Shown: positions 1 to 64,000 of the stretch, one piece after another
How positions within the stretch are numbered: position 1 is the first letter of the stretch
Layout of the letters: each line of letters starts with the position of its first letter
From: Candidatus Babeliales bacterium
GTDB lineage: Bacteria; Babelota; Babeliae; Babelales; JACPOV01
Direction: 5' to 3'
Assembly: GCA_036260945.1 (NCBI GenBank)
Contig: DATALT010000001.1
Span: forward strand, 1 to 64,000
DNA length: 64,000 nt
Notes under the pieces: generated by a model
Told to the model about the DNA's origin: nothing
Database searches by the model: none
What the model saw: the letters and a program-made list of their open reading frames with translations, nothing else
Position numbers and translations under genes: made by a program

Positions 1-1992
1 TGTAACGGCACCTTTAGTACACTTGCAAATTTACGGGTTACCGCCTCGGTCGATTTGAGTGGTGTATTTACTGCGCTCGCTGCGTGCTGCAACGGTACCT
101 TTAGTTCGCTTGCGAATTTACGAGTGACCGCCTCGGTCGATTTAAGTGGCATCTTTACTACGCTTGCTGATATTGAAACCACCTTGACTGCGTGCGGCGC
201 TATACCCATCTTCACTGCTACTCAAATCACTGCGACTGGCAATTACTGCTTGGCAAAAGATATAGTTGGAACAATTACTATTTTATCTAATGAAGTTTCT
301 CTTGATCTGAACAATAGAAAAATAACGTCAAGTCCTCTTTCATCAGCAATTCTAATTGATAATGTAAAGGATGTGATTGTCAAAAATGGTGTAGTAACGT
401 TAGGGGGAGTGTTTGTTCAATCAAGTAGTGTTGTAACGATTGATAATATTTTTTCGCTAAATTCTGTGGTCGCATCATTTAGTGTTGTCAACAGTAACAC
501 TGTAGAAATAATCAATTGCCAATCTAGTTTGAATTCTGCGGGTAACGTTTGTTTTGCAAGGACTGTCTCGGGGTTAACCATAAATAATCTTAATGTAGAT
601 AATGGCACAGTTGCAAACGGATTATTTTTGACAGATATAAATAATTTGTTTGTTGATAAGATTGCCATAACGGCTTTCTCCTTTAATAATGATTGTATAA
701 ATTTAGCTTCATGTTGTTGTGTATCTATAAGCAATATTTCAGCAACGAAATCTAATTTCCAAGGATCGGGTACTGCAATTCGAGGAACTTCTTGCTCAAT
801 TGTAAAGATCGATGGAGGGGAATTTGCTGGTAACACTTTAGTGAGCACAAGTTCTAGATTGATAACTTTTTCTTCATGCAAAGATGTAAATCTTAATGGA
901 ATAGATATCTCGTCAAACAATTTTTCAAATGGATTTTTCAGCCTCATAGAACACAACGACGGCATTGGTGACTCTTCTATAACCAATTGCAATATTAACG
1001 CGAACAGCTTAAATGGAATTAATAGGGTGGCTAGTAATTTTATTTTTGTGGGTAATACCCCCTGCTTAATTGACGGAAATAATATTTCTTCGAACACCAC
1101 ATCAAATACAAATCGCGTTAATAATTTTATTAGAGCTTCGGGACCAGAGCTGTGTATAATTGATAATATAATTGATGCGAATTCATTAAATTTTAGTTGT
1201 ACCTTTATTAATATCACTGGGACGGGAGCGGCGCTAGTGGAAGATAGTGTGATTAGCAACAACCTTATTAGTGCTAGCCTGGCAGGTAATTCATTTACAG
1301 GAATAGTTTCCACTGCATCAGCAATAATACGCAATACTACTATTGAAGGTAATGTGCTTGTGAGTGGCGTTGCTCAGGATATTTCATCCTGCATTTCTAT
1401 CCTTGGTAATTATGGGATTATAGAAGGAGCTACGATACTTAGCAATCAGTTTGGGTCGAATAGTATCAGCCTTGGTGTTAGCGTAACTGGTAGCAATTCT
1501 ATTGTGAGGGGGTGTTCTTTAATCGGTAATACATTTAATGGTTTTATAGCTAAATGTATATCCTCAACCAGTACATTTGGACTTATCGAAAATAATATAT
1601 TGGTTGGAAATACTTCAGACGTCGCATCTTCCATGGATGTTATAAGTAATACAGGATCATTAAGTACCATACGTAACTGCCTTGTGAGTGGAAATAGTGT
1701 AACTACATTTGGCGGTATAATTACTGGAATCAGAGATACGGGCAGCATGAATGTTATTGATAGCAATAAGATAGTAAACAATTCAGGAACAGTGAGTTCG
1801 ACAGGTTTGAATTCTAATGCCGGTGCGTTTGGCAATATGATTATTTCGAATGAATCAAAAAGCCATACTAATAATTATGTAATTGGTACCGGCGCGATTC
1901 CACTTGTAACTATTTCATTGAGCACTGCGTTAACAACTGCGATCACAGCGGGTACCGTTACATGTTTCCACAATGTTTCAACGGTTGCTTAA
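1..1992 (+). CDS. Beta-helix repeat surface protein, 5' end missing
   Basis: The frame is open from base 1, so the gene starts outside the window; an apparent TTG start at 55 is only an internal codon. The first 174 bases encode two copies of a 29-residue repeat (CNGTFS.LANLRVTASVDLSG.FT.LA..), and more copies probably lie upstream. From about base 230 the protein becomes a long run of short strands rich in Asn, Ile, Val, Ser and Gly, with recurring N-x-I/V and 'GN' turns, typical of right-handed parallel beta-helix (pectate-lyase-like) folds. No catalytic motif of a pectinase or tailspike was recognised. The likely role is a secreted or surface adhesin or structural protein. The gene ends with TAA at 1990-1992 just before a strong hairpin terminator. 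The long antisense frame over 417-1334 is a by-product of the composition. Confidence 0.75.
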   Translation, partial: CNGTFSTLANLRVTASVDLSGVFTALAACCNGTFSSLANLRVTASVDLSGIFTTLADIETTLTACGAIPIFTATQITATGNYCLAKDIVGTITILSNEVSLDLNNRKITSSPLSSAILIDNVKDVIVKNGVVTLGGVFVQSSSVVTIDNIFSLNSVVASFSVVNSNTVEIINCQSSLNSAGNVCFARTVSGLTINNLNVDNGTVANGLFLTDINNLFVDKIAITAFSFNNDCINLASCCCVSISNISATKSNFQGSGTAIRGTSCSIVKIDGGEFAGNTLVSTSSRLITFSSCKDVNLNGIDISSNNFSNGFFSLIEHNDGIGDSSITNCNINANSLNGINRVASNFIFVGNTPCLIDGNNISSNTTSNTNRVNNFIRASGPELCIIDNIIDANSLNFSCTFINITGTGAALVEDSVISNNLISASLAGNSFTGIVSTASAIIRNTTIEGNVLVSGVAQDISSCISILGNYGIIEGATILSNQFGSNSISLGVSVTGSNSIVRGCSLIGNTFNGFIAKCISSTSTFGLIENNILVGNTSDVASSMDVISNTGSLSTIRNCLVSGNSVTTFGGIITGIRDTGSMNVIDSNKIVNNSGTVSSTGLNSNAGAFGNMIISNESKSHTNNYVIGTGAIPLVTISLSTALTTAITAGTVTCFHNVSTVA

Positions 1993-2008
1993 ATTAAGAG
2001 CTCAAATA

Positions 2009-2042
2009 AAAAGGCTCCTTCTATGTGAGGGAGCCTTTTGTT
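2009..2042. terminator. Bidirectional Rho-independent terminator
   Basis: A perfect 10-bp stem, AAAAGGCTCC at 2009-2018 pairing with GGAGCCTTTT at 2030-2039. It has A-rich and T-rich flanks, so it can work on both strands. It lies between the convergent beta-helix gene and the Nudix gene. Confidence 0.85.
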
Positions 2043-2070
2043 ATTTCTAGAAGATAGAGAATGTGAAAAA

Positions 2071-2694
2071 TTATTTCTTTATAAACTCAACTACGAATTG
2101 CGACCAGCTTTCCATATTTGGAAAATAAGTCCCGAGCTCTTCAAGCGAAAGAAGCTCTCCACTTTTGAGTTCAGATTTTACTGAAATGTTTGGCGTTTTG
2201 CCTTGAAGCAAAAATACAAATCCAATATGCACTTGCCCGACAGCGTTTGAATCATCATTTAAAATACCGAGCGGCTTTATGGAGAATTCACCTAAATAGT
2301 TCACTTCTTCGTGAAACTCTCGGCGCGCCCAATCAAAAAGTGAATCGGTCTCCATATCTTCTTGGCGAATATGCCCGCCAATACCCAGAGAATATTTATT
2401 TTGAAGACGTTTTTCGGTCGCTTGCGCTGTTCGCTGCATTAAAAAATAGCGCCCTTCGTGCTCAAAAACCAGATAGGGAATGATTTGTTTGTAGGTAGGA
2501 TCCTGCTCCATTAAAGAGCGCGGCAAAAATTCTCTGTGTTGTTTTATGATCGCTAAATAATCATCAAAATTAACCGCCTTTAATCCATTCCACGCCGGTT
2601 GATGCTTAAAAATTTGATCGCGGCGGACGACAAGAATGAGTTCATCTTGTTTTTGGGATAATGGAGCAGGGGTAATTTGCGTTTGATTTACCAT
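2071..2694 (-). CDS. Nudix-family hydrolase
   Basis: A 207-residue protein. Its central part (about residues 72-180) has the Nudix fold signature: GIGGHI at 104-109, then an alpha-helical REFHEEV block at 125-131, whose Glu residues normally bind Mg2+. The spacing between the glycine and the RE motif is several residues longer than in the classic GX5EX7REUXEEXGU box. That loop variation occurs in some Nudix subfamilies. The family hydrolyses nucleoside diphosphates linked to another moiety; the substrate cannot be read from sequence. About 70 N-terminal residues precede the domain and are not recognised. The gene is divergent from leuS, and both have a TGCTATAGTA-type promoter in the shared spacer. 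Confidence 0.8.
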   Translation of the reverse strand: MVNQTQITPAPLSQKQDELILVVRRDQIFKHQPAWNGLKAVNFDDYLAIIKQHREFLPRSLMEQDPTYKQIIPYLVFEHEGRYFLMQRTAQATEKRLQNKYSLGIGGHIRQEDMETDSLFDWARREFHEEVNYLGEFSIKPLGILNDDSNAVGQVHIGFVFLLQGKTPNISVKSELKSGELLSLEELGTYFPNMESWSQFVVEFIKK

Positions 2695-2753
2695 GAGTAA
2701 TCCTTATTAGTAACGCTCATGCATGGCGAACTGGAGGAAAGATTTATTTTTTT

Positions 2754-2763
2754 TACTATAGCA
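2754..2763 (-). promoter_or_regulatory. Extended -10 promoter for the Nudix gene
   Basis: Read on the minus strand this is TGCTATAGTA, an extended -10 (TGn-TATAGT), about 60 bases upstream of the Nudix start. The identical 10-mer occurs on the plus strand at 2807-2816 in front of leuS. No convincing -35 was seen. Confidence 0.45.
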
Positions 2764-2806
2764 CGATCTGAGTAATTTGCACCTGACTTTATGATCCTGG
2801 AAAATC

Positions 2807-2816
2807 TGCTATAGTA
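2807..2816 (+). promoter_or_regulatory. Extended -10 promoter for leuS
   Basis: TGCTATAGTA, with TATAGT at 2810-2815 and the TG extension at 2807-2808. It lies 44 bases before the leuS ATG and has no clear -35. It is the mirror copy of the divergent Nudix promoter. Confidence 0.5.
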
Positions 2817-2859
2817 ACTACATAATAAGTACTTAAAAGCGCATTCAAAAAGGTCCGGC

Positions 2860-5289
2860 ATGAGTTACGATTTTAAAGCAATTGAAGAAAAATGGCAGCA
2901 GCGGTGGGCTGAAAATAATCCGGCAAAAACCAAGCCAACCGGCAGTGGTAAAAAATTTTATTGCCTGGATATGTTCCCCTATCCTTCAGGCTCAGGACTT
3001 CATGTTGGCCACTGGCGCGGTTATGTACTTTCCGATATTTATGCGCGCATTAAATGGCTTGAAGGGTTTAACGTTCTTCATCCGATGGGTTGGGATGCAT
3101 TCGGGCTTCCTGCTGAAAACGACGCAATAAAAAAAGGAATCCAGCCGGAAGTTGGAACGGCAAAAAACATTGCAGTTTTTAAGGAACAACTCAATAAAAT
3201 CGGCGCTATTTATGATTGGTCCAAAGAAATAAATACTACTGATCCCGATTATTATAAGTGGACGCAATGGATTTTTCTGAAAATGTACGATGCTGGCCTT
3301 GCGTACCAAGCAGAATTGCCAATTAATTGGTGCCCATCATGCTTAACCGGCCTTGCAAATGAAGAGGTGGTTAACGGAAAATGCGAGCGATGCGGCACGA
3401 TTGTTACTGAAAAGAAAATCAGGCAATGGGTACTTAAAATAACCGAATACGCCGAAAAATTACTTGAAGGCTTAGATCGTCTTGATTGGCCCGAAAAAGT
3501 AAAATTGATGCAGCGAAACTGGATAGGAAAATCGCACGGAGCAGAAATTCAATTTACCGTTGCTACGCCCACCGGCAAAAAATTACCAATGCCGATTTTT
3601 ACCACGAGCCCTGAAACGCTTTTTGGTGTTACGTTCATTGCGATCGCTCATGATTACAAAGATATTAAAGAGATTCTAGCTTCAGGAAAAGAGAAAGAAC
3701 TAACAAATTTCATGAATGAATTGCATGAGCAATCTGAGCATGATACGAATAAATTCGGCTTTTTTACGGGAAGCTATGCAATTAACCCGATAAATAATCA
3801 AGAGATTCCTATTTGGGTTACTAATTACGTTCTGAGTGGTTATGGAACCGGCGCCGTTATGGGTGTGCCGGGGCATGACGAGCGAGATAACGAATTTGCA
3901 AATAGTTACGACCTTCCAATAATTTATGTGGTCGATAATGATCAAGTGCGTGAGCAGAAAAACGGCCCGCGCGGTTGTTATTCTTATGAAGGAACGCTTA
4001 TCAACAGTGAAGCGTTTAGCGGCTCTGATGCAAAAGCTGGCGCTCGCAAAATGATAGAAACGCTTGCGAAAGAAAGCAAAGCGCAAAAAAAAGTCACCTA
4101 TAAATTGCGCGATTGGATTTTCTCTCGTCAGCGTTATTGGGGTGAACCAATTCCTATAATTCATTGCCCAAAAGATGGCGTGGTGCCCGTTCCTGAAGAT
4201 CAGTTGCCGGTGGTATTGCCACGTGTAAAAGAATATCAGCCGACCGGCACTGGAGAATCGCCACTTGCAGCTATTGAATCTTTTGTAAATACCACGTGCC
4301 CAAAATGTGGTGGCCAGGCAAAGCGCGAAACAAATACGATGCCGCAATGGGCAGGATCAAGCTGGTATTTCTTGCGTTATCCAAATCCACATCTTAAAGA
4401 TAAGCCTTTTGATAAAAAAGACATGGAATATTGGCTCCCAGTAGATCAATACGTGGGCGGTATTGAGCATGCAATATTGCATTTGCTTTATGCGCGATTT
4501 TATACAAAAGTGCTTTACGATTTGGGCTATCTATCTTTTGATGAGCCGTTTGCGCATTTATTTAATCAAGGAATGGTCTGCAAATATTCGGAACTATCGG
4601 GCCATGTGGAGAAGATGTCTAAATCAAAAGGAAACGTAGTTAATCCTGATGAAATTGTAGGAGAATATGGCTCCGATGCATTGCGCATGTACATTTTATT
4701 TATGGGCCCGCCCGAACTAGATTGCGAATGGCAAGATTTGGGGCTTGAGGGCGTTAAGCGTTTCCTCAATCGCCTCTGGATTTTCTTGACCGATAAAGAG
4801 CGTATGCTGCTTGCTGGCGAGCGTGAGGAAAAGGAAGTGACTAAGCGCTTCAATCGCTTTTTGAAAGATTATCAAGAGCGCATTGCTCATTTTAAACCTA
4901 ATACCGCGGTTTCCGCCTGCATGGAATGGTTTAATGATGCCTCTGCGCAGAAAATGAGATTAAGCAGAGAAACGATGGAAAAATTATTGGTCGCATTGTC
5001 GGTTCTTATTCCTCATTTTTCTTCAGAATTGTTGGAGCAATTGCTTGGCAAAGAATTGCAAAGCTGCCCATGGCCGCATTTTGATCCTGCGCTTGCAATG
5101 CGTGATGAGATTTCATTTATGATTCAAGTAAACGGAAAATTACGGGGTGAGTTAATGATTGCGCCGGGCTCGGATCGTGCGATTATTGAACCGCAAGCAT
5201 ACGCGTTTGTTCAAAAATATGTTGAAGGAAAACAACTCGTGAATGTTGTTTTTGTTCCTGATCGATTAATAAATTTTGTCGTAAAGTGA
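2860..5289 (+). CDS. leuS: Leucyl-tRNA synthetase
   Basis: An 809-residue class I aminoacyl-tRNA synthetase that charges tRNA-Leu with leucine in the cytoplasm. The HIGH-type motif HVGH is at residues 48-51 within [16 protein letters not shown], a LeuRS hallmark. The editing (CP1) domain shows [11 protein letters not shown] and [20 protein letters not shown] is at 585-589. CxxC pairs (CPSC, CERC and CPKC) suggest zinc knuckles. Length is within the usual 800-880 range and the C-terminal anticodon-binding region is complete. The start is the ATG after AAGGTCC. The MoxR gene follows after 3 bases, so the two are probably co-transcribed. Confidence 0.97.
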
Positions 5290-5292
5290 GGC

Positions 5293-6282
5293 ATGCAAAT
5301 GGAACTGCTCAATCAAGAAATTATCGAACAGTTAAAATCGGAAAGCGTGCGATTTCAAGCACTGCAGCAAGAGGTGCAGAAAGTAATCGTTGGTAACGAG
5401 CAAACGATTACATTTATCATGATTGCCCTTCTTTCAAATGGGCACATTTTGCTTGAAGGCGTTCCTGGTGTTGCTAAAACAACAATGATAAAAACAATCA
5501 CGCAGGCACTCGGGCTTCATTTTAAACGTATTCAATTTACTCCCGATTTATTGCCCGCAGATTTAATCGGTACCTTAATTTATAATCCAAAGACTCAAGA
5601 ATTTGAAACTAAAAAAGGCCCCATTTTTGCTAATCTCATTCTCGCTGATGAAATTAACCGAACTCCTGCAAAAGTACAGGCGGCACTTCTGGAGGCGATG
5701 CAAGAGCAACAGGTGACCATTGGTTCAAATACGTTTCCGCTTGATAAGCCGTTCTTAGTTTTTGCTACGCAAAATCCTTTAGAGCAAGAGGGCACTTATC
5801 GTTTACCGGAAGCGCAAATCGATCGCTTCATGTTTAAGTTGCTTATTGATTATCTAACGCCATCACAAGAAAAGCAGCTTTTGCAACGAACTTCAGTAAC
5901 CGCGCCTGTGCATCAAGTATTAACGCACGAAGATATTTTTGCAGCGCAAGAATTTGTGAAAAAAATATATGTCGACGAAAAAGTAATCGATTATATCATT
6001 TCTATTGTTTTTGCGACGCGTAATCCAAGCGCATATAAAATGCCTCAGTTGAAATCGCTCATTGAATATGGTGTTTCGCCTCGGGCGACACTTGGTCTGT
6101 TTCAAGCTGCGCAAGCACACGCTTTTTTAAGAAAACGTCATTTTGTGACGCCTGATGATGTTAAAGCGGTTGTTCATCCACTCTTGCGTCATCGCATTAC
6201 ACTAACGTATGATGCGCAAGCGGATGGTATAAAACCGGATGATGTTATTACCACAATTATCCAAACGGTTCCAACGCCGTAA
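5293..6282 (+). CDS. MoxR-type AAA+ ATPase
   Basis: A 329-residue AAA+ ATPase of the MoxR/RavA group. Walker A is GVPGVAKT at residues 56-63, Walker B is ILADEINRTPAK, and sensor 1 follows in FATQNPLEQEGTYRLPEAQIDRF (read in pieces). The C-terminal lid helices end near residue 325. MoxR ATPases act as chaperones for metal insertion or complex assembly and usually pair with von Willebrand factor A proteins; no such partner is visible here. It starts 3 bases after leuS stops. A second in-frame ATG two codons later (5299) is a possible alternative start. The downstream gene has its own promoter, so the leuS unit probably ends here. Confidence 0.93.
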   Translation: MQMELLNQEIIEQLKSESVRFQALQQEVQKVIVGNEQTITFIMIALLSNGHILLEGVPGVAKTTMIKTITQALGLHFKRIQFTPDLLPADLIGTLIYNPKTQEFETKKGPIFANLILADEINRTPAKVQAALLEAMQEQQVTIGSNTFPLDKPFLVFATQNPLEQEGTYRLPEAQIDRFMFKLLIDYLTPSQEKQLLQRTSVTAPVHQVLTHEDIFAAQEFVKKIYVDEKVIDYIISIVFATRNPSAYKMPQLKSLIEYGVSPRATLGLFQAAQAHAFLRKRHFVTPDDVKAVVHPLLRHRITLTYDAQADGIKPDDVITTIIQTVPTP

Positions 6283-6407
6283 AAATTAATTTTGCGTAGA
6301 TATTTTCAGGAGTTATAAAAACAATGACGTTTGAGCTCTCTATTGGCTTAACTAACTTGTATCGCCTCAGATGAGGAATAAATGCGGCATTCATCGTTAT
6401 ATTCCGC

Positions 6408-6437
6408 TTGACAACCTCAGACCTAGAGGGTTATTGT
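6408..6437 (+). promoter_or_regulatory. Sigma-70 promoter of the T2SS operon
   Basis: TTGACA at 6408-6413, an 18-base spacer, then TATTGT at 6432-6437. It lies 29 bases before the gspC-like ATG at 6466 and is the best-matching -35 box in this region. Confidence 0.6.
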
Positions 6438-6465
6438 TTGAAGGTAGTTCTCACGAAGGGACGCG

Positions 6466-7662
6466 ATGAAACAGCCATGGTGGTTAATAAATAGTATTCT
6501 TGTTTTAGTGGCAGCGCTAGCGATTGCATTTATGTTTTTTGCCAGACCAAAGCTACCGGCGCGAGTTTCTTTTCAGCCGAAGAATGAAGTTCGCGCACAC
6601 AAGCAAGAAATAACAAAAATCGATTTGGCAAAAATTTATGCCAATGATTTATTTGACACCTACAAAGCGCCGGCAGTAATGCAGCCAGAAGTGCCAGATT
6701 CTTTAGGCACACCATTGCCTCCACCACCAACTCCAAAAATGAGCACTGTTCCGCAAGCGCCTCCTCCTCGGTTCCTTGAGCCATTAGCAATTAATCTAAA
6801 AGGTATAGTAGTTGGCTCTGATGAGCGCCTCGATATTGCGATTATTGAAAGCACTAAAGAGGGAAGATCGAAAAACTATCGCCTTGGTGAAAAAATTGAA
6901 GATGCTCAACTGATAAAGATTTATAAAAATAAAATTATTTTGATTCGTGCAAATGGCCAGCAGGAAACTCTCTATGTGAATCAATTTGATGCAGAGCTTG
7001 AGCAGCTGTTATCGCCAAAAACAAATTGGGATTCTGTCATTAACAAAGTGAGTGAAACAGAATATTTAGTTGATCCCGATCTCTTTGTAGAACGTGTTGA
7101 AAATCTTGCCCAGTTTATTGATATGTTCAACATTACGACGGTGTTCCAACAAGGCGTGAGCATCGGATGCCGCATTGGCAAAATGCAGGCTACATCACCA
7201 GGATTTGCGCTCGGCATTCTGCCCGGCGATATTATCCAAGAAATAAATGGCATTTCTTGTGCAACGGTAAATGGCCGCGTACAGGCGTACGAAAAAATCT
7301 CTTCATTGCCTATTGGTGGTACCATAGCAGTGAAATTATTGCGCAAAAATATACCAATTAGTTTATTCTATAAGCTACAAAAGTTGGATCAAGTTATTCA
7401 ACCGGCGCTTGCTGATGTACAAGGGTCGGATGCAACAGTAACGGCGCAACGAGCAGTAAAAGAACCTGATCGTATAACGGTAGCTCGAGATCTGGGCACA
7501 TTTGAACTTGAAGAGCAACGCGTAGCGCTGCGCCATAAGCAGGAAAAATATAGATCAGTGGTTAATGAAAATAATAAACATGAAAAAAGAATTATGGTCT
7601 CCCAAAAACCGCAGCGAACATTGCGTGGCAAATTGCAGGATAGCTTTGAGCGCAACATATAA
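6466..7662 (+). CDS. Type II secretion protein C-like (GspC), PDZ domain
   Basis: A 398-residue inner-membrane protein with one N-terminal TM helix (about residues 7-25), a Pro-rich linker (about 80-105), an HR-like domain (about 106-170) and a PDZ domain (about 225-305) containing the SPGFALGILPGDIIQEING carboxylate-binding loop region. This order (TM, HR, PDZ) is that of GspC, which links the inner-membrane platform to the secretin and helps select substrates. A charged tail of about 90 residues follows the PDZ domain and is longer than in typical GspC. It is the first gene of the operon, with its own promoter and the GGGACG leader before ATG. The secretin follows after 15 bases, which supports the assignment. 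Confidence 0.85.
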   Translation: MKQPWWLINSILVLVAALAIAFMFFARPKLPARVSFQPKNEVRAHKQEITKIDLAKIYANDLFDTYKAPAVMQPEVPDSLGTPLPPPPTPKMSTVPQAPPPRFLEPLAINLKGIVVGSDERLDIAIIESTKEGRSKNYRLGEKIEDAQLIKIYKNKIILIRANGQQETLYVNQFDAELEQLLSPKTNWDSVINKVSETEYLVDPDLFVERVENLAQFIDMFNITTVFQQGVSIGCRIGKMQATSPGFALGILPGDIIQEINGISCATVNGRVQAYEKISSLPIGGTIAVKLLRKNIPISLFYKLQKLDQVIQPALADVQGSDATVTAQRAVKEPDRITVARDLGTFELEEQRVALRHKQEKYRSVVNENNKHEKRIMVSQKPQRTLRGKLQDSFERNI

Positions 7663-7677
7663 CCGCGTGGATACATT

Positions 7678-10407
7678 ATGAATAAGTATATTGTTTTTTT
7701 AGCGTTATCTAGTTCTGTGCTCACGAGTACGATTTTTTCTGATGAGCCAACAGCTTCTGTAGCGGGAAGTAGTAGAAAAGCCACAAAAAAATCTGTTAAT
7801 GCTGTTTCTTTGCCGGAATCTGCAAACACACCAATAGAAAATAGTGATAATCACAATACGCCAGTATTTGATCAAGATCCTCGCTTTGAGCAAGTTTGTC
7901 TCATAAATGAAGGCGATCAAAGTGAACGTCTTGTCATCGATAAAGATGAAGCGAAAGAAACAAGTATTATTGGTGCGTTAGCGCGCCCAATAACTGCAAC
8001 CGATGACCCTAAAGAAGCAATCGAGATCAATTTTGATAATACCGATCTTCAGAATGTTTTATCGTGGGTTTCTGATGTATTTCAAGTTAATTTCTTAGCT
8101 GACGATGCAATTAATCCGCAACCTGCAAGCGCAAGAATAGTGAGCGGTAATAAAATTACGTTCAAAACTCAAAAGCCGCTTACTAAACGGCAAGTATGGG
8201 ATCTTTTCATTACGTTCCTTGATCTTTTTGGATTGAGTATTGTCAAAGGCACATCACCGAATCTTTATAAGGTTGTCTCAACAGATCCTAAGGCGGTTCG
8301 TTCTGCTGCTCGTTCAACACTAACTTCTTTTTTGAATGTTCATTGGTCTTGTTTGCCAAATAGTGATGAACGAATTCGTTACATTTATTTTATCCGCAAT
8401 AGTACTCTTGCAACTCTTCAGGGGATCGTAGATGCGTTCAGAAGCAACACGGGAACGGTAAATCCATTGCCCGACCTTAATGCATTTGTTTTAACCGATA
8501 AAGGAACGAACGTTCGTTCGGTGATGCAAATTGTTGAAGAACTTGATAGCACTAGTTCGCCTGAAGCGCTTTCTGTTCTTAAATTAGAGCATGCGGATGC
8601 TGAAGAGGTAAAAGCTTTTTATGATAAATTAACCCAAGCTGAAGATCCACGAGGGCTTGCTGCGCGTATTTTGGGGGCAAAAAAAGCACCGTCATCTATT
8701 TACTTTCCAGATAACACGCGTGTATTTGCAGAGCGCCGAACCAATACATTGATTATTTTAGGTACTCAGGAAGGTATTCGAAAAGTTGAAGATTTTATTA
8801 TTAATTACGTTGATACCGAAATAAAAGTTCCTTATTCGCCATTGTATGTTTATGAATTGCAATATACAAAAGCGGAAGACGTGGCCGCTATTTTAACTGC
8901 GGTGACTAAGTTTGCGCCAGATTCTGCAGCTTCGCAAAGTGGTGGTGTACGAGATGGTGATAAATATTTACGACCGATGACGTTCCAAGCTGAACCATCT
9001 GGCAATAGATTATTGATAAGTGCAGAAAAAGAAGATTATTTAAAAGTCCTCGATATTATAAAAAAACTAGATGTTAAGCAACCACAAATTGCGTTAGAAG
9101 TTCTTGTGGTTAACGTTGTTGCAAACGATGATCGTGCAATCGGTGTTCAAATTCGCAATAAAGGTCAGGATGTTTTTGGGCATGGCATTAATGCTCAAAC
9201 CTCTGGCATGCCTTTGGGCGGCGGAACATTTTCTTCGCCGGTGGTTGATCCAAATAGCGGAAGTTTGCTTGCCAATCTTATTTCGCTCGCACAAGGTCAA
9301 ACCGTAGGCGCGACATTAATATCGATCTCCAATAAATTTAATAGTGTTTGGGCGCTCTTTAAATTGCTTGAAACGCAAGTGCATTTGAATGTTATCTCCA
9401 ATCCATTCTTGGTAACGGTGAATAACTACGCTGCCCAGGTTTCGCTTGGTGAAACACGCCGTGTAATAACGGGCCAGGTTCAGTCGCAGGTGAATACTGA
9501 AACGCAGGGAGACGTAACTGCAAATTTAACCGTAAATATTACGCCGCTTATTAATAGCACCGGAAATATTAACTTGCAAATTAATATCAGTGTTGATTCT
9601 TTTACCGACACGAACAATCCTTCAAGCGCAACGCGTGATACCAAAACAATAAAAACTAATGCAAACGTCGGTAATGGAGAAGTTCTTGCGATCGGTGGAT
9701 TACTCAGGTCAACCGAGGCTGATGTTACCTATAAAGTACCGATTTTGGGGGACATTCCACTACTTGGATGGCTCTTTAAAAATAAAGAAAAAACCAAGAA
9801 TAAAGATAATTTATTGGTATTTATTTCGCCACGCATTATTGAACCAAAATTAGAAGGCGGCATTGGTTCTTATTCGCAAGATAAAGCTGATCACAGCAAA
9901 GTGATTATGACCGAAATGCGCCATCCTGCAGAGCGTCGCGATATTATTCATCGCTGGTTCTTTAATGATCGACCAGATGAAAACACAGAAGTGGTCGATA
10001 ATTATATTGCCGGCAAAAATCAAGAACAATGGTGCAATCCAGACTGCATGAATCCTTATTATGACCGCGTGCGTGTCGTTGGTGTAGGTGATTTACCGCC
10101 TGACGTACGTGCAAGGCTTGCCCCTGGAATTAGCAGGGAAGATGTTACTTTGGAGCAAGAGCGCACCGATTTTGCTGCAGCTGATCCTAAAAATGGAACT
10201 CCCGAAAAGCCGGTAAACGTGCAATTGAAAACGGTTAACGCTAAAGAAATTATAACTTCAGAAAAAAAATCAATTGTTGCTCAAGCACTACAGACAAAAA
10301 AATCACCTCCTGGCCCAGAGACTAAAGGTGCTTCTGCAAAAAAATCTGTCAAACGGCGAGGATCGATTATGAGCTCGTTACCTGAAGGTAAGGAGGCAGT
10401 AGCATGA
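7678..10407 (+). CDS. gspD: Secretin GspD (first copy)
   Basis: A 909-residue outer-membrane secretin. An N-terminal signal peptide (about residues 1-21) leads to a low-complexity region. The N0 domain is at about 115-205 (DNTDLQNVLSWVSDVFQVNF), followed by N1-N3-type repeats. The secretin homology domain (about 465-715) carries the signature VPILGDIPLLGWLF near residues 687-700. The C-terminal 190 residues extend beyond the usual secretin end and are Lys/Glu/Pro-rich; they may hold a lipid-independent targeting or pilotin-binding tail. Secretins form the gated outer-membrane pore of T2SS or type IV pili. The stop overlaps the next ATG (ATGA). A second, divergent secretin is encoded at the end of the same operon. 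Confidence 0.93.
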   Translation: MNKYIVFLALSSSVLTSTIFSDEPTASVAGSSRKATKKSVNAVSLPESANTPIENSDNHNTPVFDQDPRFEQVCLINEGDQSERLVIDKDEAKETSIIGALARPITATDDPKEAIEINFDNTDLQNVLSWVSDVFQVNFLADDAINPQPASARIVSGNKITFKTQKPLTKRQVWDLFITFLDLFGLSIVKGTSPNLYKVVSTDPKAVRSAARSTLTSFLNVHWSCLPNSDERIRYIYFIRNSTLATLQGIVDAFRSNTGTVNPLPDLNAFVLTDKGTNVRSVMQIVEELDSTSSPEALSVLKLEHADAEEVKAFYDKLTQAEDPRGLAARILGAKKAPSSIYFPDNTRVFAERRTNTLIILGTQEGIRKVEDFIINYVDTEIKVPYSPLYVYELQYTKAEDVAAILTAVTKFAPDSAASQSGGVRDGDKYLRPMTFQAEPSGNRLLISAEKEDYLKVLDIIKKLDVKQPQIALEVLVVNVVANDDRAIGVQIRNKGQDVFGHGINAQTSGMPLGGGTFSSPVVDPNSGSLLANLISLAQGQTVGATLISISNKFNSVWALFKLLETQVHLNVISNPFLVTVNNYAAQVSLGETRRVITGQVQSQVNTETQGDVTANLTVNITPLINSTGNINLQINISVDSFTDTNNPSSATRDTKTIKTNANVGNGEVLAIGGLLRSTEADVTYKVPILGDIPLLGWLFKNKEKTKNKDNLLVFISPRIIEPKLEGGIGSYSQDKADHSKVIMTEMRHPAERRDIIHRWFFNDRPDENTEVVDNYIAGKNQEQWCNPDCMNPYYDRVRVVGVGDLPPDVRARLAPGISREDVTLEQERTDFAAADPKNGTPEKPVNVQLKTVNAKEIITSEKKSIVAQALQTKKSPPGPETKGASAKKSVKRRGSIMSSLPEGKEAVA

Positions 10408-12014
10408 TCGATATTTTTATTCCAAGAAAAATTGGATCTTATTTTGTTCTCCCTCAGCGTATTCTTGGCATTGATATTAATAAGCGATTTGTACATGCAG
10501 CTCAATTATCGTGCGCTGGAAATCGGATAGTTATTGAAAAGTTAATGCAGGAGCCGATAGAAACTGATCAAAGCGTAGAATATCCACAACGTGTTGCATC
10601 TGCCATTAAAAGAATTATAAAACGAGCCGATCGTTACGATGCTATCAGGACGCCGCTCAGCAGTACCGGTATTGTTTTCAAGCAATTAACGTTACCGTTC
10701 ACAGATTATGAAAAAATTAAAATGGTTGTGCCGTATGAAATCGAATCATCGCTCCCATTTTCCCTTGCGGATGCAATAGTTGATGTTATTGTTATCGCGA
10801 CTGATGAAGAAAAAAAGAGCTCTACAGTGCTCGTTGCCGCGACGCAAAAATCGCTCGTGCAAGAAACGCTGTCCTATTTTCAGTTGGCAGGCGTTGAGCC
10901 TCAAGCTGTTACGGTCGACGTTTTTGATATTTACGGGTTGTACATGATGATGCCATCACTTTCCAATCTTTCAGGAAGTGTTGTACTGATCGATGTTGGC
11001 CATTATATGACGCGTATCATGCTTATAATTGATCGCCAACTAAAACTTATTCGCACGGTGCCTAAAGGTGTTGTCACGATTGCGCGTTCAATGGCAAATT
11101 TACTCAATATTTCGCCAACGCAGGCTTTAGAAGAGCTTTTGCGATTTGGTTTTGAAAAACATGATGGCGCGGAATATTATCAATCGGTTACTTCTGGTTC
11201 TGCAGATTTTTGGCAAACGGTTCAGTTTACGCTTCAATCGTTTAGCTCTCAAATTCCTTCTGGCCAAATTGATCATATTATTTTAATGGGATCCGGATGC
11301 GAAATTGCAGGTATGCGGCAATATGCAGTAAATTTCCTCAAGCATGATGTAACTATTTTTGATCCACATGCATTATTAAATAATAAAGCAATCACAATTA
11401 AACAGGGGCAGCGAATTGAGCAAGACGCGGTGCACAGTTTAGCAGCAGCGTTGCCTAGCCCTATCACGAGCGATATTAATTTGCGACAAGCTGAACTTGC
11501 GCCTTCGACTGCAAATTTATTTGTTCAACAATTTCTCACCGCTGCGATCTTGGCATTTTCAATTCTTGCTGGATTGATTGGCTATTCGTGGTGGCAAACT
11601 TCATCCGCTGCAAAAAAAGTAAAAAGTAGCGAGCGGGAAGTTGTTCGAGCACTTCAGGATCTACAACTTACCGATGCGTTCGATTTGCAGCGTGCTGAAA
11701 CTGAAGCTGCTGAAAAAGTGCAGCGTGAAGAGGAATTATGGTTTGCATTCTCGCGACAAACGCGATTCTCATTCCTGAAAGCATTGCAGGAAATGAGCAG
11801 TGCAATTGATCGTGATGCAATCGGATTGAAATTGCGCAAATTAGTGATTACCCCAAACGCTTTGCTTTTTGAGGGTGAGGTAAAAGATTTTAACGCACTT
11901 AAAGTACTTGAGCGCGAATTGCGCGAATCAAATCTCTTCATTATTGTTCCGACGATGCAAGAGTTAAAAATTAATGAAAAGTTCTTCTTCAAAAAGAATG
12001 GGACTGAACAATGA
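10404..12014 (+). CDS. GspL / PilM-PilN-like assembly protein
   Basis: A 536-residue protein. Residues about 15-350 form an actin-like ATPase fold of the PilM/GspL type (start ILGIDINKRFVHAAQL; MVVPYEIESSLPF; VVLIDVGHYMTRIML). One TM helix at about 375-393 is followed by a short periplasmic domain with a predicted coiled coil, as in GspL or a PilM-PilN fusion. GspL recruits the GspE ATPase to the inner-membrane platform; GspE is encoded at 51800 in this window. A very good Shine-Dalgarno (TAAGGAGG at 10389-10396) precedes the ATG, which overlaps the secretin stop as ATGA. The next gene overlaps in the same way, which indicates tight translational coupling. Confidence 0.85.
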   Translation: MIDIFIPRKIGSYFVLPQRILGIDINKRFVHAAQLSCAGNRIVIEKLMQEPIETDQSVEYPQRVASAIKRIIKRADRYDAIRTPLSSTGIVFKQLTLPFTDYEKIKMVVPYEIESSLPFSLADAIVDVIVIATDEEKKSSTVLVAATQKSLVQETLSYFQLAGVEPQAVTVDVFDIYGLYMMMPSLSNLSGSVVLIDVGHYMTRIMLIIDRQLKLIRTVPKGVVTIARSMANLLNISPTQALEELLRFGFEKHDGAEYYQSVTSGSADFWQTVQFTLQSFSSQIPSGQIDHIILMGSGCEIAGMRQYAVNFLKHDVTIFDPHALLNNKAITIKQGQRIEQDAVHSLAAALPSPITSDINLRQAELAPSTANLFVQQFLTAAILAFSILAGLIGYSWWQTSSAAKKVKSSEREVVRALQDLQLTDAFDLQRAETEAAEKVQREEELWFAFSRQTRFSFLKALQEMSSAIDRDAIGLKLRKLVITPNALLFEGEVKDFNALKVLERELRESNLFIIVPTMQELKINEKFFFKKNGTEQ

Positions 12015-12595
12015 TGGAATTTTTTAAACGTTTACAAATTACCATCGATTCAATAGATGAGAAGCAGTTTCGTTATTATCTTTTTGCTGCATTCGGCGTT
12101 ATTTTTTTAATAGCAGGAATCATTGTTTATCGCTATTATTCAACGCTTAGTACGTTACGAAAGAAGACGATCGAAATTAACCGTAAACGTGAGCAAGTAA
12201 GTGAGTTGCTTGGGCGTTACGAAATGGTAAAAAAGCAGCAAGCAGAGGTTGATGCGATTTTGGCGAAAGATAAAGATTTTAAAATTGGTGGTTATTTTAA
12301 TGATCTTGTTTTGAAATTTGGACTCGCTTCAAATAAAACGCGGGAACCGGAAACATCGCGCGAAACGCTTGATAATGGCTACACTGAAGTGAAACTGTAT
12401 GCAAGTTTTACTAATATGACGACAAAGCAAGTAGCGGAACTTCTTGATGCAATTGAGCAAACTGATCGCGTGTACACCAAAGAAGTCGAGATGTATAAGC
12501 AGACTGGTAATGGTAATGGACAAACAATTAACGTTAATTTACTAATCGCAACTATCGAACCGAAAGCGGAAGAAATTTCTGCTGTAGCGGAGTAA
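12011..12595 (+). CDS. GspM / PilO-like inner-membrane protein
   Basis: A 194-residue bitopic protein with one TM helix at about residues 25-42, then a coiled coil (about 45-85) and a small alpha/beta periplasmic domain. Size, topology and position after the GspL-like gene match GspM or PilO, which dimerise with GspL/PilN in the platform. Sequence motifs of these families are weak, so the call rests on topology and synteny. ATGA overlap with the upstream gene; the second secretin follows after 7 bases. Confidence 0.7.
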   Translation: MMEFFKRLQITIDSIDEKQFRYYLFAAFGVIFLIAGIIVYRYYSTLSTLRKKTIEINRKREQVSELLGRYEMVKKQQAEVDAILAKDKDFKIGGYFNDLVLKFGLASNKTREPETSRETLDNGYTEVKLYASFTNMTTKQVAELLDAIEQTDRVYTKEVEMYKQTGNGNGQTINVNLLIATIEPKAEEISAVAE

Positions 12596-12602
12596 AAAAG
12601 CA

Positions 12603-15029
12603 ATGTCACAATTAAAATACGATAGATTACGCACACTCGTTATTGGTGTCTGTTTACTTGCAACGCCAACATATTCATTATTGATTGGTGATGAACCACC
12701 AGCGCAAGAGAGCCGATCAAAGCGTTCTCATAAAGCTAAGAAAAAAATTGTATTCGATTATAATGGAAAACCGCTTGTTGATATTATAAATGAGCTTGCT
12801 GCGCTTAAAGAATTAAATATTATTTTTCCACAGGGCGCGCTTGCAATAACAACAAAAGTAACCTATCGTCTGCCGGATAAAATAACGGTTGATCAAGCAT
12901 GGCAGCAAGTTATCACTCTACTTGATCTTGCAGGATATACGATTCATCCTGACGGTGATTTTTTAGAAATCGTTCGCGTGACAGACAACGCAAATATTAT
13001 TCGCGAACCATTTACTCTCTATGTGGATCGGCCGCTGGACGAGCTTCCCAATTCTGAAGAAATAATTCGCGCTCTTTTTTACTTAAGTAATTTAAGCGTA
13101 AAAGTGACCGGTGCAGATATGACGAAAGTATTGCAAGATATGCTTTCGCTCAATGCAGATATTCGTCTTGATGCAAAAACGAACTCAATTTTGCTTACCG
13201 ATAAATCGGTGAACATAAAAGGGGTAATGAAAATTATTCAAGAATTGGATCAGGGTGGATTGCGCGATACGATAGAAATTTTGCCTCTGTATTATGTGAG
13301 CGCACAGGTGCTCGACGATTTATTTAACAAACAATTATTTGTACCTCAACAGCAAAATGGGCAACAGCAGGCTCCGCAGGCTTCCTATTTTCCAAGAAAT
13401 ACCAAAGTATTGGCACTTGAGCGTACTAATTCGCTCGTTATGATGGGCACTCCTGCTGCGATCGGCCTCGTAAAAGATTTTATTATTAAATATATCGACC
13501 GTCCGCTTGAATCTGGTGAATCGATCTTGCATCTTTATGATTTGCAATATCTGAACGCAACAAACTTCGCGCCAGTTCTGCAACAATTAGTTACTCCTTC
13601 CCAATCGGGCGGATCGCAAACAACTGGGAAAGTAACTGGGCCACGCCAATACTTTAAAGATGTTATCATCCAAGCAGAAATTACACGTAAAACTGAACAG
13701 GTGCAGCCAACTCAGCCTGGCGGAACTCCTGCAGGTGCATCGTCACCAACAACTGAAGGTACGCAATTGGGCGGGAATCGCTTGATTATTGCAGCGCGAA
13801 AAAAAGATTGGGTGCGTATTAAAAAGCTTATAGAAGATTTAGATAAGCCGCAGCCGCAAGTTGCCCTAGAAGTTCTTTTGGTTGATTTAACGCTTTTGAA
13901 CGACAAAATTTTAGGGGCACAGATTCGCGATAAGGCCGGCTTTCAAAATAGCACCTCGCGCAAACTAAATTTCCAAAGTGCCCAGCTAGCATCGCCCGTT
14001 TTATTGCCGACAGTGCAAGATCCGGTTAGTGGATTGCAGGTGCTTCCTGGAAATGCACTCATGGCCAATTTGTTGCAACTCATAACCGATCCGACAACCG
14101 GTGTAAATGGCAACATAGCGTCGAATGCATCGCCCGGCTCATTTATAATATCGTTAAATGATAAAAAATCTGGCGGCGTTTGGGCTGTTTTCCAGCTTCT
14201 TAATCAATATGCAAATACCACTATTCTTGCACAGCCTTTCTTGGTGACCATGAATCACCAGCAAGCGACCGTGACGATTCAACAAGAACGACTTTTGGTT
14301 GGTGACGCGGACACTGCAAATACTGCCGTTGCGCTTCGCTTTGAGACCGTAACAGCGGGTTTAACGGTCGATATTTTGCCGCACATTAGCTTGACCGGAA
14401 ACGTTAACTTGCAAATTACAGTGAACTTGAACGAGTTCGTCTCAAATTCCAGCAATAATCGTATTACGCGCGTTGTTCAATCATGTGCAAACGTTGGAAG
14501 CGGCGAAGTTTTAGCAATTGGTGGGCTCATAAAGAATCAAACCAATATTTCTACGAATCAAGTTCCCCTCCTTGGCAGTATTCCTGTAGTTGGTTGGTTT
14601 TTCAAAAATGAAGAAAAAACGACGCAGCGAAACAATCTTGTCATTTTTATTTCTCCCGTCATCATTGAGCCGCGCTTGAAGGGTGGGATTAACGAATTTA
14701 CCACGCAGAAATTGGAATTCACAAAAAATGAGATCAATGAAGGTTTGTGTTTTGAAAATCTACGCGATCCAATAACACGCTGGTTCTTCCAGCCAGACCG
14801 TGGACTTGGTGGGCGCACGATTGAAGGTTACAAATACCATTCATTGCGTAAACTTGATGGCCTCAATCCATTAGCACCAACTCAAGAACCGATCTTTACA
14901 GAGGCAACCGGAACTGCGGGAGGCGATGAAGATGACGTTGCTTTTGAGCAAGAAAGTAGCAAGCTTAAAAAATTAGTAAGCAATGAAAAAAATCCACTTT
15001 CTCATTCAAGCATGGAAAGAGCAAGTTGA
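12603..15029 (+). CDS. Secretin-family protein (second copy)
   Basis: An 808-residue second secretin. It has a signal peptide (about 1-27), an N0-like domain at about 38-122 (FDYNGKPLVDIINELAALK), N1-N2 repeats, then a Gly/Pro/Thr-rich insert at about 360-390. The secretin domain runs to about residue 680 and carries VPLLGSIPVVGWFF near 654-667 and ends LVIFISPVIIEP. It aligns through its length with the GspD at 7678 but is clearly diverged. Either it forms mixed or alternative pores, or it is the PilQ-type secretin of a pilus sharing the platform. The start has GGAG 11 bases upstream. The 3' end overlaps the convergent enolase gene by 28 bases. Confidence 0.9.
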   Translation: MSQLKYDRLRTLVIGVCLLATPTYSLLIGDEPPAQESRSKRSHKAKKKIVFDYNGKPLVDIINELAALKELNIIFPQGALAITTKVTYRLPDKITVDQAWQQVITLLDLAGYTIHPDGDFLEIVRVTDNANIIREPFTLYVDRPLDELPNSEEIIRALFYLSNLSVKVTGADMTKVLQDMLSLNADIRLDAKTNSILLTDKSVNIKGVMKIIQELDQGGLRDTIEILPLYYVSAQVLDDLFNKQLFVPQQQNGQQQAPQASYFPRNTKVLALERTNSLVMMGTPAAIGLVKDFIIKYIDRPLESGESILHLYDLQYLNATNFAPVLQQLVTPSQSGGSQTTGKVTGPRQYFKDVIIQAEITRKTEQVQPTQPGGTPAGASSPTTEGTQLGGNRLIIAARKKDWVRIKKLIEDLDKPQPQVALEVLLVDLTLLNDKILGAQIRDKAGFQNSTSRKLNFQSAQLASPVLLPTVQDPVSGLQVLPGNALMANLLQLITDPTTGVNGNIASNASPGSFIISLNDKKSGGVWAVFQLLNQYANTTILAQPFLVTMNHQQATVTIQQERLLVGDADTANTAVALRFETVTAGLTVDILPHISLTGNVNLQITVNLNEFVSNSSNNRITRVVQSCANVGSGEVLAIGGLIKNQTNISTNQVPLLGSIPVVGWFFKNEEKTTQRNNLVIFISPVIIEPRLKGGINEFTTQKLEFTKNEINEGLCFENLRDPITRWFFQPDRGLGGRTIEGYKYHSLRKLDGLNPLAPTQEPIFTEATGTAGGDEDDVAFEQESSKLKKLVSNEKNPLSHSSMERAS

Positions 15030-16249
15030 TCTTCAATGCTTAACAAGCGATTGTATTTTGCTAAACGCTCACCGCGTACGCATCCACCAGCTTTAATTTG
15101 GCCTGCGCTTGTGCCAACGGCTAAATCTGCAATGAAGGTATCGTTGGTTTCTCCGGAGCGATGCGAAACAATTACATTGAATCCATATTCTTGGCAGAGC
15201 TGAATCGCTTGAAGCGTTTCGGTCACTGTTCCAATTTGATTTGGTTTAATAATTGCCGCGGTTGCTGCATGATTTTCAATACCATGCCAAATGCGCGCCG
15301 GGTCGGTCGCAAACAGATCATCGCCAGCGATTTGTGTTTGTTCACCAAGCACTTCCACGAGCGTTGCCCAGCCAGACCAATCGTCTTGATCAAGAGGATC
15401 TTCAAGAGAATAAATCGGATATTCTTCAACCATACCCGCATACCATTCAATTAAATCATTGCTTGTATATTTCTTTCTACCAATCGTATACGTATGATTT
15501 TTTGGATTGAAAAATTGTGATGCGGCGCAATCAAGAGCAATTTTGAAAAGATGTTCCCCCTCAAATTCTTCTATTGCTTGCACAATTAAATCGAGCGCTT
15601 CATAATCGTTTGCAACGAGCGGCGTGAATGCGCCTTCATCACTTGTTGATGGCACTTCGCCTTCGGCAATAATAATCTCTTTAAGTACATTATGAAACGA
15701 GATTGCATGTTCGATCGCTTCACGAAACGATTGTGTTCCAACAGGTAAAATTAAAAATTCTTGAATGCGTAATTTATTATCTGCGTGTGCGCCGCCGCTG
15801 ATCATATTAAATAAAGGAAAGGGGAGCGTTACTGTTTCTGCGCCACAAAGATTTGCAATAAGTTCGTACGGTTCTTGTTGGCATAAAAATGCTTGCGCAC
15901 GCAGTATAGAAATACTTGCTGCAAGCATCGCATTTGCGCCGAGTTTACTTTTGTTTTCTGTGCCATCAAGGCCTATCATTAATTGATCAAGTTCAATTAC
16001 ATTCGGCTCGAGCCCAATAACGGCATCAGATATTTTATTTTCTAAAATTTCGATCGCTTTTCGAACGCCATTTCCATCGAGGCGTTCGCCGCCATCGCGC
16101 ATTTCAAACGCTTCGTACCTGCTCCGGGAGAGGCCCTCAGGTACTGAAGAATAAAATGAAGAGCCGTCCTCTAAAAAAAGTTGGCATTCGATTGTGGGAA
16201 CGCCGCGAGAATCGAAAATTTCTCGCCCTTTTAATTTAATGATTTTCAT
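15002..16249 (-). CDS. eno: Enolase
   Basis: A 415-residue enolase, which converts 2-phosphoglycerate to phosphoenolpyruvate in glycolysis. The metal ligands are present (ALDCAAS, SLEDPLDQDDW, IAGDDLF), as are the catalytic Lys (IIKPNQIGT), the Glu pair (IQEFLILP and SDEGAFTP), the His of SGGAHADN and SHRSGET. The mobile loop, normally SGASTG, reads EGLSRS here: the metal-binding Ser is kept but neighbouring positions are changed. Slightly shorter than the usual 425-435. Convergent with the second secretin gene, overlapping by 28 bases. Confidence 0.95.
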   Translation of the reverse strand: MKIIKLKGREIFDSRGVPTIECQLFLEDGSSFYSSVPEGLSRSRYEAFEMRDGGERLDGNGVRKAIEILENKISDAVIGLEPNVIELDQLMIGLDGTENKSKLGANAMLAASISILRAQAFLCQQEPYELIANLCGAETVTLPFPLFNMISGGAHADNKLRIQEFLILPVGTQSFREAIEHAISFHNVLKEIIIAEGEVPSTSDEGAFTPLVANDYEALDLIVQAIEEFEGEHLFKIALDCAASQFFNPKNHTYTIGRKKYTSNDLIEWYAGMVEEYPIYSLEDPLDQDDWSGWATLVEVLGEQTQIAGDDLFATDPARIWHGIENHAATAAIIKPNQIGTVTETLQAIQLCQEYGFNVIVSHRSGETNDTFIADLAVGTSAGQIKAGGCVRGERLAKYNRLLSIEDQLALSMLE

Positions 16250-16426
16250 GTTTCACCATCCTTTTTTGATCTTGAGCATACCGCATTGGCAACTATTGCT
16301 GCTAGTGAATGCGCTTCAAAAGAAAAAAAGGTACTAATTTCAGGCATATTATCAAGAAAATAGATAACTTGATCGGCTAAATCTAGTTTGCTATCCTTAT
16401 ACTTAAAAAAGAGAAGGACTTTTTCT

Positions 16427-16906
16427 ATGACAATTCACGTCAATATCGGAATTCCAGAAAAAAATCGTGCTGCAATATGTAAGTTCCTGCAAGTACTGTT
16501 ATCTAACGAATTTTTACTTTATACCAAAACGCTCAATTATCACTGGAATGTCGATGGGCGCCAATTTCACGATTTTCACGAATTTTTCAAAGAACAATAT
16601 GAGCAAATGTTTGATATTGTTGACGAAGTAGCTGAACGCATCAGAAAATTGGGCCATAAATCGTACGGCACCATGGGCCAGTTCTTAAAAGCAACAACGC
16701 TCGAAGAACATCACGCTGATAAGATGAGCGATCTTGAAATGATTAAAGATTTATTGCACACACACGAAGCAATCATTCAGCAATTGCGAAAAGATCAAGA
16801 TAAGGCGATGGAGCTTGGCGATCAGGGCACCAATAACTTTTTAATTAGCTTAATCGAATCGCATGAAAAAATGGCATGGATGCTTCGTGCACATTTGGTC
16901 AAATAA
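16427..16906 (+). CDS. dps: Dps-like ferritin
   Basis: A 159-residue protein of the Dps/miniferritin family, a dodecameric shell that stores iron and protects DNA from peroxide. The ferroxidase helix pair is visible: NYHWNVDGRQFHDFHEFF followed by EQMFDIVDEVAERIR, which gives the His/Asp/Glu iron ligands. The ATG at 16427 was chosen because GAGAAGGA lies 8 bases upstream. A longer frame starting at 16388 would run through a promoter-like TTATACTT sequence and lacks a ribosome site. A clean hairpin terminator follows. Single-gene unit, probably stress-regulated, though no operator was recognised. Confidence 0.92.
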   Translation: MTIHVNIGIPEKNRAAICKFLQVLLSNEFLLYTKTLNYHWNVDGRQFHDFHEFFKEQYEQMFDIVDEVAERIRKLGHKSYGTMGQFLKATTLEEHHADKMSDLEMIKDLLHTHEAIIQQLRKDQDKAMELGDQGTNNFLISLIESHEKMAWMLRAHLVK

Positions 16907-16930
16907 TTTTTCTAGCATGCATAAAATGTG

Positions 16931-16958
16931 AAAAAGCGCGCCTTCTAGCGCGCTTTTT
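16931..16958 (+). terminator. Rho-independent terminator after dps
   Basis: AAAAAGCGCG (16931-16940) pairs perfectly with CGCGCTTTTT (16949-16958) and continues into a T-run. Confidence 0.88.
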
Positions 16959-17011
16959 TCTTTTGTGGTAAACTTACTTTCGTTCTGTGCATTATTTTTG
17001 AAAGGGACATT

Positions 17012-17449
17012 ATGAAATATGCCGGAGTGAGAACTTCTCTTTTATTTTTATCTATCTTATCTTCTGGTCATTATGCGAACGCAATGACCAAACAAATGTC
17101 AAAATATACAAATACTTTCTATAAAGGGATTAAGGGCGATCATATTCGTGCGCTCGTTACCACTAACGTGGGACACAGTGTTCGTATAGGTAAGAAACGG
17201 TTTTTCAAAAAACGAGGTTTTGGTCCCAAAGGTCAAGCAGTTTTATTTGATCCAGAATTATCAAGATTATCTCGCGCAGTTTATTTGTGTATTAATCACA
17301 AAAAGACTAAATCTGGAAATTGGGACATTGGCGCAAAGGAACAGATTTTTGAACTTCCACGTAATGTTCACGTTCCCACGGTTATTAGAAACGAAAATCC
17401 TTTTGGGATTATAAAGGCAACAACACAGGCCGAAACAAGTTTAGATTAA
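17012..17449 (+). CDS. Small secreted protein, GFGP-motif family
   Basis: A 145-residue protein of unknown function. It has a typical signal peptide with predicted cleavage after ANA at about residue 24, so mature protein starts MTKQ. The central block (TTNVGHSVRIGKKRFFKKRG followed by FGPKGQ) is basic and matches a block in the next gene (LTNKGRTIEIDGKLFTKVAG followed by FGPTHS), so the two are paralogues. No catalytic motif was seen. GAAAGGGAC precedes the ATG. Probably exported to the periplasm or host; lineage-specific. Confidence 0.7.
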   Translation: MKYAGVRTSLLFLSILSSGHYANAMTKQMSKYTNTFYKGIKGDHIRALVTTNVGHSVRIGKKRFFKKRGFGPKGQAVLFDPELSRLSRAVYLCINHKKTKSGNWDIGAKEQIFELPRNVHVPTVIRNENPFGIIKATTQAETSLD

Positions 17450-17551
17450 TCATTCCAATATTTACTAACTTTCTTATTTTATTAATTTTCTCCAAATTCC
17501 TTCCCCGAATTACTTATTCTTAGTGGTAAGTTCAAAACGGGGAAGGTTATT

Positions 17552-36604: not shown

Positions 36605-36931
36605 ATGCGTATTTTTGCTCTCCTCGTGTTGTTGATTTGCTCACTTAATGTTCTTTCTCGGCCCAATTACTATTTAGAGAAAGAAAAAGCCGTTATCGCG
36701 CTCAAGCTTTTACAGGCAAAATGCCAGTATATTGCGGAGCATTTAAGCGAATTAAAGAAAGAGAAGGGAAGTGCTCAAGAACGGGCTGGGATTGCCGATA
36801 TGATAAAAAAAGATGAAGAGATGTATGACAAGGTTGGTAAAAAACTTATTAAGGCAATTAATTTGCTCAGTGTTGCCGAGCCCAAGATGAGAGCCTTGAA
36901 AAAAATAAGCAAGTTAGCTAAAGAACTATAA
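36605..36931 (+). CDS. Small secreted coiled-coil protein
   Basis: A 108-residue protein with a signal peptide (start MRIFALLVLLICSLNVLS). The mature part is a charged alpha-helical hairpin or coiled coil (KEKAVIALKLLQAKCQYIAE; KKDEEMYDKVGKKLIKAINL). ATG at 36605 was chosen because AAAAGG lies 8 bases upstream; the GTG at 36596 falls directly on that site. No family recognised. The ABC-F gene begins 17 bases downstream. Confidence 0.6.
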   Translation: MRIFALLVLLICSLNVLSRPNYYLEKEKAVIALKLLQAKCQYIAEHLSELKKEKGSAQERAGIADMIKKDEEMYDKVGKKLIKAINLLSVAEPKMRALKKISKLAKEL

Positions 36932-36948
36932 ATCCTTAAGGTATACTC

Positions 36949-38850
36949 GTGATTATTATTCGTGATGCGCAGCTGCAATTAGGCGAACACACCATATTTC
37001 GTGAATTGAACGCCACATTTCAATCTCATCAAAAAGTGGGCCTCGTTGGGCGAAATGGGGCTGGTAAATCCACATTGCTTAAAATTATTGCCGGCCTTCA
37101 ACAATTTACCGATGGCGCACTTTCTCTGGATAAGCAGCAAAAAATTGCATACATGCCGCAAGAGCTCGTTATGCAATCGGATAAAAATGTTTTTGACGAA
37201 GCATTCTCTGTTTTTGAACGGTACACCCAGCTTGAAAAAAGAATGAAAGAGCTCGAAGATTTATTAGCATCGCAGGAAAATGATGATGCCGCAGATTCGA
37301 TTGAAGAATATGTAGGTGTACAGGAGCAGCTTGCGCATTTTGATAGGGTTAATGCTGAACGTAAAACGATTGAGATCTTGCTGGGGTTAGGATTTAAGAA
37401 AGAAAAATTTGAACTGCCCGTAAGCACGTTAAGCGTGGGCTGGAAAATGCGCGTACTTCTAGCAAAACTCCTTTTGCAGGAAGCGGATTTTTATCTTTTT
37501 GATGAGCCAACAAACCATTTGGATATTGTTGCAAAAGAATGGTTTTTCAATTTTTTAAAAAATGGCTCGTTTGGGTATTTACTCGTAACCCATGATCGAT
37601 ACTTTCTGGAACATTGCTGCCCTCAAATTTTTGAACTCGAACTGGGACGTGGAACGCTTTATAGTGGTAATTTAACGTATTATTTAGCCCAAAAAGAAGA
37701 ACGTCGTTTACAAGCAATTACCAAGCGCGACCGCCAGGAAAAAGAGATTTCAAAGAAAGAGGATTGGGCGCAACGCTGGGGAACAAAAGCGACTAAAGCA
37801 AAAATGGCGCAAAATATGCTTCGCCAAGTTGACAGAATCAAAGAAGAACTCGTTGAAATTGAGCCACTTTTACCTTCAATACATTTAAAATTTCCTGAAA
37901 CGGCACAATCCGGAAAAATCGTGCTGACAGTGAAAAATGTTCAGCATTCCTTTGATAATAAACAGCTTTTTAAAAACGTTTCATGCGAAATTGGCCGCGG
38001 AGAAAAAGTCGCTTTAATTGCACCAAACGGCGTTGGTAAAACTACTCTTTTTGAATTGGTTCACGAAAAATTACCGCTGCAAAATGGGTCTATTGAATTT
38101 GGGCATAACGTCGCCCCAGCATTTTTCGAGCAGGACCAAACGCGGATTTTAAATCCTAAATTGACCGTTTTTGAAGAGGTACAAGAATCGTCTCCAACAA
38201 TTTCTGAGCAGATAGTTCGCTCTTTTTTGGGATCGTTTTTATTTTCTGGTGATGATGTTAAGAAAAAAATTGGAGTGTTGAGCGGTGGCGAGCGAAATCG
38301 CGTTGCAATGGTTAAAGTACTTCTCAAGAGAGCTAATTTTTTACTTCTTGATGAACCCACAAACCATCTTGATATGTACGCGCAGGATATTTTATTGCAA
38401 GCGCTCCAGCAATATACCGGAACGATTTTGATGGTATGCCATGATCACGATTTTATTCAAAAATTGGCAACTCGCATTTTAGAGCTGACCCCGACCGGAT
38501 TGAATAGCTATAATGGCGATTATGAATCGTATCTTTATGCAAAAAAACATATGCAAAATAATTTGGAAGAAAAAGCGAGCACTCCCGCACCAAAAAAAGC
38601 TGAAGAGTCAGAACGGCAGCCAAGAAATTCTGAAAATAAAGATCTTTTTGCTCTTCGTAAGCAAGTTTCACAGCTTGAATCAAAAATATTTAAATTAGAA
38701 CAGGAGATGAAAAAACTGACCGAGCAGTTTGCTCATTTGCAATACGGCTCAGATGGTTACCAGAAAGCTGAAAAGAAATTTAAAGAAACACAGAACGAAT
38801 TGAGCGTCCGACTTTCCGAGTGGGAGCAGCTGCTTAAAGAATTACATTAA
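36949..38850 (+). CDS. ABC-F family ATPase (Uup/YdiF type)
   Basis: A 633-residue soluble protein with two ABC ATPase domains and no membrane segments, so it is an ABC-F translation or ribosome-associated factor. NBD1: GRNGAGKST, LSVGWKMRV (normally LSGG), FYLFDEPTNHLD. NBD2: APNGVGKTT, LSGGERNRV, LLLDEPTNHLD. A linker of about 75 residues between them is charged and helical. A C-terminal coiled coil (about 555-633) is typical of Uup. Start is GTG at 36949 with AAGG 7 bases upstream. The exact role among ABC-F members is not decidable here. Confidence 0.92.
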   Translation: MIIIRDAQLQLGEHTIFRELNATFQSHQKVGLVGRNGAGKSTLLKIIAGLQQFTDGALSLDKQQKIAYMPQELVMQSDKNVFDEAFSVFERYTQLEKRMKELEDLLASQENDDAADSIEEYVGVQEQLAHFDRVNAERKTIEILLGLGFKKEKFELPVSTLSVGWKMRVLLAKLLLQEADFYLFDEPTNHLDIVAKEWFFNFLKNGSFGYLLVTHDRYFLEHCCPQIFELELGRGTLYSGNLTYYLAQKEERRLQAITKRDRQEKEISKKEDWAQRWGTKATKAKMAQNMLRQVDRIKEELVEIEPLLPSIHLKFPETAQSGKIVLTVKNVQHSFDNKQLFKNVSCEIGRGEKVALIAPNGVGKTTLFELVHEKLPLQNGSIEFGHNVAPAFFEQDQTRILNPKLTVFEEVQESSPTISEQIVRSFLGSFLFSGDDVKKKIGVLSGGERNRVAMVKVLLKRANFLLLDEPTNHLDMYAQDILLQALQQYTGTILMVCHDHDFIQKLATRILELTPTGLNSYNGDYESYLYAKKHMQNNLEEKASTPAPKKAEESERQPRNSENKDLFALRKQVSQLESKIFKLEQEMKKLTEQFAHLQYGSDGYQKAEKKFKETQNELSVRLSEWEQLLKELH

Positions 38851-39867
38851 ATAGCAGCTATCTTTTTTGCCTATTTCTAGCTCAAGTAGTCCGCGAACCA
38901 TTTTGGCGTTAAGATGCCGCATTGCCATTAATGGATAATCCGATTTGGGTTTCTTTGTTAAAAATGGAGTTATTGAAGAAAGGTATTCATCATCTAGTGA
39001 CTGACGTATTGTGGCTGGCAATTTTGAAGCGATAGAAGCTTCACTTATAGTTTCATTAGAATTTGCAAATTTTTTTAAACAGTTAAGTGTAGATTCTACT
39101 GCGCGGGCTGATGACACACTTTCGGCAGCAGCAAATAGATCTGCTTCATATTCGTGCAATATGTTCAATGTCGTTCTATTGCATTTAGGAAGTTTGGAAA
39201 TTATATAATTGGTTTCTTGAGCATGTTTTCTTTTGGCATGTGCAAATTCATGAAACATGCAGCCACTTTTTTGTGTATCTGTTTCACAGCACAAATAAAA
39301 AAGTGGACCGACGGTAATATCAATTGTTTTTGTGCTTACGCTTTGTTGAGGGGTTATGCTGGCAACTACTTCAACTTCTGGTGAATAAGCGATATTTATG
39401 GGTACGTCTTTAAACCATTCATCTTGTTTAATGAGCTTAGTTATAAGGTTTCTTGTGGTTTTAGGTAACATTTTATCTGAAAATGCAATTTCAGCTTGGG
39501 GAAAGGTTAATAACTTCGATGACGGTAGATGATCTAATATCTTTTTTGCTTCATGTGCGCTGCACCCCTTTTCCTGTGCGATAAAATTAATTTTTTTTGT
39601 CTCGAAAAATTTTTCAAGAAAACTCTCAGTATTCAGACCATTTTTTGAGAGTACGCGATGCAGGCGTTTAATTTTTTTATTTTCATTAATCCCTTGAGTA
39701 ATTTCTTGCATAAAAGAGTAGGGATTTTCAGCATTCGTGCTTTGAATTGCTGAGTGAAATAAATGTTCTTCATTTAAAGAATTTGACTTATTGTAAGACG
39801 AAATTTCCATGGCTAATGCGCTCATGGTGAAAAGCATTGGATAAAAGAAAGGAAATAGTTTTTTCAT
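38842..39867 (-). CDS. Exported M48-like zinc metalloprotease
   Basis: A 341-residue protein. A signal peptide (start MKKLFPFFYPMLFTMSALA) ends just before M20-E21. Residues 206-210 are HEFAH, the HExxH zinc motif, within GCMFHEFAHAKRKHAQE. The third ligand region HEYEAD at 238-243 matches the E-x-x-A-D pattern of M48 (Ste24/HtpX-like) peptidases. Unlike HtpX it has no internal TM helices, so it is a soluble exported protease. ATG at 39867 was preferred over TTG at 39924 because the latter overlaps a TATACT promoter-like sequence. Could act on envelope proteins or on the host; inference. Confidence 0.75.
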   Translation of the reverse strand: MKKLFPFFYPMLFTMSALAMEISSYNKSNSLNEEHLFHSAIQSTNAENPYSFMQEITQGINENKKIKRLHRVLSKNGLNTESFLEKFFETKKINFIAQEKGCSAHEAKKILDHLPSSKLLTFPQAEIAFSDKMLPKTTRNLITKLIKQDEWFKDVPINIAYSPEVEVVASITPQQSVSTKTIDITVGPLFYLCCETDTQKSGCMFHEFAHAKRKHAQETNYIISKLPKCNRTTLNILHEYEADLFAAAESVSSARAVESTLNCLKKFANSNETISEASIASKLPATIRQSLDDEYLSSITPFLTKKPKSDYPLMAMRHLNAKMVRGLLELEIGKKDSCYLM

Positions 39868-39936
39868 TTGAATCAAAAAAAAGCTCAGAATAATAGTAAG
39901 AATCGGCTGCTTGTAAGTATACAACGATTAAACGTT

Positions 39937-41742
39937 TTATTCCAATGTGACGGTGCCATGAATTAATTGCTGATAATAGGTTGAGCGCTTTAGCAGTTCA
40001 TCATGCGAGTAGAAAATGAGATCTCTTTCTTGTGCAATTAATGAAAAATCTAAAATGCCAATCGCTTTTTCAATGGTTTTTATGCGATGTGCAATTACTA
40101 TAGTGAGTGCATTAAAAGCAAGCTCCAGAATCATTGCAGTAATTGCTTGTTCGCTCACTTCGTCAAGGCTACTTGTTGGTTCATCGATTAAAATGAGTGC
40201 CGGTTTATAGGCGTTTGCTCTTAAATAAAGGCTTGCAAAGTTTAAGCGTTGTCGCTGGCCGCCAGAAATAGTAAGCCCGCCTTCGCCAATGAGCGTATCG
40301 AGTCCATTTTTTGATTCGAAAATAGTCCATAAGCCTACACGGCTCAAAATATCAATTAGGTATTCATCGGTATACGTATTCAGTTTATCTTCTGGTAGTC
40401 CAAACAATAAATTATAGCGGAGCGAGCCACGCAAGCTTGAAGCTACTTGTCCTTGCATTGCAATAAGGGAACGGCGCATATAATCATCGATCGCATAGAT
40501 ATCAATCCCATCAATAAGAACGCTGCCTGTTAATGGGTTCAGCTGCCCACCTAAAATAGAAATGAGCGTGCTCTTACCAACCCCAGAGGGCCCAATAACA
40601 CCATAAAGTTTTGATATTTGCGCTGAATTAACAAAGAGCGATAAATTGTGATGATCAAAAATACTATTTTGATCGGTATACCAAAATGAAATATCGTTGG
40701 CGACGACCGAAATGGTAGAAGTTGATGCAACTGGCGGAATCATTTCTTCATCAGATTCTTGAAGAACAGGGTAACTCTGTTTGCCAAACGTTGGCAGGAA
40801 AGCAAAAAGATCTTTTATGCGAGTGAGCGATCGTGTCATGGTGCGGATGGGGCGCTCGAGGCTGATGATGCCGTAGGTACCCTGAATGTACATTACCATC
40901 AAAGCGATACCATCAATTGCGGTTAAATTACCGTGATGAATGTTACCAAGAATATAAGTGCCAAGTAAAAAAACGGTAAATAAATACATAATTTTAATAA
41001 TTGACCACATCGTGATATTTGCATTCCAGAGACTGCGTTCTTGGCCAAAAAGTTTTGCATCGGTCAGTCTCAGCTGATGATTAATTTCGTTGCTTGCAAA
41101 ATAGGAACGGATGAGATTGATTTGAGATAAATTTTCTTGGCCCATAGCTTTAACAGCGTCATCGGCATCAATCAGCGTTCGTTCGCGCGGAATAATAAAA
41201 TAGCGAGAAAGCCCTAAATTGAATGCGAGAATTACTGCCAACAAACCTAAAAGCACAAAACCGAGCCATAAACTTTCATACATCAACGATATAAGAGCAG
41301 TAACGATACCAGCCGCATAACCCAAAATGTCTATAAGCACGGAATCAAGGAAGTTTTCATACGCACGGGACGCGCGATCAATTTTTCCTAAAACAGCGCC
41401 CGTTTCACGGTGCGCGTGATACATAGGATCTACCTGCAAAAGGAACTGATGCGCATTAAAATGGACACTATGAATACAGCGCAATTGGAGCGTTGAGTTC
41501 AATTTACGAACGAAATCCTGAAAAACTATTGAGCTAAGCCACGCGATCGAAAAATAAGCAAAATAATCATAGCGTTTTGCGGTGAACACCCATCCCAAAA
41601 TAATGGGACTTACGGTATCAAAAATGTTTATGCACGCTTCACCAGCAGCAATAAGAAAGACGCGCCATTTTTGGAGCCAAATAATGTGCCACCATGGTTT
41701 TTCAAAGTCCACATGGATAATTGGCGATTTTGTGCGCGGCAT
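39937..41742 (-). CDS. ABC exporter, fused TMD-NBD half-transporter
   Basis: A 601-residue type IV (formerly B-type) ABC exporter half. Residues about 25-310 hold six TM helices in the ABC_membrane fold. The NBD at about 345-590 shows Walker A GPSGVGKST, signature TISGGQRQRL and Walker B LILIDEPTSSLDE, with the H-loop in IVIAHRIKTIE. It should dimerise to pump lipid, peptide or drug across the inner membrane. The substrate cannot be inferred: no adjacent membrane fusion protein or peptidase domain. A Ser/Thr-rich linker (about 325-345) joins the domains. Confidence 0.93.
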   Translation of the reverse strand: MPRTKSPIIHVDFEKPWWHIIWLQKWRVFLIAAGEACINIFDTVSPIILGWVFTAKRYDYFAYFSIAWLSSIVFQDFVRKLNSTLQLRCIHSVHFNAHQFLLQVDPMYHAHRETGAVLGKIDRASRAYENFLDSVLIDILGYAAGIVTALISLMYESLWLGFVLLGLLAVILAFNLGLSRYFIIPRERTLIDADDAVKAMGQENLSQINLIRSYFASNEINHQLRLTDAKLFGQERSLWNANITMWSIIKIMYLFTVFLLGTYILGNIHHGNLTAIDGIALMVMYIQGTYGIISLERPIRTMTRSLTRIKDLFAFLPTFGKQSYPVLQESDEEMIPPVASTSTISVVANDISFWYTDQNSIFDHHNLSLFVNSAQISKLYGVIGPSGVGKSTLISILGGQLNPLTGSVLIDGIDIYAIDDYMRRSLIAMQGQVASSLRGSLRYNLLFGLPEDKLNTYTDEYLIDILSRVGLWTIFESKNGLDTLIGEGGLTISGGQRQRLNFASLYLRANAYKPALILIDEPTSSLDEVSEQAITAMILELAFNALTIVIAHRIKTIEKAIGILDFSLIAQERDLIFYSHDELLKRSTYYQQLIHGTVTLE

Positions 41743-41814
41743 AAACGCTCCTTTTATTTTTTTGAAACGTTTGCAGTATACGAAAAAAGGAAATTAAACC
41801 GCAATTTTTTAATA

Positions 41815-42285
41815 TTACTCGGAGAAAAAAGGGCATCGCATCTGACCCATGGTATCCTTCGCTTGATTTAATTGCGCATTATTGAGAACGTTTAATTTTT
41901 TCAGAGCTTCTTGATGTTCGATGATGAACTTGCAACCGGATGGGGAGTTTTTTTCAAAACAGGCTTTTCGTTCTTTTAAATACTTTTCTATTAATTGCTT
42001 TTCCCGATTGTATTTTTGGGCTTTCTGCAGTTGAAGATAAAGTCCTGCGGCAATTTGTGGATGCTGGCCATTAATTTTTTTCATGAGGCCCGGCTCTTTT
42101 TCTACTTGTTTGCAGGCCTGAAAATCACCATGCAAACATTCTTTTACACAATATTTTCCATAGTCAGTTAGGCCGTTTAACTGATTTATTTCTAGCGGAT
42201 TGATATTTTTTTCTGGCTTATTGGTGCCCATTGCCAATGCTTGGAAGGTTGGGACAAGAAAAAGAGCTAAGAGCTTAATATGCAT
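41815..42285 (-). CDS. Small secreted Cys-containing helical protein
   Basis: A 156-residue protein with a signal peptide (about 1-18, ending ALA then MGTN). The mature region has six Cys, including YCVKECLHGDFQACKQ and RKACFEKNSPSGCKF, arranged in two helical segments reminiscent of Sel1/Hcp-type Cys-stabilised repeats. That resemblance is by eye only. The chain is otherwise charged and helical. Single gene, no close partner. Unknown function. Confidence 0.6.
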   Translation of the reverse strand: MHIKLLALFLVPTFQALAMGTNKPEKNINPLEINQLNGLTDYGKYCVKECLHGDFQACKQVEKEPGLMKKINGQHPQIAAGLYLQLQKAQKYNREKQLIEKYLKERKACFEKNSPSGCKFIIEHQEALKKLNVLNNAQLNQAKDTMGQMRCPFFSE

Positions 42286-42390
42286 AATAATCCTTTTTTT
42301 GTGTTTTTTTTCAAATTTACCAGGCGATTCGACAGGGTGTATATAAAATCGCTGGCTTTGTTATGCTTATTTTAACCTATAAGGATTATT

Positions 42391-42933
42391 ATGAATATGT
42401 TCAGTTACAAAAAAATTATGATTTCAGTATTATGCTTTTCCTGGATTGCGCTTTCGTTTGCAAAGACTTCTGTGCAAAGTACTCCTGGTAGAAAAACGAT
42501 ATTAGGGCCGGTCGAGGTGTGCGGCTATGGACAATATAAAAATAGCGTATTTGAGCAGCGCGTAAACGTTAATGGCAAGCTTGATGTTATCGAGGTTGAG
42601 TTCCGAAAAGCGATTTCCGTTAATGGATCGGTTTTAGCAAAAAATAGTATTTTTTTTGAAACCGTTGATGTGAATGGTTCAATGGAAGCTATTGGATCTC
42701 ATTTTGAAAATACGATTACCTTTGATGGAAAATTATCGCTGGAAAATTCCAGCGCAAAAGAGATTATTGTCGCAAATCACAATAAAAAGAATCAAAGCAC
42801 ATTAATTCTCAAGGGTGCGACCGTCGTGGTGGGCGATATTATATTTGAAGGGGAGCCTGGAACGGTTGAAACCAAAAAAGGCGCAAAGATTTTGGGAGCG
42901 GTAAAAAATGGAAAAATTATAACGAAAAGATAA
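42391..42933 (+). CDS. Exported bactofilin-like beta-helix repeat protein
   Basis: A 180-residue protein with a signal peptide (ending SFA-K, about residue 25). From about residue 43 there are five exact-length repeats of 17 residues, each opening V/F-x-G and carrying an aromatic near position 12 (VCGYGQYKNSVFEQRVN; VNGKLDVIEVEFRKAIS; VNGSVLAKNSIFFETVD; VNGSMEAIGSHFENTIT; FDGKLSLENSSAKEIIV). This period suits a right-handed beta-helix like bactofilins, but bactofilins are cytoplasmic, so export is unusual. TAAGGATTATT precedes the ATG. The gene abuts the next one end-to-end with no spacer. Confidence 0.7.
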   Translation: MNMFSYKKIMISVLCFSWIALSFAKTSVQSTPGRKTILGPVEVCGYGQYKNSVFEQRVNVNGKLDVIEVEFRKAISVNGSVLAKNSIFFETVDVNGSMEAIGSHFENTITFDGKLSLENSSAKEIIVANHNKKNQSTLILKGATVVVGDIIFEGEPGTVETKKGAKILGAVKNGKIITKR

Positions 42934-43626
42934 CTATCTTTTTTGACTCCGCCATCTCATATAATAAAATGCGGCGGGCGCTAAAAATGAAAATGCCGTA
43001 ACCCCAATTCTAAGCCAATTAATTTCTGAGTATGGTGCGACTAGTTTCATTTCGCCGTTCTCAGTTCTGATAAGTTCAGTAAGATAATAATTTTTAAAGA
43101 GTGCTAGACTGCAAAATGTTATTGACCTTCCTGCAGAATCTAAGCCTGAATCACTTACTTTTTTATATTTTCGAGTCCCGAATTGCTTATGATAAATTAA
43201 TCTGGATTCTTTATCTGCAAGCGCGACAGCGGCCCTTACGATATTTGGATTAAAATCTTGCGATTTTAAATCGAGCGTTCCTGCTATTTTGTTTTTGCTT
43301 GAATTAACGTATTTATACAAGAAAATTGGTTGAGAGCTCTTACTCTCTTCGGTCGGAATTAAATAAAGAACGTGTGCAGTGCTATCGTTAATTTTTACGG
43401 TTTCATAGGCTACTTGGTAATAACTGCCTGCAAGAGCCTTGGGCAACTCTTTTTGTGTTGGAGCATCGTAAAATTCAATAGGGTCATCATTTTTTATTTC
43501 TATTTTTTTCCAATGCACAAATTGCTGGGACCATTTTTCTGATCCGTTTTCATTTGGAAAAAGAAACTCTTGCGTGAAACTATATTGCGCGAGAAAAAAT
43601 AAAAAAAAATACAACATTTTTTTCAT
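42934..43626 (-). CDS. Exported protein with C-terminal membrane anchor
   Basis: A 230-residue protein with an N-terminal signal sequence (start MKKMLYFFLFFLAQYSFT), a mature extracytoplasmic domain of about 170 residues, and a C-terminal TM helix (about 203-220) followed by a basic MRWRSQKR stop-transfer tail. It ends directly against the bactofilin-like gene, convergent. No domain recognised. The ATG at 43626 is preferred over a start four codons upstream because it begins the signal peptide; neither has a clear ribosome site. Confidence 0.6.
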   Translation of the reverse strand: MKKMLYFFLFFLAQYSFTQEFLFPNENGSEKWSQQFVHWKKIEIKNDDPIEFYDAPTQKELPKALAGSYYQVAYETVKINDSTAHVLYLIPTEESKSSQPIFLYKYVNSSKNKIAGTLDLKSQDFNPNIVRAAVALADKESRLIYHKQFGTRKYKKVSDSGLDSAGRSITFCSLALFKNYYLTELIRTENGEMKLVAPYSEINWLRIGVTAFSFLAPAAFYYMRWRSQKR

Positions 43627-43845
43627 AAAAACTGACAATTAAAAGTACTAAGCTGATTATGCATAATCAAATTGTGAGTTTATTTAAAAACATTTAAACG
43701 CAAAACGCAAGATAAGAGAAGTTGTCTTTGCCTTATTCATATTGAAAAAAATAGTTTTTTAAAAATAATATTTTTATGCAGTCTTCTTTCTGATTTTGTT
43801 TTATACTTACGTTAATTATAAATCTAAAAATAATATATTTTGTTT

Positions 43846-45813
43846 ATGTTTGCACAAGTACGTTTACTTAATGGATTTCACGAATCGTTATGGTACGAAA
43901 TACCGCATGAGTTAAAAGAGCTCAAGGTGGGTATGATCGTAAGCGTTCCATTGCGTGCGCGTGTGCTTCCCGCATTGATCCAAAAAATTTCGAGCACCCG
44001 GCCGAATGTTTCTTGGCAACTGCGCTCAATCGAAGGGATTGAAAAAGTTCCTGAAGATGTGCATTATCAAAAATTTATTAATCAACTCGCGGATTATTAT
44101 CAGCTTTCTCCTCTCTATTTTGCGCAACGTTTACGTTCGTTTTTAACGCAAAAAGAGCATGAGATTGAATCAGTTATAACTGATTCAAATCAGCCAGAAG
44201 CGAAATTAGTAACATTGACCGATGAACAGCAATACGCGGTGAAGCAAATTACAAAAAAAATTGATGAACAATCATACTCACCATTTTTACTTCATGGATT
44301 AACTGGCTCGGGAAAAACAGAAGTGTATAAAAAAGCGCTGCAGCACGCGATTAAAAATAAAAAATCTGCGCTCGTTTTATTACCGGAAGTTTCATTGGCT
44401 GTACAATTTACTCAACTATTTCGCGCGGCCATGCCAGAGTGCACCATTTTCGGATTTCACAGTGCAATTGGCGTAAAAGAAAAGCGGGCATTATGGCAAG
44501 CGCTCGTGCTGGGTGCGCCGCTCATTATTATCGGAGTCCATTTGCCGATAATGCTTCCGATTAAAAACTTGGGGATTATTGTTGTTGATGAGGAGCATGA
44601 AGTTGGTTATCAAGAAAAAAAACATCCACGCATTAACAGCAAAGAGGCGGCGCTCGTGCGTGCGCAAACTGCAGGAATTCCTATTGTTCTGGGATCAGCG
44701 ACCCCTTCGATCTCTTCATTATATGCTGTGCAACAAAAAGGATGGCAACTTCTGGAGTTAAAGAATCGATATGCCGGATCTTTACCCTGCATTGAAGTGG
44801 TTCAGTTTGATAAGAATAAAAAACGGCCAAACTTTTGGGTAAGCAAAGAACTTTACAATGCGATAATTGATAGACTTTCAAAAAAAGAGCAAACGATCTT
44901 ATTTTTAAATCGGCGTGGCCATAGTTTTTTTGTGCAGTGCACAAAATGCGGCGAGATTGAACGATGTACGCAATGCTCCGTTACGCTCACTCTCCACGAT
45001 CATGAACAATTGCTGTGCCATTATTGCGGCTTGAAAAAGGAACTGCCGCCTGCATGCATTGGGTGCGGGGCAGATAAAACTTCTTTTTTAAAAAAAGGGA
45101 TTGGTACGCAGCAGCTCGTTTCGATTATTCAATCACTTTTTCCGACCGCACACGTTGAGCGGGCCGACGTCGACGCTACAGTAAATAAAAAAAGATGGCA
45201 GCAAACATTAAAATCGTTTCACGATGGCGCGATCGATATTTTAATCGGAACGCAAACGATTACTAAGGGTTACCATTTTCCCAAAGTGACGTTGGTTGGC
45301 GTCATTTGGGCAGATCTGAATTTGCATTTTCCGATGTTTAATGCAGCAGAAACAACGCTGCAACAATTAATTCAAGTAGCGGGAAGAGCAGGAAGAGCGA
45401 GTCACGATAGTTTAGTTATTGTGCAAACTATGAGCGAACATCCGATCTTTTCATTTCTCAATGAAACCGATTATATAAAATTTTATGAGACCGAAATGGT
45501 AACGCGGCAAGAGATCGAATACCCGCCCTATGCGCGCTTTGTAGAAATAGAACTTAAGCATACAGATGAAGCTATTGTGGAACGGGAAGCGCAGCAACTT
45601 GTGCAACAACTTAACGCCAAATCACGATCAACCTCTTTAGCGGTGCGAGTTTTGGGGCCGGCGCGACCATTGGTTCATAAGGTGAATAATTTATGCAGCA
45701 GAAAAATGTATTGCAAAGCATCAACAATGCTCGCCATTCAGCGTCTTTTTCAATCAATTGATGAAAATAGTTATCAAAGTAGTATCTATTTTACGCCGCA
45801 TCCATTGAGCTAA
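43846..45813 (+). CDS. priA: Primosomal helicase PriA
   Basis: A 655-residue PriA that restarts stalled replication forks. It has an N-terminal 3'-DNA-binding region (about 1-105), helicase core Walker A GLTGSGKTEVYK, Walker B VDEEHE and motif III GSATPS. A zinc-binding insertion has eight Cys (CTKCGEIERCTQC...CHYCGLKKELPPACIGC), then GTQTITKGYHFPKVTLVG and QVAGRAGRA. Shorter than E. coli PriA (732) mainly at the N-terminus. The ATG at 43846 is used; a TTG two codons earlier opens the frame, and no Shine-Dalgarno is obvious. Its 3' end overlaps the next (convergent) gene by 4 bases. Confidence 0.94.
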   Translation: MFAQVRLLNGFHESLWYEIPHELKELKVGMIVSVPLRARVLPALIQKISSTRPNVSWQLRSIEGIEKVPEDVHYQKFINQLADYYQLSPLYFAQRLRSFLTQKEHEIESVITDSNQPEAKLVTLTDEQQYAVKQITKKIDEQSYSPFLLHGLTGSGKTEVYKKALQHAIKNKKSALVLLPEVSLAVQFTQLFRAAMPECTIFGFHSAIGVKEKRALWQALVLGAPLIIIGVHLPIMLPIKNLGIIVVDEEHEVGYQEKKHPRINSKEAALVRAQTAGIPIVLGSATPSISSLYAVQQKGWQLLELKNRYAGSLPCIEVVQFDKNKKRPNFWVSKELYNAIIDRLSKKEQTILFLNRRGHSFFVQCTKCGEIERCTQCSVTLTLHDHEQLLCHYCGLKKELPPACIGCGADKTSFLKKGIGTQQLVSIIQSLFPTAHVERADVDATVNKKRWQQTLKSFHDGAIDILIGTQTITKGYHFPKVTLVGVIWADLNLHFPMFNAAETTLQQLIQVAGRAGRASHDSLVIVQTMSEHPIFSFLNETDYIKFYETEMVTRQEIEYPPYARFVEIELKHTDEAIVEREAQQLVQQLNAKSRSTSLAVRVLGPARPLVHKVNNLCSRKMYCKASTMLAIQRLFQSIDENSYQSSIYFTPHPLS

Positions 45814-46160
45814 ATTTCATCCGCCGCAAATGCTGCTTGCGCGAGCGTGGTGGTAGCGTTACCTATCTTAATAGTTTTAGATGCATCTGCGCCTAAATCC
45901 ATAAGTATAAGGCAGGCTTTCTGAGAAAACTTACTTCGCGAATCGAACGATTCAATTGTTGATTTCAGTAGCTTTGTTGCTTTTTGATGGGGAAGCTGCA
46001 CAGTAGTAGCCTTTTCTAAAACATTGAGCCACATTTGCGGGTTATTTCTTTCTGCAGCGGTTGCTAATTCTTTGGTTAAATGCTGTGCATCCATTCCATA
46101 TGCGTCAACATTAAAACCGAACAATAAAAAGAAAAATGGTAAGTTGGCAGTTAGTTTCAT
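45810..46160 (-). CDS. Small secreted protein, paralogue family B member 1
   Basis: A 116-residue protein with a signal peptide (start MKLTANLPFFFLLFGF, ending AYG then MDAQ). The helical mature domain (TKELATAAERNNPQMWLNVL...ATKLLK...CLILMDLGADASKT) reads like one or two degenerate ankyrin-type repeats with the 'LGAD' turn. The next gene upstream on this strand has the same plan. ATG at 46160 replaces a TTG three codons before it. Unknown function; ankyrin-like secreted proteins are common host-interaction modules, which is inference here. Confidence 0.6.
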   Translation of the reverse strand: MKLTANLPFFFLLFGFNVDAYGMDAQHLTKELATAAERNNPQMWLNVLEKATTVQLPHQKATKLLKSTIESFDSRSKFSQKACLILMDLGADASKTIKIGNATTTLAQAAFAADEI

Positions 46161-46252
46161 AATACTCAATTAATAAAAGGGACGAACAGCAGTTTATAGA
46201 AAAAGAGTTTAGCAAATAATTACGTCATTACCAGTGAGTGCACTATTATTCA

Positions 46253-46609
46253 TTATTCTGTATCGGAGGATTGCGTGGGGATTGTTTTTTGTGCTCCGAG
46301 CTCGATAAGCTTTTGTATGATTGGGAGAGTGCCCTCGGTTCTCTTTAATTTTTGTAAAAGCCGTGTTGCGTCCTCAGCACATATATCACCTTGTTTAACA
46401 TATTTGATCATGTTAAACATTGATTTTACATTCCCTCTGTTAAAACAGTTCGACAACAGTTGATAGGTATTTTGTTGAGGCCTTTTATCATCTTCTGATT
46501 CTGAGTTCGGTTTTTTCTCGTCGATCTTATTTACATCCATACTATTTATGCAAACGAACATGGAAAAAAGTAAATAAGCATGAATTCTAATGAGCCAATT
46601 TGTCTTCAT
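46253..46609 (-). CDS. Small secreted protein, paralogue family B member 2
   Basis: A 118-residue protein with a signal peptide (ending INS then MDVN, about residue 23). An acidic linker (EKKPNSESEDDKRP) precedes a helical domain matching member 1: YQLLSNCFNRGNVKSMFNMI...DATRLLQKLK...IIQKLIELGAQKTI. The LGA turn and preceding helix fit a single ankyrin-like unit. It precedes member 1 by 93 bases on the same strand. The ends of the two differ, so they are diverged duplicates. Confidence 0.62.
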   Translation of the reverse strand: MKTNWLIRIHAYLLFSMFVCINSMDVNKIDEKKPNSESEDDKRPQQNTYQLLSNCFNRGNVKSMFNMIKYVKQGDICAEDATRLLQKLKRTEGTLPIIQKLIELGAQKTIPTQSSDTE

Positions 46610-46636
46610 TTCCAGAACTGCTTCCCTTTACTAACT

Positions 46637-47203
46637 TCAGAGTGATGGAATAAAAAAGTTAGTGCGATAATGTTGTAATTCTTTTATTGATTGTTCAATA
46701 TCTTCCAGAGCTCGATGATTATCAGCTTTTTGAAAATTGATTTTTTCATTTGTTGGGTACCAACGTTTGATTACTTCTTTGATTGATGAAACATCAATTA
46801 AGCGGTAGTTAAAATAATTAAGAAGAACTGGCATATATTTTTGTAAAAATATCCGATCTTGCCAAACCGAGTTGCCCGCTAAGCGTGCACTATTTGGCTT
46901 ACAAAAGAGTTTTACAAATTCGAGCGTTTCAGCTTCTGCCTGTTCGGTCGTGATGTTAGATTCTTGGCTTGCGCGCGTTAATCCTGAAGCACCGTGCGTT
47001 TTTTTGCACCATTCGTTCATATGATCAAGAATCGAATCAGGTTGATGGATTACCAGGTGGGGTCCATGCGCAATCAGATTGAGATTTCCATCGGTGATAA
47101 TTGTTGCAACTTCGAGAATAACATCGTATTGGATTTCCAATCCTGTCATTTCCAAGTCGATCCAAACTAAATAATCATCCCGTTTTATGATAGCTTTATT
47201 CAT
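46637..47203 (-). CDS. orn: Oligoribonuclease
   Basis: A 188-residue DEDDh 3'-5' exonuclease that degrades 2-5 nt RNAs (and pGpG) to mononucleotides. Motifs: WIDLEMTGL (D, E), DHMNEW (D) and HRALEDI (H, D). Length and order are standard for Orn. The last residues (NFFIPS) are unremarkable. It lies divergent to the double Ddl gene and has a TATAGT-type -10 in the shared spacer. Confidence 0.95.
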   Translation of the reverse strand: MNKAIIKRDDYLVWIDLEMTGLEIQYDVILEVATIITDGNLNLIAHGPHLVIHQPDSILDHMNEWCKKTHGASGLTRASQESNITTEQAEAETLEFVKLFCKPNSARLAGNSVWQDRIFLQKYMPVLLNYFNYRLIDVSSIKEVIKRWYPTNEKINFQKADNHRALEDIEQSIKELQHYRTNFFIPSL

Positions 47204-47236
47204 AGGTTTTTTTCGATTGCTTACGAATGGTGTTCA

Positions 47237-47242
47237 ACTATA
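47237..47242 (-). promoter_or_regulatory. -10 box of the orn promoter
   Basis: Minus-strand TATAGT, 34 bases upstream of the orn start. On the plus strand a separate TATACT at 47268-47273 could serve the ddl gene. No good -35 for either. Confidence 0.4.
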
Positions 47243-47312
47243 ACCATTCTCGTTATACACTATTTAATATACTCATACTATCGAAAACGAGCGGATAAGG
47301 GCAAGGAGTTTT

Positions 47313-49550
47313 ATGGATAAAATACGTATTGGTGTGCTTATGGGGGGCAAATCGCTCGAACGAGAAGTTTCATTCAATTCAGGGCGGACGGTTTGCGATC
47401 ATCTTGATACTTTTAGCTTTGAAGTTATTCCGCTTTATCAGAATACCGTTGGCAAACTTTTTATTTTACCGCTTCGCTTTTTGCATCGTGGAAAAACTAC
47501 CGATTTTGAACATCGGCTTGAGACAGAGGCGAAATCAGTGAGCTGGGATGAGCTGAAAGAACTAGTAGATGCGATGTATATAGCGCAGCATGGGCGCTAT
47601 GCAGAAGATGGAACGATGCAAGGTTTTTTAGAAATACTCGGTATTCCCTACGTTGGCAGCAAAGTATTTGCAAGTGCTTTGGGTATGGATAAAATCATGC
47701 AAAAAAAAATACTTAAAGCGAGCGGAATTATGGTGCCGCGTTGCGTCGTAATAACTGCGCATGAATTGCACCATGAATTGAATAAAGAAACTATTCTTTC
47801 TGACATGAAAAAACAGATGATTACTTTTCCGTGCGTTGTAAAGCCCGCTAAAGAAGGCTCCAGCTTTGGGGTTACCGTAGTGCATCATCAAGATGATTTG
47901 ATGCCGGCAATAAAAAAAGCAGCCTATTGCGACAATGGATTGATAGAATCGGTTATTATTGATGAAAAAATAAATGGGATGGAATTTACTACTATTATTA
48001 TTACCGATAATGAAGGCGTTCTTGTGCCACTTTCTGTAACTGAAGTAGTACCGAATCCTGCGCTCGAATATTTCGATTATGAACAAAAATATATGCCCGG
48101 AAAATCGGTGCTTTATACACCTGCGCGTTGTACCCAGGAAGCTTTAGAAAAAATCCAAAATATTTGCTGTAAAGTAATGCGTGTGCTGGAATTTAAAAAT
48201 AGCGCCCGTATCGATGGAATTTTAGCACCAGATGGTTCTATCTTTATTATTGATCCGAATACTTTTAGTGGTGCAAGCCCTTCAAGTTTTATGTTTAAGC
48301 AAGCCGCAGAACGCAATATGAGCCACACCCAACTCATTAATCATTTGATTGAAACTGAGGTGCGGGCTTGTGATAAACTAAATAATCGAATCGATTTGGC
48401 AAAACGAATGGGAAAAATGGAAGACGCTTCACAACATAGTTCTGAAAAAAAAATGCGTGTTGCTGTTTTAATGGGCGGCGCATCCAATGAAAGAGAGATT
48501 TCCCTTGAATCGGGCCGAAACGTATTTTATAAATTATCGCCTCATAGTTATGATGCAATTCCTGTTTTTGTAAACCGACAATTAGAGCTTTTTATTCTTG
48601 ATCAAAAGCTTTTGGTTTCAAGCTCAACAGGGCAAGTAGAAAAAAGCTTAGAATGTGCGCAAAAAATTTCTTGGGCATCATTGCCCGAGCATGCAGATTT
48701 TGTATTTATTGCGCTCCATGGAGGCGCTGGAGAAAATGGCTCTGTTCAGGGAGCGCTGGAAATGTTGGGACTCCCCTATAATGGCTCTTCAGTTCTTGCA
48801 AGCGCATTATGTATGGACAAATGGAAAACGAATTCATTCTTGCGATCAGAGGGGTTTGAAGTACCTCGTGGTTTACTGCTTGAAAAAACTATGTGGGAAA
48901 ATGAGCGAGAGTTTATTAAAAAAGAATTGCAACAGAACGTGGGCACATTTCCGTATATAGTAAAGCCGCATGATGATGGTTGCAGCGTAATGGTTAGCAA
49001 AGTGAATAACGATGATGAGCTTGAGCGAGCGGTGCAAACAATTTTTGATCAAGGCAAAAATGCGGCGCTTATTGAAGAATTGGTAACTGGCATGGAACTC
49101 ACCGTTGGAGTGCTTGGTAATTATTCGCCTCAAGCATTGCCGCCAAGCCAAGCAGTTGTTGCTGGATCAATTTTATCCATAGAGGAAAAGTTTTTACCGG
49201 GAGCTGGAGAGAACCAGACGCCTGCGTTGCTGCCAAAACAGACCTTAGAATATGTTCAGCGCATTATAGAAAAAGTTTTTTCTGCAGTTGGCTGTAGAGG
49301 ATATGCGCGCATTGATTGTTTTTATCAAACGGCACAGCAGAGCGCAACTGGAAAAGAGCGAGTCGTTATTTTAGAAATTAATACATTGCCCGGGCTAACG
49401 CCCGCAACATGCATTTTTCATCAAGCGGCAGAGCTTGGCATGAGACCAATGGACTTTATTAATCAAATTGTTCAGCTTGGTTTGCAAGCCCATGAAGAAC
49501 AATTCGCTGCAGCTGTAGAAAAAAAAATAGAGACTCCAACGGTAAAATAA
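47313..49550 (+). CDS. Tandem-fused D-alanine--D-alanine ligase (two Ddl modules)
   Basis: A 745-residue protein made of two complete ATP-grasp Ddl modules (about 1-362 and 381-730) joined by a short Lys/Glu linker. Each has the SxEREVS-type start (E16; E393), the YxGSxxxASALxMDK block, an ATP Lys (K177; K551) and the RID metal Asp. The halves differ at key sites, using E. coli DdlB numbering by eye. Triad Glu15/Ser150/Tyr216 is E16/S183/Y260 in the N-half but E393/C557/F627 in the C-half. Mg ligand Glu270 is D314 in the N-half (IIDPNT) but E688 in the C-half (LEINTLPG). The product should be D-Ala-D-Ala for peptidoglycan, perhaps D-Ala-D-Lac or a non-catalytic role in the C-half. AAGGAG lies upstream of the ATG. 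The two halves are quite diverged, so the duplication is old. Confidence 0.93.
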   Translation: MDKIRIGVLMGGKSLEREVSFNSGRTVCDHLDTFSFEVIPLYQNTVGKLFILPLRFLHRGKTTDFEHRLETEAKSVSWDELKELVDAMYIAQHGRYAEDGTMQGFLEILGIPYVGSKVFASALGMDKIMQKKILKASGIMVPRCVVITAHELHHELNKETILSDMKKQMITFPCVVKPAKEGSSFGVTVVHHQDDLMPAIKKAAYCDNGLIESVIIDEKINGMEFTTIIITDNEGVLVPLSVTEVVPNPALEYFDYEQKYMPGKSVLYTPARCTQEALEKIQNICCKVMRVLEFKNSARIDGILAPDGSIFIIDPNTFSGASPSSFMFKQAAERNMSHTQLINHLIETEVRACDKLNNRIDLAKRMGKMEDASQHSSEKKMRVAVLMGGASNEREISLESGRNVFYKLSPHSYDAIPVFVNRQLELFILDQKLLVSSSTGQVEKSLECAQKISWASLPEHADFVFIALHGGAGENGSVQGALEMLGLPYNGSSVLASALCMDKWKTNSFLRSEGFEVPRGLLLEKTMWENEREFIKKELQQNVGTFPYIVKPHDDGCSVMVSKVNNDDELERAVQTIFDQGKNAALIEELVTGMELTVGVLGNYSPQALPPSQAVVAGSILSIEEKFLPGAGENQTPALLPKQTLEYVQRIIEKVFSAVGCRGYARIDCFYQTAQQSATGKERVVILEINTLPGLTPATCIFHQAAELGMRPMDFINQIVQLGLQAHEEQFAAAVEKKIETPTVK

Positions 49551-49565
49551 TAAAAGGAAGTAATT

Positions 49566-49832
49566 ATGAAAGACTTGTTAATGTGCTTTTTATTAGTGTG
49601 TTGTGTCCAACTCCAATGCGCGGAGCCGCTCAAAAGTTGGCAACAACGATTTGCACTATTTATTGTATCTAAAGATCGTTTTGCACAAGTGCAAAATGGG
49701 TCGGAAGAAATATCCGCTGGAAAATTGGGAGACAATAAACCGGTACCAAAAAGATTTGAGAAATCCAATAGGAAAAAATTAATCACAGACGAAAGAGTTT
49801 TAGCATTTGCAGTTAGTGCTTGGTATGAATAA
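49566..49832 (+). CDS. Short secreted basic protein
   Basis: An 88-residue protein with a signal peptide (start MKDLLMCFLLVCCVQLQ, cleavage near CA-E). The mature part is basic (KRFEKSNRKKLITDERV) with no recognised domain. AAAAGGAAG precedes the ATG, 15 bases after the double Ddl stop, so it is the second gene of that operon. A hairpin terminator follows directly. Confidence 0.55.
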   Translation: MKDLLMCFLLVCCVQLQCAEPLKSWQQRFALFIVSKDRFAQVQNGSEEISAGKLGDNKPVPKRFEKSNRKKLITDERVLAFAVSAWYE

Positions 49833-49837
49833 AAAAA

Positions 49838-49858
49838 AGCCCCGAATTTATCGGGGCT
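49838..49858. terminator. Bidirectional terminator
   Basis: AGCCCCGA (49838-49845) pairs with TCGGGGCT (49851-49858), with an A8 run before it and T-containing sequence after. Shared by the Ddl operon and the convergent gene at 49870. Confidence 0.85.
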
Positions 49859-49869
49859 CTCTATCGAAA

Positions 49870-50208
49870 TCAATTGCCAGTAGTTGCTGAGCCAAAAGGG
49901 CTTTTAGGTGTATTTGAGTTAGAAGCAGGAAGTCTGTCCCAACCGCGTTTAAATAGATATGCTGCGGCGCCAAAAGATAAAAGCGAAGGAGCTTTCTGCG
50001 CAGCCCATTCTTTTTTATTTGCGGCAGGATGTGGATAATTGAGGTTGCAAAGGGGAACGCCACCTTTCATATAAAACAAAGCACCTAAACCAGCAAAAAT
50101 ACCACTTGCTGCAAAGTTATAATACGGATTATCAAGCCATTTGTTTTGTGCTTGAGCAAGTGGAGCTGAACAAACAGCGAAAGCCAAAAGTGCTACCTTA
50201 AATTTCAT
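49870..50208 (-). CDS. Small exported protein, hydrophobic central segment
   Basis: A 112-residue protein with a signal peptide ending AQA-Q (about residue 20). A hydrophobic segment at about 33-46 (ASGIFAGLGALFYM) and another at about 78-87 suggest membrane association. Contains CNLNYPHPA, a single Cys. C-terminus Ser/Thr/Asn-rich. GGAGAC precedes the ATG. Not recognised. Confidence 0.55.
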   Translation of the reverse strand: MKFKVALLAFAVCSAPLAQAQNKWLDNPYYNFAASGIFAGLGALFYMKGGVPLCNLNYPHPAANKKEWAAQKAPSLLSFGAAAYLFKRGWDRLPASNSNTPKSPFGSATTGN

Positions 50209-50340
50209 AAAGTCTCCTATTTAAAAGAATACAAATGGTCTATTCTGCGCGAACCTACCAAAAGTTGCCATAAATGAAAAGATATACAAAATATGGGAAG
50301 TTTTTTTTGTGCATTTTTTTAAGCGAGCACGTAAGAAAAT

Positions 50341-50724
50341 TTAATTGTCGTTCGGTTGGAAAGCGTTTTCGATATACTCGATTTTAAAAATTTTGCCGAC
50401 TTGATGCACAAGCGCTAGGTCGAAGCGGAGGATGTAATCACGTAATTTGTTTTCAAGAATATAGGAACGTGCGGTTACGATAATTTTTCGCTGCTTTGAA
50501 GGAACAATAATTTCTGAAAGAGCAAAATAATTGGAGGTGCGTGTTTTTACTTCGACAAACACAATAAGATCTTTTTTTTGAGCGATGATATCTATTTCGC
50601 CACCTTTTTTTCTAAAATTGCGCGCAACGATTGTATAGTTATTTGATAAAAGGTGCTGGGCAACCGCATGTTCGCCAAGATGGCCAACTATTTTTCTTGA
50701 ATTTTGCTCAGAATCGATGAACAT
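50341..50724 (-). CDS. YraN-family (UPF0102) putative endonuclease
   Basis: A 127-residue protein of the YraN/UPF0102 group with a restriction-endonuclease-like fold. The family block GEHAVAQHLLSNNYTIVARN leads into FRKKGGEIDIIAQK and VFVEVKTRTS, whose Glu/Asp/Glu/Lys residues match a PD-(D/E)XK core. Biochemical role uncertain in the family; a DNA-processing nuclease is likely. The ATG at 50724 lies inside the end of the BamD-like gene (17-base overlap), so translation is coupled. A longer frame from 50790 adds 22 residues without support. Confidence 0.85.
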   Translation of the reverse strand: MFIDSEQNSRKIVGHLGEHAVAQHLLSNNYTIVARNFRKKGGEIDIIAQKKDLIVFVEVKTRTSNYFALSEIIVPSKQRKIIVTARSYILENKLRDYILRFDLALVHQVGKIFKIEYIENAFQPNDN

Positions 50725-51616
50725 AATCAGGTTTTTTTTGCGTGTTGGAAACAAGCATTGTTGGCGAGTAGCCTGGGAATTTTGATTCAAGGAGCAATGT
50801 TTTTTCTTTAAGAAGTTCAGTATTGCCTTGCAAATGTGCTAAATAAGCTTCTAGCTCAAGACATTCTGCATCAAAACGTCCGGTGGGTACAAAAGTTTTT
50901 TGGATATTTTTAAGTCGCGCTTCAGCCGCTTTAATATTATATTGCTTTGCATAAAAGTTGAAAATACCTTTTTCATGCTCAAATAGGTCGGTGTAGCAAG
51001 TCGTTTGAATTTTTTTCACTTCATCGCGAAATGCTTGCTCTTGCGATTCTTGTTCAAGATAAGCGGTTATCATATCGAGCGTTTTTGTCGTTCGAGTTTG
51101 ATCGTGCGGGGGTACGAGCTGAGCATAGAAATTGCAGAGTATTTTTTTGTATTCTGCATAATCGCGATCTTTGCTGCCAGGATATAATTTTACGTATTCG
51201 CGATAGTACCGCGCCGCTTCTTTCATTTTGCCATCGTCAAAATAGAGATCTGCGCGCTCGAGGCGAAGTTGTTGTACTTCTTGTTGATCGGTACTCATGA
51301 TAATAAGTTGATCAATGATTCTTAGTCGATCCGATTCGTATCCGCGAGCATAATCGATCGCAAGACGAATGCGTAATTCTTCAACGTTCAAATCTTTAAC
51401 GAGCTTATGCTGAATCTCTTTCTCCCGCTTTGCTTCATCTTGATTTTTCGACGAAGTATACGGAATGCAGACTTCATTCTTGGTGCGTGGCTCTTTAAGA
51501 GCCAACTTTTTTTTGTGATTCATTCTGCAAGAAGAGAGCGATAAAACCATTGTTAGAATGGCAAGGCAATACGAATAAATACGATCCATGAGCATGATAG
51601 ATGTCTTGAGAAACAT
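50708..51616 (-). CDS. BamD-like outer-membrane assembly lipoprotein
   Basis: A 302-residue lipoprotein-type protein. The lipobox LSSC puts the lipidated Cys at residue 30 when counted from the first ATG; starts at ATG 51595 or 51589 are also possible. After a charged linker come TPR-like helices resembling BamD: ARYYREYVKLYPGSKDRDYA, an HDQTRTTKTLDMITAYL block, then HEKGIFNFYAKQYNIKAAEA. BamD helps BamA insert beta-barrels such as the protein at 20248. BamA is not in the window. Overlaps the YraN gene by 17 bases. Confidence 0.7.
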   Translation of the reverse strand: MFLKTSIMLMDRIYSYCLAILTMVLSLSSCRMNHKKKLALKEPRTKNEVCIPYTSSKNQDEAKREKEIQHKLVKDLNVEELRIRLAIDYARGYESDRLRIIDQLIIMSTDQQEVQQLRLERADLYFDDGKMKEAARYYREYVKLYPGSKDRDYAEYKKILCNFYAQLVPPHDQTRTTKTLDMITAYLEQESQEQAFRDEVKKIQTTCYTDLFEHEKGIFNFYAKQYNIKAAEARLKNIQKTFVPTGRFDAECLELEAYLAHLQGNTELLKEKTLLLESKFPGYSPTMLVSNTQKKPDYVHRF

Positions 51617-51703
51617 GTTTTAATCAAAATATATCATCTCTAACCCTATCAAAAAAGATGCGTATCAGCAAACGCAATCTGAGCGGTGGGGTTACCCTAC
51701 TAT

Positions 51704-51733
51704 TTGGCGATAAAAGTCTATGAAGGGTATAGT
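51704..51733 (+). promoter_or_regulatory. Candidate promoter of the gspE operon
   Basis: TTGGCG at 51704-51709, an 18-base spacer, TATAGT at 51728-51733. A second TATAGT occurs at 51755-51760, so two start sites are possible. About 67 bases before the gspE ATG. Confidence 0.45.
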
Positions 51734-51799
51734 AACTATGTTATGTTGAAACGGTATAGTACCTTCTAACGGTAAAAATAACGTATTTTAAGGCGCACT

Positions 51800-53512
51800 A
51801 TGGTGATGAAAAAAAAACTTGGCGAGCTTCTGGTTGCTCAGGGTACATTAACCGAACAGCAATTGCACGAAGCAGAGCGTGCGGCGCACTCAGCAGGCCA
51901 GACGCTTGAGGCATATCTCAAGGAACAAAAAATTGTTCCAGCTGCTGCCCTTGCGCAAGCATATGCGGGGCTGGTGGGCGCAGAATATATCGGTAAAATT
52001 ACTGAAAAAATGGCAGATCCTGGGTTACTTGCTAAGGTGCCGCTTCGTTTTTTACGAAAAAATAGTGTTGTTCCAATCGTACTTGATGGCAAGGTTATTT
52101 TAGTGACCGCTAATCCCCTGGATTATCAGCCGATCGATGAACTGAGTAGTTTATTAGGGGGCGATATTGGCGTTGGCGTCACCACGAACGACGTCATCAT
52201 AGATGCGATAAACCGTTATTATCCTCTTGAGGGCACCAAGCAAATGATTGAAGAGCTTGGCGAAGAAAAAGGAGCCCCGGAAGCGGTAGATTTTTCTGAA
52301 ATTGAAGAAAAAGATATTATGGCGATGGCGGCTGAGGCACCAATTATTAAATTGGTAAACCATATTTTGGTTCAAGCCGCAAAACGGGGTGCATCGGATA
52401 TTCATATTGAGCCATTTGAAAAAGAGGTACGCGTTCGCTATAGAATCGATGGGGTAATGTACAATGCGTTTAACCCACCAAAACGTATTCAAGCGGCGCT
52501 CGCATCACGTATAAAAATTATGGCTAATCTCAATATCGCAGAAAAAAGAATCCCTCAAGACGGAAGAATCGAAATAAAAGTTGCCGATAAAGCGATCGAT
52601 ATTCGTGTTTCGATTTTACCGGTAACATTTGGTGAGCGGATTGTTCTACGTTTACTTGATAAAACGCGTACCTTCTCGCGCCTTAAAGATCTTGGTTTTA
52701 GTGAGCACGATTATAAAGTTATAGAAGGAAGTATTGCCCGGCCTAACGGTATTATATTCGTTTCTGGTCCGACCGGTTCTGGTAAAACATCGACGCTCTA
52801 TTCTATTTTATCTGAGCTTAACCAACCGGATGTAAATATTGTGACGGTTGAAGATCCCGTTGAATATCAAATGCCCGGCATTGGCCAAGTTCAAGTAAAA
52901 GAAAAAATAGGATTAACATTTGCAGCAGCATTGCGTTCAATTTTGCGTCAAGACCCTGATATTATTATGATCGGTGAAATTCGAGACCAAGAAACGGGGC
53001 AAATCGCCATTCAAGCAGCTTTAACTGGCCATTTAGTTTTAAGTACGATTCATACAAATAACGCTCCCGCTACGATAACGCGATTGCTAGATATGGGAAT
53101 TGAGCCATATCTTATTGCATCATCGGTTGTAGCGATCTTAGCGCAACGACTTGTTCGTACGCTCTGCCCACATTGTAAAAAAGTGTATAAACCGACAGCC
53201 GAAGAGATCGAAAGTTTAGGAATAACTGCCAAAGAGGCAGCAACTATTACTTTCTATATGGCAGTTGGCTGCGATGAATGTGGCGGCACTGGTTACAAAG
53301 GACGAATGGCGATCTTTGAAGTTATGGAGATGAGTAACGAAATTGCGAAATTAACAATGGAACGTGCTGATATGTCCATAATTCGCAAAGAGGCGCTCAA
53401 AGAAGGAATGACCATGCTTGTCAGCGATGGTCTGCGCAGAATTAAAGAGGGCCTTACTACGATTCAAGAAGTGGTTCGAGTTGCGGCTGCGGAAGAAGAA
53501 ATGATTGAGTAA
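51800..53512 (+). CDS. gspE: Type II secretion / type IV pilus ATPase GspE
   Basis: A 570-residue assembly ATPase that powers pseudopilus extension. An MshEN-type N-terminal domain (about 5-150) is followed by the catalytic core: Walker A GPTGSGKT at 323-330, a Walker B region in IIMIGEIRDQETGQIA, and a His box in GHLVLSTIHTNNAPA. A tetracysteine zinc motif lies at about 456-459 (CPHC) and 491-494 (CDEC), diagnostic for GspE/PilB. It partners the GspL-like protein encoded at 10404. Downstream genes are a pseudopilin and a TamB-like protein. Confidence 0.95.
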   Translation: MVMKKKLGELLVAQGTLTEQQLHEAERAAHSAGQTLEAYLKEQKIVPAAALAQAYAGLVGAEYIGKITEKMADPGLLAKVPLRFLRKNSVVPIVLDGKVILVTANPLDYQPIDELSSLLGGDIGVGVTTNDVIIDAINRYYPLEGTKQMIEELGEEKGAPEAVDFSEIEEKDIMAMAAEAPIIKLVNHILVQAAKRGASDIHIEPFEKEVRVRYRIDGVMYNAFNPPKRIQAALASRIKIMANLNIAEKRIPQDGRIEIKVADKAIDIRVSILPVTFGERIVLRLLDKTRTFSRLKDLGFSEHDYKVIEGSIARPNGIIFVSGPTGSGKTSTLYSILSELNQPDVNIVTVEDPVEYQMPGIGQVQVKEKIGLTFAAALRSILRQDPDIIMIGEIRDQETGQIAIQAALTGHLVLSTIHTNNAPATITRLLDMGIEPYLIASSVVAILAQRLVRTLCPHCKKVYKPTAEEIESLGITAKEAATITFYMAVGCDECGGTGYKGRMAIFEVMEMSNEIAKLTMERADMSIIRKEALKEGMTMLVSDGLRRIKEGLTTIQEVVRVAAAEEEMIE

Positions 53513-53527
53513 TTTTTAGGGGGGGCA

Positions 53528-54034
53528 ATGGCACGTGCAATTCAATCAGGAAGTTCGTTGCTTGAACTTTTGATTGTATTTGGGACTGTTGTTCTTTTAA
53601 TGACGATGGTGATTGCACATGCGCCAAGCATCAAGCGGTATGCGGTACGTGCAGAGATTGAGAAATTGCGTTCAGCATTTTGGTATCTTGGGCAACGTGC
53701 TCAAATTGAAAATAAAGAGTTTACGATTTCTTTCGATATACCAAGCAGCAGCTATCGCGTTGATGATCGGCAACACATATTACCATCATGCGTTCGTTTC
53801 GGTGCCGCGCCCGAGATTTATGGGCCACCATCAGATCCAAAAAACAGAATAAATTCTGCAGTAACATTTAAGGATCAACGTGCCATATTTCGCCCAGATG
53901 GTACTATCTCTTCGGGGACTGTTTACCTTTATGCACCAGAAAGTAAAAATAGTTACGCACTTACGCTACCAGTAGGATTAGTTTCCTATATAAGACTTTA
54001 TCGTTATCAGCATGAATGGAAATTGATAGAATGA
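53528..54034 (+). CDS. GspH/FimT-like pseudopilin
   Basis: A 168-residue minor pseudopilin. The prepilin-peptidase site is after Gly8, giving a mature N-terminus SSLLELLIVF with the needed Glu at +5. The hydrophobic stretch then serves as the pilin helix (about 9-30). The C-terminal beta-rich domain resembles GspH/FimT by length. GGGGGGC precedes the ATG. No major pseudopilin (GspG) is in the window. The 3' end overlaps the TamB-like gene by 4 bases at ATGA. Confidence 0.82.
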   Translation: MARAIQSGSSLLELLIVFGTVVLLMTMVIAHAPSIKRYAVRAEIEKLRSAFWYLGQRAQIENKEFTISFDIPSSSYRVDDRQHILPSCVRFGAAPEIYGPPSDPKNRINSAVTFKDQRAIFRPDGTISSGTVYLYAPESKNSYALTLPVGLVSYIRLYRYQHEWKLIE

Positions 54035-56751
54035 TCCGTTTTGATTTTTTCAGCCGCTTTCTGATTGCAGCGTTCATTGGAACGTGTTTGGCAATTATTA
54101 TTACTCAAAACGATGATCGTTTTAAAAAAAGCTGCGAAAAAAAAATAAAACAAATTTTTGAGGAAACATTTTCTTGTCGAGTGCAAGAGGGGAAAATAGA
54201 GAGCATTAATTTTTTCACCGGTAGAGTGATCGGAAAAAATATAAAAATTTGTGCGCTTGATGATTCATGGTTTTGGCAAGCACCGCTTCTTGAATTAAAA
54301 ATACCCTGGCTATTTTCGATAATAAATAAAAAAATTGGCTTAGAGATTTTTTTGAAAAAATTAGAAGCACATTCTCAGCTTTTAAAGGGTGAGCCATCAA
54401 TCGTTAATCATATTCGTTCAATGATCGATGGTCCGGTGGGTATGCCCGTAGTGCTGAAATCTCTTTCATTGAGCGAAGCTACATTTCAGTTAGATAACGA
54501 AATTGATTTCAATAGTTCATTCAATCTTTCTATTGATAATAGGGATGACGGAGTAAAAATCGCATGCACGTTAATAGATGGAAATTTATTGAGCAAAAAA
54601 TTTGCAGATTTGAGCGAAATTTCAGGCTCGTGCATTATCGAAAAAGAAACGGGTCAATCAGTACCTATCTTTGCATGCAATTTAAAATGCAAAACGGATC
54701 GCGCATTATTTAATGATACTACTCAGCTTATAATTAATGCAAAAAGTGATGGCGAAAACGTTATTGCTGTATTGGGCAATTTAATTAACCCAAGCTGTAT
54801 GTGCGCAAAAGGGATAGTACGATCAATTTACGATTATTCTTTTACTATTGATGCATCGATGCCAGTAGCATCATTAGCGACGTTGGTTGGCGCCGGTGAA
54901 CACGCACGATATTGCAAAGGTGCTGGATTGGTAACTGCAAAAATTAATCAAGATGCATCCGGATGTTTTATTGATTCTTCTGCGCACATAAAAGAAGCTT
55001 CATATAATAATCTTTCGCTTGGTTCAATTGATTTGACAGCAAAATTGAATGATACACGTTGGCAAGGAAACTTTTCGCTCGCAACGCCAATTGCTTCTCA
55101 ATTGAGCGGATCTTTTGGATTTGATCAACAAACGAAGATTGGCTCATTCGAGTGTGCGTTAGCTGAAATAGTTCCGATAGAGGGCACGCAATGGCAAATC
55201 GAATCTGAAGGAACACGAATAACATGCAACTATGATAATGATCGAGGTCTTGAAGGTTCGTATTTAGTGCGTTTAAAAAATCGCATTGATGATACCGCTC
55301 GCGAAATTTCTGGAACCTTGTATGCCGATTCATCCGCAGGAACATTACAAGGTTTCCTGGATGAGGCAAGCTATTGCGCACAATTCGTGGCAAATCCGGC
55401 AGGGATAATCATAGATGGAAGCTGCAAGATAAAAGATAAAGAATTAATAAAGATATATTGCTCCGAAGATAAAATTGTACAAGGAGAGATTGACTACCAA
55501 ATTATTCGTAATGTGCTCAAAGAGATTTTCAATGTATCGGTAAAAGGGGAAGGAAAAATCGCACTTTCTGCTCAATACAAAAATGGTCTTATTGAGGGCG
55601 CTATCAAAATGATTAATGGAACTATTCAATTAGCGCCGACGTATAATTTTGTAAAAAATTTTAACGCAGAAATTGCGCTTGATTTTGCGCGGCGTGCATT
55701 TTATTTGAAAAATGTAGTGATCGATCTTCTGGAGGGGTCAATCAAAACTGAGCGCGCTGCTATCATTCTTGATTCCTGGGGAAGATTGCGATTTATGCAT
55801 ATTCCCTGCGTGCTAGAAAGAGTTTTTTTTAATATTGAAAAAGAATGTTTTATTGTTATTTCAGGAAATTCGCTTTTTTATAAAAATGATGATCAAACAA
55901 CTATTTACGGTCGACTTGTTCTTGATAAAGGACAACTCAAAAAAAATATTTTCTCATTGATTACTTCAAGGCAGCATATTGCACCTTTCAAAACACCGTT
56001 TGAAAAAACAGCTTTTGATGGTGATCTCGATATTGCTTTGATGACGCGCAAGCCATTAAGTATTAAAACTTCGTTTCTGGATACCGATGCAGCGCTTGAT
56101 TGGAAGGTTAAAGGAACGGTGAAAGAACCACTGGTGACCGGAAAAATTTTGCTCTCGCGCGGATTGCTGAATTTTCCGTACAAACCACTTTTTATTACGC
56201 AAGGAAAAATATTTTTTGTTCCGCCTCATCTTTTTGATCCAGAAATAACCTTGATAGCAAAAGGAAGAGTTCGCCATTATGATTTAACGCTTCGGATTGG
56301 CGGCTCAGTTGAGCATCCGCATATTAACTTTGAATCGACTCCGCCGCTTACCGAAGAGCAAATTATTACGTTGCTTTTAATTGGATCAGAAAGTGGATCA
56401 TTATCTCTTATTATGCCAACGCTTATTATGAATAATGTGCAGCATCTTTTATTCGGCCCGGAGCAATCGATATCAAAACTTGAAAGCTATTTTAAAAGTT
56501 TACTTGCGCCACTGAAGAATATAAGAATTGTGCCCAGCTTTACAGACCAATCAGCGCGTGGTGGATTGCGAGGTGCAATTGAAATCGATGTTAACGATCA
56601 GTTACACGGCCTTGTTCAGAAAAATTTTAGTCAGCTGGAAGATACTAAATTTGAAGTTGAATATTATTTTTCTGATGATATCACTTTGCGTGCAATTAAA
56701 GATGAGCATGGAGATCTTGGCGGTGAACTTGAAGTAAAATGGAAGTTCTGA
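54031..56751 (+). CDS. TamB-like translocation and assembly protein
   Basis: A 906-residue protein with one N-terminal TM helix (about 5-23) and a long beta-rich periplasmic body typical of AsmA/TamB lipid-transfer grooves. The TamB C-terminal (DUF490) domain occupies about 690-906, with the PPLTEEQIITLLLIG block near 767-781 and ends KWKF. It would bridge inner and outer membranes to move phospholipid or assist outer-membrane protein insertion. The ATG at 54031 overlaps the pseudopilin stop (ATGA); a longer frame from 54016 was set aside. Somewhat shorter than E. coli TamB (about 1260). Confidence 0.8.
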   Translation: MIRFDFFSRFLIAAFIGTCLAIIITQNDDRFKKSCEKKIKQIFEETFSCRVQEGKIESINFFTGRVIGKNIKICALDDSWFWQAPLLELKIPWLFSIINKKIGLEIFLKKLEAHSQLLKGEPSIVNHIRSMIDGPVGMPVVLKSLSLSEATFQLDNEIDFNSSFNLSIDNRDDGVKIACTLIDGNLLSKKFADLSEISGSCIIEKETGQSVPIFACNLKCKTDRALFNDTTQLIINAKSDGENVIAVLGNLINPSCMCAKGIVRSIYDYSFTIDASMPVASLATLVGAGEHARYCKGAGLVTAKINQDASGCFIDSSAHIKEASYNNLSLGSIDLTAKLNDTRWQGNFSLATPIASQLSGSFGFDQQTKIGSFECALAEIVPIEGTQWQIESEGTRITCNYDNDRGLEGSYLVRLKNRIDDTAREISGTLYADSSAGTLQGFLDEASYCAQFVANPAGIIIDGSCKIKDKELIKIYCSEDKIVQGEIDYQIIRNVLKEIFNVSVKGEGKIALSAQYKNGLIEGAIKMINGTIQLAPTYNFVKNFNAEIALDFARRAFYLKNVVIDLLEGSIKTERAAIILDSWGRLRFMHIPCVLERVFFNIEKECFIVISGNSLFYKNDDQTTIYGRLVLDKGQLKKNIFSLITSRQHIAPFKTPFEKTAFDGDLDIALMTRKPLSIKTSFLDTDAALDWKVKGTVKEPLVTGKILLSRGLLNFPYKPLFITQGKIFFVPPHLFDPEITLIAKGRVRHYDLTLRIGGSVEHPHINFESTPPLTEEQIITLLLIGSESGSLSLIMPTLIMNNVQHLLFGPEQSISKLESYFKSLLAPLKNIRIVPSFTDQSARGGLRGAIEIDVNDQLHGLVQKNFSQLEDTKFEVEYYFSDDITLRAIKDEHGDLGGELEVKWKF

Positions 56752-56848
56752 TAGCAAGCCAGCAGCTTTTTGTCTCATAATTGCAAAGCACAAAAGATTA
56801 TTGTACGCTAGCCGATACTTTAAATGGCAATTAGGAGAGAATGGGCCT

Positions 56849-57538
56849 ATGAATATGCATAAAGCAACGTTTTTTATTGTTCTCTATTTAAATTTAATCA
56901 CATTTTGTATTGGTAATGCGATTGCGCCAGATGAGGCAATTAACTATTTGTGCGAATCGTTGCCGAGCAAGAATGGCCAGATACAAAAATCTTTTTTTAC
57001 GCCCGATAAAGAACATTCGGTAAAAAAAATTATGATCGATTTAATTCGCTGCGAAACCGAAGAAATTATCGCAGCGCTTTATCGACTTACTGAGCCAGAT
57101 ATTGCTGCGGAGCTTTTGACAGCGTTTAAGCGGGGAGTAAAAATTTGTTTGATTACCGATCTTGGTTGCTTTTTTGATAAGAACGAAAAAATTACCAGCT
57201 TATATCAGGCAGGAATTGAAATGGGCTATTATGGAAAACCATATTCGATTATGCACAATAAATATTGGCTATTTAAAAAAAATTTCTTAGGACCTCTTTT
57301 GGTTACCGGCTCAGCAAACACGACAAAGGGCGGATTACTGAGTAATAAAGAAAATATTATTGTTACAAATAATAGTGAAATGATTGCCGATTTTAAGAAA
57401 AATTTTGGAAAAATTAAAGGCGAAGCTTCAACTGGCATTCCAACTAAAGAAGCGCTTCGTGAATACGCGACACAGGAAATGTGGAACGGTCTAAAATACG
57501 GAATCAGAAGAACAATTTATTCTTTAAGAGTGCGCTAA
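56849..57538 (+). CDS. Exported phospholipase D-like protein
   Basis: A 229-residue protein with a signal peptide (start MNMHKATFFIVLYLNLITF). One HKD-type motif: HNKYWLF, then LVTGSANTTKGGL, as in single-motif Nuc-type PLD nucleases that dimerise. The Asp at the end of HxKx4D is replaced by Lys (HNKYWLFK), while His and Lys are intact, so activity is uncertain. AGGAGA lies 10 bases before ATG 56849. Related members cut DNA or phospholipids; which one is undecided here. Confidence 0.75.
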   Translation: MNMHKATFFIVLYLNLITFCIGNAIAPDEAINYLCESLPSKNGQIQKSFFTPDKEHSVKKIMIDLIRCETEEIIAALYRLTEPDIAAELLTAFKRGVKICLITDLGCFFDKNEKITSLYQAGIEMGYYGKPYSIMHNKYWLFKKNFLGPLLVTGSANTTKGGLLSNKENIIVTNNSEMIADFKKNFGKIKGEASTGIPTKEALREYATQEMWNGLKYGIRRTIYSLRVR

Positions 57539-57683
57539 AAAACGGAAGCTAAAAAGGAGATGCGCTAAACTCATATGATGATTTGCTTCATTACTACAAT
57601 TCCTTCTTAGCTTGGCACCAGACTATTTCTGTTTATGGAAAAAAGCAAGCAAAATTTGTGTGCGCATACTCTGTGCGCAGGGC

Positions 57684-58631
57684 TTATTTTTTGAGCTGAT
57701 CAATCACCCGTTGCATATCTGCGGGCATCGATTCGAGAAAAGAAAAAGGTTCGCCATCAAAGGCAAATGAAAGTGAAGAAGCATGAAGCGCTTGGCGATC
57801 GATGCGTGGTGATTTTTTACCATAAAGAATATCGCCCACCAGCGGATGGCCGATCGCGTTAAAATGAACGCGTATTTGGTGAGTGCGTCCCGTAACTGGT
57901 TGAACTTCAACGAGCGTTGTGTCGGTAAAATATTCAAGCACTTTATAATGAGTCAGCGCAGCTCGCCCTTGAGCGGATTGGTGAGACATTTTGTTCCGCG
58001 TTATCGGATCGCGATCGATGGGAAAATCAATGGAGCCTATGCGATCAGGATGACCATGAACGATTGCAATATACGTTTTTTTAATTGCACGATTCTTGAA
58101 AAGATCACTAAATTTAAAATGTGCATAATTCGTTCGCGGAATTACCATGAGGCCTGAGGTATCTTTATCGAGGCGATGAACGATGCCAGGCCTATCTTGA
58201 TTACCTACCATTTTTAGCTGTTGCCAGCGAGAAAGAAGCCAATCAACAAGCGTTACATCCGTATTGTATGCTGAAGGCTTATGCACCATGAGCCCGGCTG
58301 GTTTGGCAACGATTAAAAACTCTTTATGCTCATAAACAATTTTTACATCAAAGTTCTGTAGTTTGTTTTCGATTTCCGGGCCACCTGTATACGAAATAGA
58401 AGGAGCGGGAGGAATCGCGATCATAACATCATCCGATGGTTTTACCAGGGTGCTTGATTTAGCAACTTTATTGTTGATCGTCACAAGCCCTTTTTTGATA
58501 AGATCTTGGAGGTATGAGCGGGAATAATGGGAAATATGCTTAGCGATGAAAACATCTGCACGAACCGGCTTTTGTTCGGGCAATGCTTTCAGAGCATGAG
58601 ACGTATGGATTTTTTCTGACATATTCTCCAT
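57684..58631 (-). CDS. RluD-family 23S rRNA pseudouridine synthase
   Basis: A 315-residue pseudouridine synthase. N-terminal S4 RNA-binding domain at about 20-75 (DLIKKGLVTINNKVAKSST), then the RluA/RluD catalytic domain with GIVHRLDKDTSGLMV, catalytic Asp155, and LVEVQPVTGRTHQIRVH. RluD converts uridines in helix 69 of 23S rRNA; exact target not certain. Start at 58631 has GAGG 8 bases upstream. Upstream lies the 308-base leader of mgtE. Confidence 0.9.
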   Translation of the reverse strand: MENMSEKIHTSHALKALPEQKPVRADVFIAKHISHYSRSYLQDLIKKGLVTINNKVAKSSTLVKPSDDVMIAIPPAPSISYTGGPEIENKLQNFDVKIVYEHKEFLIVAKPAGLMVHKPSAYNTDVTLVDWLLSRWQQLKMVGNQDRPGIVHRLDKDTSGLMVIPRTNYAHFKFSDLFKNRAIKKTYIAIVHGHPDRIGSIDFPIDRDPITRNKMSHQSAQGRAALTHYKVLEYFTDTTLVEVQPVTGRTHQIRVHFNAIGHPLVGDILYGKKSPRIDRQALHASSLSFAFDGEPFSFLESMPADMQRVIDQLKK

Positions 58632-58939
58632 TTTTTATACCTCGTTTTGGAAAACTCGCTTAGTTGTAATAGAAATAGCAACCAGCCTCTAGTTTCCAGA
58701 TTAAAAAGAGTGTAGGTTAAAGTCAAATGGACATGGGCCAGCTGATCGATTATGCTTAGAAGGCTCGACCAAAAAATACCACTTTTTTGCTAACCAACTC
58801 GCACGTAGTGACAGAAAAACTACGATTTTGCGGGGACCCGGAAAAATAAGGCGGATGTTCCTTTAGGCGACGGGGTGCGGCACACGCCAAATGCCACGAA
58901 GCTGCTTTCTCTGGGCAAACCATTCAGGAGTGCAATCCT
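58632..58939 (+). promoter_or_regulatory. Structured-looking mgtE leader (308 bases)
   Basis: The spacer before mgtE is more GC-rich than nearby spacers. I see hairpins: CGTAGT (58804-58809) with ACTACG (58819-58824) followed by ATTTTG; GGCG (58866-58869) with CGCC (58885-58888); and TGCC (about 58892) with GGCA (about 58914). A cis-acting RNA is plausible because mgtE genes are often metal-regulated. It does not match the M-box consensus I know. Confidence 0.4.
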
Positions 58940-60295
58940 ATGAACTCAGATATGCTGCTGCAGGAGATGCAACATCATGTGGATGAGCTAATTATGAGAG
59001 ATACTCCCCAGGCTCAGGCTCGATGGCAACAATTCTTGTCCCTTCACCCGGCAGATAGTGCTCAATTTTTTTCGATAATAGACAAAGAAAGTGCAAAAAA
59101 AATATTCTTGGCGTTGCCAATGGGGCTCAAAATTGAGGTTTTTGGGGAACTTTCAAACGCGATGAAAGTATTTGTTCTTTCGTTTTTGCCCGATCAAGAT
59201 AAAGCGGGCATTTTAAATAATACCCCGATCGATGAATTGACCGACTTTTTTGATGAGCTCTCTGATGATGAACTTAAGGATTATCTGAAACTGCTCAGTA
59301 CTCAAGATCGGCAGACCGTTCTTTCATTGCTCAAATTTGATCCGGAGTCTGCTGGCGGTATTATGAATACCGATGTACTTTCTTTCTTACAGGATTTTAC
59401 GGTAGAAAAAAGTATTCATGTTCTTCAGCGATTACAGCCCCGGCGCGATTTGCATCAGCAAATTTATGTGACCGATCAAGATAATAAACTGGTGGGGCAT
59501 ATTCAGCTTGAGGATTTAGTTCTTAAAAATCCTAAAGATAGACTTGCTTCTTTTTTGCGTAAAAATGAACTTGTAATTGCTGCAGATGAAGATAGAGAAG
59601 AAGTAGCAAAAAAGATGATTCACTATGGCCTGATGACAGTGCCAGTGGTTAATGAAAATAACCTTTTTTTGGGGGTTATTTCCAGCGACACGTTGGTTGA
59701 CGTCATTGAGCAAGAAGCGAGTGAAGACGTATATCGTATTTCTGCGATGACGCCAATCAAATATCCGTATTTTGAAACTTCCTTCTTTCGTATATTTTAT
59801 GAGCGCAGTTACATTTTGATTATTTTACTCTTAGCGCAATCGGTTTCTAGTATCATTATAAAATCGTACGAATCGATTATTTGTGGCTTTCTTACGCTTT
59901 TCATTACGATGCTTACTAGTACCGGCGGGAACTCAAGTAGCCAAACTTCCGCATTGGTAATTCAAGGATTGGCATCTGGCGATATTACACAAAATAACAT
60001 TGGCCGCTTCTTGCGCCGTGAGATTTTAATGGCGTTTATGATCGCTTCGGTGTTGAGTGTTTTTTCTTTTTTGCGGGTTTACTTTACGTACGGAGAACTG
60101 TTGGGCAGCTTCGCGGTAAGCGTTTCTCTCTTTTTTATAGTTCTCCTTTCGGTTATTCTAGGCTCTGGAATTCCAATAGTGCTTAAGCGCTTTAATATTG
60201 ACCCTGCATATGCGGCGGGACCCTTCCTGGCAACGCTTATGGATATATTTGGATTGTTGATTTATTGTTACATAAGTAAATTAATTTTGTATTAA
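58940..60295 (+). CDS. mgtE: MgtE-type magnesium transporter
   Basis: A 451-residue Mg2+ channel. N-terminal domain (about 30-135), tandem CBS domains (about 140-265) that sense Mg2+, a plug helix, and five TM helices (about 285-450). The pore region reads TSTGGNSSSQTSALVIQGLA, the family GGNxxxQ motif. FDPESAGGIMNTD and GLMTVPVVNENNLFLGVISS mark the N-CBS core. Full-length for MgtE. AGGAG lies 10 bases before the ATG. A structured leader precedes it. Confidence 0.95.
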   Translation: MNSDMLLQEMQHHVDELIMRDTPQAQARWQQFLSLHPADSAQFFSIIDKESAKKIFLALPMGLKIEVFGELSNAMKVFVLSFLPDQDKAGILNNTPIDELTDFFDELSDDELKDYLKLLSTQDRQTVLSLLKFDPESAGGIMNTDVLSFLQDFTVEKSIHVLQRLQPRRDLHQQIYVTDQDNKLVGHIQLEDLVLKNPKDRLASFLRKNELVIAADEDREEVAKKMIHYGLMTVPVVNENNLFLGVISSDTLVDVIEQEASEDVYRISAMTPIKYPYFETSFFRIFYERSYILIILLLAQSVSSIIIKSYESIICGFLTLFITMLTSTGGNSSSQTSALVIQGLASGDITQNNIGRFLRREILMAFMIASVLSVFSFLRVYFTYGELLGSFAVSVSLFFIVLLSVILGSGIPIVLKRFNIDPAYAAGPFLATLMDIFGLLIYCYISKLILY

Positions 60296-60308
60296 ATTGG
60301 CGATTTTC

Positions 60309-60337
60309 TTGACAAAAAAAGCCATAATTAATACGAT
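60309..60337 (+). promoter_or_regulatory. Sigma-70 promoter of tRNA-Lys
   Basis: TTGACA at 60309-60314, 17-base spacer, TACGAT at 60332-60337, ending 28 bases before tRNA-Lys. Confidence 0.65.
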
Positions 60338-60365
60338 TTAAAAGTCTTTGTTATTGAAATTACAG

Positions 60366-60441
60366 GAGCCGCTAGCTCAGTCGGTAGAGCAACAGCCTTT
60401 TAAGCTGTGGGTCGTTGGTTCGAATCCAACGCGGCTCACCA
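60366..60441 (+). tRNA. tRNA-Lys (anticodon TTT)
   Basis: 76 bases with encoded CCA. Acceptor GAGCCGC pairs with GCGGCTC. The anticodon loop CTTTTAA gives TTT, and the T-arm is GTTGG-TTCGAAT-CCAAC. Cloverleaf folded by eye. Confidence 0.95.
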
Positions 60442-60574
60442 GTCTTCCGTCTTGGCCAAAGCTTTGACGGACAGGTCGCTTTTTTAATGAATTTTTTCAT
60501 TCAAAAAAATAGCACCCGACTATCTTGTAATAATTTAAAATCTGCAAAGATAAAAACCTATCTATGAAATATAC

Positions 60575-60650
60575 GTCCCTATCGTCTAGTGGCCTAGGAC
60601 ATTGCCCTTTCACGGCAGAAACAGGGGTTCGACTCCCCTTAGGGACGCCA
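60575..60650 (+). tRNA. tRNA-Glu (anticodon TTC), integration target
   Basis: 76 bases with encoded CCA. Acceptor GTCCCTA pairs with TAGGGAC. The anticodon loop CTTTCAC gives TTC, and the T-arm is GGGG-TTCGACT-CCCC. The 3' end (60639-60650) overlaps the end of the recombinase gene on the other strand, consistent with an att site at its 3' end. Confidence 0.95.
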
Positions 60651-62102
60651 TACTTGATCTTCCGAACATTTCAGTATCACGTCAAATGGATTTTGTGCGT
60701 CGTAGACGATGTTTTCGCCATCGAGGCGCAGGTTCGAGAGTACAACAGTAATTAAATGTCGTTTTTCCTCAACTTCAGAACCGGTAAATAAATCATAGGC
60801 ACGACTTGCCAGTATCAGCAGCAGTTTTACGGTAACATAATAGTTATCTTCTGCTTCTTGTAATTGTTCAAGACGGATACTGATATCGGTGAGCTGATCG
60901 CGAAATGACTGGTAAAATCTGTCGTAGTCGCTCTCAGTAATTCTCCCTTTGAGCTTATCCAAATACAAATTATCGATCATCTTAGTGATCTGTTTTTGTT
61001 CTCGCGTTAGCTCATCAAACTGTCTGTTTTGGAACTCAATCTTGTTTTCATGTACTTCGCTTAATGTTTCAATAGTTTGCTTTAACACATCTTTGGGCAT
61101 TTGCATGCGTTGAAATATTGCGGCCAGTTGTTTTGTTATTACTTCTTCTCGCAGCCACTTTGCTCCATGCTTGCCATTATATTGCGTGCAATGGTAATAG
61201 ACGTGGCCCTTGTGCTTTTCTGGCGTTATAGCCAATCCGCAATCGGCGCAGCGCAATAATCCTCGATAAATATAATCGTGGCGCTTAACGGCAAATTTGG
61301 CTTTCTTTTTATTAAAACTGGCTTTCACTGCTTGTACCTGTTCAAAAAGAGATTGAGTGATAAGTGGTGGATAGCGATGATGATACATCTTATCTTTGAC
61401 GAGCATTATCCCATAATAGAAATGATTATTAAAAACTTTATCAATGTAGCTGACGCTCCAATTTAAATCATGATCAGCTTTTATCTTTTTGGACAATAGT
61501 TCCATAGAATAGGCGCCGCTGGCATAGAGCTCAAATGCTTTTACAATTATACGCGAACCATATTCATCAACAATGATATCTTTTTTGTTTCCGGGTAGTG
61601 CGATATTCTTATAGCCATACGGAGCTTTGCAAGGCCATTCTCCTTTGCGCAGCTTTTGTTCTATTGCGCGCCGGACGTTATCACTGATCGCATCTGAATA
61701 ATATTTGGCGAGTCCCAGACTAATACTGAAATGAAATTTTTCAGCGGCAGAAATGCGGCTGGTGATAATCTGCCCGTCGGAAACAAAATGGAGTTCTATT
61801 TGATCGTTCAGAGATTTTTCATAAAGAACCGATATGCGTTTATCAAATATATTGCGGGATAAGCGATCTACTTTATCGCAGCATACGGCAACTTTTTCTT
61901 TTTGCTCGATAACAAAATCCAGAATTGCATCAAACTCTTCTCGTTGATTTTTATAAGCGCTTTCATCAAAGCTAAAAGTTTTACCGATCGTGAATCCTTT
62001 ATTCTGGCAATACTTTTCCAGGCGAGCCACTTGAGCCGGTAGCGAAATACCAGCTTCTTTTTGTTCTTCAGTGCTCACGCGCGCAATAAGAATGGCTTTC
62101 AT
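60639..62102 (-). CDS. Large serine recombinase (integrase)
   Basis: A 487-residue serine recombinase. N-terminal resolvase domain with catalytic Ser10 (MKAILIARVSTEE), conserved DRLSRN block, the Recombinase domain (about 160-270) and a zinc ribbon (LRCADCGLAITP...YYHCTQY), then a coiled coil (about 355-430). The final codons WRP and stop lie inside tRNA-Glu, so integration created or changed the C-terminus. The start has an AGAGAG upstream, and an 18-bp palindrome lies at 62132-62149. Serine integrases at tRNA genes are less usual than tyrosine integrases. Confidence 0.92.
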   Translation of the reverse strand: MKAILIARVSTEEQKEAGISLPAQVARLEKYCQNKGFTIGKTFSFDESAYKNQREEFDAILDFVIEQKEKVAVCCDKVDRLSRNIFDKRISVLYEKSLNDQIELHFVSDGQIITSRISAAEKFHFSISLGLAKYYSDAISDNVRRAIEQKLRKGEWPCKAPYGYKNIALPGNKKDIIVDEYGSRIIVKAFELYASGAYSMELLSKKIKADHDLNWSVSYIDKVFNNHFYYGIMLVKDKMYHHRYPPLITQSLFEQVQAVKASFNKKKAKFAVKRHDYIYRGLLRCADCGLAITPEKHKGHVYYHCTQYNGKHGAKWLREEVITKQLAAIFQRMQMPKDVLKQTIETLSEVHENKIEFQNRQFDELTREQKQITKMIDNLYLDKLKGRITESDYDRFYQSFRDQLTDISIRLEQLQEAEDNYYVTVKLLLILASRAYDLFTGSEVEEKRHLITVVLSNLRLDGENIVYDAQNPFDVILKCSEDQVWRP

Positions 62103-62131
62103 AAGTAAATCTCTCTGGGTAGAAGGGAAAT

Positions 62132-62149
62132 CGAATCATTAATGATTCG
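62132..62149. promoter_or_regulatory. 18-bp perfect palindrome upstream of the recombinase
   Basis: CGAATCATTAATGATTCG is a perfect inverted repeat without loop, 30 bases upstream of the recombinase ATG. Likely an operator for a dimeric repressor, possibly one of the XRE-type proteins encoded next to it, or a recombinase site. Confidence 0.5.
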
Positions 62150-62211
62150 GCCAGTTTAGCAGAGAGAGGATGAGTTCAGAACTAGATTATCTGAATTAGA
62201 GAAATTATTTT

Positions 62212-62454
62212 TTATCGTCTTGGGAATATTGCATAAGCTACAGTAATCAAGGTGCTTAATTTAGGATTGCCTTTAGTGGATAGGGTCTTGTAAAGACTTT
62301 CTCTTCCTAATCCTGTTTTTTTAGCTAATTGAGCAATTCCACCTTGTGCTTCAACAATGTTTTTAATAGCTAAGAGAAGTAGTTTTTGAGCCTCGTCTTC
62401 AGGATCTTTTAAATCTTGTATGAGCAAATCACGATAATTTTTGCTTCTTGCCAT
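62212..62454 (-). CDS. Addiction-module antitoxin, HTH type, orphan
   Basis: An 80-residue protein with the HigA/COG3636-type helix-turn-helix: AIKNIVEAQGGIAQLAKKTG, then RESLYKTLSTKGNPKLSTL. In this family the antitoxin normally follows a small HigB-type toxin. Here no toxin frame is adjacent: the upstream gene on this strand is another antitoxin. It may have lost its toxin or regulate the element. No clear ribosome site was checked beyond a purine-rich leader. Confidence 0.8.
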   Translation of the reverse strand: MARSKNYRDLLIQDLKDPEDEAQKLLLLAIKNIVEAQGGIAQLAKKTGLGRESLYKTLSTKGNPKLSTLITVAYAIFPRR

Positions 62455-62479
62455 GATCTTTTTTCTGCAATAAGCAAAA

Positions 62480-62878
62480 CTATTTCTTATTGATACCTGA
62501 AGGGCTTATTGGGATAATCTGCCCATTTTTTTCGAGCAAGAAATTATATCCAAGTCCTTTTAATACTTTAAAAAAACTCTTCGTATTAAAACTTTCTTTT
62601 GTGCCTGATCTCATTTCTTGAACGATGGTTGGAGATACGCCTGCTAGTCTTGCTAGTTCTCTCACTGAAACATCATCATTTTCCATTGCGGCTAGTATCA
62701 TTTCTGAAAGCAATAATTCTTTGTATCCTTCTTCGAACTTTTTTCGTTGCTGTGGGGTTTTTGCTTCCATTAATTCATCATAGGTAGATTTACCTGTTGC
62801 TTTTGGTGTAGTTCTTTTAGGAGATGTTTTAATTGTGCTAGTATTGGTCTTTTCTTTTTTTGTTAGTTTCTTAGTCAT
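62480..62878 (-). CDS. XRE-family antitoxin of a HigBA-like pair
   Basis: A 132-residue protein. A Lys/Thr/Pro-rich basic N-terminus (about 1-40) precedes a helical segment and an HTH domain at about 70-115 (DVSVRELARLAGVSPTIVQE). Start at 62878 has GGAGG 8 bases upstream and overlaps the toxin stop by 8 bases (ATGACTAA), which is the usual toxin-first HigBA arrangement. It should bind and neutralise the toxin and repress the operon. Confidence 0.82.
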   Translation of the reverse strand: MTKKLTKKEKTNTSTIKTSPKRTTPKATGKSTYDELMEAKTPQQRKKFEEGYKELLLSEMILAAMENDDVSVRELARLAGVSPTIVQEMRSGTKESFNTKSFFKVLKGLGYNFLLEKNGQIIPISPSGINKK

Positions 62879-63254
62879 AGTAATTTCCTCCACGATTTCT
62901 TTTAATATAATCTTCTTTGGCTTTAACTGCTCTTTTTTTTTCTCGAGGTGGTAACTTATCTTGTTTCTTTTGGAATCCGTTCGTAATAACTACTTTCGCA
63001 CCATGAAAGAAGAAGCATAGCAATCGATTCTGATCAGATTTAAAGGCATAAATTTGGTCGTCTTCATCTCGAAATTTTTGTTTATTAAAAATCTTTCCCA
63101 TATTGCCAAGCAATTTAAACAAATAAAATATCTTATCTCGTTCTTCTTCTGTCAACTGATGATAATATTCTGATGCGTTACTTTTGCCGCGACTATCAAA
63201 ATACCATTCTAGAGTAAACTTCTCACCTCGATATGCTATAAGCTTCTGCTTCAT
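62871..63254 (-). CDS. RelE/HigB-type toxin (Gp49-like)
   Basis: A 127-residue protein of the HigB/Gp49 (RelE superfamily) mRNA-cleaving toxin type. Core block QIYAFKSDQNRLLCFFF, then KVVITNGFQKKQDKLPPREK and a basic helix AVKAKEDYIKRN. These match the HigB family pattern; catalytic residues in RelE-like toxins are mostly basic and present. The antitoxin gene overlaps its stop by 8 bases. The pair probably stabilises the integrated element. Confidence 0.82.
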   Translation of the reverse strand: MKQKLIAYRGEKFTLEWYFDSRGKSNASEYYHQLTEEERDKIFYLFKLLGNMGKIFNKQKFRDEDDQIYAFKSDQNRLLCFFFHGAKVVITNGFQKKQDKLPPREKKRAVKAKEDYIKRNRGGNYYD

Positions 63255-63342
63255 TATTCCTCAAACAATTTTTTTTGATTTTATATACTGCAAGTGTACC
63301 AGAAACATAATACAATAGCAATCTGCAGAAAATAATGAGTTT

Positions 63343-64000
63343 CTAAATAGAGGCTAATCTTAACGGTTTAAATTTGCTCAATTGCTCTCTAATTACCCCA
63401 AAAGGGTTTTGCGAGCTTGGTAGATTAATCTTATTTACATCGGCCATCAAGCGATACCAGGAACGTTGATGGCATTTGGCAAATCTACTCCTTAACTCTC
63501 GGGCGCTCATTACTTCAAGTGCTTTCTTTAATCCAAATATTTGTAATATTTGTTTAGTATTTAAATCAGGATTGTTGATTAATAAAGCTGCAAGGAGCGA
63601 TTTATCATTTCCTTTATAATCTATAAGGACTGATCGTTTACTTTCTATTTCATCAAGATAATGTAATAGGATTTTTTTTGAGATGGTAGGCTTGAAAAGA
63701 CTTTTAAAGGAAAGATCAGATTTAATATTCAATGATTTAAAGAGTTTTTTTATTTTCTCTCGCTTATTGAGGCGCACTTCCATGCGTAAAAATTCTAATT
63801 TCCTGCGCGTTGCAAATCTATCAAAGAGATTGAGTTGGAGTTCGCTATCTTTTTCTATCGCGCGCTTGCTGCTTAATTTTGCTTTTTCAAGATCACGTAT
63901 TTTATCATAGAAAGCTATTTCATACGAATTGCAATGCCATTTGTAACTATGGCCCTCATTGCGATAATCGGTTTGGTTTACATCTAGGGAAAGTTTAACA
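63343..64000 (-). CDS. Replication-protein-like ORF, 5' end outside window
   Basis: The frame is open to the window edge (at least 218 residues), although an internal ATG at 63783 gives a 146-residue shorter reading. The upstream part reads GHSYKWHCNSYEIAFYDKIR and then LRMEVRLNKREKIKKLF. The YE-x-FYDK and EVRL patterns resemble replication initiators of phage/plasmid gene II/X type. This is from memory and unverified. The C-terminal half is helical and unrecognised. As part of the element at tRNA-Glu, a plasmid or phage origin of the island is plausible. Confidence 0.5.
   Translation of the reverse strand, partial: VKLSLDVNQTDYRNEGHSYKWHCNSYEIAFYDKIRDLEKAKLSSKRAIEKDSELQLNLFDRFATRRKLEFLRMEVRLNKREKIKKLFKSLNIKSDLSFKSLFKPTISKKILLHYLDEIESKRSVLIDYKGNDKSLLAALLINNPDLNTKQILQIFGLKKALEVMSARELRSRFAKCHQRSWYRLMADVNKINLPSSQNPFGVIREQLSKFKPLRLASI

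Follow-up and report, generated by a model that had tools for sequence, protein, structure and literature searches.

The D-Ala-D-Ala ligase (Ddl), which textbooks present as a symmetric enzyme, is a D-cycloserine target; in its ordinary form it acts as a homodimer. The stretch of DNA analysed here, a window of 64,000 nucleotides from a Babelota genome, contains a gene in which two Ddl modules are joined in one chain, and the active sites of the two modules are not alike. How is such an enzyme to be understood: as the cell's own ligase in an unusual form, as one working site with a partner, as an enzyme with a second product, or as a duplicate on its way to decay?

The gene itself poses little difficulty. 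It occupies positions 47313-49550 of the forward strand as a single uninterrupted open reading frame of 745 codons, AAGGAG lies just 5' of its ATG, and it is under purifying selection (see below). Pfam finds Dala_Dala_lig_N twice and Dala_Dala_lig_C twice, above the cut-off (E 1.5e-49 and 1.5e-75), and the NCBIfam model TIGR01205 is matched with 471 bits against a cut-off of 245.65. The N module comprises residues 1-355 (47313-48377), the C module residues 379-728 (48447-49496), both on the forward strand like all features named here. The linker between them, residues about 356-378 (48378-48446), is bounded by the alignment of the modules. The preliminary description of two complete Ddl modules in one 745-residue chain is thus borne out by the doubled Pfam domains and by the alignment to E. 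coli DdlB.

This alignment, which is backed by phmmer against 2DLN/1IOW, also defines the residue map; each module on its own matches Ddl chains in the PDB by sequence (phmmer). The Glu-Ser-Tyr triad of DdlB (Glu15, Ser150, Tyr216) is intact in the N module, where it is represented by E16 (codon 47358-47360), S183 (47859-47861) and Y260 (48090-48092). In the C module it is broken: E393 (48489-48491) is kept, while C557 (48981-48983) stands for Ser150 and F627 (49191-49193) for Tyr216. With the magnesium ligand Glu270 the situation is reversed, the C module having the glutamate (E688, 49374-49376) and the N module an aspartate (D314, 48252-48254). The residues originally named by eye (E16, S183, Y260, D314, C557, F627 and E688) all correspond to the DdlB sites to which they had been assigned. 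Most catalytic residues of DdlB are common to both modules. The E. coli enzyme, however, is a single module that unites Ser150, Tyr216, Glu270 and Ser281 in one site, whereas the tandem splits its departures over two.

The preliminary description had proposed to compare a predicted structure with DdlB, to search for other double Ddls and to build a tree of each half. An AlphaFold2 model of the whole chain reached a pLDDT of 91.8 and a pTM of 0.88; in the linker, residues 360-374 form a helix of lower pLDDT (72-78). The best PDB matches of the model in Foldseek are Ddls, and it shares the fold of DdlB (2DLN; Y216F mutant 1IOW) with a TM-score over target of 0.93-0.94. The large subunit of carbamoyl phosphate synthetase also carries two ATP-grasp halves in one chain and appeared at rank 50 of the fold search. 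With an rmsd of 14.5, an identity of 12% and a different chemistry, it is not homologous as a tandem, and a packing of the carbamoyl phosphate synthetase type was discarded.

A match to the tandem was found in 43 of 49 relatives of the window genome, nearly always as a single chain, and 76 of the 86 Babelota genomes sampled had Ddl module matches, again nearly all of them tandem. A scan with the C module yielded at least 72 further loci, nearly all from Bacteroidota, and most of them encode both modules in one chain of some 900 residues; one match is oddly labelled (L076, Saccharibacteria). Cultured bacteria such as Hymenobacter are among the carriers, and further phyla may have the tandem too. 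The tandem is present in 5 of an even sample of 396 genomes of the phylum Bacteroidota, most of the others having single Ddls. Viral contigs gave pattern matches, but no relative, and phage records only Ddl matches of less than 60% identity. At least one of the latter lies beside murC and ftsQ and is therefore probably on a bacterial contig.

From these two phyla we assembled 115 non-identical tandem proteins, 41 from Babelota/Dependentiae and 74 from Bacteroidota, which were picked by BLAST alone. The outcome is uniform. The N module has Ser150, Tyr216 and Asp270 in 115 of 115, the C module Cys150, Phe216 and Glu270 in 115 of 115. Positions 150, 216 and 270 were absent from the recruiting patterns, while recruitment by similarity to the C module leans somewhat to like sequences. 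Among 40 single-module Ddls, Ser150 is kept in 40, Tyr216 in 39 and Glu270 in 40. Since the changes are invariant in tandem homologues of two phyla, whereas the single Ddls keep the canonical residues, chance is not a sensible explanation, and the complementary active-site changes first noticed in one gene hold far beyond it. A threonine in place of Ser281 is also fixed in the C modules, a count that is independent in Babelota only, since the pattern used to find the Bacteroidota loci includes this stretch. Further, most C modules lack Gly153, and no N module has Pro275. An asymmetry fixed in the same way in both phyla points to a separate and specialised version of a known antibiotic target rather than to a decayed duplicate.

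The genomic context tells where such an enzyme may work. In the window genome the tandem is the only gene with a match to the Ddl C-terminal domain, and the genome also encodes MurF and an alanine racemase. Of 23 Bacteroidota with the tandem, 22 have only weak and partial Ddl matches besides it, of the kind that other ATP-grasp enzymes give. Such enzymes are also matched by PF07478, for which reason Ddl counts were judged by frame length and profile coverage. The exception, G069, has a further Ddl-like gene besides the tandem. A well-assembled relative (G008) lacks Ddl, MurF and alanine racemase together and is a candidate for peptidoglycan loss. In a Dependentiae isolate the mur pathway is complete (PMC6561590). 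In Bacteroidota, a PASTA-domain gene accompanies the tandem at 50 of 72 loci; near a single ddl one was seen in 3 of 30 loci, whose flanks were shorter. The PASTA gene adjoins some single ddl genes too, so a tandem can stand where other genomes have a single ddl. Four open reading frames of the wider Bacteroidota set (L101, L106, L109 and L213; 1200-1282 aa) even fuse Ddl, Ddl and PASTA.

Taken together, the lack of any other Ddl, the presence of MurF and racemase, their joint absence with Ddl in G008, the PASTA context and the confident Ddl model make it likely that the gene product, with its two unlike sites, is the one D-Ala-D-Ala ligase of the cell. To be counted against this reading are the facts that neither module has the full canonical set of residues, that no alanine racemase (PF01168) turned up in 20 of the 49 relatives (e.g., G007, G012 and G048), most of which have the tandem Ddl, and that G069 has its extra gene. 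We infer D-Ala-D-Ala as the product, and ATP binding and a contribution to the reaction for each of the two sites. The tandem would then supply D-Ala-D-Ala to MurF for peptidoglycan synthesis and would represent a covalent hetero-pair. Its N module would hold the first D-Ala by the Glu15-Ser150-Tyr216 network next to a magnesium site modified by aspartate; its C module would have the full ATP and magnesium machinery, with the lid and the pocket for the first D-Ala altered by Cys, Phe and Thr. We know of no enzymology for any of the bacterial tandem Ddls found here. A more far-reaching version, which we hold only tentatively, sees an obligately asymmetric Ddl: two non-equivalent sites would divide the labour, for instance with phosphorylation and ligation at one and binding, gating or the use of another acceptor at the other, and this arrangement, conserved in two phyla, would possibly be kin to the DDL of plant plastids.

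The history of the pair can be read from the modules. In a maximum-likelihood tree of 58 modules, the singles, the N modules and the C modules are each set apart by a single branch (support 100/97, 100/99 and 100/100, respectively), so that the two halves form separate, supported groups; a quick tree of 91 rows agrees. Both phyla occur inside the N group and inside the C group, and the N/C pair therefore probably arose once, by one duplication and joining followed by vertical or horizontal spread. This reading of the tree assumes a root among the singles. The duplication and joining of an ancestral single Ddl would then predate the separation of the sampled Babelota and Bacteroidota lineages, or the transfer of the gene between them.

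Purifying selection acts strongly on both modules: against a relative of the same genus, dN/dS is 0.100 for the N module and 0.097 for the C module. Nor does their separation efface the difference. In two Babelota genomes the modules are neighbouring open reading frames, which overlap in L043 and lie a few nucleotides apart in L198. In a Cardinium symbiont (L134, 586-1995 and 2167 onward; L097) the genes of the N and the C module are far apart; the former adjoins a transposase-like open reading frame, the latter retains its PASTA neighbour. Whether split or unlinked, each module retains its own signature, which suggests that both are needed.

Of the competing explanations, the one that survives best has a single catalytic module, with the other as a binding or regulatory partner; we consider it rather unlikely. 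As to the product it agrees with the reading above, of which it is a variant, and what it denies is that the two sites both turn over. The C module of all readable copies has E15, H63, E68, K97, K144, E180, E187, K215, R255, D257, E270 and N272 unchanged, without slack at any ATP or magnesium ligand, and in Babelota it is slightly better conserved than the N module. A purely structural C module, as it had been considered in the preliminary description, is unlikely, because all the other catalytic residues tested are invariant in it; it also persists as a gene of its own and has the low dN/dS already mentioned. The N module, apart from its universal Asp270, shows K144R in 24 of 74 Bacteroidota, a changed N272 in 2 and a lost S281 in 4 of 41 Babelota. 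Comparable slack is not seen in the C module, and the N site, therefore, may not be catalytic everywhere. If one module only were catalytic, these alignments would favour the C module for that part, and the N module would sense or position D-Ala. The N module, however, keeps E15, E68, K97, E187, K215, Y216, R255 and D257 in 115 of 115 proteins and is as strongly selected as its partner, which is more than a purely regulatory domain seems to require.

A second possibility, an improbable one, is an enzyme with two products, whose C module ligates D-Ala to a different acceptor such as D-lactate or a D-amino acid other than D-Ala. Phe or Tyr at position 216 indeed decides between depsipeptide and dipeptide in lactic acid bacteria (PMC5996685), and the premise that a change of the Tyr216Phe type shifts the acceptor towards D-lactate is right for these organisms. 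The Ddl of Leuconostoc and Lactobacillus has its Phe at the same position as the C module (Leuconostoc F261; PMC5996685) and shares, like VanA, the Ddl fold with the tandem. Moreover, the window genome encodes a 2-hydroxyacid dehydrogenase (G000:C2:882466-883491; L197 467-1492) whose best NCBIfam match is generic VanH, at 194 bits against a 540-bit cut-off. Yet the Phe-type Ddls and VanA, which use D-lactate, are single-module enzymes, and the C module adds Cys at 150 and Thr at 281, which makes for a pocket unlike that of known lactate ligases. The tandem scores far below the cut-off of the NCBIfam D-Ala-D-Lac model (282.6 against 550 bits, with both modules adding to the score). A D-lactate-forming dehydrogenase does not co-occur with the tandem across its carriers: strong 2-Hacid_dh matches were found in 8 of 49 related genomes, Phe627 in every tandem read. 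Lactate can therefore be no general explanation, and the D-lactate version of an altered specificity of the C half, as suggested in the preliminary description, is disfavoured by this distribution. Nor would vancomycin pressure obviously drive such a change in bacteria that live inside cells and have an outer membrane.

That the second module is no more than a duplicate in decay or with a structural role, as its non-canonical residues at Ser150 and Tyr216 might insinuate, is hardly credible in view of identical, invariant departures in two phyla, a dN/dS of about 0.10 and the retention of the module where it is unlinked (Cardinium) or split (the two Babelota genomes).

A parallel to the tandem is found in plants. 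The statement that plant and moss DDL proteins (At-DDL, Physcomitrella Ddl) contain two DDL modules in one chain proved correct: plant DDL is a fusion of two putative DDL enzymes and occurs throughout the plant lineage (PMC9954125). Whether the Arabidopsis protein or parts of it are functional ligases is still open according to the same source. The double DDL of moss is needed in vivo for plastid division, which is linked to D-Ala-D-Ala (PMC9954125, PMC7432710). The likeness to the bacterial tandem is one of architecture.

No description of a bacterial tandem Ddl was found in the literature searched, which omits most subscription papers. As a natural Ddl whose two sites have diverged alike in two phyla and which is the sole Ddl of most of its hosts, the tandem lends itself to studies of the role that the second site plays in a Ddl dimer. 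It also provides bacterial relatives for comparison with the unexplained double DDL of plant plastids.

Two minor observations concern individual records. In the tandem of L042, the N module seemed to carry an insert between K259 and Y260, which was considered as an intein and rejected: the assembly has a string of N there (2267-4788), flanked on either side by the same piece of protein, and this looks like a scaffolding artefact. In a Streptomyces plasmid record (L191, 1-1428), a Ddl match lies within a gene annotated alr, which suggests a fusion of alanine racemase and Ddl.
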